Part shown: one piece after another, positions 1 to 64,000 of the stretch
How the letters are laid out: each line of letters starts with the position of its first letter
Numbering within the stretch: the stretch's first letter is position 1
Made by a program: the position numbers and the translations under genes
Source of the DNA: Magnolia sinica
Taxonomy: Eukaryota; Streptophyta; Magnoliopsida; Magnoliales; Magnoliaceae
Assembly: GCF_029962835.1 (NCBI RefSeq)
Contig: NC_080588.1
Coordinates: 43,879,001-43,943,000 of the forward strand
Direction of reading: 5' to 3'
DNA length: 64,000 nucleotides
The notes under the pieces: generated by a model
Databases searched by the model: none
What the model was told of the DNA's origin: nothing
The model's input: only the letters and a program-made list of their open reading frames with translations

Positions 1-1240
1 TAGGAAATTGAGTTTAGGTTATAGGTTTAGGTTATAAGTTAAGGTTATAGGTTAAGGTTTAGGTTATAGGTTATAGGTTAAGTTTTAAGTTTAGGTTAAG
101 GTTATATAGGTTTAGGTTTAGGTTATAGGTTTTGAGATTTGAGAATAGGTTTAGGTTAAGGTTATAAGTTTAGGTTTAGGAAATCGGGTTCGGGTTCGGG
201 ATCGGGTTTAGGTTTGGGTTTTCAAGTTTAGGTTTAGGTTTAGGTTAGGGAGTTGAGATTAAGATTAGGTGTAGGTTTAGGGATTTGAGAATACGTTAAG
301 GTTTAGGTTTAGGAAATCGGGTTTGGGTTATAGGTTTAGGTTTAGGTTAGGTTATAGGTTAAGGTTTAGGAAATTGAGTTTAGGTTATAGGTTAAGGTTT
401 AGGTTTAGGTTAAGGTTTAGGTTTAGGTTTAGGTTATAGGTTTTGGGATTTGAGAATAGGTTTAGGTTAAGGTTATAAGTTTAGGTTTAGAAAATCGGGT
501 TCGGGTTCGGGTTCGGGATTGGGTTTAGATTTGGGTTTTCAAGTTTAGGTTTAGGTTTAGGTTAGGGAATTCAGATTAAGATTAGGTGTAGGTTTAGGTT
601 TAGGGATTTGAGAATACGTTAAGGTTTAGGTTTAGGAAATCGAGTTCGGGTTATAGGTTTAAGTTTAGGTTAGGTTATAAGTTAAGGTTTAGGAAATTGA
701 GTTTAGGTTATAGGTTTAGGTTATAAGTTAAGGTTATAGGTTAAGGTTTAGGTTATAGGTTAAGTTTTAAGTTTAGGTTAAGGTTATATAGGTTTAGATT
801 TAGGTTATAGGTTTTGAGATTTGAGAATAGGTTTAGGTTAAGGTTATAAGTTTAGGTTTAGGAAATCGGGTTCGGGTTCGGGATCAGGTTTAGGTTTGGG
901 TTTTCAAGTTTAGGTTTAGGTTTAGGTTAGGGAGTTGAGATTAGGATTAGGTGTAGGTTTAGGTTTAGGGATTTGAGAATACGTTAAGGTTTAGGTTTAG
1001 GAAATCGGGTTTGGGTTCAAGATCGGGTTTACGTTTGGGTTTTAGGTTTAGGTTTAGGCTATAGGTTCTAAGTGTAGGTTTAGGTTTAGGTTTAGGTTTT
1101 AGGTTTAGGTTATAGGTTATAGGTTTAGGTTTAGGTTATAGGTTTTGGGTTTTAAGAATAGGTTTAGGTTGTAAGAATAGGTTTAGGTTATAAGTATAGG
1201 TTTTGGGATTTGAGAATAGGTTTAGGTTATAGGTTAAGGG
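1..1240. repeat. Degenerate telomere-like satellite with higher-order repeat
   Basis: The whole stretch is built from variants of the plant telomere unit (TTTAGGG), mainly TTTAGG, TTATAGG and TTAAGG, mixed with GGGTTC runs. Marker strings recur: one beginning TAGGAAATTGAG lies at about 1, 367 and 690, and one beginning GGATTTGAGAATACG lies at about 281, 604 and 969. The higher-order unit is therefore about 323-366 bp, or about 689 bp as a pair. The G-rich strand is the plus strand, so the repeat points towards the 62 kb of other DNA on its right. It is therefore not the native left end of a chromosome. It is most likely an interstitial or subtelomeric degenerate array. Confidence 0.9.
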
Positions 1241-1250
1241 TGTGGTCCCT

Positions 1251-1750
1251 GCAAATACAAATATAAACACAGCCTGCTCCAATTGGTCAGGCCCTTCCAA
1301 TGTTGTCCATAGGAAATGGAAAGCTTCATCATGGTCATAACAGCAGCTCCCATCTTTTAGGGACCCCCACTCAACATCCGAATAGCTCCGACGCACATCT
1401 AGGTCTGCTCCATCAATTTCGAGTAAATACATAAATATGGCCTGTCCAAATGGCCAGGCCACTCCAATGCTGTTTATAGGAAATGGACAGCTTCATCATG
1501 GTCATAACAGCGGTTCCCACCTTCCAGGGACCCCCGTTCAACATCCGGATAGCTCTGACGCACATCCGGGTCTGCTCCATCAATTCCGAGCAAATACAGA
1601 TATAAACACGGTCTGTCCAAATAGTCAGGCCACTCCAATGTTGTCCATAAGAAATGGACACCTTCATCATGGTCATAACAGCGGTTCCTACCTTCCAAGA
1701 ATCCCCACTCAACATCCGGATAGCTCTGACGCACATCCGGGTCTGCTCAT
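1251..1750. repeat. Three-unit tandem repeat of ~170 bp
   Basis: Three units start near 1251, 1423 and 1590 (spacings of about 172 and 167 bp). Each contains the strings CTTCATCATGGTCATAAC and ATCCGGATAGCTCTGACG with small changes. Read on the minus strand, two units stay open and give a repeated block with the motif RQSYPDVEWG followed by CYDHDEA. I do not recognise a protein family. It directly abuts the telomere-like array, so it may be a subtelomeric minisatellite rather than a gene. Confidence 0.8.
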
Positions 1751-1992
1751 TTAAATAAAATGGATTATCAAGATCATTTAAATAAAATTAGGTCCAATTA
1801 ATAATCTGACCTAGAGGATTCTGTTAGCATTGTTGACAGCACCTCGAATCTTGTTTTAGGGCCTAGAAATTCAAAATTAGATACAAAAATTAGAAAAACC
1901 AAAGAAATTGAAGAAAGATAGTCAAAGTCCATGTGAATGAGCACAAGTATGCACCTGCATATGAATTCTGAAAAGCTATTGCATATCACCAA

Positions 1993-2046
<54 letters not shown>

Positions 2047-2550
2047 ATTCTTGTGTTTGGATATTCAACAAAATGGGTTAAAATGAATTCATTTGCCTAA
2101 TTCATGGAAACGTTGCGTTTGGATATTCAACAAAATTGAATTGTAATAATTCAATTCAGTTCAATAAACTCAGATTTCTGAGAAGGATTTAATGGTTTTA
2201 AATTCATGGTTTTCTGGAAAAGGTCTATTTCGTGGACGTCAAATTCAACGAGGAAAGTAAGATGGTTAATATTACTTTTCATAGTACAAAGTTTCAGTTA
2301 TGTCTCTTCTTTACCTTCCATTTTCTTCTTAACAAGAAAATCTATATTTACTAATATTCCCATTTTTCTATTTTTCAAAAAAATGAGTTTGGACTCTGAA
2401 AGCGTCGGCTCCAGCACTCGTACTTTCAGCCCAAACCCTAACCAAGGACTCCAAAATTACCAAGTACTCATAAAAATTCATTGTAAGCATTTTCTGTCTA
2501 TGTGCATGAGGAGCATACTGTTAAGATCAATCCTCTTATCTTCATTTACA
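1751..2550. other. Spacer without recognised gene
   Basis: This AT-rich stretch has an ATA trinucleotide microsatellite at about 1993-2040. A short plus-strand open frame at 2206-2565 has no recognisable domain and is probably chance. I see no promoter or RNA gene. Confidence 0.5.
1993..2040. repeat. (ATA)n microsatellite
   Basis: About sixteen uninterrupted AAT/ATA triplets. Confidence 0.95.
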
Positions 2551-2710
2551 GAAACTAGTGGATGACAAATTATGTGTAACATACAGAGCTGGTTCAGCCA
2601 CTTATGCAATTAGGGAATGTTCAAAAAGGCCAGATTTCCACATCAAGCATCAGTTGCATACATATGATACAGAAGGACAAAAGTATCACCTTCAACATGA
2701 CTATCAAACA
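2551..2710 (+). repeat. Direct repeat, copy 1 (partner at 6995-7115)
   Basis: The string AAACTAGTGGATGACAAATT and what follows recurs almost unchanged at 6995-7115 in the same orientation. Copy 1 has about 45 bp in its middle that copy 2 lacks. In copy 1 the plus strand is open for about 60 codons (it reads KLVDDKLCVTYRAGSATYAI, then goes on) and is preceded by an acceptor-like TTTACAG. I do not recognise the peptide. The two copies bracket the decayed Polycomb gene, so this is either a local duplication or a pair of dispersed element copies. Confidence 0.75.
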
Positions 2711-3859
2711 AGTTTAAATCATAAAACTATTTAAACATGAATACCAAAGATGTGTGTGTCTTATGTAGACATGTATCATGTTGATGTGTGTGCCTACGTA
2801 GCTGAAGTACTATTCTTTTGACCAGTCCATGAGATTCCCTGAAATCTGTGGCTCCTAAAAAAGGAAAAAAGAACATAATGAAATCCAAAAGGAGGTTGAG
2901 AAATGGTTACCACGTAGGCAGCCCTGTGTCCAAAACTCTCCCACTTGAAGTTAGTGGTTCTTATAAGTCTCATTTTAACCATCCATGAATGAGCCTCATA
3001 TTCCAAATATTAAGAATTTCCTATCCACAATTGGACACAACATGCTAATGATATCAAATACAAAAACCACAGACAAAACTCACATATAAAAATTGAGAAC
3101 TAGGGATGGATGGGACTATCAATGGGCCCAAATTGGCCAAGGAAAATCAAATTTTTGAATAGCCCTTGCCTATCAGACCCAACCCAAGCAGTTCAAAATT
3201 CAAGCCAGAGAAAGCCCAGGCCTAACCTATATGATATTTAAATAATTGGGAGAAGGCTTGGATGACGATGATAACAAATGGGCTAGTATGGGAGCTTCTT
3301 GAAATTAGGCCAAAACCAGCTCTCAGAAATACAAATTGCATGGCTTATTATTTTCTTGCGAGTAATATGATACTTTTTTGAAAGGTAGGAGTTATATGAT
3401 ACCCACGCAGCATATGGTGCTTGATACGCAGGCACCCATAAATTGTAAACTTAAGATACATTAGCTCAAACCAACTAACTTGTGAAATCCACTGTCACTT
3501 AGTCAGTCCCAAAATGAGATTGTTTGAGATCCTAACCTCTGATTCATGGACACTTGTTTGTTGAAAGAGGACCACTAGATATAGTTCATTCTTAACTGTC
3601 CAATAACTGTCCATCAATCTGATAGTCAGATTATCAAATAAGCATAATTTTGGGTGCAAGATACATCTAAACCGAGAAACATAATTTGGATAATTTAAAT
3701 TGAATTACTTGTATGCCACACAAGCAATTTCTAAGTGCTTGCATATCACCGGTCACAATTTGCCAGAGCATCAAAGTTTTTCTCATGTTTTTCCTTGTGA
3801 TGTGGTTATCAAAAGGAGAAAAGAAAGGCAATGGAAACAGTTTAATAATCAAATCATAC
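2711..3859. other. Spacer; expected downstream VEFS exons not found
   Basis: I searched this stretch, on the minus strand, for the later VEFS-box exons (the DDFVDVTKDEK and MMHLWNSF region and the C-terminal helix) that should follow the exon at 3860-3943. I did not find them. No other gene is recognised. Confidence 0.5.
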
Positions 3860-4486
3860 CCTCCGATCTTCAAAGTCTACAATGTCATCATCAACCTTGT
3901 CCTCACTATCCTGATCGGACAATACTTGATCAAGTGTCATGGGCTATAACCACAATAAAGATTCCCATTTCTTAAGCAAAGTTATGTAATATCATGGAAA
4001 GAATGTAGTATTTTCTAATGATAGAAAAAAAATATGAAGGAATAGTTTCTTTGAAATTGTGATGAGATATACTTGAAGCCCTAAAAATCAAATCAAGATC
4101 TTGCCATCCAGTATCATCGTGCGAATTAACTTCATAGAAGTTAAGCATTTGTAAGATCCAAACAGCTGAGATGGCTAAAATGATGACAATGACAATGATG
4201 ATGACAACGAAGCATTTGTAAGTCCCAACACTGCAAATAAGATATTACATGCCGGAAACAACATGTTTGCAAAATTCAAAAGAAATTGCACATATATGTT
4301 TGTGTGTCTGACATATGCATCTATATATATCTATAAACATACAACAACCTCAAACTAATGGATAAAACATGCTTATAGAAACTAAGCATAGAAGGAAGGA
4401 AGTAACGGAATCATCAAAGAGGTAAAAGAGTCGTCACCTGAGCTCTGTGAGAATGGAAGAACTGGCGCTTCTGAAGAAGTGCATGG
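3860..4486 (-). pseudogene. EMF2: EMF2-like first VEFS-box exons
   Basis: The 49 bp exon 4438-4486 (ALLQKRQFFHSHRAQ) and the 84 bp exon 3860-3943 (PMTLDQVLSDQDSEDK, then an acidic stretch and DFEDRR) form the start of the VEFS box. This is the surface that binds the catalytic PRC2 subunit. Both have AG acceptors and GT donors and join in phase. The rest of the box is not found downstream. Confidence 0.88.
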
Positions 4487-4698
4487 CTGGAGAAAAGAGA
4501 ACAATAATGGTCACTCAAACACATTTAATGAATATGGCAATGACAAAAAATTAAAAATTAAAAATTAAAAAATTCTAGAGGAAGATGGACCAAGCTAATT
4601 GCATTACTATAAAGGCATGCATTCTTCAGTGACATACAAGGTAAAGAGGTCTTGGAATGCATGAAGAAATAACTTAAGAGACAAATGAATAAACTTAC

Positions 4699-5320
4699 TT
4701 TCTGGGATCAGCTCAGTCAGTAGATAACTTCCTTGTCTTTGCAAACTGAAGCATAGAAGAAGGGGCAAGATAGTTTGCAGATATGGGCTGCACACATTCA
4801 TTGCTAGCAGAAGCCTATGCTGCAGTAGAGCGAAAACCTGCAACATTGGAGCTGGATGCAATGGCTTCTGTGACCTCTGCAGCCCAACCCAGGACACAGC
4901 ATTCAGTTTTATGCCTTTCCAAATGATTTTCAATGAAAAATGCTTTCAAAATTTTATGCTCTTTATCCTTATTAGAACCACCATGTGAACCATGAAGTTG
5001 ATTAATTAGCCATCTCGAGAAGGTATTTGGCAGAAATAATTCAAAGATATTATCCAGGGAATATTGGTAACTAACCCTTCTCAAATGTTTGAAGAAATAA
5101 TCTGTTTGAAGGCTCAGCATCTTTTGAAGATGTTGTAATGGGCTTGCAATAAGAATTCGTACCAGCATCCTTTTCCAAATGACCCTCATGAGAAGCTTCT
5201 TTGGACACTTCAGGTGAGGCACTGTTCCTGGTATGTGGATGTACATGCTTAGCATTTTGAACTAGCTTTTTCAATGTTCTACGCCTGCATGGCTTCAAGT
5301 TGCACACACAAATCAAGTTT
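4699..5320 (-). pseudogene. EMF2: EMF2-like long linker exon
   Basis: The exon opens with ICVCNLKPCRRRTLKK and LVQNAKHVHP, which match the family segment just after the zinc-finger region. It closes with QFAKTRKLSTD and ADPR before a GTAAGT donor at 4693-4698. The last two bases join in phase with the 49 bp exon at 4438-4486. One frame change and two stops (4815-4817 TAG, 4713-4715 TGA) interrupt it. Both stops could come from single C-to-T changes at CAG and CGA codons, as expected from decay of methylated cytosines. Confidence 0.8.
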
Positions 5321-6271
5321 CTTCAACCAACTAGAACAAATGTACATAAAGAAAAACCTCCTTAAATAGCTAAATTGTGATCAAAACTGCAACTAAATCT
5401 AGAAATTACCAGAAGGAAAATGTCTATAGCCTTAGGTCAACTCCATCCACAACACTTTGTATATAAATAAATATTACCAACAATTAAATAGTTTAAATAA
5501 ATAGCATGGGTAAATGATGGTGTGCCTTAAACATGTGAATGTGTGGTGTGCCTTGATCTAACTCACGAACATTTATAAACAAAAATTAACAGCAAGTGAC
5601 ACAAATTTTCACTAAGTTAAAGTAAGAATAATCACACAAGCTAGCTAATGCACTACAATGTGAATATGAATCAAGACCTCCTAACCACTTTAGATGGACA
5701 AGGTCCTTTAGAAGATTAGAAACAACAACTTTGTTCTGTCTTACAAGCACGAATGTGGCTGCAAAGGTCACACCATAACTGTTAAACCGGTGAGTGCAAC
5801 TCAATCAATCTCAGGAACTACTGGCACAAACCGGATAATGGTACCACCCAAAAGGTCCATTTGAGTCAAGCATTAATGCACAGATCTTGCAGCTGCACTT
5901 TCAAGCATCCATTCCACATAAGGACAGCTTCTTGAAAGGAAAGAAAACTTATAAAGGATCAACTTTGTAGTCCTGAATAGAAATAACTGCGAAGCTATGT
6001 TTATTAAATTGATAGTGGAACATGTTTTTCCCCACATGTATATTTTTAAGAGATAACAAGCAATTTAGCGTCAACCAAGAATCCTATAGAAGCATACTTG
6101 TAAATGCGAAGAGAACTCAAACCTCAAATCTCCATATATCAATTTTTACATAAACATTCACAACTTCATACTCTTCAGTTACCTGCAAAATAGGCAACCA
6201 CTTGCTTCAATAAAAGAGTCAATAATAGTTAATTATCAAAATGTCATTTGGAAGTGCTGAAGTTTACCAAC

Positions 6272-6510
6272 CCAAAACTCATAGTTGAATAAATCATGAG
6301 AGGTGGTTAAGTGGTATCCCAGACCCTGTAAAGAACACACTGAAATTGTGATGCATCGTAAACCGAAACCTAAGCTTTACATGAACAAAAACCTTTATAT
6401 AAATTTTTTTAGCATTCTATCTACAACCATATGAAACCTCAAAAAGTGACATAGATATAGAAAATTTGCACATTGCACCAAGAAAAATGGACAGGAGAAA
6501 TCTTCGGTAA
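6272..6510 (-). pseudogene. EMF2: EMF2-like exons encoding the C2H2 zinc finger
   Basis: Exon 6461-6510 reads TEDFSCPFFLVQCANF. The family has CPFC here, so the second zinc-binding cysteine is replaced by phenylalanine. Exon 6272-6325 reads GLGYHLTTSHDLFNYEFW, with both histidines kept, between a TTTACAG acceptor and a GTTGGT donor. Its end is in phase with the next exon (VTEEYEVV, 6123-6182). The first exon has no clear consensus donor, and its entry phase does not match the possible exon at 6578-6653. Confidence 0.85.
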
Positions 6511-6994
6511 CTGTTTCTTCAAAAAAATACATGAGATCAGAAGAAAGAAGCTTTTTGGAGTGAGAACAAAAAATTACCTCACACTCATAGGTATAAAATG
6601 ATTTATCATAACAGGAAAAATAAAAAATAAAAATGACGCCAAAGAATTCCCCCTTTCAAGTTATGGCCATAAAGACTGATCAATTCATTCCTGGATCAGA
6701 TTGGCCTGCAAGGACAATTATGTCATGAAAACTGATGCACTACAATTTCCATGATGAAGAACCACATTATGAATTCATGAATTTATACATTTATAATCTA
6801 CTGGAGTAATCAGTTAATGAGTTGAGCACTTTACCAGGTGTGTGTGAACATTCCCTCAACTAGAAAATGCACATTCCCTCAACTAGAAAATATGACGAGA
6901 AACATTAGAAAATCAAACAATTGCAATCATGAAGAGAGTTGTTGATGGTTCTTACATAGTGGGTTTTGAAACACAAGGCACAGTATAATTACAA

Positions 6995-7115
6995 AAACTA
7001 GTGGATGACAAATTATGTGTAACATACAGAGCTGGTTCAGCCACTTATGCAATTAAGGAAGGTTCAAAATGGCCAGATTTCCACATCACCTTCAACATGA
7101 TTGTCAAACAAGTTT
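6995..7115 (+). repeat. Direct repeat, copy 2 (partner at 2551-2710)
   Basis: This stretch is nearly identical to 2551-2710 but lacks about 45 bp of its middle. It lies upstream of the pseudogene's first recognised exon, in the same orientation as copy 1. Confidence 0.75.
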
Positions 7116-9053
7116 CCTCACCAAAAATTCAGATCACAAACCATCATGGCATGTGTCCAATTTTTGTGGAAGCATAAAGTAAATGATTGATACACATTGT
7201 GCACAAGATGATTGCCTGGAGTATTGGCCAGCTTGAAATACATTTCTGTCTAGACATGTGTCTTCTTTGTTATCCAATTCTGATTGGATCTGATATTTGG
7301 TTGTCATTGGAGCAATGGATCTGAAAATCGAACCATTGTGCTTGCATACCTGAATCATGTGCACTTATACCTTATGCACATGAAGTAGTTGGTAATTACC
7401 AGCTGCAAACCTATTTCTATTTTGGCATGTTGTCAATTCAATTGATGGTCATTGAATCTGAATTTGTGTCAGAGCAACCTAAATAACCAAATAAATGATG
7501 AGGAGCAGCCAAGGAAACTTTTCTCCAATTAACCTAAAATTCAAAAGGCAAAGTTGCTTATTCATTACTTCAGCATAAAGTTCCTATGGCAACCATATAT
7601 CTAGAAAATAAAAAGATAAAACATTACACTCTTTCACCAATGTAATCCTGCAAGCAAACCAGGTCTCTTTTCTAAAGATACTATGCTATTGCAATAGGCA
7701 AGCATAAAAACATATCAACTGCACATGGCATTGAATAAAATATCACATGAATAATTTATAACCTGCCACATAAGAGTCTAATCTGTAGAAATTAAATGTT
7801 GTGTGCAAACATAGAGGGCAATCGGTTCAATCTGGTTTTAAGGATTTCATAAAAGAACTCCAAAGTGCTTTCAAGAGCTTTCCTGATCTTCACATTTTTC
7901 TTCATCAAGATTTGCAGTCTGTAACCCAAGAATAAGACTTACTATCAGTTATATCATAAATCAAGAGCTCCCATTATATTCTTACCGGCAAGTATTTTTC
8001 TATTATGAAAAGGTAAATAGATTTTGCAAAGAATTCTAAAAGTGAGAGAAAGATGAAACAAAACCTTAATGTAACAAACACCATCTAGATTGGAACTAGC
8101 AAGGAACAAGAACTACTGGAAAAAAACAAATCATCCTGCTTAATCTGCATCAAATGTGATATCAAAAACTACCATAATAAGAGCCTTATAGGTAATATGC
8201 AGGATAAAGCTCCACAAATCCATTTAAGAGTCAGTTGGCAACATGAAAGTGTAAATTGGATGCAATTCATTTTTTAAATCAGATCACGGGATTCAATCAC
8301 TACTAGGAATAGACTTACGACTTGTATTGGTATACCTAAAATTGCCAGCTAGCAGAATTGTGTTCATGAACTACATCAAGCTGGAGCTACCTAGAAACAA
8401 CAGTCGACTGGCAATCAAAGAACGAAGAAATTCGACATGTAACTACATGAATAAGGATTCCACCGAATTCATAGCATGGCCACATTACCACTCCATTTTC
8501 TTCTATTTTTACTTCATTTTATTTTTTAAAGAAACAATATTTGTTTTAAATACATTCTGATTGAAGATAGAAAGATGGGCCTCTATTGCCCTCAGAAGAA
8601 TAGGCTAACCTAATGAGTGGACCATCCTGAATTTTAGACCACGTTATCTCCATAGCTAGGCTAACCTGATGCACAACTAGGATGGTTGAGTGTACACAAC
8701 TCATAACAGTAAATAATAGACATGTTCAACAACATAGAGAGCATATTTATGAAGTTAGAAAACAATGATTCCAGGCAATTGTAAGAGAGATAAGACTTGT
8801 GGGTGAATCGGAGCTGACACTGTCATTTCCATTTTGAGTTAGCATGCCTCAATATGGTATATTTCAGTGAAAACATTCAGTTACAGCTATCTATAATGTT
8901 CAACAACAAATTTTATGGAGCTTTCCTAAGTCCACATGCATATACAAGTCAGAAGCCTACCATTATTTAGATTTTGAAAATTGTAAATCCCTAATTAGGG
9001 ATCTGACAATACAAATTCCCAATTAGAGATTCGACAATACAAATCGCCAAATA

Positions 9054-9482
9054 GAGAGAGAGAGAGATAGAGAGAGAGGGCTGTCACCTCTTAAAACTCA
9101 AATCTAGGAGTTAATCATCGAATTTGGGATGACGAACAACTTTGTGTGAGCAATGGCAGAGGACATCTTGCATGAGTAATGGCAGGGAAAGGGTTAGAGT
9201 TGTGGGAAGCGGGAATCACGTGCGGGAATGGCAAAAGGGACTGTAATACCAGTGGCATTGATCGTCAAACCAGAAGGTGGGTTCAAATGGGTTTGGATGA
9301 TGGGTTGGTGAGTAGGGTGTTTCAGTAATGGCAGCTACGGTTTTGAATCAGGATGTAGAGGATGGGGGTTTTGAATGATGGTGGGTTACAACGGACAGGG
9401 TTTTGAACGCCCGAGATGATGGTGGCAACAGCAATGGGTTTTATAGGGGCTGAGAGAGAGAGAGAGATAGAGAGACAGAGAG
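9054..9482. repeat. Two GA-rich tracts
   Basis: Purine runs GAGAGA lie at about 9054-9079 and 9451-9482. Such CT tracts (minus strand) are common in plant 5' leaders, but no transcript is demonstrable here. Confidence 0.7.
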
Positions 9483-9573
9483 GGCAGAGGGAGGGCGGCG
9501 AGTGAGAGAATGGGGGGAGATTGGGCGCAACTCTGTTTTGAGCGCGCGCCCAATTTTAGGCGGGACCATGGAC

Positions 9574-10014
9574 GGTGCTCTGTGGGCCTTACCATGATGT
9601 ATGTGTTTCATCCATTTCGTTCATCCATTTTTAAAGATCATTTTACAGCTTTATGCAAAAAATTAGAGGGATATAAATCTCAGGTGGTCCACACCACATG
9701 AGAACAATAGTGATTGGATATCCACCATTAAAATCCTCCTAAGGTCCACTATACTGTTTATTTGACATCCAATCTGTTGATTTGGTCATACAGGATCAGA
9801 TGAAGGGGAAAAACAAAAATCAGCTTGATCCAAAACTTTTATGGCTACCAAAATGTTTTTAATGGTAGACGCTCATTCAACATTGTTTCCTATAATGTGG
9901 TCCACTTGAGATATGGATATATCTCATTTTTGGTCTCATATTGTAAAATTATCTGTAAAAATATATGGACAGCATAGATGAAACACATACATCATGGTGG
10001 GGCCACAGAGCACC
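9574..10014. mobile_element. Fold-back element A (MITE-like)
   Basis: The left end reads GGTGCTCTGTGGGCC and runs into CATGATGTATGTGTTTCATC. The right end is its reverse complement with a few changes, closing with CACAGAGCACC. The element is about 440 bp with long inverted ends and no coding capacity. It belongs to the fold-back family seen across the window. Confidence 0.75.
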
Positions 10015-10083
10015 GACCACTAGCCATTGGCTGGTGTCGAGGGAGTAGTCAATCTGATCCCAAGCGTACGAAGTAAATCCTGT

Positions 10084-10500
10084 GAGGCCCACCATGATTT
10101 ATTCATTTATCCACTCCATCTATCCATTTTAACATATAATTTTATTACATAAGCGCAAAAATGAAGCCTATAAAAATCTGAAGTGGACCACATCATAGGA
10201 AATAGTATAAACTGAACATCTAACATTGAAAAATTTTGGGAGGCCATTGAAGTTTTGGATCAAGTTGATATTTTAGTTTTCCCTTCATCCATGTATTTAT
10301 GATCTATTGAACAAGTTGGATGACAAATAAAAATCACTGTAAGCCATAGGAAGATTTCAACGGTGGAAATCATTATTCGCACTGTTTCCTGTCGTATGGT
10401 CCACTTGAGCTTTGGATATGCTTTAATTTTGCGCTCACCACTAAAATGATCTGGAAAAATGGATTGACAGTGTAGATAAAACACTTACATCACTGTGGGC
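10084..10500. mobile_element. Fold-back element B (MITE-like)
   Basis: The left end GAGGCCCACCATGATTTATT is mirrored at the right by CACTTACATCACTGTGGGC. It is non-coding and lies between element A and its inverted partner. Confidence 0.6.
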
Positions 10501-10738
10501 TAAAAATGAAGCATATCCAAAGCTCAAATGGACCACACTACCGAAAAGAGTGTGAATTGAACATCTACCATTAAAAAATTTCATGGGGGCCACAAAAGTT
10601 TTAGATTAATCTGATATTTGTGTTTTCATTTCATCCCTGTCTTTGTGATATTATGAACAGGTTGGATGACAAATAAGCATCACCGTGGGCCATAGAAAGG
10701 TTTCGATGGTGGAAATATTATTCCCACGGTTTCCTATG
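10501..10738. mobile_element. Partial fold-back element
   Basis: This stretch carries the family's internal strings (CTCAAATGGACCACAC, GGTTGGATGACAAATAAGCA and TTTCCTATGG) but lacks clear terminal inverted repeats. Confidence 0.5.
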
Positions 10739-11099
10739 GAAAAAATGAGTTATATCTCAATCTCAAGTGGACCACATTACAGGAAACAGTGTTTAATGAA
10801 CGTTGACCATTAAAAACGTTTTGGGAGCCATAAAAGTTTTAGATTAAGTTGATATTTATTTTTTCCCTTCATCTGGGTATTTATGACCTAATCAATAGAT
10901 TGGATGTCAAATAAACAATACATTAGGCCTTAGGAGGATTTTAATAGTGGATATCCAATCATTATTTTTTTTCCTGTGGTGTGGTCCACCTAAGATTTAT
11001 ATCCCTATAATTCTTTTTGTAAATTACTAAAATGATCTGTAAAAATGGATGAATAGAATGGATGAAACACATACATCATGGTGGGTCCTACGGAGCACC
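10739..11099. mobile_element. Inverted partner of fold-back element A
   Basis: The reverse complement of this stretch follows 9574-9935 almost base for base, including ATTGGATATCCAC, ATCCTCCTAAGG and TTTGACATCCAATCT. It ends in GGAGCACC and is followed, like element A, by GACCACTAGCC/GACCACCAGCC and a GGCTGGTGTC string. The pair forms an inverted duplication about 1.5 kb across. Confidence 0.75.
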
Positions 11100-11159
11100 G
11101 ACCACCAGCCACGGGGCTGGTGTCAGGGGGAGTAGCCAATCCGTCTCCTAGTTTTTAAG

Positions 11160-12204
11160 TTTTGTGGGGCCCACCATGATGTATGTTATTTATCCACTCG
11201 TCCATTCATTATAACGGATTATGTTAACAGTTGATCCAAAAAAGGAGTCAGATCTGTGTACCCCACCATGATGTATGTATTATATCAACACTGTCCATTC
11301 ATTTGGAGAGATCATTTTATGAGATGATCAAAAGAACGAGTCAGATCCAAATCTCAAGTGGCCCCACCACTGAAAATAGTGGGGACAGTGACACCCACTG
11401 TTGAGACTTTCCTAGGGCCACTATGATGTTTATTTGAGATCTAACCTGTTAATAAGTTAAAAAAAGACATGGATGAAGAGAAAAATCAAATATCAGCTTG
11501 ATCTAAGACTTTTGTGGCCCTCTAAAATTTTTTATTAGTAAGCATTCAATCCCCACATTTTTTTTTGTGGTGGATGAACTTGAGATTTTGATCTGCCTCA
11601 TTCTTTGACCCATGCTCTGAAATGATCTATATAGATGAATTTTTGTGGTGGACATTATTGTGAAACTATATCGGCCCCACCTAAATGACTACAGCTGTGA
11701 CCCCTGTTTCCTATGGTGTGGTCCACCAAAGTCTCATATCTGCCTCCTTTTTGATATCATAACCTAAAATGATCTATTAAAATAGATGGACAGAGTGGAG
11801 GTATAGGATTTGCACGCGATTTGGTAAGTGACCCCAACACCAGCAATCCACGAGTCAAAGCTCTATAGGCTACGATGATGTATGTGTTTTATCCACATCG
11901 TCCATCCATTTTTCTATATAAAGTTAGGGCATAAGCTCAAAAATGAGTTAGATTAAAATGTCAAGTGGACTACACCGTAGGAAAACAATGATGATCGAAC
12001 GTCAACATTTAAAAACTTCCCATGGTCTACTGTAATGTTTATTTCTCATCCAACCTGTTGATAACATCACAGGCATGGATGAAATGAAAACACATATATC
12101 AGCATGATCCATAATTTTTGTGGCCCCAAAAAGTTTCCATAATTTTCCAGAAATTTGGATCTACCCTATTTTTGGCTCATTGGTTAAAATAAGTTGGCAA
12201 AATG
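11160..12204. mobile_element. Cluster of partial fold-back elements
   Basis: Repeated cues such as GGGCCCACCATGATGTATG (about 11167), ACCCCACCATGATGTATG (about 11260), TGTGGTCCACC (about 11730) and GATGATGTATGTGTTTTATC (about 11875) mark at least three partial family members. The last is cut off by the CACTA fragment. No gene is seen. Confidence 0.55.
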
Positions 12205-13141
12205 GATGTTTACAACCTTTAGTGATGAAAATTTTCATCGCTAAAAATCTCATCTACGTTTTTTAGCTACGAAAATTTTCGTTGCTAAAAGTAAATCAAA
12301 ATTGGTTACAGCCTTTAGCGACGAAAATTTTCGTCGCTATTTTAGCTACGAAAATTGTCGTAGCTAAAAGTAAATCTTTCGAATTTTTTGAAAAAATTGT
12401 TTACAGCCTTTAGCAACGAAACTTTTCGTCGCTAAAAGTCTCATCCACATTTTTTAGCTATGAAAATTTTCGTAGCTACAAGTAAACCTTTCAAATATTT
12501 TGAAAATTTGGTTACAGCCTTTAACGATGAAAATTTTCGTCGCTAAAAGTCTCATCCATATTTTTTAGCTATAAAAATTTTCGTAGCTAAAAGTAAACTT
12601 TTCGAAGTTTTTGAAAAATTGTTTATAGCCTTTAGCAACGAAACTTTTCGTCGCTAAAAGTCTCATCCACGTTTTTTAGCTACGAAAATTTTCGTAGCTA
12701 AAAGTAAACCTTTCAAATATTTTGAAAAATTGGTTACATCCTTTAACGATGAAAATTTTCATAGCTAAAAGTTAGCTTTTAGCGACGAAAATTTTCGTCG
12801 CTTTTCGTCGCTAAAAGTCTTTTTTAGCTATGAAAATTTTCGTAGCTAAAAGTAAACCTTTCGAAATTTTTTTAAAAATTGGTTACAACATTTAGCGATG
12901 AAAATTTTCGTCGCTAAAAGTCTCATCCACATTTGTTTAGCCACGAAAATTTTCGTAGCTAAAAGTAACTTTTAGAAATTGGTTGAAAAACTGAAAACAA
13001 CCTTTAGCGATGAAAATTTTCATCGCTAAAGGTGACTTTTAGCTACGAATTTACAATTTCGTCGCTAAAAGTGACTTTTAGTGACAAAAATAAGTTTCAT
13101 CGCTAAAAGTTTCGTCGCTAAAAACCCTATTTCTTGTAGTG
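12205..13141. mobile_element. CACTA (En/Spm-type) transposon 3' end with subterminal repeats
   Basis: The stretch ends in TTTCTTGTAGTG at about 13130-13141, the reverse complement of the plant CACTA terminus CACTACAAGAAA. Before it lie eight subterminal units starting near 12212, 12311, 12407, 12518, 12629, 12740, 12890 and 13001. Each unit carries palindromic hairpins of the type TAGCGACGAAAATTTTCGTC. Such arrays are transposase-binding platforms in this superfamily. I found no 5' terminus or transposase, so this is a truncated, non-autonomous remnant. Confidence 0.85.
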
Positions 13142-13142
13142 A

Positions 13143-14703
13143 CATTGTAACTCTCCCTAGGGCCCATTGTTAGGCCCATTCTCACCTCCCCTTAGTGAGC
13201 TAACCTAACCCGTTGGGCCCCTATGATTGTTAAGCCCATTCTTAATATGAGTAGGCCATCTGGGCCTATCCTTGATATGAGGAGAGTACATCATCATTAT
13301 ATAACATGCTTAGTGTAGCTTCACGATCCATGCCCATGCGCATCATATGTATGCTTGATATGAGGAGTGTTTTGATCTTAGCACATGCCATTGGGCGGAT
13401 TATTATTGAACTCCCTGATACGAAGAGTTGCCTACATGAGCACACAGTATGCACAGGATTACTGAATGACTCATGCAACTCGCATTTTGTGATATGACCA
13501 CCATATGCCCTAATGACATCAGGGTCGTGGCCTCCACAGGCATGTCATGGATAGCCAGATTGGACATCAGAAATATTTGGTTCTAGCATACGAGCGCGAT
13601 AGATGTCCCTGGGTGAAAATCCCTAAACTCCCGAGGTCAGGGGACGCTCCAACGTCTAGACTAAGTGAATATACATAAGCGTATGAGGGCCGTATATAGT
13701 AATCTGCGTCTTCCACTGTGTCGTGGTCAGTTAAAGGGGGTGTGACCTTACCTAACCTAAGTGAGGGGGTAATATCTAGGTTGAGTTTGACAAGCATGAG
13801 GAATGGGTACGCTATCGACGAATGGGGCCTGATATTGGCAGGTGGATAGTGAGGTCTCTTCCACTTACTTAGTTGTGCGCTCGGATAGAGGCGGCAAGCT
13901 GGCATAGAGTGTACTAGACCTCAGTGATGATCCCAGAGATGTACGGTACTGATATGTGGACTTATTAAACAGGAGTTGCATACTCAGCATTTTACCTATT
14001 CATTCATTCATTCACTATCCACTCAGGTTGGTGGTGTGAACTAATTTATTATGTGTACCTTCACAATTACCAAGATTTCGGTTGGGGCACGCGACCAACC
14101 TAAGATCAGGAGTTTGCCACATTGAGTCTGGCTATCCAAATTTAGGTATGAGACTGGTTTGGATAGAAGTCCCTTGTGATGGACCCCATAGCCTGCGATA
14201 TTACGTTCTATCATCCCGACTTTACACTCCAGCTTAGTCATTTCATTCACACCGCATATTACATTGCATCCTCATCACATAACATTTGATTTACTATGCT
14301 TCTATTTTGCATAGCTTGAATAAGGTTGATGGTATTATGGACTCACCAGGATCTGCATATTAGATTACGTCAGCGGTATATGGCATTTGGGTTGCTATGT
14401 TTCTGCATTTATATGGCCTAGATAAGGCTAATGGTATTCGTGGCTCGTCAGAATTGCATATTGTATTGCATCCTCGATATCTAATATTTAGCCGATCTGC
14501 ATTGTATACTCTGATATTGAATGACTGTTAGCCTTGTCAGTATTCCGCTTATGCTGATATTCGTGTGCTTGGTACTTATCTTGTACACACACTTACACCA
14601 CCCTCTAAGCTTTCTATAAGCTTATGCACGATAGATGCATGCAGGTGGCGTTAGGTCGCAACAGCATTGAGCTTGGAGCGTGCAGCTATCTTCTGGAGCT
14701 TTG

Positions 14704-14762
<59 letters not shown>

Positions 14763-15016
14763 CCCTTTCAGCACTGTATTCAACTGTTTATATTAGTGGA
14801 TATGTGATGATGATGTTGCCTTTATGATTTGGGTAAACTTGTGGTTATGCTTCTTACGAGATAAATGTATGTTGGAAAATTCTCCTTTTGGATCTTAAGA
14901 TCGGAATCTAGCGTATGGAAGCTGGGACCTGAGAATGGGGTACTGCGGAGGTTGTCAGCACCGGATTCGGTGACCGGGAATTCTGTGAGCCTGATTTCTG
15001 AGTTTAGGGTGTGACA
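13143..15016 (+). mobile_element. Del/Tekay-type LTR (family B), partial
   Basis: This is collinear with the right-hand half of the long LTR at 57761-61888. Shared landmarks are the CATGCCCATGCGCATCATATG region, CACTGTGTCGTGGTCAGTTA, CTTTCTATAAGCTTATGCA and the terminal TTTAGGGTGTGACA. Its right edge abuts the pol remnant of the outer Athila-like element at 15017, and its left edge abuts the CACTA terminus. An AT microsatellite (14706-14760) lies inside. It is an old, non-coding fossil. Confidence 0.8.
14706..14760. repeat. (AT)n microsatellite
   Basis: An uninterrupted AT dinucleotide run inside the LTR piece. Confidence 0.95.
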
Positions 15017-15049
15017 CAATGTGTCGGCGTGAAACCTATAGCAAGATAA

Positions 15050-16300
15050 TTAGCAATATCTATAAACCAAGGTGAGTGGGAGACTTTAAATAGTTGTTCA
15101 TCAGGGAACATATCATTTATACGTGTCGTCTCAAGGGAATCAGAGAGATCAAGGCGGGAAAGATGGTCAGCTACTACGTTCTCTACTCCCTTTTTATCTT
15201 TTATTTCTAAATCGAATTCTTGGAGTATGAGGATCCATCTTATCAGGTGGGGCTTAGCATCATTCTTAGAAAGAAGATACTTAAGTATCACATAATCTAT
15301 ATAAATGACGATCTTGGATTCGATTAAGGACCTAAATTTGTCCAAAGCGAACACTACGGCTGAGAGTTCCTTTTCTGTAGTAGAGTAGTTCACTTGGGTA
15401 GGATTTAGAGTTCTACTTGAATAATGAATAACGTAGGGCCTCTTTTCTTTTCTCTGGCCTAAAATCACCCCAAGAGCATAACCAGACACGTCACACATAA
15501 GTTCAAAAGGAAGGCTCCAATCGGGTGGCTACATGATAGGTGCAGTGGTTAACATGCCCTTGAGCTTAGTAAAAGCTTCCTGGCATTGCTCAGTGCACTC
15601 ATATGGGATATCCTTTTGAAGTATATTACATAAAGGATGAAAAATCCTTTATGAATCTTCTGTAAAATTCAACATATCCTAAAAAGGATCACACGTCTCA
15701 TATGTTCTTGGGTGGAGGTAAGTTAGAGATAAGATCATTCTTAACCTTATCTATCTCAATTCCCTTTGATGAGATGATATGTCCAAGGACAATTCCCTTA
15801 CGAACCATGAAATGACACTTCTCCCAATTCAGAACCTATTTCCTTTCCTCACATTGCTTCAACACATTTTTCAAATTGTCCAAGCATTCGCTGAAGGATG
15901 GACCAAAAACCAAGAAATCTTCCATGAAGACCTCTAAATATTGCCCCACTATATCAGAAAAAATACTCACCATGTATCGCTGAAAAGTGGAGGGGGCATT
16001 ACACAGCCCAAATGACATCCTTTGGTAGGCAAAGGTGTTAAAAGGACATGTGAACCTCGGCCTTAACCACTTTCTTCATGTTTGGATTTAACTTACGTTG
16101 TGGTTGCTAGGAGGTCTTCACATTATCCTCTAGATAAATGCAGTGAGTACAAATCGAAGGGTCAATTCCCTTGAGGTCCGCAATCGACCATCCAAGGGCC
16201 CCTTTATGCTCAATGAGAGTAGAAATGAGCATACTCTCTTGTTCTTACTCAAGGTGGGAAGAAATCACCACTGGGTATGTCTCATCTTGACCTAAATAGG
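15050..16300 (-). pseudogene. Outer Athila-like pol remnant (RT and RNase H)
   Basis: Reverse transcriptase is recognised from SFGLCNAPSTFQRYM and the GQYLEVFMEDF region (about 15836-16018). RNase H is recognised from TEKELSAVVFALDKF and ADHLSRLDLSD (about 15004-15498). The order on the minus strand is the usual one. It is a fossil, with no functional reading expected. Confidence 0.85.
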
Positions 16301-17127
16301 CATATTTCAAATCAGAGGGCAAAGGTTTTAGGTTAAGCGTTGATGCCTTAAGGTTAGACGGTAGAGGCACTACATTAGTTTGGGGCAATTCTTCAAATCA
16401 TGGCTTCCACTAGTTAACTTCAAGTACTGACACAGTATCAAGCATGGCTCCTGTCTTCCTAATCATATCATCGTCCAAATCAGAGTTCTATCCTCCATGA
16501 AAGAATCAATCAAGTTAACATCATGGGCATCATCATCATCCTCTACATGTTTGCCCGTATTAAAAAAAATATTCAACTACAATGTCATATTTCTAAAAGA
16601 CAAACTCATCACCCATTCCTGTAATTAATGATTGCATTTGATGTGGTAAGGAATGCCCGACTAATGATGACAGGAATTTGAGTGCTCATGTCCACGGTGG
16701 GTTGAGTATCCATGACGATAAAATCTACCGAGTAGTAGAATTTGTCAACCTAAACCAACACATCCTTAATTATCCCTCTCGATACTCGAACTAAGCAGTC
16801 AACAAGTTGTAATGTGGTTTGGGTGGATTTTAATTCACCTAAACCTAGTTGTTCATAGACCAAGTAAGGAATCAGATTTACGCTCGCTCCTAAGTCAAGA
16901 AGTGCGTGCTCAATCCAGTAATTCCCAATTATACAAGGGATGGTTGGGCTACTGGGATCTTTATATTTTTATAGCACATCTTGCTTGAGGATGGTACTCA
17001 CTTTTTCTATCAAAAAAATTTTCTTTTTGATACTTTGCCACCTCTTAGTCGTGCACAAGTCTTTCAGAAATTTGGCATGTGAAGGTATTTGTTTAATCAC
17101 ATCCAGTAAAGGAATATTGACCTTCAC

Positions 17128-18600
17128 TTATTTCAACACATCTAGAATGTCCTGAGAGTTAGAGAGAGATTTTGGTGTAATCAACCATTGGGAGAATGGT
17201 GCAATCGGCTTGCTCAGATGTTCTAGTTCTAATCCATGTGGAGTGTTGCTAGGTCTATCAGTTTCATCTAATTCTAGGTCCTTAGACTTTTCAGCCCTTA
17301 TTAGAATAGATTTGTCAATTATCTTCCCACTCCTAAGAGTGGTAATAGACTTAGCTTGCTCCATTTGATTTGAAGAGCTTGGATCACTTATTTCGTATTG
17401 TTGTTTAGGATTGGGGAAAGGTTGGGCTAAAAGAGTCCATTTTTCTCTAATTGAATTTTTTGTCTCACATCCTTGTATAGCATTTGAAAGGTCTTGAAGG
17501 GTTTGCAATATACTCTGATTGATAAGCTCTTGGTTTTGAATATGTTTCCAAACCGGATCCTCTTGAGGTTTCCCTTGATTTAAGAATTGGTTAGGGATTC
17601 CTTACGAAGTAGCAGTTTGTCCATTCCTCCAACTAAAGTTCAGATGATTTCTCCAACTAGGATTGTATGTGTTAGAGATGGGTCCACTGAAAGGTCTTTG
17701 GTAGTTATTCATGACATTCGATTGCTCGTTCAATGCCTCTTGAAAAGAAGGTATCATCAGGAAATTCTCAATTGTATGTATATTGTAAGCACAGATACCG
17801 CAAACAACTTCCTTAGGCTTATCCTTCTTAAGTTCTATGGCCTCGACCTTCCTTATGAGACTGACCACTTTAGCATTTATATCATCATCCTCTTTCAACA
17901 AGTATATCCCACCCCTCTCCCTTGCTTGAGTAAGCTTAGATGTGGTGCTAGATTTTGGGGAGATGTCCCATGATTGTACGGTTTCAGCGAATTTGTCAAA
18001 GTAATCCCACACCTCATCGACATTCTTGTTCATGAACTCCCCGTTGCACATCGTCTCGACGAATTGGCACATGGAAGATGTCAGTCCATCGTGGAAGAAA
18101 GTTGTTATGCGCCACAATTCAAAACCGTGTTGTGGGCATAAACTGACGAGATCCTTGAACTGTTCCTAACATTTGAAGAATGTTTCATCTTCCTTTTGGG
18201 TGAAGTTCATGATCGACTTCCTGATGGTGTTCGTCTTATGATATGGAAAGAATTTTTTTATGAACTCCTTCATCATGTCATTCCATGTGCCAATAGATCG
18301 CGGGCATAGTGAGTGTAACCATGTCTTAGCTTTCTCTTTCAAGGAGAAAGGAAAGAGTTTAAGCCTGACCGTGTCCTCAGACACGTTAGGAAAGTATAAA
18401 GTGGCTATAACCTCATCAAATTCTTGTAAGTGTAGGTATAGACTTTCAGATTCAAGTCCAAGGAACTTTGGAAGGAGTTGGATCACTCCAAGCTTGATAT
18501 CCACGTTTCATGTGTTTCCTGAAAAACCATACATGAGGGTGTGCTCACCCCCGTCAGATGTAAATAATCTTATAAAGTACAAGGCAAGGGTGCATGGTGC
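17128..18600 (-). pseudogene. Outer Athila-like gag remnant
   Basis: The capsid region at 18166-18504 carries IQLLPKFLGLESES and ATLYFPNVSEDTVRLKLFPF. The adjacent region at 17602-18117 carries FVETMCNGEFMNKN and the downstream NNYQRPF segment. The same strings appear in the inner element at 21230-22080, showing that both belong to one family. Confidence 0.85.
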
Positions 18601-18958
18601 ACCTCATTCTCATCCCAGACTTCTGCAAGTCGAGGTTGCGGCTTATTAGTTGGTTGATTTACATGTTAATTTGTAACCATAACCTCAATTAACTCTGAGG
18701 ATCTCAAGTGGTGTCTAATCCTATGATGGATAGATAACCCCTCAAATAATCCTCCACTCAAAAGACGTCGAGTGTTGTCACAGACCCACTTAAGCATGAA
18801 ACACTCCCAGCCCCCAATTTTAAAATCTAACCTAAACCTAAAACGAAAAAGGGAATAGAAACCTAGAAATAGAAAGCGAGAGAATTAGAAAGAAGTTACC
18901 AAATTAGAAAGTTCTACGTTAGGATCCTATAAAAGAAAAAAAAAAGTGAATTAGTTTC

Positions 18959-20188
18959 TGTTGAGGGTCAAATATTGCGTATTATCCCCCATTTATATCT
19001 TGGTTTTATGAACATGATAATGCTTAATGTTCTATTTTACTCGTGTTTGTGTTGCAAGTTGAATTTAAGAGCTTGGATTAAAATGGTGCTGAAAGCATGG
19101 ATTTGATGCTCAAGAATCACCAAGGCAAGGGATGGATCTTAGGAGATAAAAATTAAAGAATGCACATGCCAAAGATCCAAGAAAACTAAGTGAGGAATGA
19201 AGTGAATCAAAGATTTGAAGTGAAGAAAAGGAATCCTGAAATCATCCTGAAAAGGCATATTCTGAAACTCTGGGTCATTATGTGAAATTGCACAGAGTGA
19301 AGTCTATTTTGGAAAACCGCACAGAGTGAAGTCTATTTTAGTAAACTACGTAAATTTGAGCCGGTTTCTAGAGTTTTCCAACTATGTGTGAAAGTTGGAG
19401 TTCCACAACATAAATAGGACTCCCTAGGATGCTCCAAAGCATCTTCTAGGGTTTAAGGAGTGGAGAAGCCGTCGCCAAGAGTTTTTCTTCATCTTCTGTA
19501 ATTGTTTTCATGTTTTTCTTAAGAGACTTTAGTCTAATCATATCTATGGTTGGCTAAACCTCTTAGATATGGCTAAAGGGTGAAACTTGTAGCGTGATAG
19601 GATGTTTCTTTTACTTTGATTCATGTTTATGATGACCCTTCTTTGATTCTAGTTTGATTTTAAAGGAATACTTTCAGTTTTTAATAGTTTATTATGACTC
19701 AAATTACAATAGATCTATAATAGCTTAGATTATCTTTTTTTCATGTTTTTGAGATTGTGGGATTAGTAAATCCTGTTGTTGGCCATCGTCTCATGGCATG
19801 GTTTGGTGATGGAATCCCTTCCAATTATTACAACTCTCCTCCATTGAGAATTAGGTTAAGGAAAGTTCAGATTTAATGTTAACTGTTATATATTCCAATT
19901 TAATAGGATCAAGCTCCAATTCCAATTGTGGTACTTGAATCAAGTAAGACGGCTCCCTGATCATTACAAGTGGATCCTTGGAAACCCTAGTTCCCACCTA
20001 TGAATTCTTAAGTTTCTAATTACACACTTCACAATTACTCCTTTTAATTCTAGATTTAGATTCATATCTTTTTCTAGTTCTACTTCTAGTTAATTTTAGA
20101 AACGCACAATTTTTAGTCCCTATGGATTCGACCTCGGTCTTACCGAGATTATTATTACATCGTGACCATACACTTAGGGTTGTGAAAA
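18959..20188 (+). repeat. 5' LTR of inner Athila-like element
   Basis: It begins TGTTGAGGGTCAAATATTGC and ends just before the primer-binding site. It shares TCCATTTATATCTTGG with the LTRs at 30644-32314 (minus) and 46665 onward, and GTGGATTCGACC and CTTACCGAGATTATTA with the LTR parts at 30644-32314 and 29195-30326. Its middle carries a two-copy GCACAGAGTGAAGTCTATTT cassette (about 19290-19345). Confidence 0.85.
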
Positions 20189-20194
20189 AGTTTT

Positions 20195-20212
20195 TGGCGC
20201 CGTTGCCTGGGA
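20195..20212 (+). other. Primer-binding site of inner Athila-like element
   Basis: The string TGGCGCCGTTGCCTGGGA lies a few bases after the LTR. It is the tRNA-complementary primer site typical of Athila elements (tRNA-Asp type, from memory). Confidence 0.85.
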
Positions 20213-21052
20213 CTAACGGTTGTGTTTTTCTGAAATTAACTAGTTTTGGAATTAGTTTAAGATTAGGGTTTCTCAACTTACTATTTTTAGGTTAGGGTTT
20301 TTTCTAAATTATTTTAGAAATTAATTTAGCTTTTTATTTCTAGGTTTAAAAACTTTCTTTTGTGTTTTAAGAAACTACTTTACTTTTTGATTCTATGTTG
20401 TAAACTTTCCTAATTTGTTTTTAGAAACTTTCTTTATCTATCTTTAGAAACTAATTTCCTTTCCTTTTTCTTTTTTAGAAACTAGTTTCCTTTCCTTTTT
20501 CTTTTTTAGAAGCTAACTTACTTTTTATTTTTAAAAACTTTCCTTTTTTTCCTTTTTTAGAAACTAGGTTGCTTTCTTAGTTCTTTTTTTAAAAACTAAC
20601 TCACTTTCCTTTTTCTAGGTTTAGAAACTTTCCTAATTTATTTTTAGGAACTTTCTTTTTTCATTTTTGAAAACTAGGTTGTTTAAAAAAAAAAAAAAAA
20701 ACCTTTCATAATCTGTTTTTAGAAACTAACTCATCTTTCTATTTTTAGAAACTTTCTATTTCTCTTTTTAGAAACTAATTCACTTTCCTTTTTCTTTTGT
20801 AGGATCCTAACATATAAACCTCTAATTTGGTAACTTTTTTTTAATTCTCCCTCTTTCTATTTCTAGATTTCTATTTTCCTTTTTTCTTTTTAGGCTTAGG
20901 TTAGATTCTGAAATTGAGGGTTAAGAGTGTTTCATGCTCAAGTGGGTCCGTGACAACACTCAACGTCTCTTGAGTAAAAGAGGATTAGTTGAGGAGTTAT
21001 CATTCATCACAGGATTAGACACCAGTCGAAATCCACAGAATTAACTGAAGTT
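20213..21052 (+). other. Leader of inner Athila-like element
   Basis: A T-rich leader with many imperfect repeats of TTTTAGAAACT and a poly-A tract near 20683-20700. The same repeats in reverse orientation lie at 30332-30600 (outer element's leader). It is non-coding. Confidence 0.7.
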
Positions 21053-23435
21053 ATGGCTGCAAATCAACTAGTCAATCAACCTCCAAATCCACCCTAACCT
21101 AGGGTGGAGGAAATCTAGGATGAGAACGAGGTGCATCGAGCATCCCCACCTCGTACTTTACAATACTATTTACAACCAGTGGAGGTGAGCACCCCTTCCT
21201 GTATGGTTTTTTCAGAAAATACAAAAAACATAGACATCAAACCAAGCGTGATACAACTCTTTCCAAAGTTTCTTGTGCTTGAATCTGAAAATCCATATTT
21301 ACACTTGAAAGAGTTTGATGAGATCATAGCCACTTTATACTTTCCTAATGTGTTTGAGGACACAATCCGGCTGAAACTCTTCCCTTTCTCCATGAAAGAA
21401 AAGGCTAAAGCATGGTTACATTTACTATGTCCACGATCTATTAGTAGATGGAATGACATGACAAGGGAGTTCATAAAGAAATTCTTCTCATATCATAAAA
21501 CGAATTCCATTAGAAAGTCAATCATGAACCTCACCCAAAGGTAAGATGAAACATTCTTCTAATGTTGAGAGCTGTTCAAGGATCTTATCAGTTCATGCCC
21601 ACAACATGGTTTTGAAATGTGACGCATAACAAATTTTTTCCATAAAGGACTAATATCTTTCATGCACCAACTTGTCGAGACAATGTGCAATGGGGAATTC
21701 CTAAACAAAGATGTTGATGAAGTATGGGATTACTTTGATAAACTTGCTGAAACCGCACAATCATGGGACATCTCCCCAAGAACGAGTATCACATCTAAGC
21801 CTACTTAATCAAAGGAGAGAAGTGGAATATATCTTTTGAAAGAGGAAGATGATATTAATGCTAAAGTGGTCAGTCTCACATGGAAACTCGAGGCCACGGA
21901 ACTTAGGAAGGATAAGGAGAAGGAAGTTGTTTACGGTATTTGTGCTTGTAACATTCATACAATTGAAAATTACCCAACAATACCTGCGTTTCAAGAAATA
22001 TTGAATAAGCAATCAAATGCCATAAACAACTACCAAAGGCCTTTCAAGGGACTCCGAACACATACAACTTCAGCTAGAGAAATCATCCGAATTTCAGTTG
22101 GAGGAATGGATAATCTGTTACACCTCAAGAAATCCCTAATCAATTCTTAAATCAAGGGAAACCTCAAAAGGAATTGGTTCAAAATCCTCAAGAGTTCATC
22201 CAGCAAAGTACTCTTCAAGCCTTACAAGAACTCACAAAAGTTATACAAAGGATAGACTCACGCTTACGGTTATGAAGAAAGAGATGCTTCTAGCCCAACC
22301 TATCTCCAATCCTAAACTGCAGTACAGAGTTAGTGAACCAAGCTCTTCAAATCCAATGAAACAAGTAAAGTCTATCACCACTCTTAGGAGTGGGAAGATA
22401 ATTGACAAATCTATTCCGGTAAGGGCTGAGAAGCCTAAGGAACCGGATGTAAATGAGATTGATAAACCTAGCAGCGCTCCACATAAGGTAGAACCAGAAC
22501 TTCAACGCAAACCGATTGCTCCATTTCCTTAACGGTTGAAGCACCAAAACCTCTCTCTAACTCTAATGATATTCTATAGGTGCTTAAGCAAGTGAAAGTT
22601 AACATTCCTCTACTGGATGTCGTAAAATATATACCTTCATATGTCAAATTTTTAAAAGATTTACGTACGACTAAAAGGCGACAAAACATTCAAAAGAAAA
22701 TCTTCTTAACAAAAAAAGTGAGTGTCATCCTAAAACAAGATGTGCCACAAAAGTACAAAGAACCTCGTAGCCCAACCATCGCTTGTGTATTTGGGAATTA
22801 GAAAATTGAGCATGCACTTCTTGACTTATGAGTGAGCGTAAATCTAATCACATACTTAGTCTACGAACAACTAGGCCTAGGTGAATTAAAATCCACCCGA
22901 ACCACATTACAACTAGCCGATCGCTCAGTTCGTGTGCCAAGAGAGATAATTGAGGATGTGTTGGTCTAGGTTGACAAATTCTACTATTCAGTAGATTTTA
23001 TCATCCTGAATACTCAACCCATCGTGGCTATGAGCACTCAAATTCCTATCATCCTTGGTCACCCATTCCTTATTACATCAAATGCAATCATCAATTGTAG
23101 GAATGGAGTCATAAATTTTTCTTTTAGGAATATGACATTGGAGCTCAATATCTTTTTCAATATGAGCAAACTGATAGATGATGATGATGATGCCCACAAT
23201 ATTAACTTGATTGATTCTTTCGTGGAAGATAGAGCTCTGATGACCTTATCCTCTGACCCTCTAGAGACGTGCTTGACTCACTCCCATGATTTAGATGATG
23301 ATATGATTAAGAAAACGGGTGTCATGCTTGATACTGTGCCAGTACTTGAAGTTAACCAGTAGAGGCCACAACTTAAAGAATTACCCCAAACTGATATAGT
23401 GCCTCTACCATCTAACCTCAAGGCACCGAAGCTTG
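21053..23435 (+). pseudogene. Inner Athila-like gag and protease remnant
   Basis: Gag strings IQLFPKFLVLESENPYLHLK and LKLFPFSMKEKAKAWLHLL lie at about 21240-21430, and KSITTLRSGKIIDKSIPVRA at about 22350-22430. A retroviral-type protease region with QIPIILGHPFL is at about 23036-23080. The reading then runs into the solo LTR insertion and continues beyond it. Confidence 0.85.
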
Positions 23436-23500
23436 TCTAACACCCCCGTACTTTTCAGTACTCAGGTGTTGCCAAGAAGACCAAACAATTCATTTTAAAT

Positions 23501-23541
<41 letters not shown>

Positions 23542-23861
23542 ATAATTATTTGTAAAACTACGTATGTTACTTAAATTATTTAAATTATGTATATTATTTA
23601 AACTGTATATGAAACAAATTGTAGACCAACACATTATTATATAATCGATGTATATTAATTAACATTTGTATGTTATAATTCTAACTATATACTAATGTAT
23701 TATACTAAACAAATATAAAAATATATTTTTATTATATAATCTAAGACATTATTTACTAATATTATTATAATGAATGTATAAGAATATTACATAAATTAAT
23801 TATAGTATACTTTGAATAATTAATATTTATATATATGAAAAAGAAAAATATACATTTATAC

Positions 23862-23918
<57 letters not shown>

Positions 23919-24989
23919 TTATTATTACCTAGTATATATTATTTTGAGACTAATGGACAGGTTAGATTTCTCACAGACATCGTAAATCGACGGTGATTGG
24001 CACTCACAGGCCATATTTGAGTTGAGATGACCCACCTAAGTTATGGATAAGTCTCATTCTTTGGGCCAGACCTAAGTCGAGCTGAAAAAACGGATGAACG
24101 GAGTGGATCAGATCACAGACACCATGGTGGACCCTACATAGGAGTGTGTGTGCACGGTTGGAGCCAACTCGAGGTGCACCAGATCGGGCAGACCGGTCAA
24201 ACAGTGTCTGACCTGTAATACACCTGAAAGGAAGGGATTTCCCTCCTTCCCCTTTTTGAATTCTCGTCAGACGGTCGGACAGGGTCCCTCCTCGGTGAAT
24301 TGTGGCCCATCTACATGATCATTAAGATCAATCCAAACCGTCCATATTAAAGAAGACCAAAAACCCTACAATTCATGACTGATTTCACCCCACGGATCGC
24401 ATACGTGTGCACACAATCTCAGCCGTAAATCAGTCTAAAAACACACATACTTCCAGAAACGGAAAAATATCCGTTCATTCGCCTTTCCACGCTGGCAATC
24501 CGCGTAAAACAGTCTCCTTTGAAAAACAATCCCAGCCCTTCAAAGTAGGGCTTTCTCCACTTTTGCTTGCGTTTAAACATGCCGCCGCTGTTGGAGCTAA
24601 GTCTTTGAAAGAATGCAAATCACCGTTTGTTTGGAAGGTCCCACAATGATCCTGGGGCTTATCCACACCGTCCATGCGCATCAGATCACATGATTGGCCG
24701 TCTAATGGAAAACTGCCATGGACAGGGCCGTCACCTTCTCCATTGGCTGAAATAACCGACCGCCTCCTGGTGGGCCCCATCTGTTGATCTGAGTCGTCCA
24801 GTTGGTAGCCCCTGGCATCAGATGACCTTCTGCAATTCTGGATTCTGACCACACAATCTACCTTAACTGCATTGAATCAAAATGCACATGTTGCCCGATC
24901 ATCAACCGAACTCTTGTTCGGGTTAGAATCGCAAAGTTGTGACTAATCCCTGGGATTAGTGACCTATCCTCCTAAAACAGCTGAGAGGC

Positions 24990-24997
24990 TATAAATA
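24990..24997 (+). promoter_or_regulatory. TATA box of the solo long LTR
   Basis: TATAAATA lies in the context GAGAGGCTATAAATAGCCGC, about 1.55 kb into the LTR. A purine-rich stretch follows it, as in an LTR promoter. Confidence 0.6.
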
Positions 24998-25249
24998 GCC
25001 GCTTCATTTGGGTGAATCCGAAGGAAGAGGAAAAAAAAAAAGAGAGAATAGCAAGAGAGAGTGTAGCAGCGAGTGAAAGGAAGAAAGGAGAACGAGTGGC
25101 TGTGTAACTCGGTGCCACATTGCACTGAGTCAACCCACCTGTCTTGGGTTGATTCAGGTCAGTGAGGACCAAGAGCAGCCAAGAAGGAAACCATGGGACT
25201 CTTGCAGCCATTCAAATCCAGGAGCTGAAGTTAGAAACCCATCTCCATC

Positions 25250-26200
25250 AGGTAACGGCCGAACTCTAATTTGCAGCACCTCTCAGTCGGGCTGTGGAAA
25301 TGCAGAAAGCAGGCCCTTCAATGGGCTTTCAATCTAGCTGAAAACCGCCTTCAGCTGGCCCACTATCTAGGCAGAAAACAGGCCAAGATCTGGCATTTAT
25401 CAGGCCATGTAGAGGGTCGGAATCAGGCCTCCATCAAGCCTTGATTTGAACAGGAAACAGCCTGTTAACTGGCCTTGCGGCAAACCGTGCCCAGGGCCGA
25501 AAATCTAGCCTTCATCAGGCCATGCAGGGGGGCTGGATTGTGGGCCGCACTACACATCACAGTGGGCCACGCCCTGCATCTGAATTGTGGGCCACAAATT
25601 AGTCCGAAATCGGGCCTTTATCAGGCCCTGATTTGGGCTGTAAAATTCCCACCAACGGGCCTTGATTTGAGCTGAACATGGACCTCATTTGGGCCTTGAA
25701 TCAGACAGAAAGATTGACCTCAGATGCCCATACAACTGGACTGATATCAGGCCTCATCTGGGCCTTAAACCCAGCTAAAACTAGAGAACAGTTGGGCCCT
25801 TAATCCAGCTGAAATCATGATTTAAATCAGGCCTTTAAATGGGCCTTGGAAACCCCCTTTCAGCTGGCCCAAAACTGGGTCTTCACTAGGCCTTGATGGA
25901 CCGTGCTAGGGGCCAAGTGTAGCCTCTAGCTGGGCCTTTGATCCTAGCCCAAAACCAAAATTTCTGTGGGCGGCACCACATTCAAAATGGGTGGGCCGCA
26001 CCTCATTCGCAATGCAGTGGGCCTCACCATAAAGTGCTGTGGGCCAGCCCCACTTGGGCCTATGTTCAAACCCAATAGCTAGGCCAAAATGGGCCCAGTC
26101 CAGCCCTTAGTCATAATGGGCTTGGGCCCAAAAGTTGGGCCACCTATTATGACAAAAGCCTATAGGCCTAGTCACCTTAAGGCAGGCCCCAAATAACTTA
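25250..26200. repeat. GGCC-rich imperfect repeat block in the solo LTR
   Basis: Dozens of short strings such as TCAGGCCTT, GGGCCTTGA and AGCTGAAA recur at irregular spacing. The block is far richer in GGCC than its surroundings. No reading frame is supported. Confidence 0.65.
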
Positions 26201-26829
26201 GCTTGTGAGCCCTTTTAAATTCCCCAAAACCTTCAAAAAGTTAGTAGATAAAAACATTAGGAACTTTTATCTAATGCAAATTGTCCTCTAGGAAGCTACT
26301 TGCGTGATTTTGGGCCTCAGGATATTTATAGAAATGTGAATCAAGGACGGTAACACAACCCCATAGGTGAGAACTCACCCTTTGAGCTTTCCACTTAAAT
26401 TTACTAACCTAGACATAAATGATGCTTTAATTCTATTTAGTTAGTAACTCTAAATTATTTAATTTACTTATTTCATTTCATGAATATGCTAATATGGTGC
26501 ATGATTGGCTCGTGTAACGTATGAATGTTGTGTCTCTATAATGCTAGTAACATGAATGATTCGGTTGCCACATGTTATAGAGTTTACTAATTAACCAAAT
26601 GTTGTTGTTGTGATTATCTTATGGATTGAATATAACATGTTAAGGACTTACCATCTCGCGGGACCTATTTGACTTATACAGGCTTGATCACTCACCTGCC
26701 TTATATAGCTTGGACTACACTTTGCCTTACATGGATTGGACCGCATGATTACTCTATGTGGCTTGGACCGTAAATTTGCCCTTAGTAACCTTGGTGGAAC
26801 ATTGGTGCCCTTTTGTGGCTAGTTGATTC

Positions 26830-27270
26830 TCTCTTCATTTTGTGGCGTTCGATCGTATGGTGATTTTCGGGTGGAGCGGGTGTTTGCTTAGCGATTTCCT
26901 AGCCATCTTGCGGTGTTCACATACGATATAATTTTCAGGTGAAGTAGAGTTTTACATGTGAGGTTACTACCCATCTTGCGATGTTTGGTCATACCATGAT
27001 TTTCAGGTGAAGCGAGTGTTCGCATAGCAATTTCCTAGCCATCTTACGGTGTTCACATACGATTTGATTTCCAGGTGGTCTAGAGTTTGTATGTTGTTTG
27101 TCTCTTCATCTTGTAGTGTTCAGTCGTACCATAATTTTCAAGTGGAGCGGGTGTTCGCTTAGCGATTTCCTAGCCATCTTGTGGTGTTCACGTACGATTT
27201 GATTTCTAAGTGAAGTAGAGGTTTAAAGCTTGATTTTCTAGCCATTTTATGGAGGTTGTAAGATTGACTA
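26830..27270. repeat. Tandem repeat of ~135 bp in the solo LTR
   Basis: Three units share AGCGATTTCCTAGCCATCTT (near 26889, 27028 and 27160), each preceded by a GAGCGGGTGTTCGC-type string and followed by GTGTTCACATACGAT. Confidence 0.7.
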
Positions 27271-27865
27271 TTTTAACTATTTGGACATGACCCTTTGCAT
27301 TGCGATTTTCATTACATTCCCTAAATGTTGAAATTGTGTTAACTAGCTTAATTCTGAATGCATGATCATGATTCTTGAATTGTATTGTTTAAAATGCCAT
27401 TCTCATATATTGTGATTTATGTTGGATTATGAATGATGAGTGCGTAATCTTAGAGGGTGCTCCTCACTGCGATAGCCATTGACGCTATCAAACCATAACA
27501 GTTGATGCAGGTATAGAGCAAGCCGATGTTGTTCACTGGGTTGCTAGAGCAAATCAGTTAGCTGGGGAGCTAGACGAGGTCCATGCGGCCCATATAGAGC
27601 TCCATCATTAGATGATACATTTTTGTTTCTTTTTAATGAACTTTGTTATTTGAGATTGTATAAGTCCTGTATGGACGTTACATTTGGAATTTTATGATAA
27701 TCAGAATGTTTTTATTCAATACATGGTTCATTCTAGCTTCGCTGCTGTTAACTCTAATTAATGATAAGCGGTTCAAATTTACACTGAATTTTTAAGGTTA
27801 ACACTTGGGTTTTTGGAAAACGGGTCATATACTCGGGTTCTAAAAACACGGGGCATTACAGCTTG

Positions 27866-29195
27866 ACCTAAAACCTTTGCCCTCTGATTTGAAATATGTC
27901 CATTTAGGTCAAGATGAGACATACCCGGTAGTGATTTCTTCCCACCTTGAGTAAGAACAGGAGAGTATACTCATTTCTACTCTCATTGAGTACAAAAGAG
28001 CCCTTGGATGGTTGATTGCGGACCTCAAGAGAATTGACCCTTTGATCTGTACTCACCGCATTTATCTAGAGAATAATGTGAAGACATCCCAGAAACTACA
28101 ACGTAGATTAAATCTAAACATGAAGGAAGTGGATAAGGCCGAAGTTCTTAAGCTATTGGATGTGGGCATCATATACCCTATATCTGATTGCTAATGGGTG
28201 AGTCTAACTCAAATGGTTCCTAAGAAATTTGAAATCACCATCATAGCCAATGCTAACAATGAATTTGTGTCAATTAAAGTTACTACTAGTTAGAGAATAT
28301 GCATTGACTATAGGAAATTGAATACCGTCATAAAGGACTACTTTCATTTGCCCTTTATTGATCAAATCTTGGAAATGCTAGCTAGTCATTCCTATTACTA
28401 TTTCCTTGACAGATATTTGGGCTACAACCAGATAGAGATAGCCCCTGAAGATTAGGAAAAGACAACATTCACATGTCCCTTTGGCACCTTTGCTTACCGA
28501 AGGATGCCATTTGGACCATGTAATGCCCCCACCACTTTTCAGCGATGTATGATGAGTATTTTTTCTGACATGGTAGGGCAATATTTAGAGGTCTTCATGT
28601 ATGACTTCTCTATCTTTAGTTCATCCTTCAATGATTGTTTTGAGAATCTTAAATGGGTGCTGAAGCGATGTGAGGAAAAGAACTTGGTATTAGATTGGGA
28701 GCAGTGTCATTTCATGGTTCGTAAGAGGATTGTCCTTGGACATATCATCTCGTCCAAGGAATTGAGGTAAATAAGGCTAAGATTGATCTTATCTCTAACT
28801 TATCTCCACCTAAGAACATACAAGATATGAGATTCTTTTTAGTACACGCCAAATTTTATAGGAGATTCATAAAAAACTTTAGTCACCTCTCTCATCCTTT
28901 ATACAATCTATTTTAGAAGGATGTACCATACGAGTAGACTGAGAAATGTCAGGAAGCTTTTTCTAAGCTCAAGGGCATGTTAACCACTGCACCTATCATG
29001 CAGCCACCCGACTGGAGTATTTCTTTTGAAATTATGTGTGATGCGTCCGATTATGCTCTTGGGTCAATGTTAGACTAGAGAAAAGAGAAGAAGCCTTATG
29101 TTATACACTGCGCAAGTAGAATTCTAAATCCTACCCAAGTGAATTACTCAACTACAAAGAAGGAACTCTTAGCTGTAGTATTCGCTTTGGACAAA
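27866..29195 (+). pseudogene. Inner Athila-like pol remnant (RT and RNase H)
   Basis: This resumes directly after the solo LTR with the segment LKPLPSDLKY. Reverse transcriptase strings are MPFGPCNAPTTFQRCM and EVFMYDF (28504-28770), and the RNase H start contains TTKKELLAVVFALDKF (about 29150-29190). The reading ends where LTR sequence begins at about 29195, and no integrase is present. Confidence 0.85.
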
Positions 29196-30326
29196 TTTAA
29201 GAACTTGGATTGAAAAGGGTGCTAAAAGCATGGATTTGATGCTCAAGAATCACCAAAGCAAGGGATGGATCTTAGGAGACCAAAATTGAAGAATTCACAT
29301 GCCAAAGATCCAAGAAAACTAAGTGAGGAATGAAAAAAATTAAAGATTTGAAGTGAAGAAAAGGAATCCTAAAATTGTCTTGAAAAAGCATATTTTAAAA
29401 CTCTAGGTCATTCTATAAAATTGCATAAAGTGAAGTCTATTTTGGAAAACTGCGAAGAGTGAAGTCTATTTTAGCAAACTGCATAAATTTGAGCCGATTT
29501 CTAGAGTTTTCAATTATGTGCAAAAATTAGAGTTCCACAACTATAAATAAGACTCCGTAGGATGTTACAAAGCATCTTCTAGGGTTTAAGGAGTGGAGAA
29601 AAAGGGTGGAGAAGTCGTCACTAAAAGTTTTTCTTCATCTTCCTAAGTTGTTTTCATGTTTTTCTTAAGAGACTTTATTCCAATCATGTCTATGGTTAGC
29701 TAAACCTCTTATATAGGACTAAGGGGTGAAACTTGTAGTGTGATGGGATGTTTCTTTTACTTTAATTCATGTTTATAATGAACCTTCTTTGATTCTAGTT
29801 TGATTTTAAAGGAATACTTTCAGTTTTTAATAGTTTATTATGACTCAAATTACAGTAGATCTACAATAGCTTTAAGTCTCTTCTTTTCATGTTTTTGAGA
29901 TTGCGGGATTGATAAATCCTGGTATTGGCCATCGTCCCATGGCATGGTTTGGTGATGGAATCCCTTCCAATTATCACAACTCTCCTCCATTGAGAATTAA
30001 GTCAAGGAAAGTTCAGATTTGATCTTAATTGTTATATCTTCCAAGGATAGGACTCCAATTCCAATTGTGGTACTTGAATCAAGTAAGAGGGCTCCCGATC
30101 ACTGCAAGTGGATCCTTAGAAACCTTAGTTCCCCCGTTTGAATTCTTAAGTTTCTAATTACACACTTTACAATTACTCCTTTTAATTCTAGATTTAAATT
30201 CATATCTTTTTTTAGTTCTAGTTCTAGTTAATTTTAGAAACGTACAAGTTTCAGTCCCTGTGGATTCGACCTCGGTCTTACCGAGATTATTACTACATCG
30301 TGACCCTAAACTTGGGGTTGTGAATA
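29195..30326 (+). repeat. Partial 3' LTR of inner Athila-like element
   Basis: It is collinear with 5' LTR positions from about 19060 to 20188 (for example GCATGGATTTGATGCTCAAG and CATGGCATGGTTTGGTGATG). Its right edge is followed by the GTTTC target duplication. Confidence 0.85.
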
Positions 30327-30620
30327 GTTTCTAAAAAGGAAATAAGGAAAGCAACCTAGTTTCTAAAAAAAAAAAAAAAAAAATTCTAAAACCAGAAAAT
30401 AGAATGTTTTTAAAAATTAAAAGTTAGTTTTTAAAAACAAATTAGGAAAGGTTCTATTCTAAAATTCAAAAGTAGAAAAATGAAAGTTCCTAAAAATAGA
30501 AAAGGAAAGTTTCTAAACCTAGAATTTGAAAGCTAAGTTAGTTTCTAAAATAATTCGAAAAAACTTTAATCTTAAACTAATTCCAAAACCAGTTAATGTT
30601 TGAAAAACACAACTATTAAT

Positions 30621-30637
30621 CCTTGGCAACGGTGCTA
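30621..30637 (-). other. Primer-binding site of outer Athila-like element
   Basis: On the minus strand the string AGCACCGTTGCCAAGG sits a few bases after the LTR edge. It corresponds to the inner element's primer site TGGCGCCGTTGCC. Confidence 0.75.
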
Positions 30638-30643
30638 AAAACT

Positions 30644-32314
30644 TTTTCAAAACCCCAAGTGTAGGGTCGCGACGTAATAATAATCTCGGTGAGACCGTGG
30701 TTGAATCCACAGGGATTAATCTCGTGAGTATTATGAAAGCAACTAGAAGTAGAACTAGAAGAAGATGTAAACCTAAATCTGAAAGTGTAGAGAGAGTAAT
30801 TGTGAATTATTTAACTAAAACTTAAGAAATTCAAAGGTGAGAACTAGGGTTTCCAAGGATTCACTTGTAGAGATCAAGGCAATCTATGCTTGATTCAAGG
30901 ACACAACTGGAATCAAAGTCCTATCTTATTCAGTTGGAAGATATCTTAGTAAAACCAAATCTGAACTTCCTTTGACCTAATTCTCAATGGATGAGAGTTG
31001 TGAGAACTGGAATTGATTCCATCACAAAACCATGCCTAGGAGGCAATGGCTCACAATAAGATACCCCAATCTCATAACCAAACATAAGAGAATCATAAAG
31101 ATTAGAAGGGATTCCGTCATCTAACCATACTGAAGGGACGATGGTGAATAATAAGATTTCTTAATTTCACAATCTCAATACATGAAAAGAACATACTCAA
31201 AGCTATCGCAGATCTATTGTAATTTGAGTCACAACAAACTATTAAAAACTGAAAGTATTTCTTAAATATCAAACTAGAATCAAAGAGAGTTCAACTTAAA
31301 CATGAATCAATACAATAAAAAACATCTCATTACGCTACAAGCTTCACCTCTTAACCCTAGCTAAGAGGTTTAGCCAACCATAGTCATGATTGGAACTAAA
31401 ACCCTAGAAGAAAGCGATGAAAAACTAAGGAAGAAGAAGAACACTTGGCGACGACTCTCCACACTTTTACTCAACTCCTCAAACCTTAGATTATGCCTAG
31501 GAATGCCCTCGGGATTCCTATTTGTAGTTGTGCAATACCTCCTTTTGCACTTCTTTGGAAAAATTCAGAAACTGCCTCAAATTTACGCACTCCGCGTAAC
31601 TCTGAGTAACTTCGCGTGATCCGTTCGATGACATCGAACAGTCTTTGATGTCATCAAAGGTGTCCTTTATATGTGCTTTTTCTATGCTTTTGTAGCTTCA
31701 TTCGGACTCTGTAACCTTATATGTCATCGAACCTACTTTCAATGTCATCGAAGAGGAATTCGATGTCATCGAACATTATTCGAGAAATCGATAATGTGAC
31801 CAAAACAGTTCAGAAGGTTTATCCAATTTCCTCAATAAATTAATATCATCGAGCAGATCTTCGATGTCATCGAGCAGAGCTTCGAGTCATCGAATAAATT
31901 CTCGAGTCATCAAAAAATGTCTTCAATTTGTCCAGCGACCAACTCGATTTTCCTTCATAAATTTGATATCATCGACCTATGTTCAATGTCATCGAATGCG
32001 TCCTCGATGTCATCAAACGGTGCTCGATGACACAGTCAATGTGTATTCTGCACTTGTTCTTTCGGCTTTGCTCCTTCTCCACTTGGTTTTCTTAAATCTT
32101 GGGACCTTAAAATCTTCAATCTTTGTCTCCTAAGATCTATTATTTGCATTGATAATCTTTGAGTGTCAAATCCATGCTTTTAGCACCTTTTCGAATATAA
32201 GCTCTTAAATTCACTTTGCAACACAAACATGAGTAAAATAGGACATTAAGCAGTAATATGTTCGTAAAACTAAGATATAAATGGGGTCCAATATGCAACA
32301 TTTGATCCTCAACA
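30644..32314 (-). repeat. 5' LTR of outer Athila-like element
   Basis: On the minus strand it begins TGTTGAGGATCAAATGTTGC (at 32314) and ends at the primer-binding site. At 1.67 kb it is about 440 bp longer than the inner element's LTR. The extra length is largely a cassette of imperfect TCGATGTCATCGAA-type repeats at about 31620-32040. Confidence 0.85.
31620..32040. repeat. TCGATGTCATCGA-type repeat cassette inside an LTR
   Basis: About a dozen imperfect copies of the near-palindromic unit TTCGATGTCATCGAA are spaced 20-40 bp apart. It sits at the same internal LTR position where sister LTRs carry unrelated short repeats. Confidence 0.8.
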
Positions 32315-32600
32315 GCTAACCATAATGCTCAGATCCTAATTGTGTTATCAAAGTCATCATGATTTATAGAACATTAACCTATGTGTGGAACTTTGAAGCT
32401 TAGGTGTTGTTTTTAAATTAATTGAATTACATACATTCAAAACCTTCAAAATCAAATCATCCGTTTAGTTTTTATTATTTAGTTTTGCATTTGATTTTTT
32501 CATTATCATAAATTATCTCTCTGTGGGATCGACCCTGTATTCGTAGGATATTACTTACGAACATCTGCACTTTGAGGCAAGCAATCAATTCCCTTAGATT
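32315..32600 (+). other. Possible end of another gypsy LTR
   Basis: The string CTGTGGGATCGACCCTGTAT near 32520 resembles the GTGGATTCGACC near-terminal motif of the Athila-like LTRs, but the rest does not match them. It could be a remnant of a different subfamily. Weak evidence. Confidence 0.35.
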
Positions 32601-33053
32601 TTGTTAATATAAATTGGCCGGCAAAGGAGTTTGATGTCAGGTGGACCCCATCAATGATTTAGATGGACCTAATGATTGAAACAAAAAATGTAAGGGGGCA
32701 ACGGTCACCTTCCAAACTTTTTTCCTTGGTGTGGCCCACCTGAATCATGGATATGAGTCTGTTTATAAATTTTGGTATGGATTCTGATGGTTAGAGCATA
32801 TTTCATGTATCATTATGGTCTGCCTTGTAAAAATCAAGGATGGATGTCCCTCTGCCCCACTATTTTCTTTCATATGGTACGTTTGAATTATAATATGACC
32901 TATTTCTTTTGGTCCTTATGCTTAGCATAGATTACACATCTGATGGTCGGAGTGGATCTTACTTGCCTGTCACGGTCAGCCTAGTACAAGTGCAAGTTGT
33001 GCATCCTATAAATTTTTGTCCTGCAGTTCTCTGGTAAAAACGTAAGCTTTATA

Positions 33054-33128
<75 letters not shown>

Positions 33129-33770
33129 GCTCACACACAACTAGTTGGACACTCCATCTTCGTCCAATTAGTTAACATTTAATGAGAAAAAATTCGTCTT
33201 CCATACATTACACGCAACTATATTAAAGGTAAGTTTTTACTTGGGGAAAAGGGGTTATGGCTTGGGTGGGCCCCACCATGGTGTTAATGTGAAATCCAGC
33301 CCAACCACCAAGCGCATCACCTCATGCTAGACCTAAGGCTCAAAAATTATCACCATCCCCAGTTTAGGTGGACCATGCGATTGAAAATAGTGTATGGGAA
33401 AGATTCTTGCCTCAAACTCTTTCCGTTGTTGTGTCCCACTTGAAGTACATATGGGCCTGATTTTTGTGATCAAAGCTTACCCTTGGGTGTGGAATCTAAT
33501 GGATGGAGTGGATTTTACATACTCATCAGGATGGACGTTATAAAAACCAACGGTAGATGTCTCTCTCAACTATTCAACTAGTGTGGCCCACAAAATCAAA
33601 GGTCAGACTTATTTTTAGGCTCTAGACGTATAACGAGATTACACATCTAATGGTCGCAGTGGATCTCACATGGGCATCACAGTGGACCAGGTCGTACCGT
33701 AAATTTTGTTTTACTAAGGTTCTCGGTACAATGAGCTGGACTATAGGTTAAAGTCCAGCTAGCTTACAAC
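32601..33770. other. Spacer with partial fold-back elements and an AT microsatellite
   Basis: Fold-back cues (GTGTGGCCCACCTGAATCATG near 32730, GGTGGGCCCCACCATGGTG near 33267, AATGGATGGAGTGGATTTTA near 33510) and an AT run at 33051-33125 are seen. No gene is recognised. Confidence 0.55.
33051..33125. repeat. (AT)n microsatellite
   Basis: An AT dinucleotide run with a single G interruption. Confidence 0.95.
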
Positions 33771-33974
33771 TCCCAACCTTTCTTGTGCATATGATATCAA
33801 ACTCGTCCCATAAATTGGCCATTATGATCATCCTATTTTGGAAAATACATATGTAAAAGACACTCATTAGTGGACCACACTTTTGTTTGTTTATTTACCC
33901 ATGTCTGGAGGATGTTTTATAGTGTGGCCTACTTAATTTGCAGGTAAGACTGAACTTTGTATTATATGATCCTT
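33771..33974 (+). repeat. Duplicated flank, left copy
   Basis: This 204 bp segment (starting TCCCAACCTTTCTTGTGC, ending TATATGATCCTT) recurs at 43326-43529 with about two differences. It ends exactly where the Tat element begins. Confidence 0.92.
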
Positions 33975-34514
33975 ATTGGGGGCAAAAATACAAGTCCGAA
34001 GATTCGGACTTAATGCCTCGGGACTCGGACTTAATACCTCGGGTCACCGAAGGATGTGTCAAATCCGAGGCATGGTTCGCTAAACCGAGACAATGGTTGA
34101 GTCGGTTCGGACGACTTATCAGCGTTCCGGGCATGTGTCGGGCGGACCACCTTGCAAGACCGACCGTCGCTAGGTCAGATCTCATCCCGAATATCTTGGG
34201 ATAAGATCTCTGACCCCGAAGCTCACGGGATCGGATGACGGCTCAAGACGGGCACGATCCTACCTCCGTGATCCCAGGAGAAGATCCCGCGCTAAATATC
34301 AGGAGGACCCCAGCAGCTATAAAAGGAGGACCCCTGTCACCTTGAGAGGTACGAAACAAATTCCCTCTAAAAACCTTTCAATACTTTGAGACCCCGAATC
34401 CAGGCCTGACTTTGGCATCGGAGGGTCCCCTGCTCAAGCCAGGGTCTCCTTTGTCCTCTTCCTGTGCAGGCATACAAGGGTTCAGGAGGACGAACCAGAT
34501 ACATTGCATCAACA
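33974..34514 (+). repeat. 5' LTR of Tat element
   Basis: 541 bp, containing GGGGGCAAAAATACAAGTCC near its start, a TATAAAA box at 34318-34324, and CATTGCATCAACA at its right edge, followed by the primer-binding site. Confidence 0.9.
34318..34324 (+). promoter_or_regulatory. TATA box of Tat 5' LTR
   Basis: TATAAAA in the context CAGCAGCTATAAAAGGAGG, about 200 bp before the LTR edge. It is the expected promoter for the genomic transcript. Confidence 0.75.
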
Positions 34515-34517
34515 ATT

Positions 34518-34535
34518 TGGCGCCGCCTGTGGGAA
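34518..34535 (+). other. Primer-binding site of Tat element
   Basis: TGGCGCCGCCTGTGGGAA starts three bases after the LTR edge, the characteristic Tat-lineage primer site. Confidence 0.88.
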
Positions 34536-34575
34536 CCGTGCAAGAAAGCCATCTCGTATCACTATATTGATTCCA

Positions 34576-35836
34576 ATGGTGATGACTAGAAGGACGGTCC
34601 CAGAGGAAGATTTAAATGAGATTGAAGGACCGGTGGGTCCAGTCGCGGCCCCCGCGGCCCAGAACCCACCTAACAACCGCCAACGAGGAGCGACCCGGAC
34701 AAGCAACAATCAGCGGGATCGCGACGATGGACGGTTGGATAAGGAGGTTCAAGAAATCCGGTCTGATATGAATATGATGAAGCAGATGCTGGAACGAATG
34801 TATCAGCAACAAATGCAGCCGCTCCCTCATCCTCAAGGGGAGACGGCACGGGCTCCAGCTACGGCTACGGCGGTTGATCCTCAACCTCCCGCGCCGCAGT
34901 CTGTCCGCCCAAGCCAACCCCAAGGCGGATCAGAACCATCTCCGGCGCAGTCAGCCAACGCTTCCCTGCCCCCGACTGATCTTCGGCACGAAATAGAGCG
35001 AAGAAGGCGCAATCGCCCTTCCATGGAAGGCACGGCAGAAAGCAGCGAAACATGGAAAGCCAAATTTTAAAAAAGAAGTGCGGGAAGAGATGGCAAAAGA
35101 GATGGCGGACATAAAGCACGGCCGGAATGTATATTCAACCGGGTCCGAAGCGAAGGCATCCCCCTTTGTGGACTCGGTACTGAAGGCCCGATTGCCCGAG
35201 AGGTTTCGATTACCTCAAATCACTCCTTTCACCGGCAAGACCGACCCGACCGAGCATATCGAGTGCTTCAGAACCTATATGGAACTTCACGATGCCTCGG
35301 ATGCAGTAATGTGTCGGGCCTTTTCTCTTACATTGACTGATGTAGCTCGACTGTGGTTCAAACAGCTGAAACCAAAGTCCATCAGTTCATTCGTTGAGTT
35401 GAGCGACGCCTTCCTCACCAACTTCATCGGCGGAAAGAAGAAATTGAAGCCCCCTGCACATCTGAATAGCGTAGTTCAGAAGCAGGGAGAGCTATTGAAA
35501 GATTACATCAAGCGTTTTAATTTCGAATCCCTTCAAGTTCGAAAACATTCGGAAGAAACGGCCCTCAATGCGCTCATGCAAGGAGTTAGGGATAAGCCAT
35601 TCCTGGCATCTCTAGACAAAACTCCGCCCGATACTCTGGCAGAGTTTATGGCACGATCCGATAAATATGCCAACGCCGAGGAAGCGCGAATCCTGCGTGA
35701 AACTAAAACCTTGGCCAAAGAGTCGGCCAAAAAAGAGGCCGACTCGGCCGGAGGAAGGAAACGCAAGATCAAGCGCGTGACGAGCGAAGGTCAGGAAAAC
35801 GGCCGGATCGAAGATTTTCCACATATACTCCCCTGA
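34576..35836 (+). pseudogene. Tat gag region
   Basis: The likely start is the ATG at 34576 (MTRRTVPEEDLNEIEG follows shortly). It is followed by a proline- and glutamine-rich linker with MKQMLERMYQQQ and then a capsid domain at about 35170-35700 with FTGKTDPTEHIECFRTYM and WFKQLKPKSISSF. The zinc-knuckle-like segment CHYHRDHGHNTSDC follows at about 35938-35980. This part packages the element RNA. It is nearly whole but not perfect. Confidence 0.88.
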
Positions 35837-35859
35837 ATAAGACTCGGGAAGAGGTACTG

Positions 35860-38800
35860 ATGGAAATAAAAAACGAAGGCTTTGTTAGCTGGCCCAGTAA
35901 GCTCAGGAGTAATCCTAATCGGCGGGACAAGGATAAGTACTGCCATTATCACCGCGATCACGGGCATAACACAAGTGATTGCCGTCACTTAAAAGAAGAG
36001 ATCGAACGACTCATAAAAGACGGCCGACTCAGAGAACATATGGTCAAAGCTGGGGCAGCTGAGGCGCGCCCGACCGAGAGTCAACCTATGGAAGAAATCC
36101 GGACGATTATCGGCGGTCCACAATGTGGGGGCGACTCAAACAACGCGCGAAGGAATCATGCACGAAAACTTAGTCAGCCTCAGTCCGAGCTCATGATTAT
36201 AGATCGGCCATCAAAGGAAAAGAAAAGAGAAAAATATTGCATATCGTTCACTGAGGAAGACGCCCGAGGTATCCATCACCCCCACGATGATGCGTTGATC
36301 GTCTCCTTGGCGATCGCTAACCGAAAAGTGTTCCGAATACTCGTCGATACAGGATCATCTGCAGACGTATTGTTTAGTGGGGCGTTCGACAAAATGGGGA
36401 TCGAACGATCCGCGTTACGCCCGATTCGGACCCCATTGATCGGTTTTTCCGGAGGACAGGTACTGCCCGAGGGGACTGTCTCATTACCACTCACTGCTGG
36501 CAATGCCCCACATCAGACGACGATGATGGTTGACTTCCTGGTCGTCGATCAACCCTCGGTATACAACGGGATACTCGGCCGACCTTCATTGAGTCTCCTC
36601 CAGGCCGTGGTATCCACATACCATCTTACAATGAAATTCCCGACCGAGTCAGGAGTCGGAATTGTCAAAGGAGACCAGCAAGACGCGAGGCGATGTTACA
36701 TGATAGCTGTAAAAGGAGCCGCCGACAAGAATCCGACCAACATATTAACAATCGAATCATTGGACCCTCGGGGCGAGAATTATGAACGAGGACAGCCGGT
36801 CGAAGATCTTGTCTCAATCCCCTTAGTCGAAACAGATGAATCCAAGACAGTACGAATTGGCTCATCTCTGCAGTCCCCTTTGAGAGAAAAGCTGATCGCC
36901 CTGCTCCGAAGGCACGCCGACGTATTTGCTTGGAGTCATGAAGATATGCGAGGGATCGACCCCTCCGTAGTGACTCACCGACTTAACGTCGATCCGTCAT
37001 ATCGACCGATCCGACAGAAGCGACGACCGCTCGGCCCTGAACGATACGCCATCATTGAAAAAGAGGTCAATAAACTACTCCAGGCTAATTTCATAGAAGA
37101 AATACACTATCCAGAGTGGGTCGCGAATGTCGTGCTTGTAAAGAAATCCAACGGGAAGTGGCGAGTCTGTATTGACTATACCGACTTAAATAAAGCCTGC
37201 CCCAAGGATAGCTTTCCGCTTCCGAGGATAGACCAGCTAGTAGATAGTACAGCCGGACATGAGCTCCTTAGCTTCATGGATGCATATTCAGGATATAATC
37301 AAATTGTAATGCATCAAACAGATAAATCAAAAACGACCTTTGTCACCGACAAAGGCCTTTATTGTTACCGAGTGATGCCATTTGGTCTGAAGAATGCCGG
37401 CGCAACTTATCAAAGGTTAGTTAACAAAATCTTTGCTCGGCTTATAGGCCGAACCATGGAAGTATACGTCGACGACATGCTCGTCAAAAGCATACACGCG
37501 GCAGATCATGTGAATAATTTGGAAGAAATGTTTCTAATCCTACGGAAGTTCTGGATGAAGCTAAATCCAAGTAAATGTGCTTTTGGAGTAGGCTCCGGAA
37601 AATTTCTCGGTTTCTTGGTCGATCAATGAGGAATAGAGGCAAACCCCGAGAAGATAAAGGCTTGATTGATATGGAATCCCCAAAACCATTAAGGACGTCC
37701 AAAGGTTGGCCGGACGAGTCGCAACACTTAATCGATTCCTGTCCGAGCCACGGATAAATGTCTCTCTTTCTTCAAACAATTGAAAGGAAGACAAGCGATG
37801 GGTTGGACGGAAGAGTGTGAAGCGGCATTCCCAACAATTAAAATCATATCTCGGTTCTCGCACCACTCTTATCAAAACCCGAACCGGGGGAGTCGTTGCT
37901 CCTCTACCTAGCGGTAGGCGGCGGTTAGCTCGGCTTTGATACGAGAATCAGAAGGAAAGCAACTGCCGGTTTATACGTCAGCAAAGCGTTACTGCCTGCA
38001 GAAACGAGATACCCAAGCTTGGAAAAAGTGGCCTTGGCTTTAATAACTTCCTCTCGGCGACTTAGGCCGTATTTCCATGCCCACACCATCATAGTAATGA
38101 CCGACCTTCCGCTTCGCCAGGTACTGCAGAAACCAGAAGCTTCCGGCCGACTCACCAAATGGGCTATCGAGCTGAGTGAGTTTGATATTCAATACCGACC
38201 AAAGGCAGCAATCAAAGGGCAAGCCGTAGCTGATTTTATCGCCGAGGGAACGTCTTCAACCGAACTTTCAGTAAATGATACACTGAAGGACGGTGCAGTT
38301 CCGACCTCAACCGTTCCCCCTTGCCCTATTCCGTGGAATCTGTATGTCGACGGTTCTTCCAACTCGAAGGCCAGTGGGGCTGGGGTTGTGCTGGAACCCC
38401 CGATCATACCTATATACAGTATGCCTTACGACTTGGATTCCAAGCGTCGAACAATACGGCGGAATATGAAGCGTTGTTACTCGGCCTCCGACTCGCCGCT
38501 AGCATGGAAGTCACGCACCTAAGTGTTTTCAGCGACTCTCAGTTGGTTGTTAACCAAGTTACCGGTGTATACCAGACACGGAAAGACCGGCTAAGGGCTT
38601 ACATGGAGAAAGCGAAAGAACTTATCAACGGATTTCAATTCTGTCGTGTGACTCGGATCCCTCGCACGGAAAACAGCAAAGCCGATTTGCTAGCGAAGCT
38701 CGCCTCGGACAAAGAAGATGAAATACCCAGGTCCGTCCCTGTCGAATACGTTGACAAGCCAAGCATAGATGAGCCGATTAGCGAGGCCGTCAATACAATC

Positions 38801-40049
38801 GACTCGGAACCTTCCTGGATTGATCCAATCCGCCAATACCTTGACGAAGGAAAATTGCCCGATGATCGTGCCGAGGCTCGACGAATTAAGATTCGAGCCT
38901 CCCGTTATACCATATTCAACGGAACCCTCTACAAGAAAGGTTACTACGCCCCGTTGCTGCGGTGCCTCAAACCCAGCGAGGCAAACTATGTGTTGCGGGA
39001 AATTCATGAAGGAATCTGCGGAAACCACTCTGGAGGGCGATCCCTCGCCTACAAGGTCCTACGACAGGGATACTACTGGCCCACTATCCAACACGACGCT
39101 CGCGAGCTCGTTCAAAAATGCGACAGATGCCAACGGTTCGCGGTAATTCCGAGGCAAGCACCCGAAGCACTAACGCCGATGACCGGTCCCTGGCCTTTCG
39201 CACAGTGGGGCGTCGACATCATAGGACCGCTCCCTATGGGAAAAGGTCAGACCAAGTTTGCTGTGGTAGCGGTGGACTATTTCACGAAGTGGGCCGAGGC
39301 GTAACCATTAGCTAAAATAACCGAGCGAAGATCACCGAATTTGTATGGAAAAACATTATCTGCCGATTCGGGGTACCCGTACCATTATTACTGACAACGG
39401 AAGGCAATTTGATAATGAAGCTTTCGCGGGATGTGCGACAACCTCGGAATCGGAACACGTTTACTCTTCGCCTCATCATCCTCAAACCAACGGACAAGTT
39501 GAAGCGGTTAATAAGATTATCAAGCAACATCTTCGGACCAAGCTTGGCCGAGCCAAAGGAGCGTGGGCCGAAGAGCTCCCGAAAATTCTTTGGGCCTACC
39601 GAACCACCGCTCGAACAGCCACGGGGGAGACTCCATTTTCACTAGCCTATGGCTCGGAAGCCGTCACTCCCGTTGAAATCGGATTACCTTCGGCTCGGAT
39701 CACCACATTCAATGCAGAAGCAAACGAAGAACTCCTTGCACTCGGACTTGACCTTCTGGACGAACAAAGAGAAGTGGCACGGCTGCGCGCGGAGGCGCGG
39801 CAGCGACAAGTGGCTCGGTTCTACAATACCCGAGTTAGGATTAGAAGATTTCGAATGGGGGATATGGTTCTTCGAAAAGTGTTTTCTAACACCAAGGAAT
39901 TTGGTTCGGGTACACTGGGACCCAACTGGGAAGGACCCTACATCGTCTCGGGCACCATTAGACCGGGAACGTATCAGCTAGAAGACCTAAACGGACAACC
40001 GTTGCCCCACCCTTGGAACGCTGAACACCTCAAAGTCTACTATCCCTAG
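35860..40049 (+). pseudogene. Tat pol region (PR, RT, RNase H, aRNase H, INT)
   Basis: Domains in order: protease with LVDTGSSADVLF at about 36340-36375; reverse transcriptase about 37060-37630 with MPFGLKNAGATYQ and the YVDD catalytic motif; a first RNase H and tether about 37700-38250 (ELSEFDIQYRPK); the archaeal-type RNase H about 38330-38700 (YVDGSSN, NNTAEYEALLLG, ENSKADLLAKLAS); integrase zinc finger about 38990-39130 (HEGICGNHSGG, CDRCQ); integrase core about 39180-39620 (VDIIGPLP, TDNGRQF, HHPQTNGQVEA); and a C-terminal domain ending LKVYYP at 40049. It contains a few breaks. Confidence 0.9.
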
Positions 40050-40217
40050 TTCTGTCTTCAACGATTAAAGACTCTGAACTAAGAAAGGATAAAGCCAAGT
40101 CGAATAAGTAAAGATAGGCATTTCTCTTTCATTCATCAAAACATATGTAAGTACAAAGCAAGCGATTACATCAAAGCAAAAAAATATATATATGTCCAAG
40201 GGCCCCGGTAACGGTCC

Positions 40218-42537
40218 TCATGCACCGGCCTCGTCCCCAGCAGTATCTTCAGCAGTGGCGTCCGGGTTCTCGGATCCCGAGGCTGCTCCACCCTCGATTT
40301 CTGAAAGGTCAAGGTCAGGGAAGGATTTCTTTATGTCCTTGATGCATTCCAGATATCCGCTTTGGAACAAGCGGTCCCTTTCATCCTCGAACTCCGCCGA
40401 CTCGAGGAATGCTTGGACGGCTTGGTCCCTAGCCTTCTCGGCCTCCCGAGTATTCTCGACGGCCTGCTGAATGTGCTCCGCCGCCTCAAGCTTAGCCCGA
40501 GCTAAGTCATCCGCACACGAAGCATGGACTGCTAGAACTCGCTGATTCTCCTCTTCAGCTTTGGAGAGTCGAGCCAGTGCCTGAGCGACCTCTGCCTTCG
40601 CTTCGTCCAGGGCTCTTCTGGAGGAAGCCGCCTCTGCCCTCACGTCTTCGGCAGCTTTCCGGGCAAGGGACGCCTCGCCTGTCAGGACGCCGACCCGGAT
40701 CTCGGCCTCCTCGCGTCGACCTTCGGCCTCAGACAGAAGAGCCTGCAGCCGATGAGTTGAGGATAGCTCCTTGCTGGCCTTGATTAAGCAAGGAGCGAGT
40801 TCAAAAAGCATCCGGGCAGCGTGGCTGACGGTCTGTGATGACGGGGCGTTGTAGAGTTTCACGAACTCTCTTTCACACCCATGGGCCAGGGCCCAAGGAA
40901 CCATCCCCGACACCACTTGCTGCAGGATTGACGGCCCCTCCTGGTCCGTCTCCTCCCCTCGGGAGGACGCGGTCCTCGTCTCTCCCTCCCCTCTGGAGGA
41001 CGCGGCCCCGGCCTCTTCTTCCCGACTCGGCACATCCGTCTCAACGCGTGCCGAGTCAGGTGCCGCCTGAGGCTCCGAAGCAGCAATCGCCGTCTCTTCC
41101 GCCCTTTCGTCCGGGTCGGGAATCACGACGACGGAAGGGGCAGAAGAGCTCACTGGCTCTTTCTCCTTCCGCAGCACCCTTTGCCTCTTCGGCGGCCGAG
41201 GTTCCGAAAGAAGAACTGACCGCGGAGGAGCCTTCAACTTCGTGACTGGCCTAAGGGCAGGACGAGCTCCAGTCATCTCCGGTTCGGGGACAATCCTAAG
41301 GTTGGGACGAGCTTCGGGCAGATCTGTAAAAAAAAAAAAAAAAGAGAATAAGTTATGGCGAAGTAAGTCGGGGGAAATTCGGAAAATCCAGAAGATTCAT
41401 TCTCAATTACCTGTAACTTCCGAGTCCAGACCTGCAAGATGAAGGCGCTCCGGCTGTAGAAGCACCTTCCAAGACCTGTCCCTCGGATCCAACGACCTCA
41501 ACTCTTTGATCCGAGCCGAGGCAGTGGTGCCGAGCTTCGGCCGCTTCTTTGGAATATCTGCCAAACACAAGCCCGTCAGACTCAGAATATTACCAAAAAA
41601 AAAAAAAAGGGGGCGAGAGGGAGGAGAGGGAGAGAAGACCCAAGTCACCTGCTCTTTGGAACGCCCGAGGGACACGAGCCTCGTAGGACCCGGACTCATC
41701 CGTCTCCCAGCGACCACATGCCCAAAACCAACGCTCTCTCCAGTGTTTGTTGGAAGTGGGAGGGTCGGTTATCAGGGAACCGCCTCCGCCTCGCCAAGCA
41801 GCGAAGACGTAGAAGCCGGGATAGTTCGGATTTACCCGCACTTGATACAGGTGGAGAAATTCGTCGACTGTAAGCGGTGGCTGTTCCATCTCAGCCCACA
41901 ACACCGCACATCCGAGTAAGTTCCTCCACCCATTCGGGACTATCTGCCCCGGGGCAATCTTTATGCGAGACAGAACTCCCCGGACGATGGTCTGAAGGGG
42001 CAGACGCAAGCCGCATTGCATCGACACTTGGTAAATCGCGACTGCCCCGGCCGGAGGGTGATCCGGCAAGTCATTCGGACGGGGGAGATAGGTGATGACC
42101 GACTCGGGAATATGGTACCCGACTCGGATTCTGTCCAAATCCGTCTCAGTCATGACTGAGGGAACCGGACCGCTTAAATCTTCCCCCGATCCTTCTTCTT
42201 CAGACTCGGCCTGCGCCGATTCACCAACGGGAGCAAGATCAGGGGTTCCTTCGGCGATTAAAATTTCATCTTCTTCCTCCTCATCCTCCTCCATGTCCCT
42301 TGGCAAGTTAGGCCTTCCCGGGCGGGTTAATAGAGACGACCCGCCCCGAGAAGGAACGACGGAAGCCGGGCGCTCCGCCGGAGCTTCGGTGACTCTCTCC
42401 GGTAGACAAGCAGCGTTGGCGTCCACTGCTATCTCCGTCAGTAAGGAAGGCGATTCCGCAACGTTCCAAAAACGTTGCGCTTCGCCTTCGTCTCCAGAAG
42501 CTCCCCCCTGAGGACTTTGAGAACTCCTATCCGCCAT
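40218..42537 (-). CDS. Three-exon antisense gene inside Tat retrotransposon (Transposase_28-like plus coiled coil)
   Basis: On the strand opposite to gag-pol there are three exons: 41649-42537, 41411-41557 and 40218-41323. They are separated by introns of 91 bp (41558-41648; donor GTGACT, acceptor TTTGGCAG) and 87 bp (41324-41410; donor GTAATT, acceptor TTTTTTTACAG). Both introns fall in phase 1, and exon lengths sum to 2142 bp, an uninterrupted 713-codon gene. Exon 1 has an acidic N-terminus, then a folded region (CGLRLPLQTIVRGVLSRI, then NGWRNLLGCAVLWAEM) resembling the 'putative gypsy-type transposon' (Transposase_28) domain. Exon 3 carries a basic, nuclear-signal-like KRQRVLRKEK and a long alanine/glutamate-rich coiled coil. 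Extra antisense ORFs between integrase and the 3' LTR are known in Tat elements such as maize Grande. Function is unknown; a nuclear or regulatory role is only a guess. Confidence 0.8.
41324..41410 (-). other. Intron 2 of antisense gene
   Basis: 87 bp, GT-AG, phase 1 on both sides, with a long polypyrimidine tract (about 15 T) directly before the acceptor ACAG. Confidence 0.78.
41558..41648 (-). other. Intron 1 of antisense gene
   Basis: 91 bp, GT-AG, phase 1 on both sides, with a T-rich tract. The frame joined by the splice stays open. Confidence 0.75.
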
Positions 42538-42721
42538 TATTACCTAATAAAGAGGAAGGAGAAACTCACCGGAGGGAGAAAGGAAAACGGAAATGGCGGA
42601 AAGAGGCACCGACGGTTAAGAGAAAGGAAAGGAAGGAGATGAAAGGCTATGCGAACCCCAAAGAAAATGCGGAGCGGGAATGGCAAGAGCAGTAAAAGTT
42701 TAAAGTGCGGGGCCCCTGACG

Positions 42722-42729
42722 TTATATAA
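42722..42729 (-). promoter_or_regulatory. Likely TATA box for the antisense gene
   Basis: TTATATAA lies about 185 bp upstream of the antisense start codon in a GC-rich context. This spacing suits a transcription start near 42690 and a 5' leader of about 150 bp. Confidence 0.55.
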
Positions 42730-43017
42730 GGTCGCCATACGGCGGAGACAATTAATGGGGAAATGATTCGACGCCTGCATCGATTCCCTCACTCGACACG
42801 TGGCGCACGTCGACTGGCGACAATAATACCTTTGCTACGTGTCCAATCTTCGTTGGCGGGATGTGTGATTTGACGGCTGACGGCGCATGCGATGTCAGAA
42901 GCTGAACCGTCCCCCATCAAAGGCCTCACGGAATGCATTTAATGACCACGACTCATCTCGGACTAAGTTACGAACCGACTCCAAACTCGCTACTCCTCAG
43001 TGTCATATGAAGCACAC

Positions 43018-43030
43018 GGAGTAAGGGGGC
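43018..43030 (+). other. Polypurine tract of Tat element
   Basis: GGAGTAAGGGGGC lies immediately before the 3' LTR, where plus-strand DNA synthesis is primed. Confidence 0.75.
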
Positions 43031-43034
43031 TTAC

Positions 43035-43325
43035 TGTTGGGGGCAAAAATACAAGTCCGAAGATTCGGACTTAATGCCTCGGGACTCGGACTTAATACCT
43101 CGGGTCACCGAAGGATGTGTCAAATCCGAGGCATGGTTCGCTAAACCGAGACAATGGTTGAGTCGGTTCGGACGACTTATCAGCGTTCCGGGCATGTGTC
43201 GGGCGGACCACCTTGCAAGACCGATCGTCGCTAGGTCAGATCTCATCCCGGATATCTTGGGATAAGATCTCCGACCCCGAAGCTCACGGGATCGGATGAC
43301 GGCTCAAGACGGGCACGATCCTATC
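43035..43325 (+). repeat. Partial 3' LTR of Tat element
   Basis: This matches the first ~290 bp of the 5' LTR with about four to five differences. It then joins a second copy of the upstream flank at a CTCC string shared by both partners. Confidence 0.9.
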
Positions 43326-43529
43326 TCCCAACCTTTCTTGTGCATATGATATCAAACTCGTCCCATAAATTGGCCATTATGATCACCCTATTTTGGAAAA
43401 TACATATGTAAAAGACACTCATTAGTGGACCACACTTTTGTTTGTTTATTTACCCATGTCTGGAGGATGTTTTATAGTGTGGCCTACTTAATTTGCAGGT
43501 AAGACTGAACTTTGTACTATATGATCCTT
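43326..43529 (+). repeat. Duplicated flank, right copy (apparent empty site)
   Basis: The 204 bp repeat of 33771-33974 runs on without a break into TTAGTGGGGCTAACC, where the left copy meets the element instead. It therefore looks like the uninserted target site joined to the element's right side. Confidence 0.9.
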
Positions 43530-44049
43530 TTAGTGGGGCTAACCTGTTGGAAGGCCTGGATGTAAATTTCACTCAATACCTCGGATGTTATCATATAGTA
43601 AATTGTAGCGTTGTGTACAAACAATTGAACCCATACCTCCTGCTCGGGCAGGACGCCAATTGTGAAAGACAACACACGTCATGGCCATCTGTATACGTGG
43701 CAAAGCATTGTGGGCCCATCCTTATGTATGTGTTTTATCCATGACGTTCATTTCTAGTTTTAGATCATTTTAGGATATGATCGCAGAAATGAGGTAGGTC
43801 CAAAGCTTATATAGACCACACATGAAGAAATAACTTAGATTGAACAACTACCGTTAGGAACTTATTGGGGCCATTGACGTTTTATATCAAGCTGATATTT
43901 GTATTCTCACTGTATGACCATATGAATAGATTAGATATCAAACAACCATCATAGAAGACGCTAGGAAGGTTTCCACTCTAGGAATCATTGTTCCCACCGT
44001 ACTATTTTACGTGGTGTGGTTCACTTGAGCTTTAGATCTTCCGGTTAGT
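43530..44049. mobile_element. Partial fold-back element in spacer
   Basis: Family cues GTGGGCCCATCCTTATGTATG (near 43700) and the mirrored internal strings are present, but a clear right end is missing. No gene is recognised. Confidence 0.5.
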
Positions 44050-44609
44050 GGACGCGGATTAGATGCTGACCGGTTGAGTAGCCAGATTCGCCTTTGAAGT
44101 GACCCCACCAAGTTCCGTGCAACCCACCATGATGTATGTGTGTTATCCACACCATCCATCCATTTGGAGAGATCATTTTAGGTCACGAGGCAAAGAATGA
44201 GTCAGATGCTAATCTGGAGTGGATCCCACCACAGAAAACAGGGGAAGAATGACGCCCACCGTTGAAACCTTCCTAAGGTCCACTATGATGTTTATCTGAG
44301 ATCTAATGTGTTTATAAGTTAAGACAGACATGAAAGAAGGGAAAACAGAAATTTCAGCTTGATCGAAAACCTTTGTGGCCCTCAGAAATTTTTAACGGTG
44401 GACATCACTCTATCCACTGTTTTCTATGGTGAGGTCCACTCGAGTTTTTTTATCTGACTCATTCTTTGTATCAAGCCATAAATTGATATCTCCAAATAGA
44501 GGGACAGCACGGATACAACACATACACCCGGGTGAGTCCCACATAACTTGGTGACGTCACTTGACCAGCGATTCTCGCTGCTCAACCTGTCAGTAGCTAA
44601 TCCGCGTCC
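44050..44609. mobile_element. Mutator-like MITE (fold-back)
   Basis: The terminal inverted repeats are GGACGCGGATTAG at the left and CTAATCCGCGTCC at the right, extending inward to CTGACCGGTTGAG/CTCAACCTGTCAG. Flanking nonamers CCGGTTAGT (44041-44049) and CCAGTTGGT (44610-44618) agree at seven of nine positions, as expected for an old 9 bp Mutator-type target duplication. The element is 560 bp and non-coding. Confidence 0.75.
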
Positions 44610-44681
44610 CCAGTTGGTACTCTTAAAAATCTGAAAAAAAAAATGATGGCGGGGATAAAATGTATACATCATAGCCTCAGG

Positions 44682-45160
44682 ACATGAAATCGGATTGCGT
44701 ACTGAGTAAACTCAGTTGGCCCCACTGTGAATGTATGTAGTCTATCTAGGCTGTCCATCCGTTTTTCCATATAATTTAAGATGTGGAGCCCAAAATTGAA
44801 GAGTATCCAATGATCAAGCGGATCATACTATAGGAAACATTGGGAACAATGATTTCCACCGTTGAAACCTTGTTAGGCCCCACAGTGATGTTTATTTGTC
44901 ATCCAACCTGTTCAAAAAATCTTACAGACATGGATGAAGGGGAAACATAAAAATAAGCTTGATCCAAAACTTCTGAGGCCCGCAAGAATTTTTCAACGGT
45001 AGATGTTCAATTCACACTGTTTCCTATGGTTTGGCCTATTTGAGGGTTTGATACGCTTCATTTTTGGATTAGAGCTCTAAAATTATCCCATAGAATAGAT
45101 GAACGGAGTGGATAAAATACAGAAATCGTGATTTACTCCGTACGCAATCCGCTCCCCCTG
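44682..45160. mobile_element. Mutator-like MITE (second subfamily)
   Basis: Inverted ends CGGATTGCGTACTGAGTAAA (left) and TTTACTCCGTACGCAATCCG (right) enclose about 460 bp. A GGACAT string lies outside each end (44680 and 45160 regions), a possible worn target duplication. It is non-coding. Confidence 0.65.
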
Positions 45161-45666
45161 GACATATAACTTTGCCACGCCTACGTGTAAGTGCTTTGTT
45201 ATACGCTCCGCAATCGAGTTTCTTTTAGGAATACCACGCTTTTCTCTGGCACTATTTTCTCGGAACCGGTGGGAGACGGACGACCGCATGTGATTTTTGA
45301 AGGGGCTAGCATGATGCGTGCGTACGATCCACGCGGACCAGTTAGTTGTGTGATCCGCATTACGCCTAGTATCAAGAAATCAGGTTGATCTATAATTCAA
45401 CTGGGGCACGCTAAAAAAAAAAAAACATTTGTGAGAGAGACATTCACCCTTGATTTTCATGGGCTCACTACGCCCAACCGTAATAAGGATGTAAAATCCA
45501 TTCCAACCATTAAATGCTTGTCCCTGTACATTTACCATTTGTGTGATCCAACTGAAACACTCGGGACTGATTTTTAAGTCATTTGGTCAAGCATGGGATG
45601 ACTTAATTTATTGTTGAAGTGGATTTCACATTAATACGGAGGTGGAGCCCACTAAAATTACTGACG

Positions 45667-46163
45667 CGGATTTCCGGTGGAAGCGTTTGGCATGAAGTTC
45701 GGCGGTGTAAACTTAGGTGAGGCCCACCATGATGTTTGTGAGAAATCTACTTTGTCCATCCGTTTAGCTCATTTTAAGGCATAAGAACAAAAATGAGTGG
45801 GATCCTGGACTCAAGTGAGCCGCACTAAAGGAAAAGGTAGGTAGGGAAATTCTCACCCTTGAAACCCCCCTGGGTTCACAGTGATGCTTACATGCCATCC
45901 ATACTGATCATAACGTCATTCATACTAGGATGAACTGAAAACACAAATATTACGCTGATTCAAAACTACCGTGGTCCCATTAATATTTTAACTGTGGACG
46001 TTCAATACTCATGTTTTCAGCCCACTTGAGTATTGGATCCGGATCATGTTTTGTGTTAATCCCCTAAAATGATCTCACCAAACAGATGGATGGGGTGGAT
46101 TTCTCACAAACATCACAGTGGGCCCCACCTTAGGTTTACTTCAAGTCCTTGGACGGAAACGGC
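45667..46163. mobile_element. Fold-back element with long inverted ends
   Basis: The left arm GTAAACTTAGGTGAGGCCCA with GATGTTTGTGAGAAATC is mirrored on the right by GATTTCTCACAAACATC with CCCCACCTTAGGTTTAC. It is non-coding, and its outer limits are approximate. Confidence 0.6.
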
Positions 46164-46394
46164 CTACTTAAATTACCTCTCCCAGCATGTATTATCATTA
46201 CTCGATTCATAAACCAAGCAACTAGTTCGACCGTCCAACTAGTTGTCTGAATTAGTGCTAATTAATTTCAATGAATGATGCCCATTCAAAAGTGACTCGG
46301 ATTGTGTCCTAAGCCCACCCCTCTCTAGCCCCAAACGCTCAGTTTTGTAGCGGGCCCACTGTGATGTATCTATTTATCAGCGCTATCCATTCCT

Positions 46395-46400
<6 letters not shown>

Positions 46401-46468
<68 letters not shown>
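46401..46468. repeat. (AT)n microsatellite
   Basis: 34 uninterrupted AT units. Confidence 0.95.
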
Positions 46469-46471
<3 letters not shown>

Positions 46472-46664
46472 GCAGATCCAACACTCACGGACCACACCAA
46501 ATAATAATATTAGTTGTATTATGTTGATACAGTTTTCCGGCAAACCCTTTATATAAACCTTTTCTGGACCTGCACAAGTGTAAAGAGGGACAAAGGAGGC
46601 CCTGGCTAATACAGAGGACTCTCTGATGCCTAAGTCTGGATCGAGGTCTTGCAAATAGGGTAGG

Positions 46665-46920
46665 TGCTGAGACTCAAATATTGCATACTTTTTTCCATTT
46701 ATATCTTGGTTTTATGAACATGATACTACTTAATGTTATCTTTGATGGATGTTTGTGTTGTAAGGTGAATTTGAGAGCTTAGATTGAAAAGAATGCTAAA
46801 AGCATAGATTTAGTGTTCAGGAATCACCAAGGCAAAGGAGGGATCTTAGGAGACCAAGAACGGAGAATTCTCATGCCAAAGATTCAAGGAAACCAAGTAC
46901 AAAGGATGAAAAAAAAATTG
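46665..46920 (+). repeat. Athila-type LTR fragment
   Basis: It begins like the Athila-type LTR (CTGAGACTCAAATATTGCAT, TCCATTTATATCTTGGTTTT, GAATCACCAAGGCAA) and diverges near 46920, where sister LTRs carry their variable cassette. Confidence 0.8.
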
Positions 46921-46957
46921 ACAAAAGTATAAGTTAAACAGCAGAAAAATAGGACAT

Positions 46958-47066
46958 TTTGGTGCCACCTAAGCCAATTTCGGTGCCACCTAAAGTGCAC
47001 AAAACAGTCCAGTAAGAAAACAACTCAATTCGGTGCCACCAAAGTTTAATTCAGTGCCACCGAAAT
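46958..47066. repeat. CGGTGCCACC-type repeat cassette
   Basis: Four copies of TTCGGTGCCACC(T/G)AA are spaced about 25-50 bp apart, directly after the LTR fragment. They lie at the internal position where sister LTRs hold other repeats. Confidence 0.7.
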
Positions 47067-47067
47067 C

Positions 47068-47521
47068 CCATGAATACCACTAGCCGTCACAAGGCTAAGC
47101 AATGCAAGACAGGAATACCATCTGCCAATCAAGGGCTATGCAATGCGGGGTTATACAGCCAAGTGACATATGCAATATGCAATGCGATCATGCTCATCCT
47201 CATATCAAGTTCACAAATCAGTACAGTTCCTCTCCGAAAAATCACAGGGGTGAAATACACTACCTGCTTACTGCCCCTCTCTTACGCTCGCTGGGCTGTG
47301 CGGCTAGGAGAGCGGCAGTCAGTAGGTAGTGTATTTAATCCCGGTGATTTCCCAGAGAGGAACTATACTGATTTGTTGACTTGATATGAGGATTAGCATG
47401 ACCGCATTGCATATTGCATATGGCACTTGCCTGTATGGCCCCGTATTTCATAGCCCTTGATTAGCAGATGGCATTCTAGCCTTGCATTGCTTAGCCTTGT
47501 GACGGCTAGTGGTATTCATGG
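47068..47521. repeat. 454 bp palindrome (inverted repeat)
   Basis: The left arm starts CCATGAATACCACTAGCCGT and the right arm ends ACGGCTAGTGGTATTCATGG. The outer ~40 bp are perfectly complementary, and similarity continues inward to a loop near 47284-47308. The right arm continues as a family B LTR; the left arm is the same LTR piece inverted. Confidence 0.9.
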
Positions 47522-47985
47522 TTTTACCGCATTCTTCTGCATACTCTGATATCACATTCATGGCACCTGTCCTACACACACTTACACCGCCCTTTAAGCT
47601 TTCTATAAGCTTATGCATGATTGATGCCTATAGGTGATTCGAGGCCAGTGAGCAGAGGAGCTGGAGTGTGTCATTGATCCTTTTGGAGTTTTCTTTATAT
47701 AGACTTCGTATTTCCCTTTGAGCCTTATACTTGTAAAAAGTTTAAATTCTTATCGGATTTTATAATGTTGTTCATGTAGTTATTTATCTATAGTTGTGAT
47801 GTTATTATCTTGGGTATACTCTTTATGAATCAGACTTATGATCCTCCTTGTAGGATCCCAGGATCGGAACCTGGTGTATGAGTGCAAGGAGCAGAGAATG
47901 GGGTACTACGAAGGCTGTCAGCCCCGGATTTGACTACTGAAAATTTTGTGAGCCCGGTTTTCGAGTTTGGGGCATGAAAGGAGTT

Positions 47986-48000
47986 GGTATCCTAGCATAA
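47986..48000 (+). other. Primer-binding site of Del/Tekay-like element
   Basis: TGGTATCCTAGCATA follows the LTR edge. It is a variant of the initiator-Met-tRNA site TGGTATCAGAGC. Confidence 0.65.
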
Positions 48001-48141
48001 CAAAATAACTCAGAAGTAACTCAGGACAACATTACATATATGCTACAAGCGCGTTCTCTCTTTGATTCTGTTTCTCTAATATCCGAGTCCCTTGAGGATT
48101 CTAATCTCAAGGTGTTCATTACCTTTGTTCTTGTGTAGATC

Positions 48142-48174
48142 ATGTCGCCTAGGCGAGGTGCCTCTCTTGCTACC
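48142..48174 (+). pseudogene. Gag N-terminus of Del/Tekay-like element
   Basis: ATG at 48142 opens MSPRRGASLA, the basic start typical of this gag family, about 140 bp after the primer-binding site. It is cut by the insertion at 48175. Confidence 0.7.
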
Positions 48175-51079
48175 TGTCACGTTCTAAACCCGGAAATCAA
48201 ATTCACAGGAATCTCGATCACCGAATCTGGTGCCGACAGCCTCCGTAGTACCCCATTCTCGGCTCCCAGCGCTCATATGCTAAGTTCCGATCCTGAGATC
48301 CCACAAGGAGGATTTTCCAACATACATTTATCTCGTAAGAAGTATAACCACAAGTTTACCCAAATCACAATAGCAACATCATCATCACATATCCACTAAT
48401 ATAAACTTTGAATATAATGCTGAAAGAAAAATACATATGTCAAAGTCAAAGCTCCAGAAGTCAGCTACATGCTCCAAGCTCCACGCTGCTGCAACTTAAC
48501 ATCACCTGCATGCATCTATCGTGCATAAGCTTATATAAAGCTTAGAGGGTGGTGTAAGTGTGTGCACAAGGTAAGTGCCAAGTATTCAATACAATACCAT
48601 AATCATACAATATCGAAAATCCTGGTAAGATCATGAATCATACGACATCAGAGGAAATGGAAATACTGACAAGTCCATGAGTCAAACAATATCAAAGTAT
48701 GCAATGTGGATCAACTACGTAAATGCAGAATCATAGAGAGCTAAATATCAGATACCAAGGATGTAATGCAATATACAATTCCTAATGAGTTCACGAATAT
48801 CGTCAGCCTTATCTAGACCATAAAAATGCAGAAACACAGTAACCCAAAATGTCATATGCCGCAAATTTAATGTAATATGCAGTGCGAATGGAATGACCAT
48901 GCTAGTGTGTGAAGTTGGGATGATAATACATAGTATCGTAGGCTATGGGGTCCATCACAAGGGACTTCTATCCAAACCAGTCTTATACCTAATTTAGATA
49001 GTCAGACTCAATGTGGTAAACTCCTGATCTCAGGTTAGTCGTGCACCTTAATTGAAATCCTAGCCATTACGAAGGTACACGTAATAAATAGTTGCACACT
49101 ACCAGCCTGAGTGGATAGTGAACGAATGAATGAATGAGTATACAACTCCTACTCCACAAATTAGTACCGTATATTTCTGGGATCATCACCGGGGTCTAGT
49201 ACACTCAACACCAGCTTGCCGCCCCATCATGCGCACAACTGAGTAAGTGGAAGAGACCTCACTATTCGCCTCACTAGTAGTTAGCCAATATCTACCTGAC
49301 ACGTCGATAGCGGATCCATTCACGAGCTGGTCAAACTTATCCTAGCATTGCCTACTCCCTCAAGCGGGTAAGGCCACACCCCCTCCCAACCGAACACGAC
49401 ACAGTGGGAGACGCGGCCTACAGGTATATGGCCCTTATGCGCTCATTTATATCCACTCAGTCACGATATTAGGGTGTCCTCTGGTACCAAGAGGGTTTAG
49501 AGATTTTCACCTAGGGCCATCTATTGTAGCCCGATGCTAATAACATATTTCTAGTATCCCATCTGGCCATCCATGATATGACTGTGGAGGCTACGGCCCT
49601 AATGTCGCTAGGGCATACACTAATCATAACACACAATACAAGATACATGAGTCATGCAGTCCAATCATACATCAATCTTGTGCATATCGTGCGCTCATGT
49701 GGGATAACTTTGCTTATCAAGGAGTCCCATAAACCACCGGCACTATGGCATATGTAATGGTCAATCATATCTCATGTAATCCTAGCCATTGTGGGTCCCA
49801 CGTGGATGTGGCCCACCAAGATATTTTATATATATTAATATTATATTATGTATATTTATTTATTTATTTTATTATTATTTTATATAAAAATCACTCAGCA
49901 TCCAGGCCCATGGCCTCTCAATCTGGACAGACGGTGTGGATTCAACACGTTCACCACGCTGGCCCACATAGCACCGTCCTGATCAATGGATGGTGCAGAT
50001 ACTTCACACATCAAGGTGGGTCACATCCCACACGTGTAGCACGTGTGGGGTGGGCCCCAGACGTCTGCCAAAATAGTTGGACGGTAAGGACATAAAACAC
50101 ATACATTATAGTGGTGGGATCCCACAATGCTTAGTGACACCACCTATAACAGCAGCGTCCAGATGCTGGATTGCTGGGCTGCTAGCCCTATGTCCAGCAG
50201 ATGGACGGGTGGATGTACACATACATCAAGGTGGGTCCACACGATGGATTGTGTAGATGAAATCTATACATCATGGTTTGGCCCACCGTCCAACTACCTA
50301 GACGGTGTGGATGCTGCACATGCATCACACTAGGGTCCACCGTCCCATCAAGACGACTGGACGAAACACATAAATCAAGTGGGCCACATAATTAACACAA
50401 AGGAAAAAGGGAGGGAGGGAGAGAGAGAGAAAGACGGTCGTGAGAGGGGAGAGACCCCGCCACTATGGCCCTCCCTATACATTGCATACATCGAGATGGG
50501 TCCCACCATATGTGGGCCCTTAAATCATCAAAATCACACAAATCAAACCTTAGAAGAACACCAACCTTTGATCATGGACTTCTCCTTTCATCAACGCATT
50601 CTAGAGCTCCAATGGATGAGATTCAACGGTCGAGATTAATTATAAAGGGTAGGATTGGATGATAGGAAGGTGGGCCACACCTAGCTTTTTCTCATGGAGA
50701 GCTTGGACGTTCACCTCCCATGGTTGCTTGGGAGAATGAGTTTGAAAATATGAGAGAGAGAGAGAGAGAGGATGGGAGTGATGGGGAGACGGATGGGTGA
50801 AGTGAGTGATGAGTGATGAGGAGAGTTGACTTTAGGGATGAGTAGTTGTATTTGGGGATGGGTGTGAGTGATGGGAGTGATTGGATATCTACTTGATATT
50901 TGATGATACATATTCTCTTGAGATTTGCAACGCGTTGTGTTCTTCTCGAACTAAACACCAGCTCACATCTTCTGGCCCGGGTATCGCTTCAGTACGCGAG
51001 ACGTGGCATTGGAACTGTGGCGACAACACGGTCACAAGGATACAAGTCTCGAGGCAAGCTAATTCTGATATACAGGACA

Positions 51080-54000
51080 TGTAATGACCCTGAAAATTTT
51101 ATGCCAAGACCCGAGTACTACCTCTATTTTCCTTAGAAGCTTTTTGGGGTAATTAGCGCTTAACTTGATTACTTGTGAAATTTGCATCAAGCACTTTAAA
51201 TTTGATCTGCATGACTCAAAACCTGTAGAATAGTGAGCGCTAGGTTACTCTGAAATCTAGGATTCATCGCTAAAGCCAGTTGCTCTTGAAAATTTTTAGA
51301 AGTTCTGGATCGGACCTGGACCGCGCGTCGAAAGTCCGATAGCGATGATCTTAGGCTGTTGCAGTCACCATGTTGGACTTGGCCATCACCTCAAAAATCA
51401 AGTCCATGTGATGTTCTGGGTCGATTTGGTTGAGTCCGGAGTGAAAAGTGTGAGAACGGCTGGAAATTAATTAAGATTTTATGAAATCTGAGTCGTGTCG
51501 CTTGCGCGATGATTTTAAGCAATTTGACCGTTGGATTCTGACCCAATTTCACCCTCTGATCAGGGAAGGTGGCCCTGGCATGTCCTTGTGTTTGTGGACC
51601 TGATCGAGATTCGGTGACCGTTGAATTGAGTGTGGTCCGCCACGGCTGATCTGAAGATCCGATCGGTACGAAAACTCAGCTTGACCTAGATCCATGGTCA
51701 GTGAGCTTAAGTTCGACCTTTCGTGGTAATAGGCCCACCGGAAGTGCTTCGTTGGATCGTGAGAGGCCGGTTTTGGTTATACCCTAAGTATACCTTGGCC
51801 CTAGGGTTATTTTCATCAATGTTAGGCCTATATATAGACCTTAAAACCCTAGCTCTCTTTTCCATACGAATTTCCTAACCCTAGCTAAGAAAGAGAAAGG
51901 AAAAGAGAGAGAAAGTCAGAGAGAAGTTGGTGAATCATCTTAGATTCTTTCCTGTTCTTCTTCATCCTTAAACCTTCACTTTTGAATTGTTATTCCGGCG
52001 ATTCTGAGTTCATCTTTGGGTAAGTTAACCTAACCCTAATCTGTGTTAGAGCTTAGAATAGTCTTTGTGTTGTTGTAGCTCATTTCTATTCTTGCTTTAG
52101 GTTTTCTTGTCGCCGTTGATGAAGACATATCGTCTGAAATCAGTTCAGTGTTCTTTTCTGGCTTAAGGTGCAGACTTTAAGTGTATAGGTTATGGTTTTC
52201 AAGGCTTTCAATGCCAGTGAATGGTTTATTCTTGCTATGGATGAGATTTCACATGCCAAATGCTATGTTTATTTTGTATTCCTGTTATGCATGTGTTATT
52301 TTTGAGATTTGTGTATTCTATGTATATGTAGGAAGTACCGTATACGAATAAAATATGAATATGTGTTTGCCATGATTATTTGTCGTGTACTTATGCTAAC
52401 TATATGTGCGGCAACTCCTTGGTAAAAGGAATTGTCCAAATGTGTGTATTTCAATATATGCCATGTATGTTGTATTTTGTATTCTAAGTGTTTGTAAAAA
52501 ATGTTTGAATGATCTAAAGTGTGATTTATCAACCTAGTATGGCGTTGAGAAGCGATTCTCAACTCTCCCACTAGTGTGTATGATTTCTTTCATGTAAGTT
52601 ACATTCCTTGTTGTTTAAATTCAAGCATTACTTATGCTTACATTCATGTTAAGTTGATATTCTTCAAATACTTGCGTACTACATGATTTGAGTTGTTGTT
52701 CCATTACTATTCTCAATTGTAGATATAAATATCTGTTGTAGTGGAATGTGTGTGGGACTATGCATTAGTCCAGGAAATCGGTAATCGGCCTTAAGATCGT
52801 GGCTGAGATTGCTTTCGCCACGAAGGATGTGATTAGACGAACCCGAGTCGTATTAGAGTTGACGGCAGTGGTTTGGTCACGCGGAGTGTTTGCGCACTCT
52901 ATGTCGTTCAACCCAACGTGCGCTCGTGCTAGTCGAGTTCGTCAAGTAACCCGATTGTCTGATGTATGTTCACCATGTATGAACGCTACTGTTTGAATCT
53001 AGGGTACCGAACTTACCAATGAAATCTTATTAACCATGGTACCTTGATCCGCTAAGACTCATGAGCTGGACATGGTGGTATGGAACACCGTGGTCGAGCT
53101 GTTGGCCTACGCTAGGGTGACGAGCCTCCCCGTAGTGACCATTGAGCAACCAAACTCGTGAGCCGATTATGGTGGTATGAGACACTATATTCGTGCTGTC
53201 GGCCTACATTGATTGGTGACGAGCCCTTTGTAGTGACCTCGAGCATACCTGGATACCGTTTTGAGGTGACGAGCCTTACGGTGGTAACGAAGGTATGATA
53301 GGCGTGCATTGATTGGTGACGAGCCCTTTGCAATGACTTGAAAACATATGATTGTATGAGATATCTGGACTGAAGACCTTAGAATGGATCACTGTTTGGA
53401 TGGTGATATGAGGAAGGTATCTTAGCTTCCCAATCCTGCTGTATGAAAAGGACTAATAACCACTTGGTAATCATATTCATGCACCGCATTTGCATGTGCT
53501 TTGTAGACGTGGCGCACTTTGAGGCAATGTCATGCATAACGTAAGATGAAGACGCTGAGGGTGTACGCGTGAGGGCACGCATCATTCTGCATACATCCTT
53601 GCATTAACAAGAGTACTTACGACATGTTTAATTGTTCTGCTTTATTATTACTGCTTGATTGAACTGATAACATGTTAACCTATGCTTTATTGTTCCACTG
53701 AGTTGATCACTCACTCCCACGTTCTGGGGCGGTGTTAAACACCCACCAGACTCTGTCTTAGTTGCTAATGTTGCAGATGTTGATGCGACTTCTGAGGCAG
53801 AGCGGGAGATTGATGATGATGAAGTTGCTTTCTCTTTTATGCAGTTTTCAGACGGGTTCTAGTGAGCCTTGTTCTGATGCGAGGAATGCTGGGATTTCTT
53901 TTGGGAATTAAATGATGTAATTTTGATACTTGTAATTTTGATAGCAACACTTACATTACGACCCGGTATGTATATGTACTTCAGGGATTCGCACATGTAC

Positions 54001-54192
54001 ATATATGATTCTATAAGTCTTCCGCTTGCTTTCTTCACTTATCCCTGAATTATATTTGCTATTTGGCTTAGTCTATTCCATGTTTTATGCACTAATACAG
54101 ACAACATACATCCATCATCAAATATGTTGCATAAGTGATGTTTTGGAACTTGGGAGCTGAGTTATGCTCGACCCCTGAATTTCAGGGTGTCA
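51080..54192. mobile_element. Solo LTR (3.1 kb) inserted in family B LTR
   Basis: The ends are TGTAATGACCCTGAAA and TTTCAGGGTGTCA. The string CAGGACA flanks both sides (51073-51079 and 54193-54199), and the interrupted LTR continues collinearly with its partner at 57366. A TATATATAG box lies near 51829, followed by a leader-like CTAGCTCTCTTTTCC. A repeated GGTGACGAGCC motif lies at 53110-53330. There is no coding sequence. The 7 bp duplication is longer than the usual 5 bp and extends to 9-10 bp if the termini are read differently. Confidence 0.75.
53110..53335. repeat. GGTGACGAGCC repeat motif
   Basis: Four copies of GGTGACGAGCC followed by a GTAGTGAC-type string lie 55-110 bp apart, with TGATTGGTGACGAGCCCTTT appearing twice. 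No reading frame is supported. Confidence 0.65.
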
Positions 54193-54427
54193 CAGGACAT
54201 GACTCGGGATCACGTGCAAACAACGATAATAGATTGTGGGTCACTGGAATTCAACCGGAAAGATCGCGGAAGCTTATGGAAATGTATGGGCTAGGACGGT
54301 AGGGAGCTATATCAGAAAATCTCTAAGTTATTCGAACTCGGGGATCTAGCCATTATAGGTTCCTAACAATCATAAAGTGTAGGGTAACTATCAGTAGATA
54401 TGTGATGTTATCCTCAGGTATTCTCAA

Positions 54428-54444
54428 GTTAAGCTCTGATACCA
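54428..54444 (-). other. Primer-binding site of the minus-strand family B element
   Basis: On the minus strand TGGTATCAGAGCTTAAC sits five bases after the LTR edge. It is the classical initiator-Met-tRNA primer site. Confidence 0.85.
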
Positions 54445-54449
54445 TCTTC

Positions 54450-56672
54450 TGTCACGCCCCAAACCCGGAAATTGGATTCACAAGAATCCCCATTGCCGAA
54501 TCTGGTGTTGACAGCCTCCGTAGTACCCCATTCTCGGCTCCTAGAGCCCATATGCCAGGTTCCGATCCTGGGATCCCATAAGGAGGATTTTCCAATGCAC
54601 ATTTATCTCGTAAGAAGTATAACCACAAGTTTACCCAAATTACAAAAGCAACATCATCATCACATATCCACTAATATAAACTTTGAATACAATGCTGAAA
54701 GAAAAATATATATGTTAAAGTCAAAGCTCCAGAAGTCAGCTACATGCTCCAAGCTCCACGCTGCTACAACCTAACATCACCTGCACGCATCTATCATGCA
54801 TGAGCTTATATAAAGCTTAAAGGGTGGTGTAAGTGTGTGCATAAGGTAAGTACCAAGTATTCAATACAATGCCATAATCATACAATATCGGAAATACTGG
54901 TAAGATCATGAATCATACGATATTAGAAGAAACAGAAATACTGACAAGTCCATGAGTCAAACAATATCAGAGAACGCAATGCGGATCGACTATGTAAATG
55001 CAGAATCATAGAGAGTTAAATATCAGATGCCGAGGATGTAATGCAATATACAATTCATAATGAGTTTATGAATACCGTCAGCCGTATCTAGACCATATAA
55101 ATGCAGAAACACAGTAACCCAAAATGTCATATGCCGTAGATGTAATGCAATATGCGATACGAATGGAATGACTATGCTGGAGTGTGAAGTCGGGATGATA
55201 GTACATAATATCACAGGCTATGAGGTCTGTCATAAGGGACTTCTATCCAAACCAATCCCATACCTAATTTGAATAGTCAGACTCAATGTGGTAAACTCTA
55301 GATCTCAGGTTAGTCGTGCGCCCCAATCGAAATCCTAGCCATTGCGAAGGTACACATAACAAATAGTTGTGCACCGCGAGCCCGAGTGGATAGTGAATGA
55401 ATGAATGATTGAGTATACAACTCCTGCTCCACAAATCAGTATTGTACATCTCTGAGATCATCACCGGGGTCTAGTACACTTAACAGCAGCTTGCCGCCCC
55501 ATCATGCACACAACTAGGTAAGTGGAAGAGACCTCACTATCCACCTGATCAGTAGTCAGTCAATATCTACCCGGCATGTCGATAGCGGACCCATTCACGA
55601 GCTGGTCAAACTTAGTCTAGCGTTGCCTACTCTCTCAGATGGGTAAGGCCACACCCCTTCCCAACAGAATGCGACACAGTGGGAGATGCAGCCTACAGGT
55701 ATACGGTCCTTATATGCTCATATATATCCACTCGGTCTCGACGTTGGGGCGTCCTCTGGTACCAAGAGGGTTTAAGGATTTTCACCTAAGGCCACCTATG
55801 ACAGCCCAATGCTAATAGTATATTTTCAGTGTCCCATCTGGCCATCCATGATATGACTGTGGAGGCTATGACCCTAATGTCGCTAGGGCGTACAGTAATC
55901 ATAATATACAATACAAGATACATGAGCCATGCAGTCCAATCATGCATCAATCTTATGTATACCGTGCGCTCATGTGGGATAACTTTGTTTATCAGGGAGT
56001 CCCATAAACCATCGGCACTATGGCATATGTAATGGTCAATCGTATCTCATTTAATCTTAGCCATTGTGGGTCCCACGTGGATGTGGCCCACTAAGATATT
56101 TTATATATATCAATATTATATTATGTATATTTATTTATTTATTTTATTATTATTATTTTTTTTGTAAAAATCACTCAGCATCCAGGCCCATGGCCTCTCA
56201 ATCTGGACAGACGGTGTGGATTCAACACGTTCACCACGCTAGCCCACATAGCACCGTCCTGATCAATGGACGGTGCAGATACTTCACACATCAAGGTGGG
56301 TCCACATGGTGGTCTACCAAAATGGCTGGACGGTAAGGACTTAAAACACATACATTAAAGTGTGGGATCCCACAAGGCTTAGTGACGCCACCTACAGTAA
56401 CAACATCTAGCTGTGGATTGCTAGGTTGCTGCCCAGTGTCCAGCAGATGGATGGGTGGATGTACACGTACATCGAGGTGGGTCCACATGGTGGAGGGTGT
56501 AGATGAAATCTATACATCATGTTGTGGCCCACCATTCAACTACCTGGATGGTGTGGATGCTGCACATGCATCACAGTGGGGTCCACCGTCCCAGCTAGAT
56601 GGCTGGATGAAACACATAAATCAAGTGGGCCACACAATTAACACAAAGGAAAAAGGGAGGGAGGGAGGGAGG

Positions 56673-56727
<55 letters not shown>

Positions 56728-57471
56728 GGTCGTGAGAGGGGAGGGACCCCGCCACTATGGGCCCTCCCTATACATTGCATACATCAAGATGGGTCCCACC
56801 ATATGTGGGCCCTTAAATCATCAAAATCATACAAATCAAACCTTAGAAGAACACCCACCTTTGATCATGGACTTCTCCTTCCATCAACGCATACTAAAGC
56901 TCTAATAGATGAGATTTAACGGTCGAGAGTGATCATAGAGGGTGGGATTAGATGGTAGGAAGGTGGGCCACACCTAGCTCTTTCTCATGAAGAGCTTGGA
57001 CGTCCACCTCCCATGGTTGCTTGGGAGAATGAGTTTGAAAATGAGAGAGAGAGAGAGATAGAGGATGGAAGTGATGAGGAGAGGGATGGGTGAAGTGAGT
57101 GATGAGTGATGGGGAGAGTTGACTTTAGGGATGGGTAGTTGTACTTGGGGATAGGTGTGAGTGATGGGATGTGTACTTGACATTTGATGAGATATATTCT
57201 CTTGGGATTTGTAACACACGACGTTTTTGTCGAACTAAACGCGGGACCACATCTCCTGGCCCAGGTATCGCTTAAGTGTGCGAGACACGACATCGGAACC
57301 GCGACGACGACGTGGTCACAAGGATACAAGTCTTGGGTCAAGCCGACTCTAATATACAGGAAATGACTCAGGATCTCGTGCAAACACTGATAACATATCG
57401 CGGGTCACCGAAATTCGACCGGGAGGACTGTGGAAGCTTATGGAACGATATGGGCTAGGATACGGGTCTCA
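54450..57471 (-). repeat. Family B LTR (uninterrupted copy, ~3.0 kb)
   Basis: On the minus strand it begins TGAGACCCGTATCCTAGCCC (at 57471) and ends GTTTGGGGCGTGACA at the primer-binding site. An expanded GGGA/GA microsatellite lies at 56655-56726. Confidence 0.85.
56655..56726. repeat. (GGGA)n(GA)n microsatellite
   Basis: The tract is much longer than the corresponding tract in the sister LTR (about 50410-50432). Confidence 0.95.
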
Positions 57472-57760
57472 GACACTCGTAGTCGTGGTGCTCGTGGCCA
57501 TGATTTTCATTCCGCTCCAACGACCCAAGCACATCTTGCTCCACCTATTGCAAACCCTAGTCCCGACCCCATTCCGAAGGTCCTTGTTTCGCCCCTAGTT
57601 GATACCGTTCCTCCGTCAGAGCCTGCCATACCTGTGCCCGAGGCTCCCACCCCTGTAGTTCATGTGCCTCCACCTGAGGCTAGTGTAGCCCCTCCTATGC
57701 CTACCATTCCAGTTGGAGCCGAGCAGCTTCAACAGATGCTCTAGGCAGTTACTGCTGTTG
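57472..57760 (+). pseudogene. Gag N-terminal region of Del/Tekay-like element, middle piece
   Basis: The stretch encodes a basic TRSRGARGHDF segment followed by a proline-rich linker with PVPEAPTPVV and GAEQLQQML, as in gag N-termini of this family. It lies between two LTR insertions. Confidence 0.7.
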
Positions 57761-60700
57761 TGAGACTCGTATCCTAGCCCGTACTACTCCGTAGGCTTCA
57801 CGGTCCTCCTGGTTGAATTTCGGTAACCCGCGACCTGTAATCGACATTTGTGTGTGGCCCTGAGTCATGTCCCGTATTCCTGAGTCTGCTCAATCTGAGA
57901 CTTGTACCTTAGTGACTGCACCATCGCCGCAGTTCCGACGCCACATCTTGCGCACTAAGGCGGTACCTAGGCAAGGAGAAGTAGATCTGTGTTTGGTTCG
58001 AGGAAAATGCCGCATGTTACAAATACTAAGAAAATCTCTATGACAAGTCACATCAATCCATCAATCAAGTACAAGCAACCTAACCCATCCATCTCTTACA
58101 GTATCTTACATGAAGTCAACTCTCTCTTACAACCAAGTACACATCCATCACCCATCACCCATCTCTCACCCATCACAACCCATCACTCACCCATCCCTCT
58201 CTCTTACAACCTCTCTCTCTCATTCTCCCAAGCTCCATGAGAGCAATCTAATGTCTAAGCAAGAGACCTCCATGAGAGAAGCTTTGTGTGGCCCACTCCC
58301 TACCATTCAATCCAACCCTTTAAAGCCAATCTCGACCATTGAATCATGCCCCTTGGAGCTCTAGATCGCATTAGCGGAAGAAGGAAGAGGAGATCAAAGG
58401 TGGGTATTTTCTAGAGTTGATTTGTGTGGTTTTGATGAATTGAGGGCCCACATATAGTGGGACCTATCTTGATGTATGATTTGTATGAGGGGCCCATAAT
58501 GGTGGGGTCCCTCCGCTACTTCGATCTCTCTTTCTCTCTCTCTCTCTCTCCCTTTCTCTTTCATCTTTTTGTGATGATGTGGCTGTGTGGCCCACCCGGA
58601 TGGACCCCACTATGAAGCATGTATTTTATCCAAGCAATCTGTAGGTGGGGTCCACCTTGAAAATGTGTTACAACACAGTGAAGTGTGAATTGACAGTGTG
58701 GTGTACTGACCTGAAAACCACAAAAATATTAGCTTGGTTTAAAGCTTTAGAGTGGGCTGCTCATGTAGGCCCCACCTTGATGTATAAATCTAATCCACGA
58801 TGTCCATCCTATTTCCCAACTCATTTTAGGCGTTGAGCCGAAAAATGAGGCTAATCCGATTTTCTGGCGGGCCATAGCATAGAAAATAGTGATTTCTACC
58901 ATTCAAATCTATTAGGGCCCACCTTGATGTTTCTACACACCAAAACATACTAAATATTAGGCTCATTTGGACTGTCTTAAGCCATAGAATCCAATGGGTG
59001 GAGTGGATCCACCTAATGCGGGCCCTATCACGGAAAAACCTTAAGAAAATAGAAAAATAAAAAAATAAAAAAAAACACATGCAGCGGGCGCTGCTGCTGC
59101 TGCTCGTCTAGAGGACGCTGCAACAGTGTCCTACGGCTACGTGGGTGGAAATGGGAAGGGACGTGGGTCCCAGATGTAGGCCCCACCGTGATGTGTGTTG
59201 GGCATCAACACCATGCATTAATGGGGCCCCTTTTTGCTGTGGGGCACCCCAAAGATCTATCGTGCATGGTAGCTCAGGTGGCCCACGTCACAGGAAACAG
59301 TGTTGGATTGAACGTCTGCCATTGAAACCTTTTGGATTTCCAGGAGCTTTGGATAAATATAATATTTTTTTAATTATTTTTTTGGTTAGTGTGACCCTTT
59401 CAACTATGGATGGAAAATAAACATTATGGTGGCCCCACGTGGGACCCACTTGTGATTGGATTGGTTTGGCTGGTGTACCACACACCAGCCCTATAGCTGT
59501 TGATGTGGCAGGTTATGTGGAGCCCACCTTGGCGACGTGTGTGGGGTCCACCTTGATGTATGTGTTCTTCACCACACTGTCCAGTGGCTGGACATGTGCA
59601 CCACCATGATGCAGTGTTGTATCCACACTGTCCGTGCAGTGGCACACCTTGAAGCAGTGCTTCATCTGCCCCGTTTATCTGTGGACCCCATTAAATGTAT
59701 GTGTTCCATCTGCACACTGTCCATCCCTGATGGGGCCAACCTTGATGATATGTTGTATATCCACACTGTCCAGACCTTGGACAATGGGGATTGGATTGGT
59801 TGGCGTACCTCACTCTAGCTATGTAGCTGCAATACCACATCAGCAAGTTCTGAGGCCCACTGTGATGTATTTGTTTCATTGGCCATTGGTGCAGCCGATT
59901 GATGCGGCCCAATTGATGTGTATGATTCTCATTAGTGCAGCCCATTGAGCGGCCCATTATTATATATGTTAGGCCCATGTGATATGTATTAGGCCTGATG
60001 TGATGTATTTATGGCTCATGTGTTGAGGCCCATTATGACGTATTCAAGGCCCATGGGTAAGGCCCATTGTGATATATATTCGTGACCTATGGGCAGGGCC
60101 CATTGTGATAGGTATTAGGCCCATGTCACGTGGTCCATTTGTTGTATACTAGGCTCTTGTGTGAGGCCATGGGTCTTCTTTATGTTTAGCTCTATGTGGG
60201 CCACTCCTTGGGAGCAATGTTAGTTAAATGTCCACGTTGATGGGCAATGATGGTTTAATGCCCACATTGTCGAGGCCGATTGTTAATGCCGGTTATTGAT
60301 ACCGATTATGAGTATGTGACAACATAGTAACATGATACATGCCCATACGCATCATCTGCATGTTTGTTATGAGATGTGGTTGACCATTGCATATGTCATT
60401 GGGCAGATTGTTATGAGACTCCCTGATAGGTGGAGATTGTCTCACATGAGCACATGTTATGCGTAGGATTGATGCATGACTGAATTGTATGACTTATACA
60501 TCTTACATTGTGAGTTATGATTACTATACACCCTAGCGACATCAGGGCCGTAGCCTCCACAGACATATCGCGGATGGCCAGATGGGACACTGAGAATCTG
60601 TTCTAGCATCGGGTTGCTATAGATGGCCCAAAGTGAAAATTTCTAAACCCTCTTGGTACCAGAGGATGCCCCAATATCGAAATCGAGTGGATACATGAGT

Positions 60701-61888
60701 GCCCGAGTGCCAAATACCAGGAGGCTGCATCTCCCACTGTGTCGTAGTTAGTTAGGAGGGGGTGTGGCTTACCCGCCCGAGGGTAGGGGGCATAGCTAGG
60801 CTGAGTTTGACCAGCTTGTGAATGGGTCCACTATCGACGTGCTGGGCAGATATTGGCTGACTACTGGACATGCGGATAATGAGGTCTCTTCTATTTGCAT
60901 GGTCGTGCGTCAGTGGACGGTGATTTGCATGTAGAGTGTAATGGACCCCAGTGATGATCCCAGAGATGAACTATACTGATATGTGGACTTATTGAGTAAG
61001 AGTTGTATACTCATTCATTCACTATCCACTTGGGCTGGTAGTGTGCAATTAATGTTACTGTACCTTCACAATGGCCAAGATTTCGGTTAGGGCACGCGAC
61101 TAATCTGAGATCAGGACTTTACCACATTGAGTCTGATTATCCAAATTTAGGTATGGGACTAGTTTGGATAGAAGTCCCTTGTGGAGGACCCCATAGCCTG
61201 TGATACTACATACTATCATCCTGACTTCACTCCAGCTTGGTCATTTCATTTGCACCGCATATTGCATTGCATCTGTAGCATTTAACATTTTGGGTTGTCA
61301 TGTTTCTGCATTAATATAGTCGTTAGCATTCATGCCTTGCATCGCATAGCCTTGGTACAGCTGATGGCACTCATAGATTTACTAGTATATTTCTGCTTAC
61401 TCTGATGTCGTATGATTCATGATCTCATCAGTATTTCTGCTTATTTCGATATTGTAAGATTTATGACATTGTATTGTATACTTGGCACTTACCTTGTGCA
61501 CACACTTACACCACCTTCTAAGCTTTCTATAAGCTTATGCACGATAGATGTGTGTAGGTGATGTTAGGTTGCGGCAGCATGGAGCTTAGAGCATGTAGTG
61601 TCTTCGAGAGCTTAGATTTTCGACATATGTATTTCCCTTTCAGCATTGTATTCAAAGTTTATATTAGTGGATATGTGATGATGATGTTGCTTTTGTGATT
61701 TGGGTAAACTTGTGGTTATGCTTCTTACAAGATAAATGTACGTTGAAAAATCCTCCTTGTATGATCCCAGGATCGAAATCTGGCGTATACGCCCTGGGAG
61801 CCGAGAATGGGGTATTATGGAGGCTGTTGGCACCGAATTTAGTGATCAAGAATCTTGTGAGCCCGATTTTCGAGTTTGGGGTATGACA
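57761..61888 (+). mobile_element. Family B solo LTR (4.1 kb)
   Basis: It begins TGAGACTCGTATCCTAGCCC and ends GTTTGGGGTATGACA. There is no primer-binding site or internal region next to it, and gag of the host element continues directly at 61889. GCTGT at its left and GCTGC at its right may be a worn target duplication. It is longer than the copy at 54450-57471 because it holds additional fold-back-like sequence (about 58590-60330) with many GGCCCA strings. Confidence 0.8.
58590..60330. other. Fold-back-like and GGCCCA-rich filler inside the solo LTR
   Basis: Strings such as CCCACCTTGATGTATG, CACACTGTCCA and AGGCCCATTGTGAT recur at irregular spacing. A GCT run lies near 59088. No gene is recognised. 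Confidence 0.5.
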
Positions 61889-62600
61889 GCTGCCCTCCAG
61901 GGGCAAAGTCGACAGACAGAGGAGACTCCGGAGTAGAGAGAGCAGACATAAGTGAGTGCCTTTTATCGAGATTTTTGTCAGTACAATCCCCCACGTTTCA
62001 GGGGTGAGCCTGATCTCACAGCGGCCGAGTTATGGCATGTAGAGGTGGAGAGGATCTTTGATAACATGCGATGTACATCACAAGAGCGAGTTCCTCTGGT
62101 CATTTTTCTTCTTCAGGGCGAGGCCCAAAACTGGTGGCCTTCTATTTCCAGATCAGTTGAGAGAGATTTTGTGTGGACCTGGAAGGACTTCGTGGATAAT
62201 TTCAACCAGAAGTTCTTCCCTGAGCATGTTTGGGAGCAGAGAGCGCTAGAGTTCAAGACCCTTGTTCAGGGTGATATAACCATGTCTCAGTATGAGGCAC
62301 GTTTTGTTGCTTTGTCCAGATTCGCCACCTATCTTGTTGATGACGAGAGGGGGAAGGCCTGCCGTTTTGTGAACAGCTTGCATCCCGCTCTCAGGAGTAG
62401 AGTGGTTGGGCATCTTCTTACTACATTTGCTGAGGTTGTACATAGGGCCCTAGTGTATGAGGAAGATTGGGCTACCTATCAGAGGTCCCGAGATCAGGGT
62501 GGAGACCGAAAGAGGAAGACGCATTCCGGTAGCTCCCACCAGAAACAACACCGTTGGCATAGGGACCGTTCAGGGTTTCGATAACTAGCAACACAGCCAG
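61889..62600 (+). pseudogene. Gag capsid region of Del/Tekay-like element
   Basis: A retrotransposon gag domain with NPPRFRGEPDLTAAELW, FLLQGEAQNWW, FNQKFFPEHVWEQRALEF and GDITMSQYEARFVALSRFA lies at about 61952-62400, followed by a basic tail (GGDRKRKTHS). This is the capsid core of Ty3/gypsy chromoviruses. Confidence 0.88.
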
Positions 62601-62654
62601 TGACATCTTCTTCCCAGCCAGCTTTATCTTCTTTTAGACCATTCACCAGAGTTT

Positions 62655-62705
62655 GTTTCGGTTGTGGGCAGATGGGACATCGTAGAAGCAAGTGTCCTTA
62701 TCCCC
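62655..62705 (+). other. Gag CCHC zinc knuckle
   Basis: The translation CFGCGQMGHRRSKC fits C-X2-C-X4-H-X4-C, the RNA-binding knuckle at the end of gag. Confidence 0.85.
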
Positions 62706-63019
62706 AACAGTAGCAGAAGAGGGCACCGCCCACAGCAGCCCCCACATCAGCCACCATAGCAGCAGCAACAAAGACCCCAGCACCAGCCTCTTAGGCCTCC
62801 TCCACGGCAGTAGAGGCAATAGGGTAGGCCGCTGCAATGACCACAACAACAGCAGAGACCGTAGCAGAGGGGTCGGGTACCTCCCCGTTGGCTTAGGGCA
62901 GGTTTTATGCCACTCAACAGGTCACAGACCCTTAGACGTTAAGCTTGCTTACCTTGCCATCTTAGGGTAGATTCTATGCTGCACAACAAGTGCAGGGCCA
63001 GGATCCTCAGTTGTCGTCG

Positions 63020-63380
63020 GGAGGAATAGTCGAGGGTATTCTTCTTGTCTTCGCTTCTATTGTTTGTATATTGTTTGATTTCGGAGCGTCGTATTCGTTT
63101 GTGGCCGAGGAGTTTTGTCGATCGACTGATCTTCCGTCGGAGTCCACTCATAAGGCTCTATCTGTTTCGACTCCCTTGGGGAAGTCTGCCGTTATAGGTC
63201 GTATGTGTTGGTTTTGTCCCATGCTAGTTAGAGAGATGTTCCTGCCTGCGGACTTGTACATATTGGTGATGGCTGAGTATGATGTTATCCTGGGTATGGA
63301 TTGGCTTACCGAGTACCACGTTGTGTTGGACTGCTCTACTAGGACAGTCACGTTTGCATATCCAGCTTGCCTATGTTCTA
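63020..63380 (+). pseudogene. Protease region of Del/Tekay-like element
   Basis: The family segments GASYSFVAEEFC, LSVSTPLGKSAVIGRMC and DVILGMDWLTEYHVVLDC are present in order. The domain is recognisable, but the element as a whole is broken. Confidence 0.85.
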
Positions 63381-63599
63381 GTTCGTTGCCGAGCCCAGAG
63401 GAGGCTGTTGTCTAGCTTGTTGGCTTGTGTTGTTGAGGAGTCAGTGGCTAGGTGTTTTGAGCAGTTACCAGTTGTTTGTAAGTTTTCGGATATGTTTCAG
63501 GAGATTCCAGGTTTGTCACCGCGCCGATAGATAGAGTTTCAGATAGATCTGGTGCTCGGTACCGCGCTTATCTCGGAGGCCCCATATTGGATGACACTA

Positions 63600-64000
63600 A
63601 TGTGGTTGTGGGAGCTATAGGGGCGATTGGATGAGTTGCGAGAGTTGGATTTTATTCGTCCTAGGAGTTAGCCGTGGGGAGCCCCGATATTATTCATGAA
63701 GAAGAAGAATGGCTCGTTGAGGCTCTATGTGGATTATCACAAGCTCAACAAAGTCACTATTAAGAACAGATACCTGCTCCCGATGATTGATGATTTGTTT
63801 AACTAGTTGCAGGGTGCTCAGTTCTTTTTCAAGATTAACTTGCGCTCTTGTTATTATCAGATTCGAGCCAGAGAGGAGGACATTCTAAAGATAGCTTTCT
63901 GGACGAGCTACGATATCTTCGAGTTTCTAGTCATGTCTTTTGAGCTGACCAATGCACCAGCCGTCTTCATGTAGCTGATGAATGAGGTCTTCTGGCCCTA
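63600..64000 (+). pseudogene. Reverse transcriptase N-terminal part, cut by window end
   Basis: The segments [38 protein letters not shown] and [15 protein letters not shown] are in family order. The catalytic YVDD region lies beyond the window. Confidence 0.82.

Follow-up and report, generated by a model that had tools for sequence, protein, structure and literature searches.

A predicted three-exon antisense gene with conserved introns in a probable Retand-type retrotransposon of Magnolia sinica

We analyzed a 64,000-nucleotide stretch of the Magnolia sinica genome (hereafter the window) and found that a Ty3 retrotransposon within it carries, on the minus strand between pol and the 3′ LTR, a three-exon gene whose protein is under purifying selection. 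The gene model, as judged from its sequence, represents a real gene. Probably it is spliced, serves a Retand-type (Tat, Ty3) element as an antisense accessory gene and encodes a nuclear regulator or an anti-silencing factor. The kind of gene is already known; what appears to be added here is the conserved two-intron build, the selection measured on the protein and the missing intronless copies.

Results

Structure of the antisense gene

The gene runs from position 42537 to position 40218 of the window on the minus strand and comprises 714 codons including the stop, i.e., 713 residues, with no internal stop. Exon 1, with the start codon, occupies 41649..42537 (889 nt), exon 2 occupies 41411..41557 (147 nt) and exon 3, with the stop codon, occupies 40218..41323 (1106 nt). 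They are separated by intron 1 (41558..41648, 91 nt) and intron 2 (41324..41410, 87 nt), all on the minus strand, and both introns are of the GT-AG type and in phase 1. The unbroken model of three exons and two phase-1 introns that the sequence-only reading had put forward was confirmed from the sequence in every one of these figures. Each intron contains an in-frame stop, the frame of exon 1 ending at 41590 and that of exon 2 at 41403. When up to two GT-AG introns of 60–150 nt were allowed, the longest frame in the gene stretch was 2172 nt, compared with a mean of 783 nt and a maximum of 1341 nt in 60 dinucleotide shuffles and 924 nt on the opposite strand. Codon usage, trained on the pol frames, favored the gene frame in exons 1 and 3 (0.00 and 0.03, respectively, with the remaining antisense frames scoring between −0.21 and −0.27) and was not clearly in its favor in exon 2 (0.027 versus −0.161 and 0.028).

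A TATA box (TATATAA, 42722..42728, minus strand) is located 185 nt ahead of the start codon and approximately 300 bp into the internal region from the 3′ LTR. This element, read earlier as TATA-like, was present as CTTATA(T/A)A in all 26 copies compared below. In the window copy no ATG intervenes between the TATA box and the start codon, and three of the 26 copies (L046, L036 and L013) have one ATG near the TATA box. A 60-nt block upstream of the TATA box (42,738–42,797) was 0.90–0.97 identical in four diverged copies, and a leader block (42,618–42,677) was less alike in the same four (0.73–0.83).

The host element

All parts of the element other than the antisense gene are on the plus strand. 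The aligned part of the 5′ LTR, whose outer ends are uncertain, is at 33976..34267 (98.63% over 292 nt by self-BLAST) and the 3′ LTR, placed by alignment, is at 43035..43330; the pair showed four differences in about 292 aligned bases, all of them transitions. By position and reading, gag consists of two overlapping, broken frames (34390..35836), and a Pfam scan of the first of them gave no gag match. It is followed by a frame for protease and reverse transcriptase (35707..37629; RVT_1 108.5 bits, and Asp_protease_2 20.9 bits, under the cut-off), a first RNase H frame (37929..38522; RT_RNaseH 50.3 bits), a frame with the second RNase H and the integrase zinc domain (38279..39304; RVT_3 66.9 bits, Integrase_H2C2 41.6 bits) and, from the ORF list, the later part of the integrase (39321..40049; rve_3 18.1 bits, under the cut-off). 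Pol, ending at 40049, and the antisense gene, ending at 40218, are thus tail to tail. Neither a clean target-site duplication nor a primer site could be established.

The matches to RT_RNaseH and RVT_3 were both over their cut-offs, and such a dual RNase H has been named as a Tat feature (PMC9289625). Judged by its domains and layout, the element is a Ty3 retrotransposon, probably of the Tat/Retand type. The region from pol to the 3′ LTR, approximately 2,985 bp, is within the range given for Retand (2,933–6,566 bp), and the LTR, approximately 296 bp, is slightly under the range given (315–1,194 bp; PMC11963269). Both features of the Retand TRP28 gene were found here, namely an antisense gene between pol and the 3′ LTR and PF04195 over its curated cut-off. 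In other collections, exact-peptide patterns, which reach close relatives only, found no relatives of the exon 1, integrase and reverse transcriptase queries among viral contigs; a collection of genome contigs gave one locus, bacterial and unrelated (25% identity); and tblastn of the reverse transcriptase gave three plasmid records, each below 60% identity, and no phage.

The predicted protein

A profile search of the predicted protein, which the sequence-only reading had proposed as a check, detected a Transposase_28 (PF04195) domain at 41836..42024 (minus strand) with 28.8 bits, over the Pfam cut-off of 26.2. In a single-sequence AlphaFold model of the exon 3 piece 40221–40931 (237 residues), residues 34–203 (40323..40832, minus strand) were predicted to form one 170-residue helix, which is likely a coiled coil; the mean pLDDT was 82, with blocks above 90 across residues 71–170. 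The exon 3 matches to SMC-type profiles were weak and far under the cut-off, which is the usual behavior of coiled coils. The pairing of a Transposase_28-like region with a long coiled coil, as first described, therefore stands for the domain and for a long helix as predicted by the model, while the coiled-coil pairing itself is only likely.

At the start of exon 2 is a motif, PKKRPKL (41532..41552, minus strand, read from the translation), that resembles nuclear localization signals. It would be placed on the same chain as the Transposase_28 domain only in the spliced product, and was not seen in the nine distant loci inspected for it. Sequence and profile searches found no solved structure resembling the domain (best E values 0.79 and 0.096), and an AlphaFold model of the Transposase_28 half alone was unusable, with a pLDDT of 41.

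Introns and promoter in related copies

An exon 1 search of the 1.84 Gb genome resulted in 133 scored places, including the window, from 5539 first-look candidates. All 133 had at least 90% identity, and 25 of them contained an internal stop. Transposase_28 was over its cut-off at 150 scored places. For comparison we used 26 copies: the window, 20 copies read from the reverse transcriptase past the antisense gene, and L006, L013, L035, L036 and L039. These had been picked for resembling exon 1 or matching the Pfam model, which biases exon 1 toward intactness, and exons 2 and 3, the introns and pol were under no direct selection in the choice. Of the 20 fetched copies, 19 had pol next to the gene; none was found in L049, and it was partial in L046 and L055. 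One place, L042 (the same as L005), has a 154-bp piece upstream of the antisense gene, where the aligned region begins, present twice in tandem.

GT was found at both donors in all 26 copies, and AG in 25 of 26 at acceptor 1 (the exception being L035) and in 25 of 26 at acceptor 2 (the exception, as aligned, being L006), so that the splice sites first read in one copy are kept among its relatives. Exon 1 was 889 nt in 22 copies, 3 or 6 nt shorter in three and 1 nt shorter in L013, and exon 2 was 147 nt in 25 copies and 144 nt in one. The introns varied in length, from 60 to 94 nt for intron 1 and from 67 to 103 nt for intron 2, and differed from those of the window by a non-multiple of three in 13 of 25 copies (intron 1) and 14 of 25 copies (intron 2).

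Distant families

We also examined 27 Transposase_28 loci, among them L013, one of the close copies included above. The exon 1 match reached at least residue 293 in 15 of them, and in 14 of these 15 (13 of 14 without L013) the GT of donor 1 was exactly at the homologous exon end; the lone exception, L030, has GC. Identity over the last matched stretch was 31–63% in the distant loci where donor 1 could be judged, and the 14 distant loci are not all independent, since L024/L025 and L032/L033 are probable same-family copies. In the remaining 12 loci, where the match stops at or before residue 282, AG|GT was 5 or 6 nt off the guessed position in five and no clear site was seen in seven.

An exon 2 match was obtained in eight loci including L013, with AG at the predicted acceptor in seven (six of seven without L013). 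The predicted second donor was GT in five of the eight; CAG|GT was shifted by 1 nt in L038 and by 5 nt in L026, and none was present in L010. The acceptor of intron 2 and the start of exon 3 were legible by eye in several of nine distant loci, and pol was located on the opposite strand downstream of the gene in three of four. Comparison of copies within this genome shows that selection has preserved both the introns and the protein in related families of elements.

Selection on the protein

We calculated dN/dS by the Nei–Gojobori method against the window copy, with deep copies at dS 0.26–0.61 in exon 1. The exon 1 ratios were 0.11 (L039), 0.16 (L035), 0.11 (L036) and 0.10 (L013), and the ratio of the region from reverse transcriptase to integrase was 0.10 in each of five copies. 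In exon 3, which played no part in choosing copies, the ratios were 0.12 (L039), 0.14 (L036) and 0.22 (L013, 142 codons only), with L035 left out there for its seven frameshifts. Two of these deep copies, L036 and L013, carry breaks of their own in exon 1. Among young copies, exon 1 gave 0.12 over 231 pairs, a value biased by the choice of copies, and pairs with an intact exon 3 gave 0.27–0.36 in that exon; the higher exon 3 ratio is expected if copies drift after insertion. Exon 2 was looser in young copies (mean 0.33 over 231 pairs, and as high as 0.72 in individual pairs that include the window) and gave 0.10–0.19 in deep pairs.

Other frames of the same alignments served as a control and had ratios of 1.1 to 4.5 with 6–22 stops. 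The mirror frame, which shares third positions, had ratios of 0.14–0.22, but with 6–14 stops, and the gene frame had no stop except one in exon 1 of L036. With ratios of 0.10–0.16 in exon 1 and 0.12–0.22 in exon 3 of the deep copies, far below the value near 1 named in advance as damaging to the idea of a gene, purifying selection acts on the protein.

One copy, L048, was considered as a mosaic, given an overall exon 3 dS of 0.37 against the window; sliding identity and protein alignment showed an out-of-frame patch instead. Its spliced frame is open, but the patch shifts about 70 residues in the helix region out of the frame used in the window. L048 was not scored among the intact copies; its ratio of 0.42 in exon 3 was set aside, as was the mean over 36 exon 3 pairs, in which L048 was included.

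Decay of the gene and of pol

In the window copy the antisense gene is clean and the region from reverse transcriptase to integrase, scored against the frame of another copy (L052), has 12 frameshifts and two stops after removal of a reference artifact. The artifact was a frameshift common to 15 copies, attributable to a fault of L052, and its removal lowered the pol count from 151 to 137 over 18 copies. Together with gag, which is split over two overlapping frames, these breaks agree with the earlier remark that the sense genes were already damaged. Exons 2 and 3 had 47 disabling changes in 7,753 codons, or 2.02 per kb (19 copies, best of two references), and 2.82 per kb on a multiple alignment of 18 copies. 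The corresponding figure for reverse transcriptase to integrase was 162 in 16,615 codons, or 3.25 per kb (18 copies; 3.53 with the artifact). The whole gene was intact in five of 20 covered copies (the window, L043, L044, L045 and L057), the truncated L049 being left out of this count, and reverse transcriptase to integrase was unbroken in one of 20, namely the frame reference itself.

The claim that the gene outlasts gag-pol agrees with the direction of this difference (2.02 versus 3.25 per kb), but the gap is modest, clustered and biased by the sampling of copies by exon 1 likeness, and the claim is weakly supported. In pol, L041, L047, L058 and the window (approximately 37,580–37,990) show dense small deletions, mostly private and many of 1–8 bp, and these deletion-rich copies have cleaner stretches elsewhere.

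Absence of intronless copies

Neither spliced junction matched anywhere in the genome within three mismatches. Judged from the 26 copies, 25 and 21 of them, respectively, would have been found if spliced. As a positive control, the unspliced border of exon 2 and intron 2 was found at 277 places. The lack of any spliced junction against 277 unspliced borders indicates that no intronless copy of this family, whether derived from genomic RNA or from antisense mRNA, was detected. On the simplest reading, the introns pass through because the genomic RNA bears them reversed, where they are invisible to the spliceosome, and the spliced antisense mRNA, lacking LTRs, would by the known mechanism of reverse transcription be unable to enter the cycle. 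An intron-bearing antisense gene in a Tat-type element, as originally proposed, is upheld by the conserved splice sites and TATA box and by the lack of a detected intronless copy.

Discussion

Proposed mechanism

We propose that host RNA polymerase II would start at the TATA promoter described above to give an antisense pre-mRNA from which host splicing would take out the two small phase-1 introns. The resulting mRNA would encode a protein of about 713 residues with an acidic leader, the Transposase_28 domain and the long helix, which most likely acts in the nucleus as an oligomer on DNA or RNA of the element itself, as a regulator or an anti-silencing factor. The introns would survive because the reverse-transcribed RNA runs the other way, so that they read CT...AC there and stay unspliced. 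We infer that this is the most likely course of transcription, splicing, nuclear entry, oligomer formation and function. The long helix, together with the published prediction that TRP28 binds DNA (PMC11963269) and the nuclear antisense protein of Grande (PMC7264820), points to an oligomeric nuclear factor.

Alternative explanations

The same long helix would, as modeled, suit an aid to particle assembly, and a structural, non-nuclear protein is an alternative that we consider unlikely; the Grande antisense protein is described as nuclear (PMC7264820), and the protein here would presumably be translated from a separate mRNA and not from the gag-pol RNA. Somewhat less likely again is that the antisense transcript matters as RNA, through double-stranded RNA, as a source of siRNA or by interference, with the protein incidental. 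The gene would yield more than 2 kb of RNA able to pair with the genomic RNA, and antisense transcription of such regions is reported to feed silencing in some cases (PMC7264820). Selection on the amino-acid sequence speaks against a role of the RNA only: the deep ratios of exons 1 and 3 given above were obtained in the gene frame, and exon 1 length differs in only four of 26 copies, by a multiple of three in three of them, while the introns vary freely. The exon 1 part of this evidence is biased by the choice of copies and the exon 3 part is unbiased.

Two further explanations seem very improbable to us. Multi-exon genes in retroelements suggest capture, and the window copy is intact, as would be the case for a host gene recently captured by the element or for a copy domesticated by the host. 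Nevertheless, there are 133 places of at least 90% identity, 150 Transposase_28 places over the cut-off and the same introns in distant loci, and TRP28 is described as having no similarity outside transposable elements (PMC11963269). The earlier suggestion of a host-acquired gene is therefore unsupported as far as recent acquisition is concerned, the same gene with its introns being present in families that have diverged within this genome; the gene may still stem from a very old capture. The least probable of all is that the introns are mere damage, an antisense frame once unbroken having been interrupted at two spots by frameshifts or stops. T-rich tracts can pass for introns, and damage would likewise predict a genome without spliced copies; against this, the interruptions are at the same positions in loci at 31–63% identity, free length variation is confined to them and both borders match the splice consensus. 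A spliced antisense gene for a nuclear factor is the reading that we favor.

Relation to known systems

Antisense ORFs in Tat elements were known before, as the sequence-only reading had stated. Antisense TRP28 ORFs, identified with ORF Finder, have been called characteristic of Retand, occurring in 97% of clusters (Vicient 2025, PMC11963269). As described there, they share with the present gene the antisense orientation, the position between pol and the 3′ LTR, Transposase_28 and, in some, SMC-type parts. They are described as ORFs, whereas the gene here is one three-exon gene with conserved introns and measured selection, and the words intron and splicing are absent from the text of that paper. 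The pvRetro ORF2 of common bean is likewise given as single ORFs, in contrast to the three exons here, and the word intron is absent from that source (PMC4093653). The maize Grande gene23 is also antisense, with its own promoter, a nuclear protein and a long 3′ internal region (PMC7264820), a likeness drawn from its description.

Outside plants, HBZ of HTLV-1 and APH of HTLV-2, -3 and -4 are described as spliced antisense genes of retroelements expressed from the 3′ side, HBZ being a nuclear bZIP regulator (PMC10186651). The HTLV antisense promoter is in the 3′ LTR, whereas the promoter here is in the internal region. The likeness to HBZ is one of layout and of possible working only, the present gene being known from DNA and its conserved splice sites.

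Selection on the protein is of the same order as that on pol, so the protein matters to the element, and the conserved introns and protein suggest a real role in the element's life. The three-exon model gives a coding sequence that can be tested and may explain how ORF finders would come to divide the gene, and it provides a clear natural case of introns outliving retrotransposition by pointing the wrong way. With somewhat less than even confidence, we tentatively extend this to flowering plants in general, where the antisense TRP28 genes carried by Tat/Retand elements may as a rule be one ancient three-exon gene for an oligomeric nuclear factor required in every lineage, some of the published single ORFs being its exons. 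If so, plants would have their own equivalent of the HTLV spliced antisense regulators, and two introns would have been carried in reverse through countless rounds of reverse transcription.

Other features of the window

Overlapping direct repeats form an array at 1–1240 of the window, and its first 2 kb are strongly G-skewed. Fold-back repeats at 9595–10492, 44050–44609 and 47068–47521 match their own reverse complement at 71–86%, and ORFs at 15004–18165 and 61952–63415 resemble, by eye, pieces of other LTR retrotransposons. A match to the plant snoRNA snoR71 was found at 18122–18228, with 40.2 bits against the Rfam cut-off of 40.
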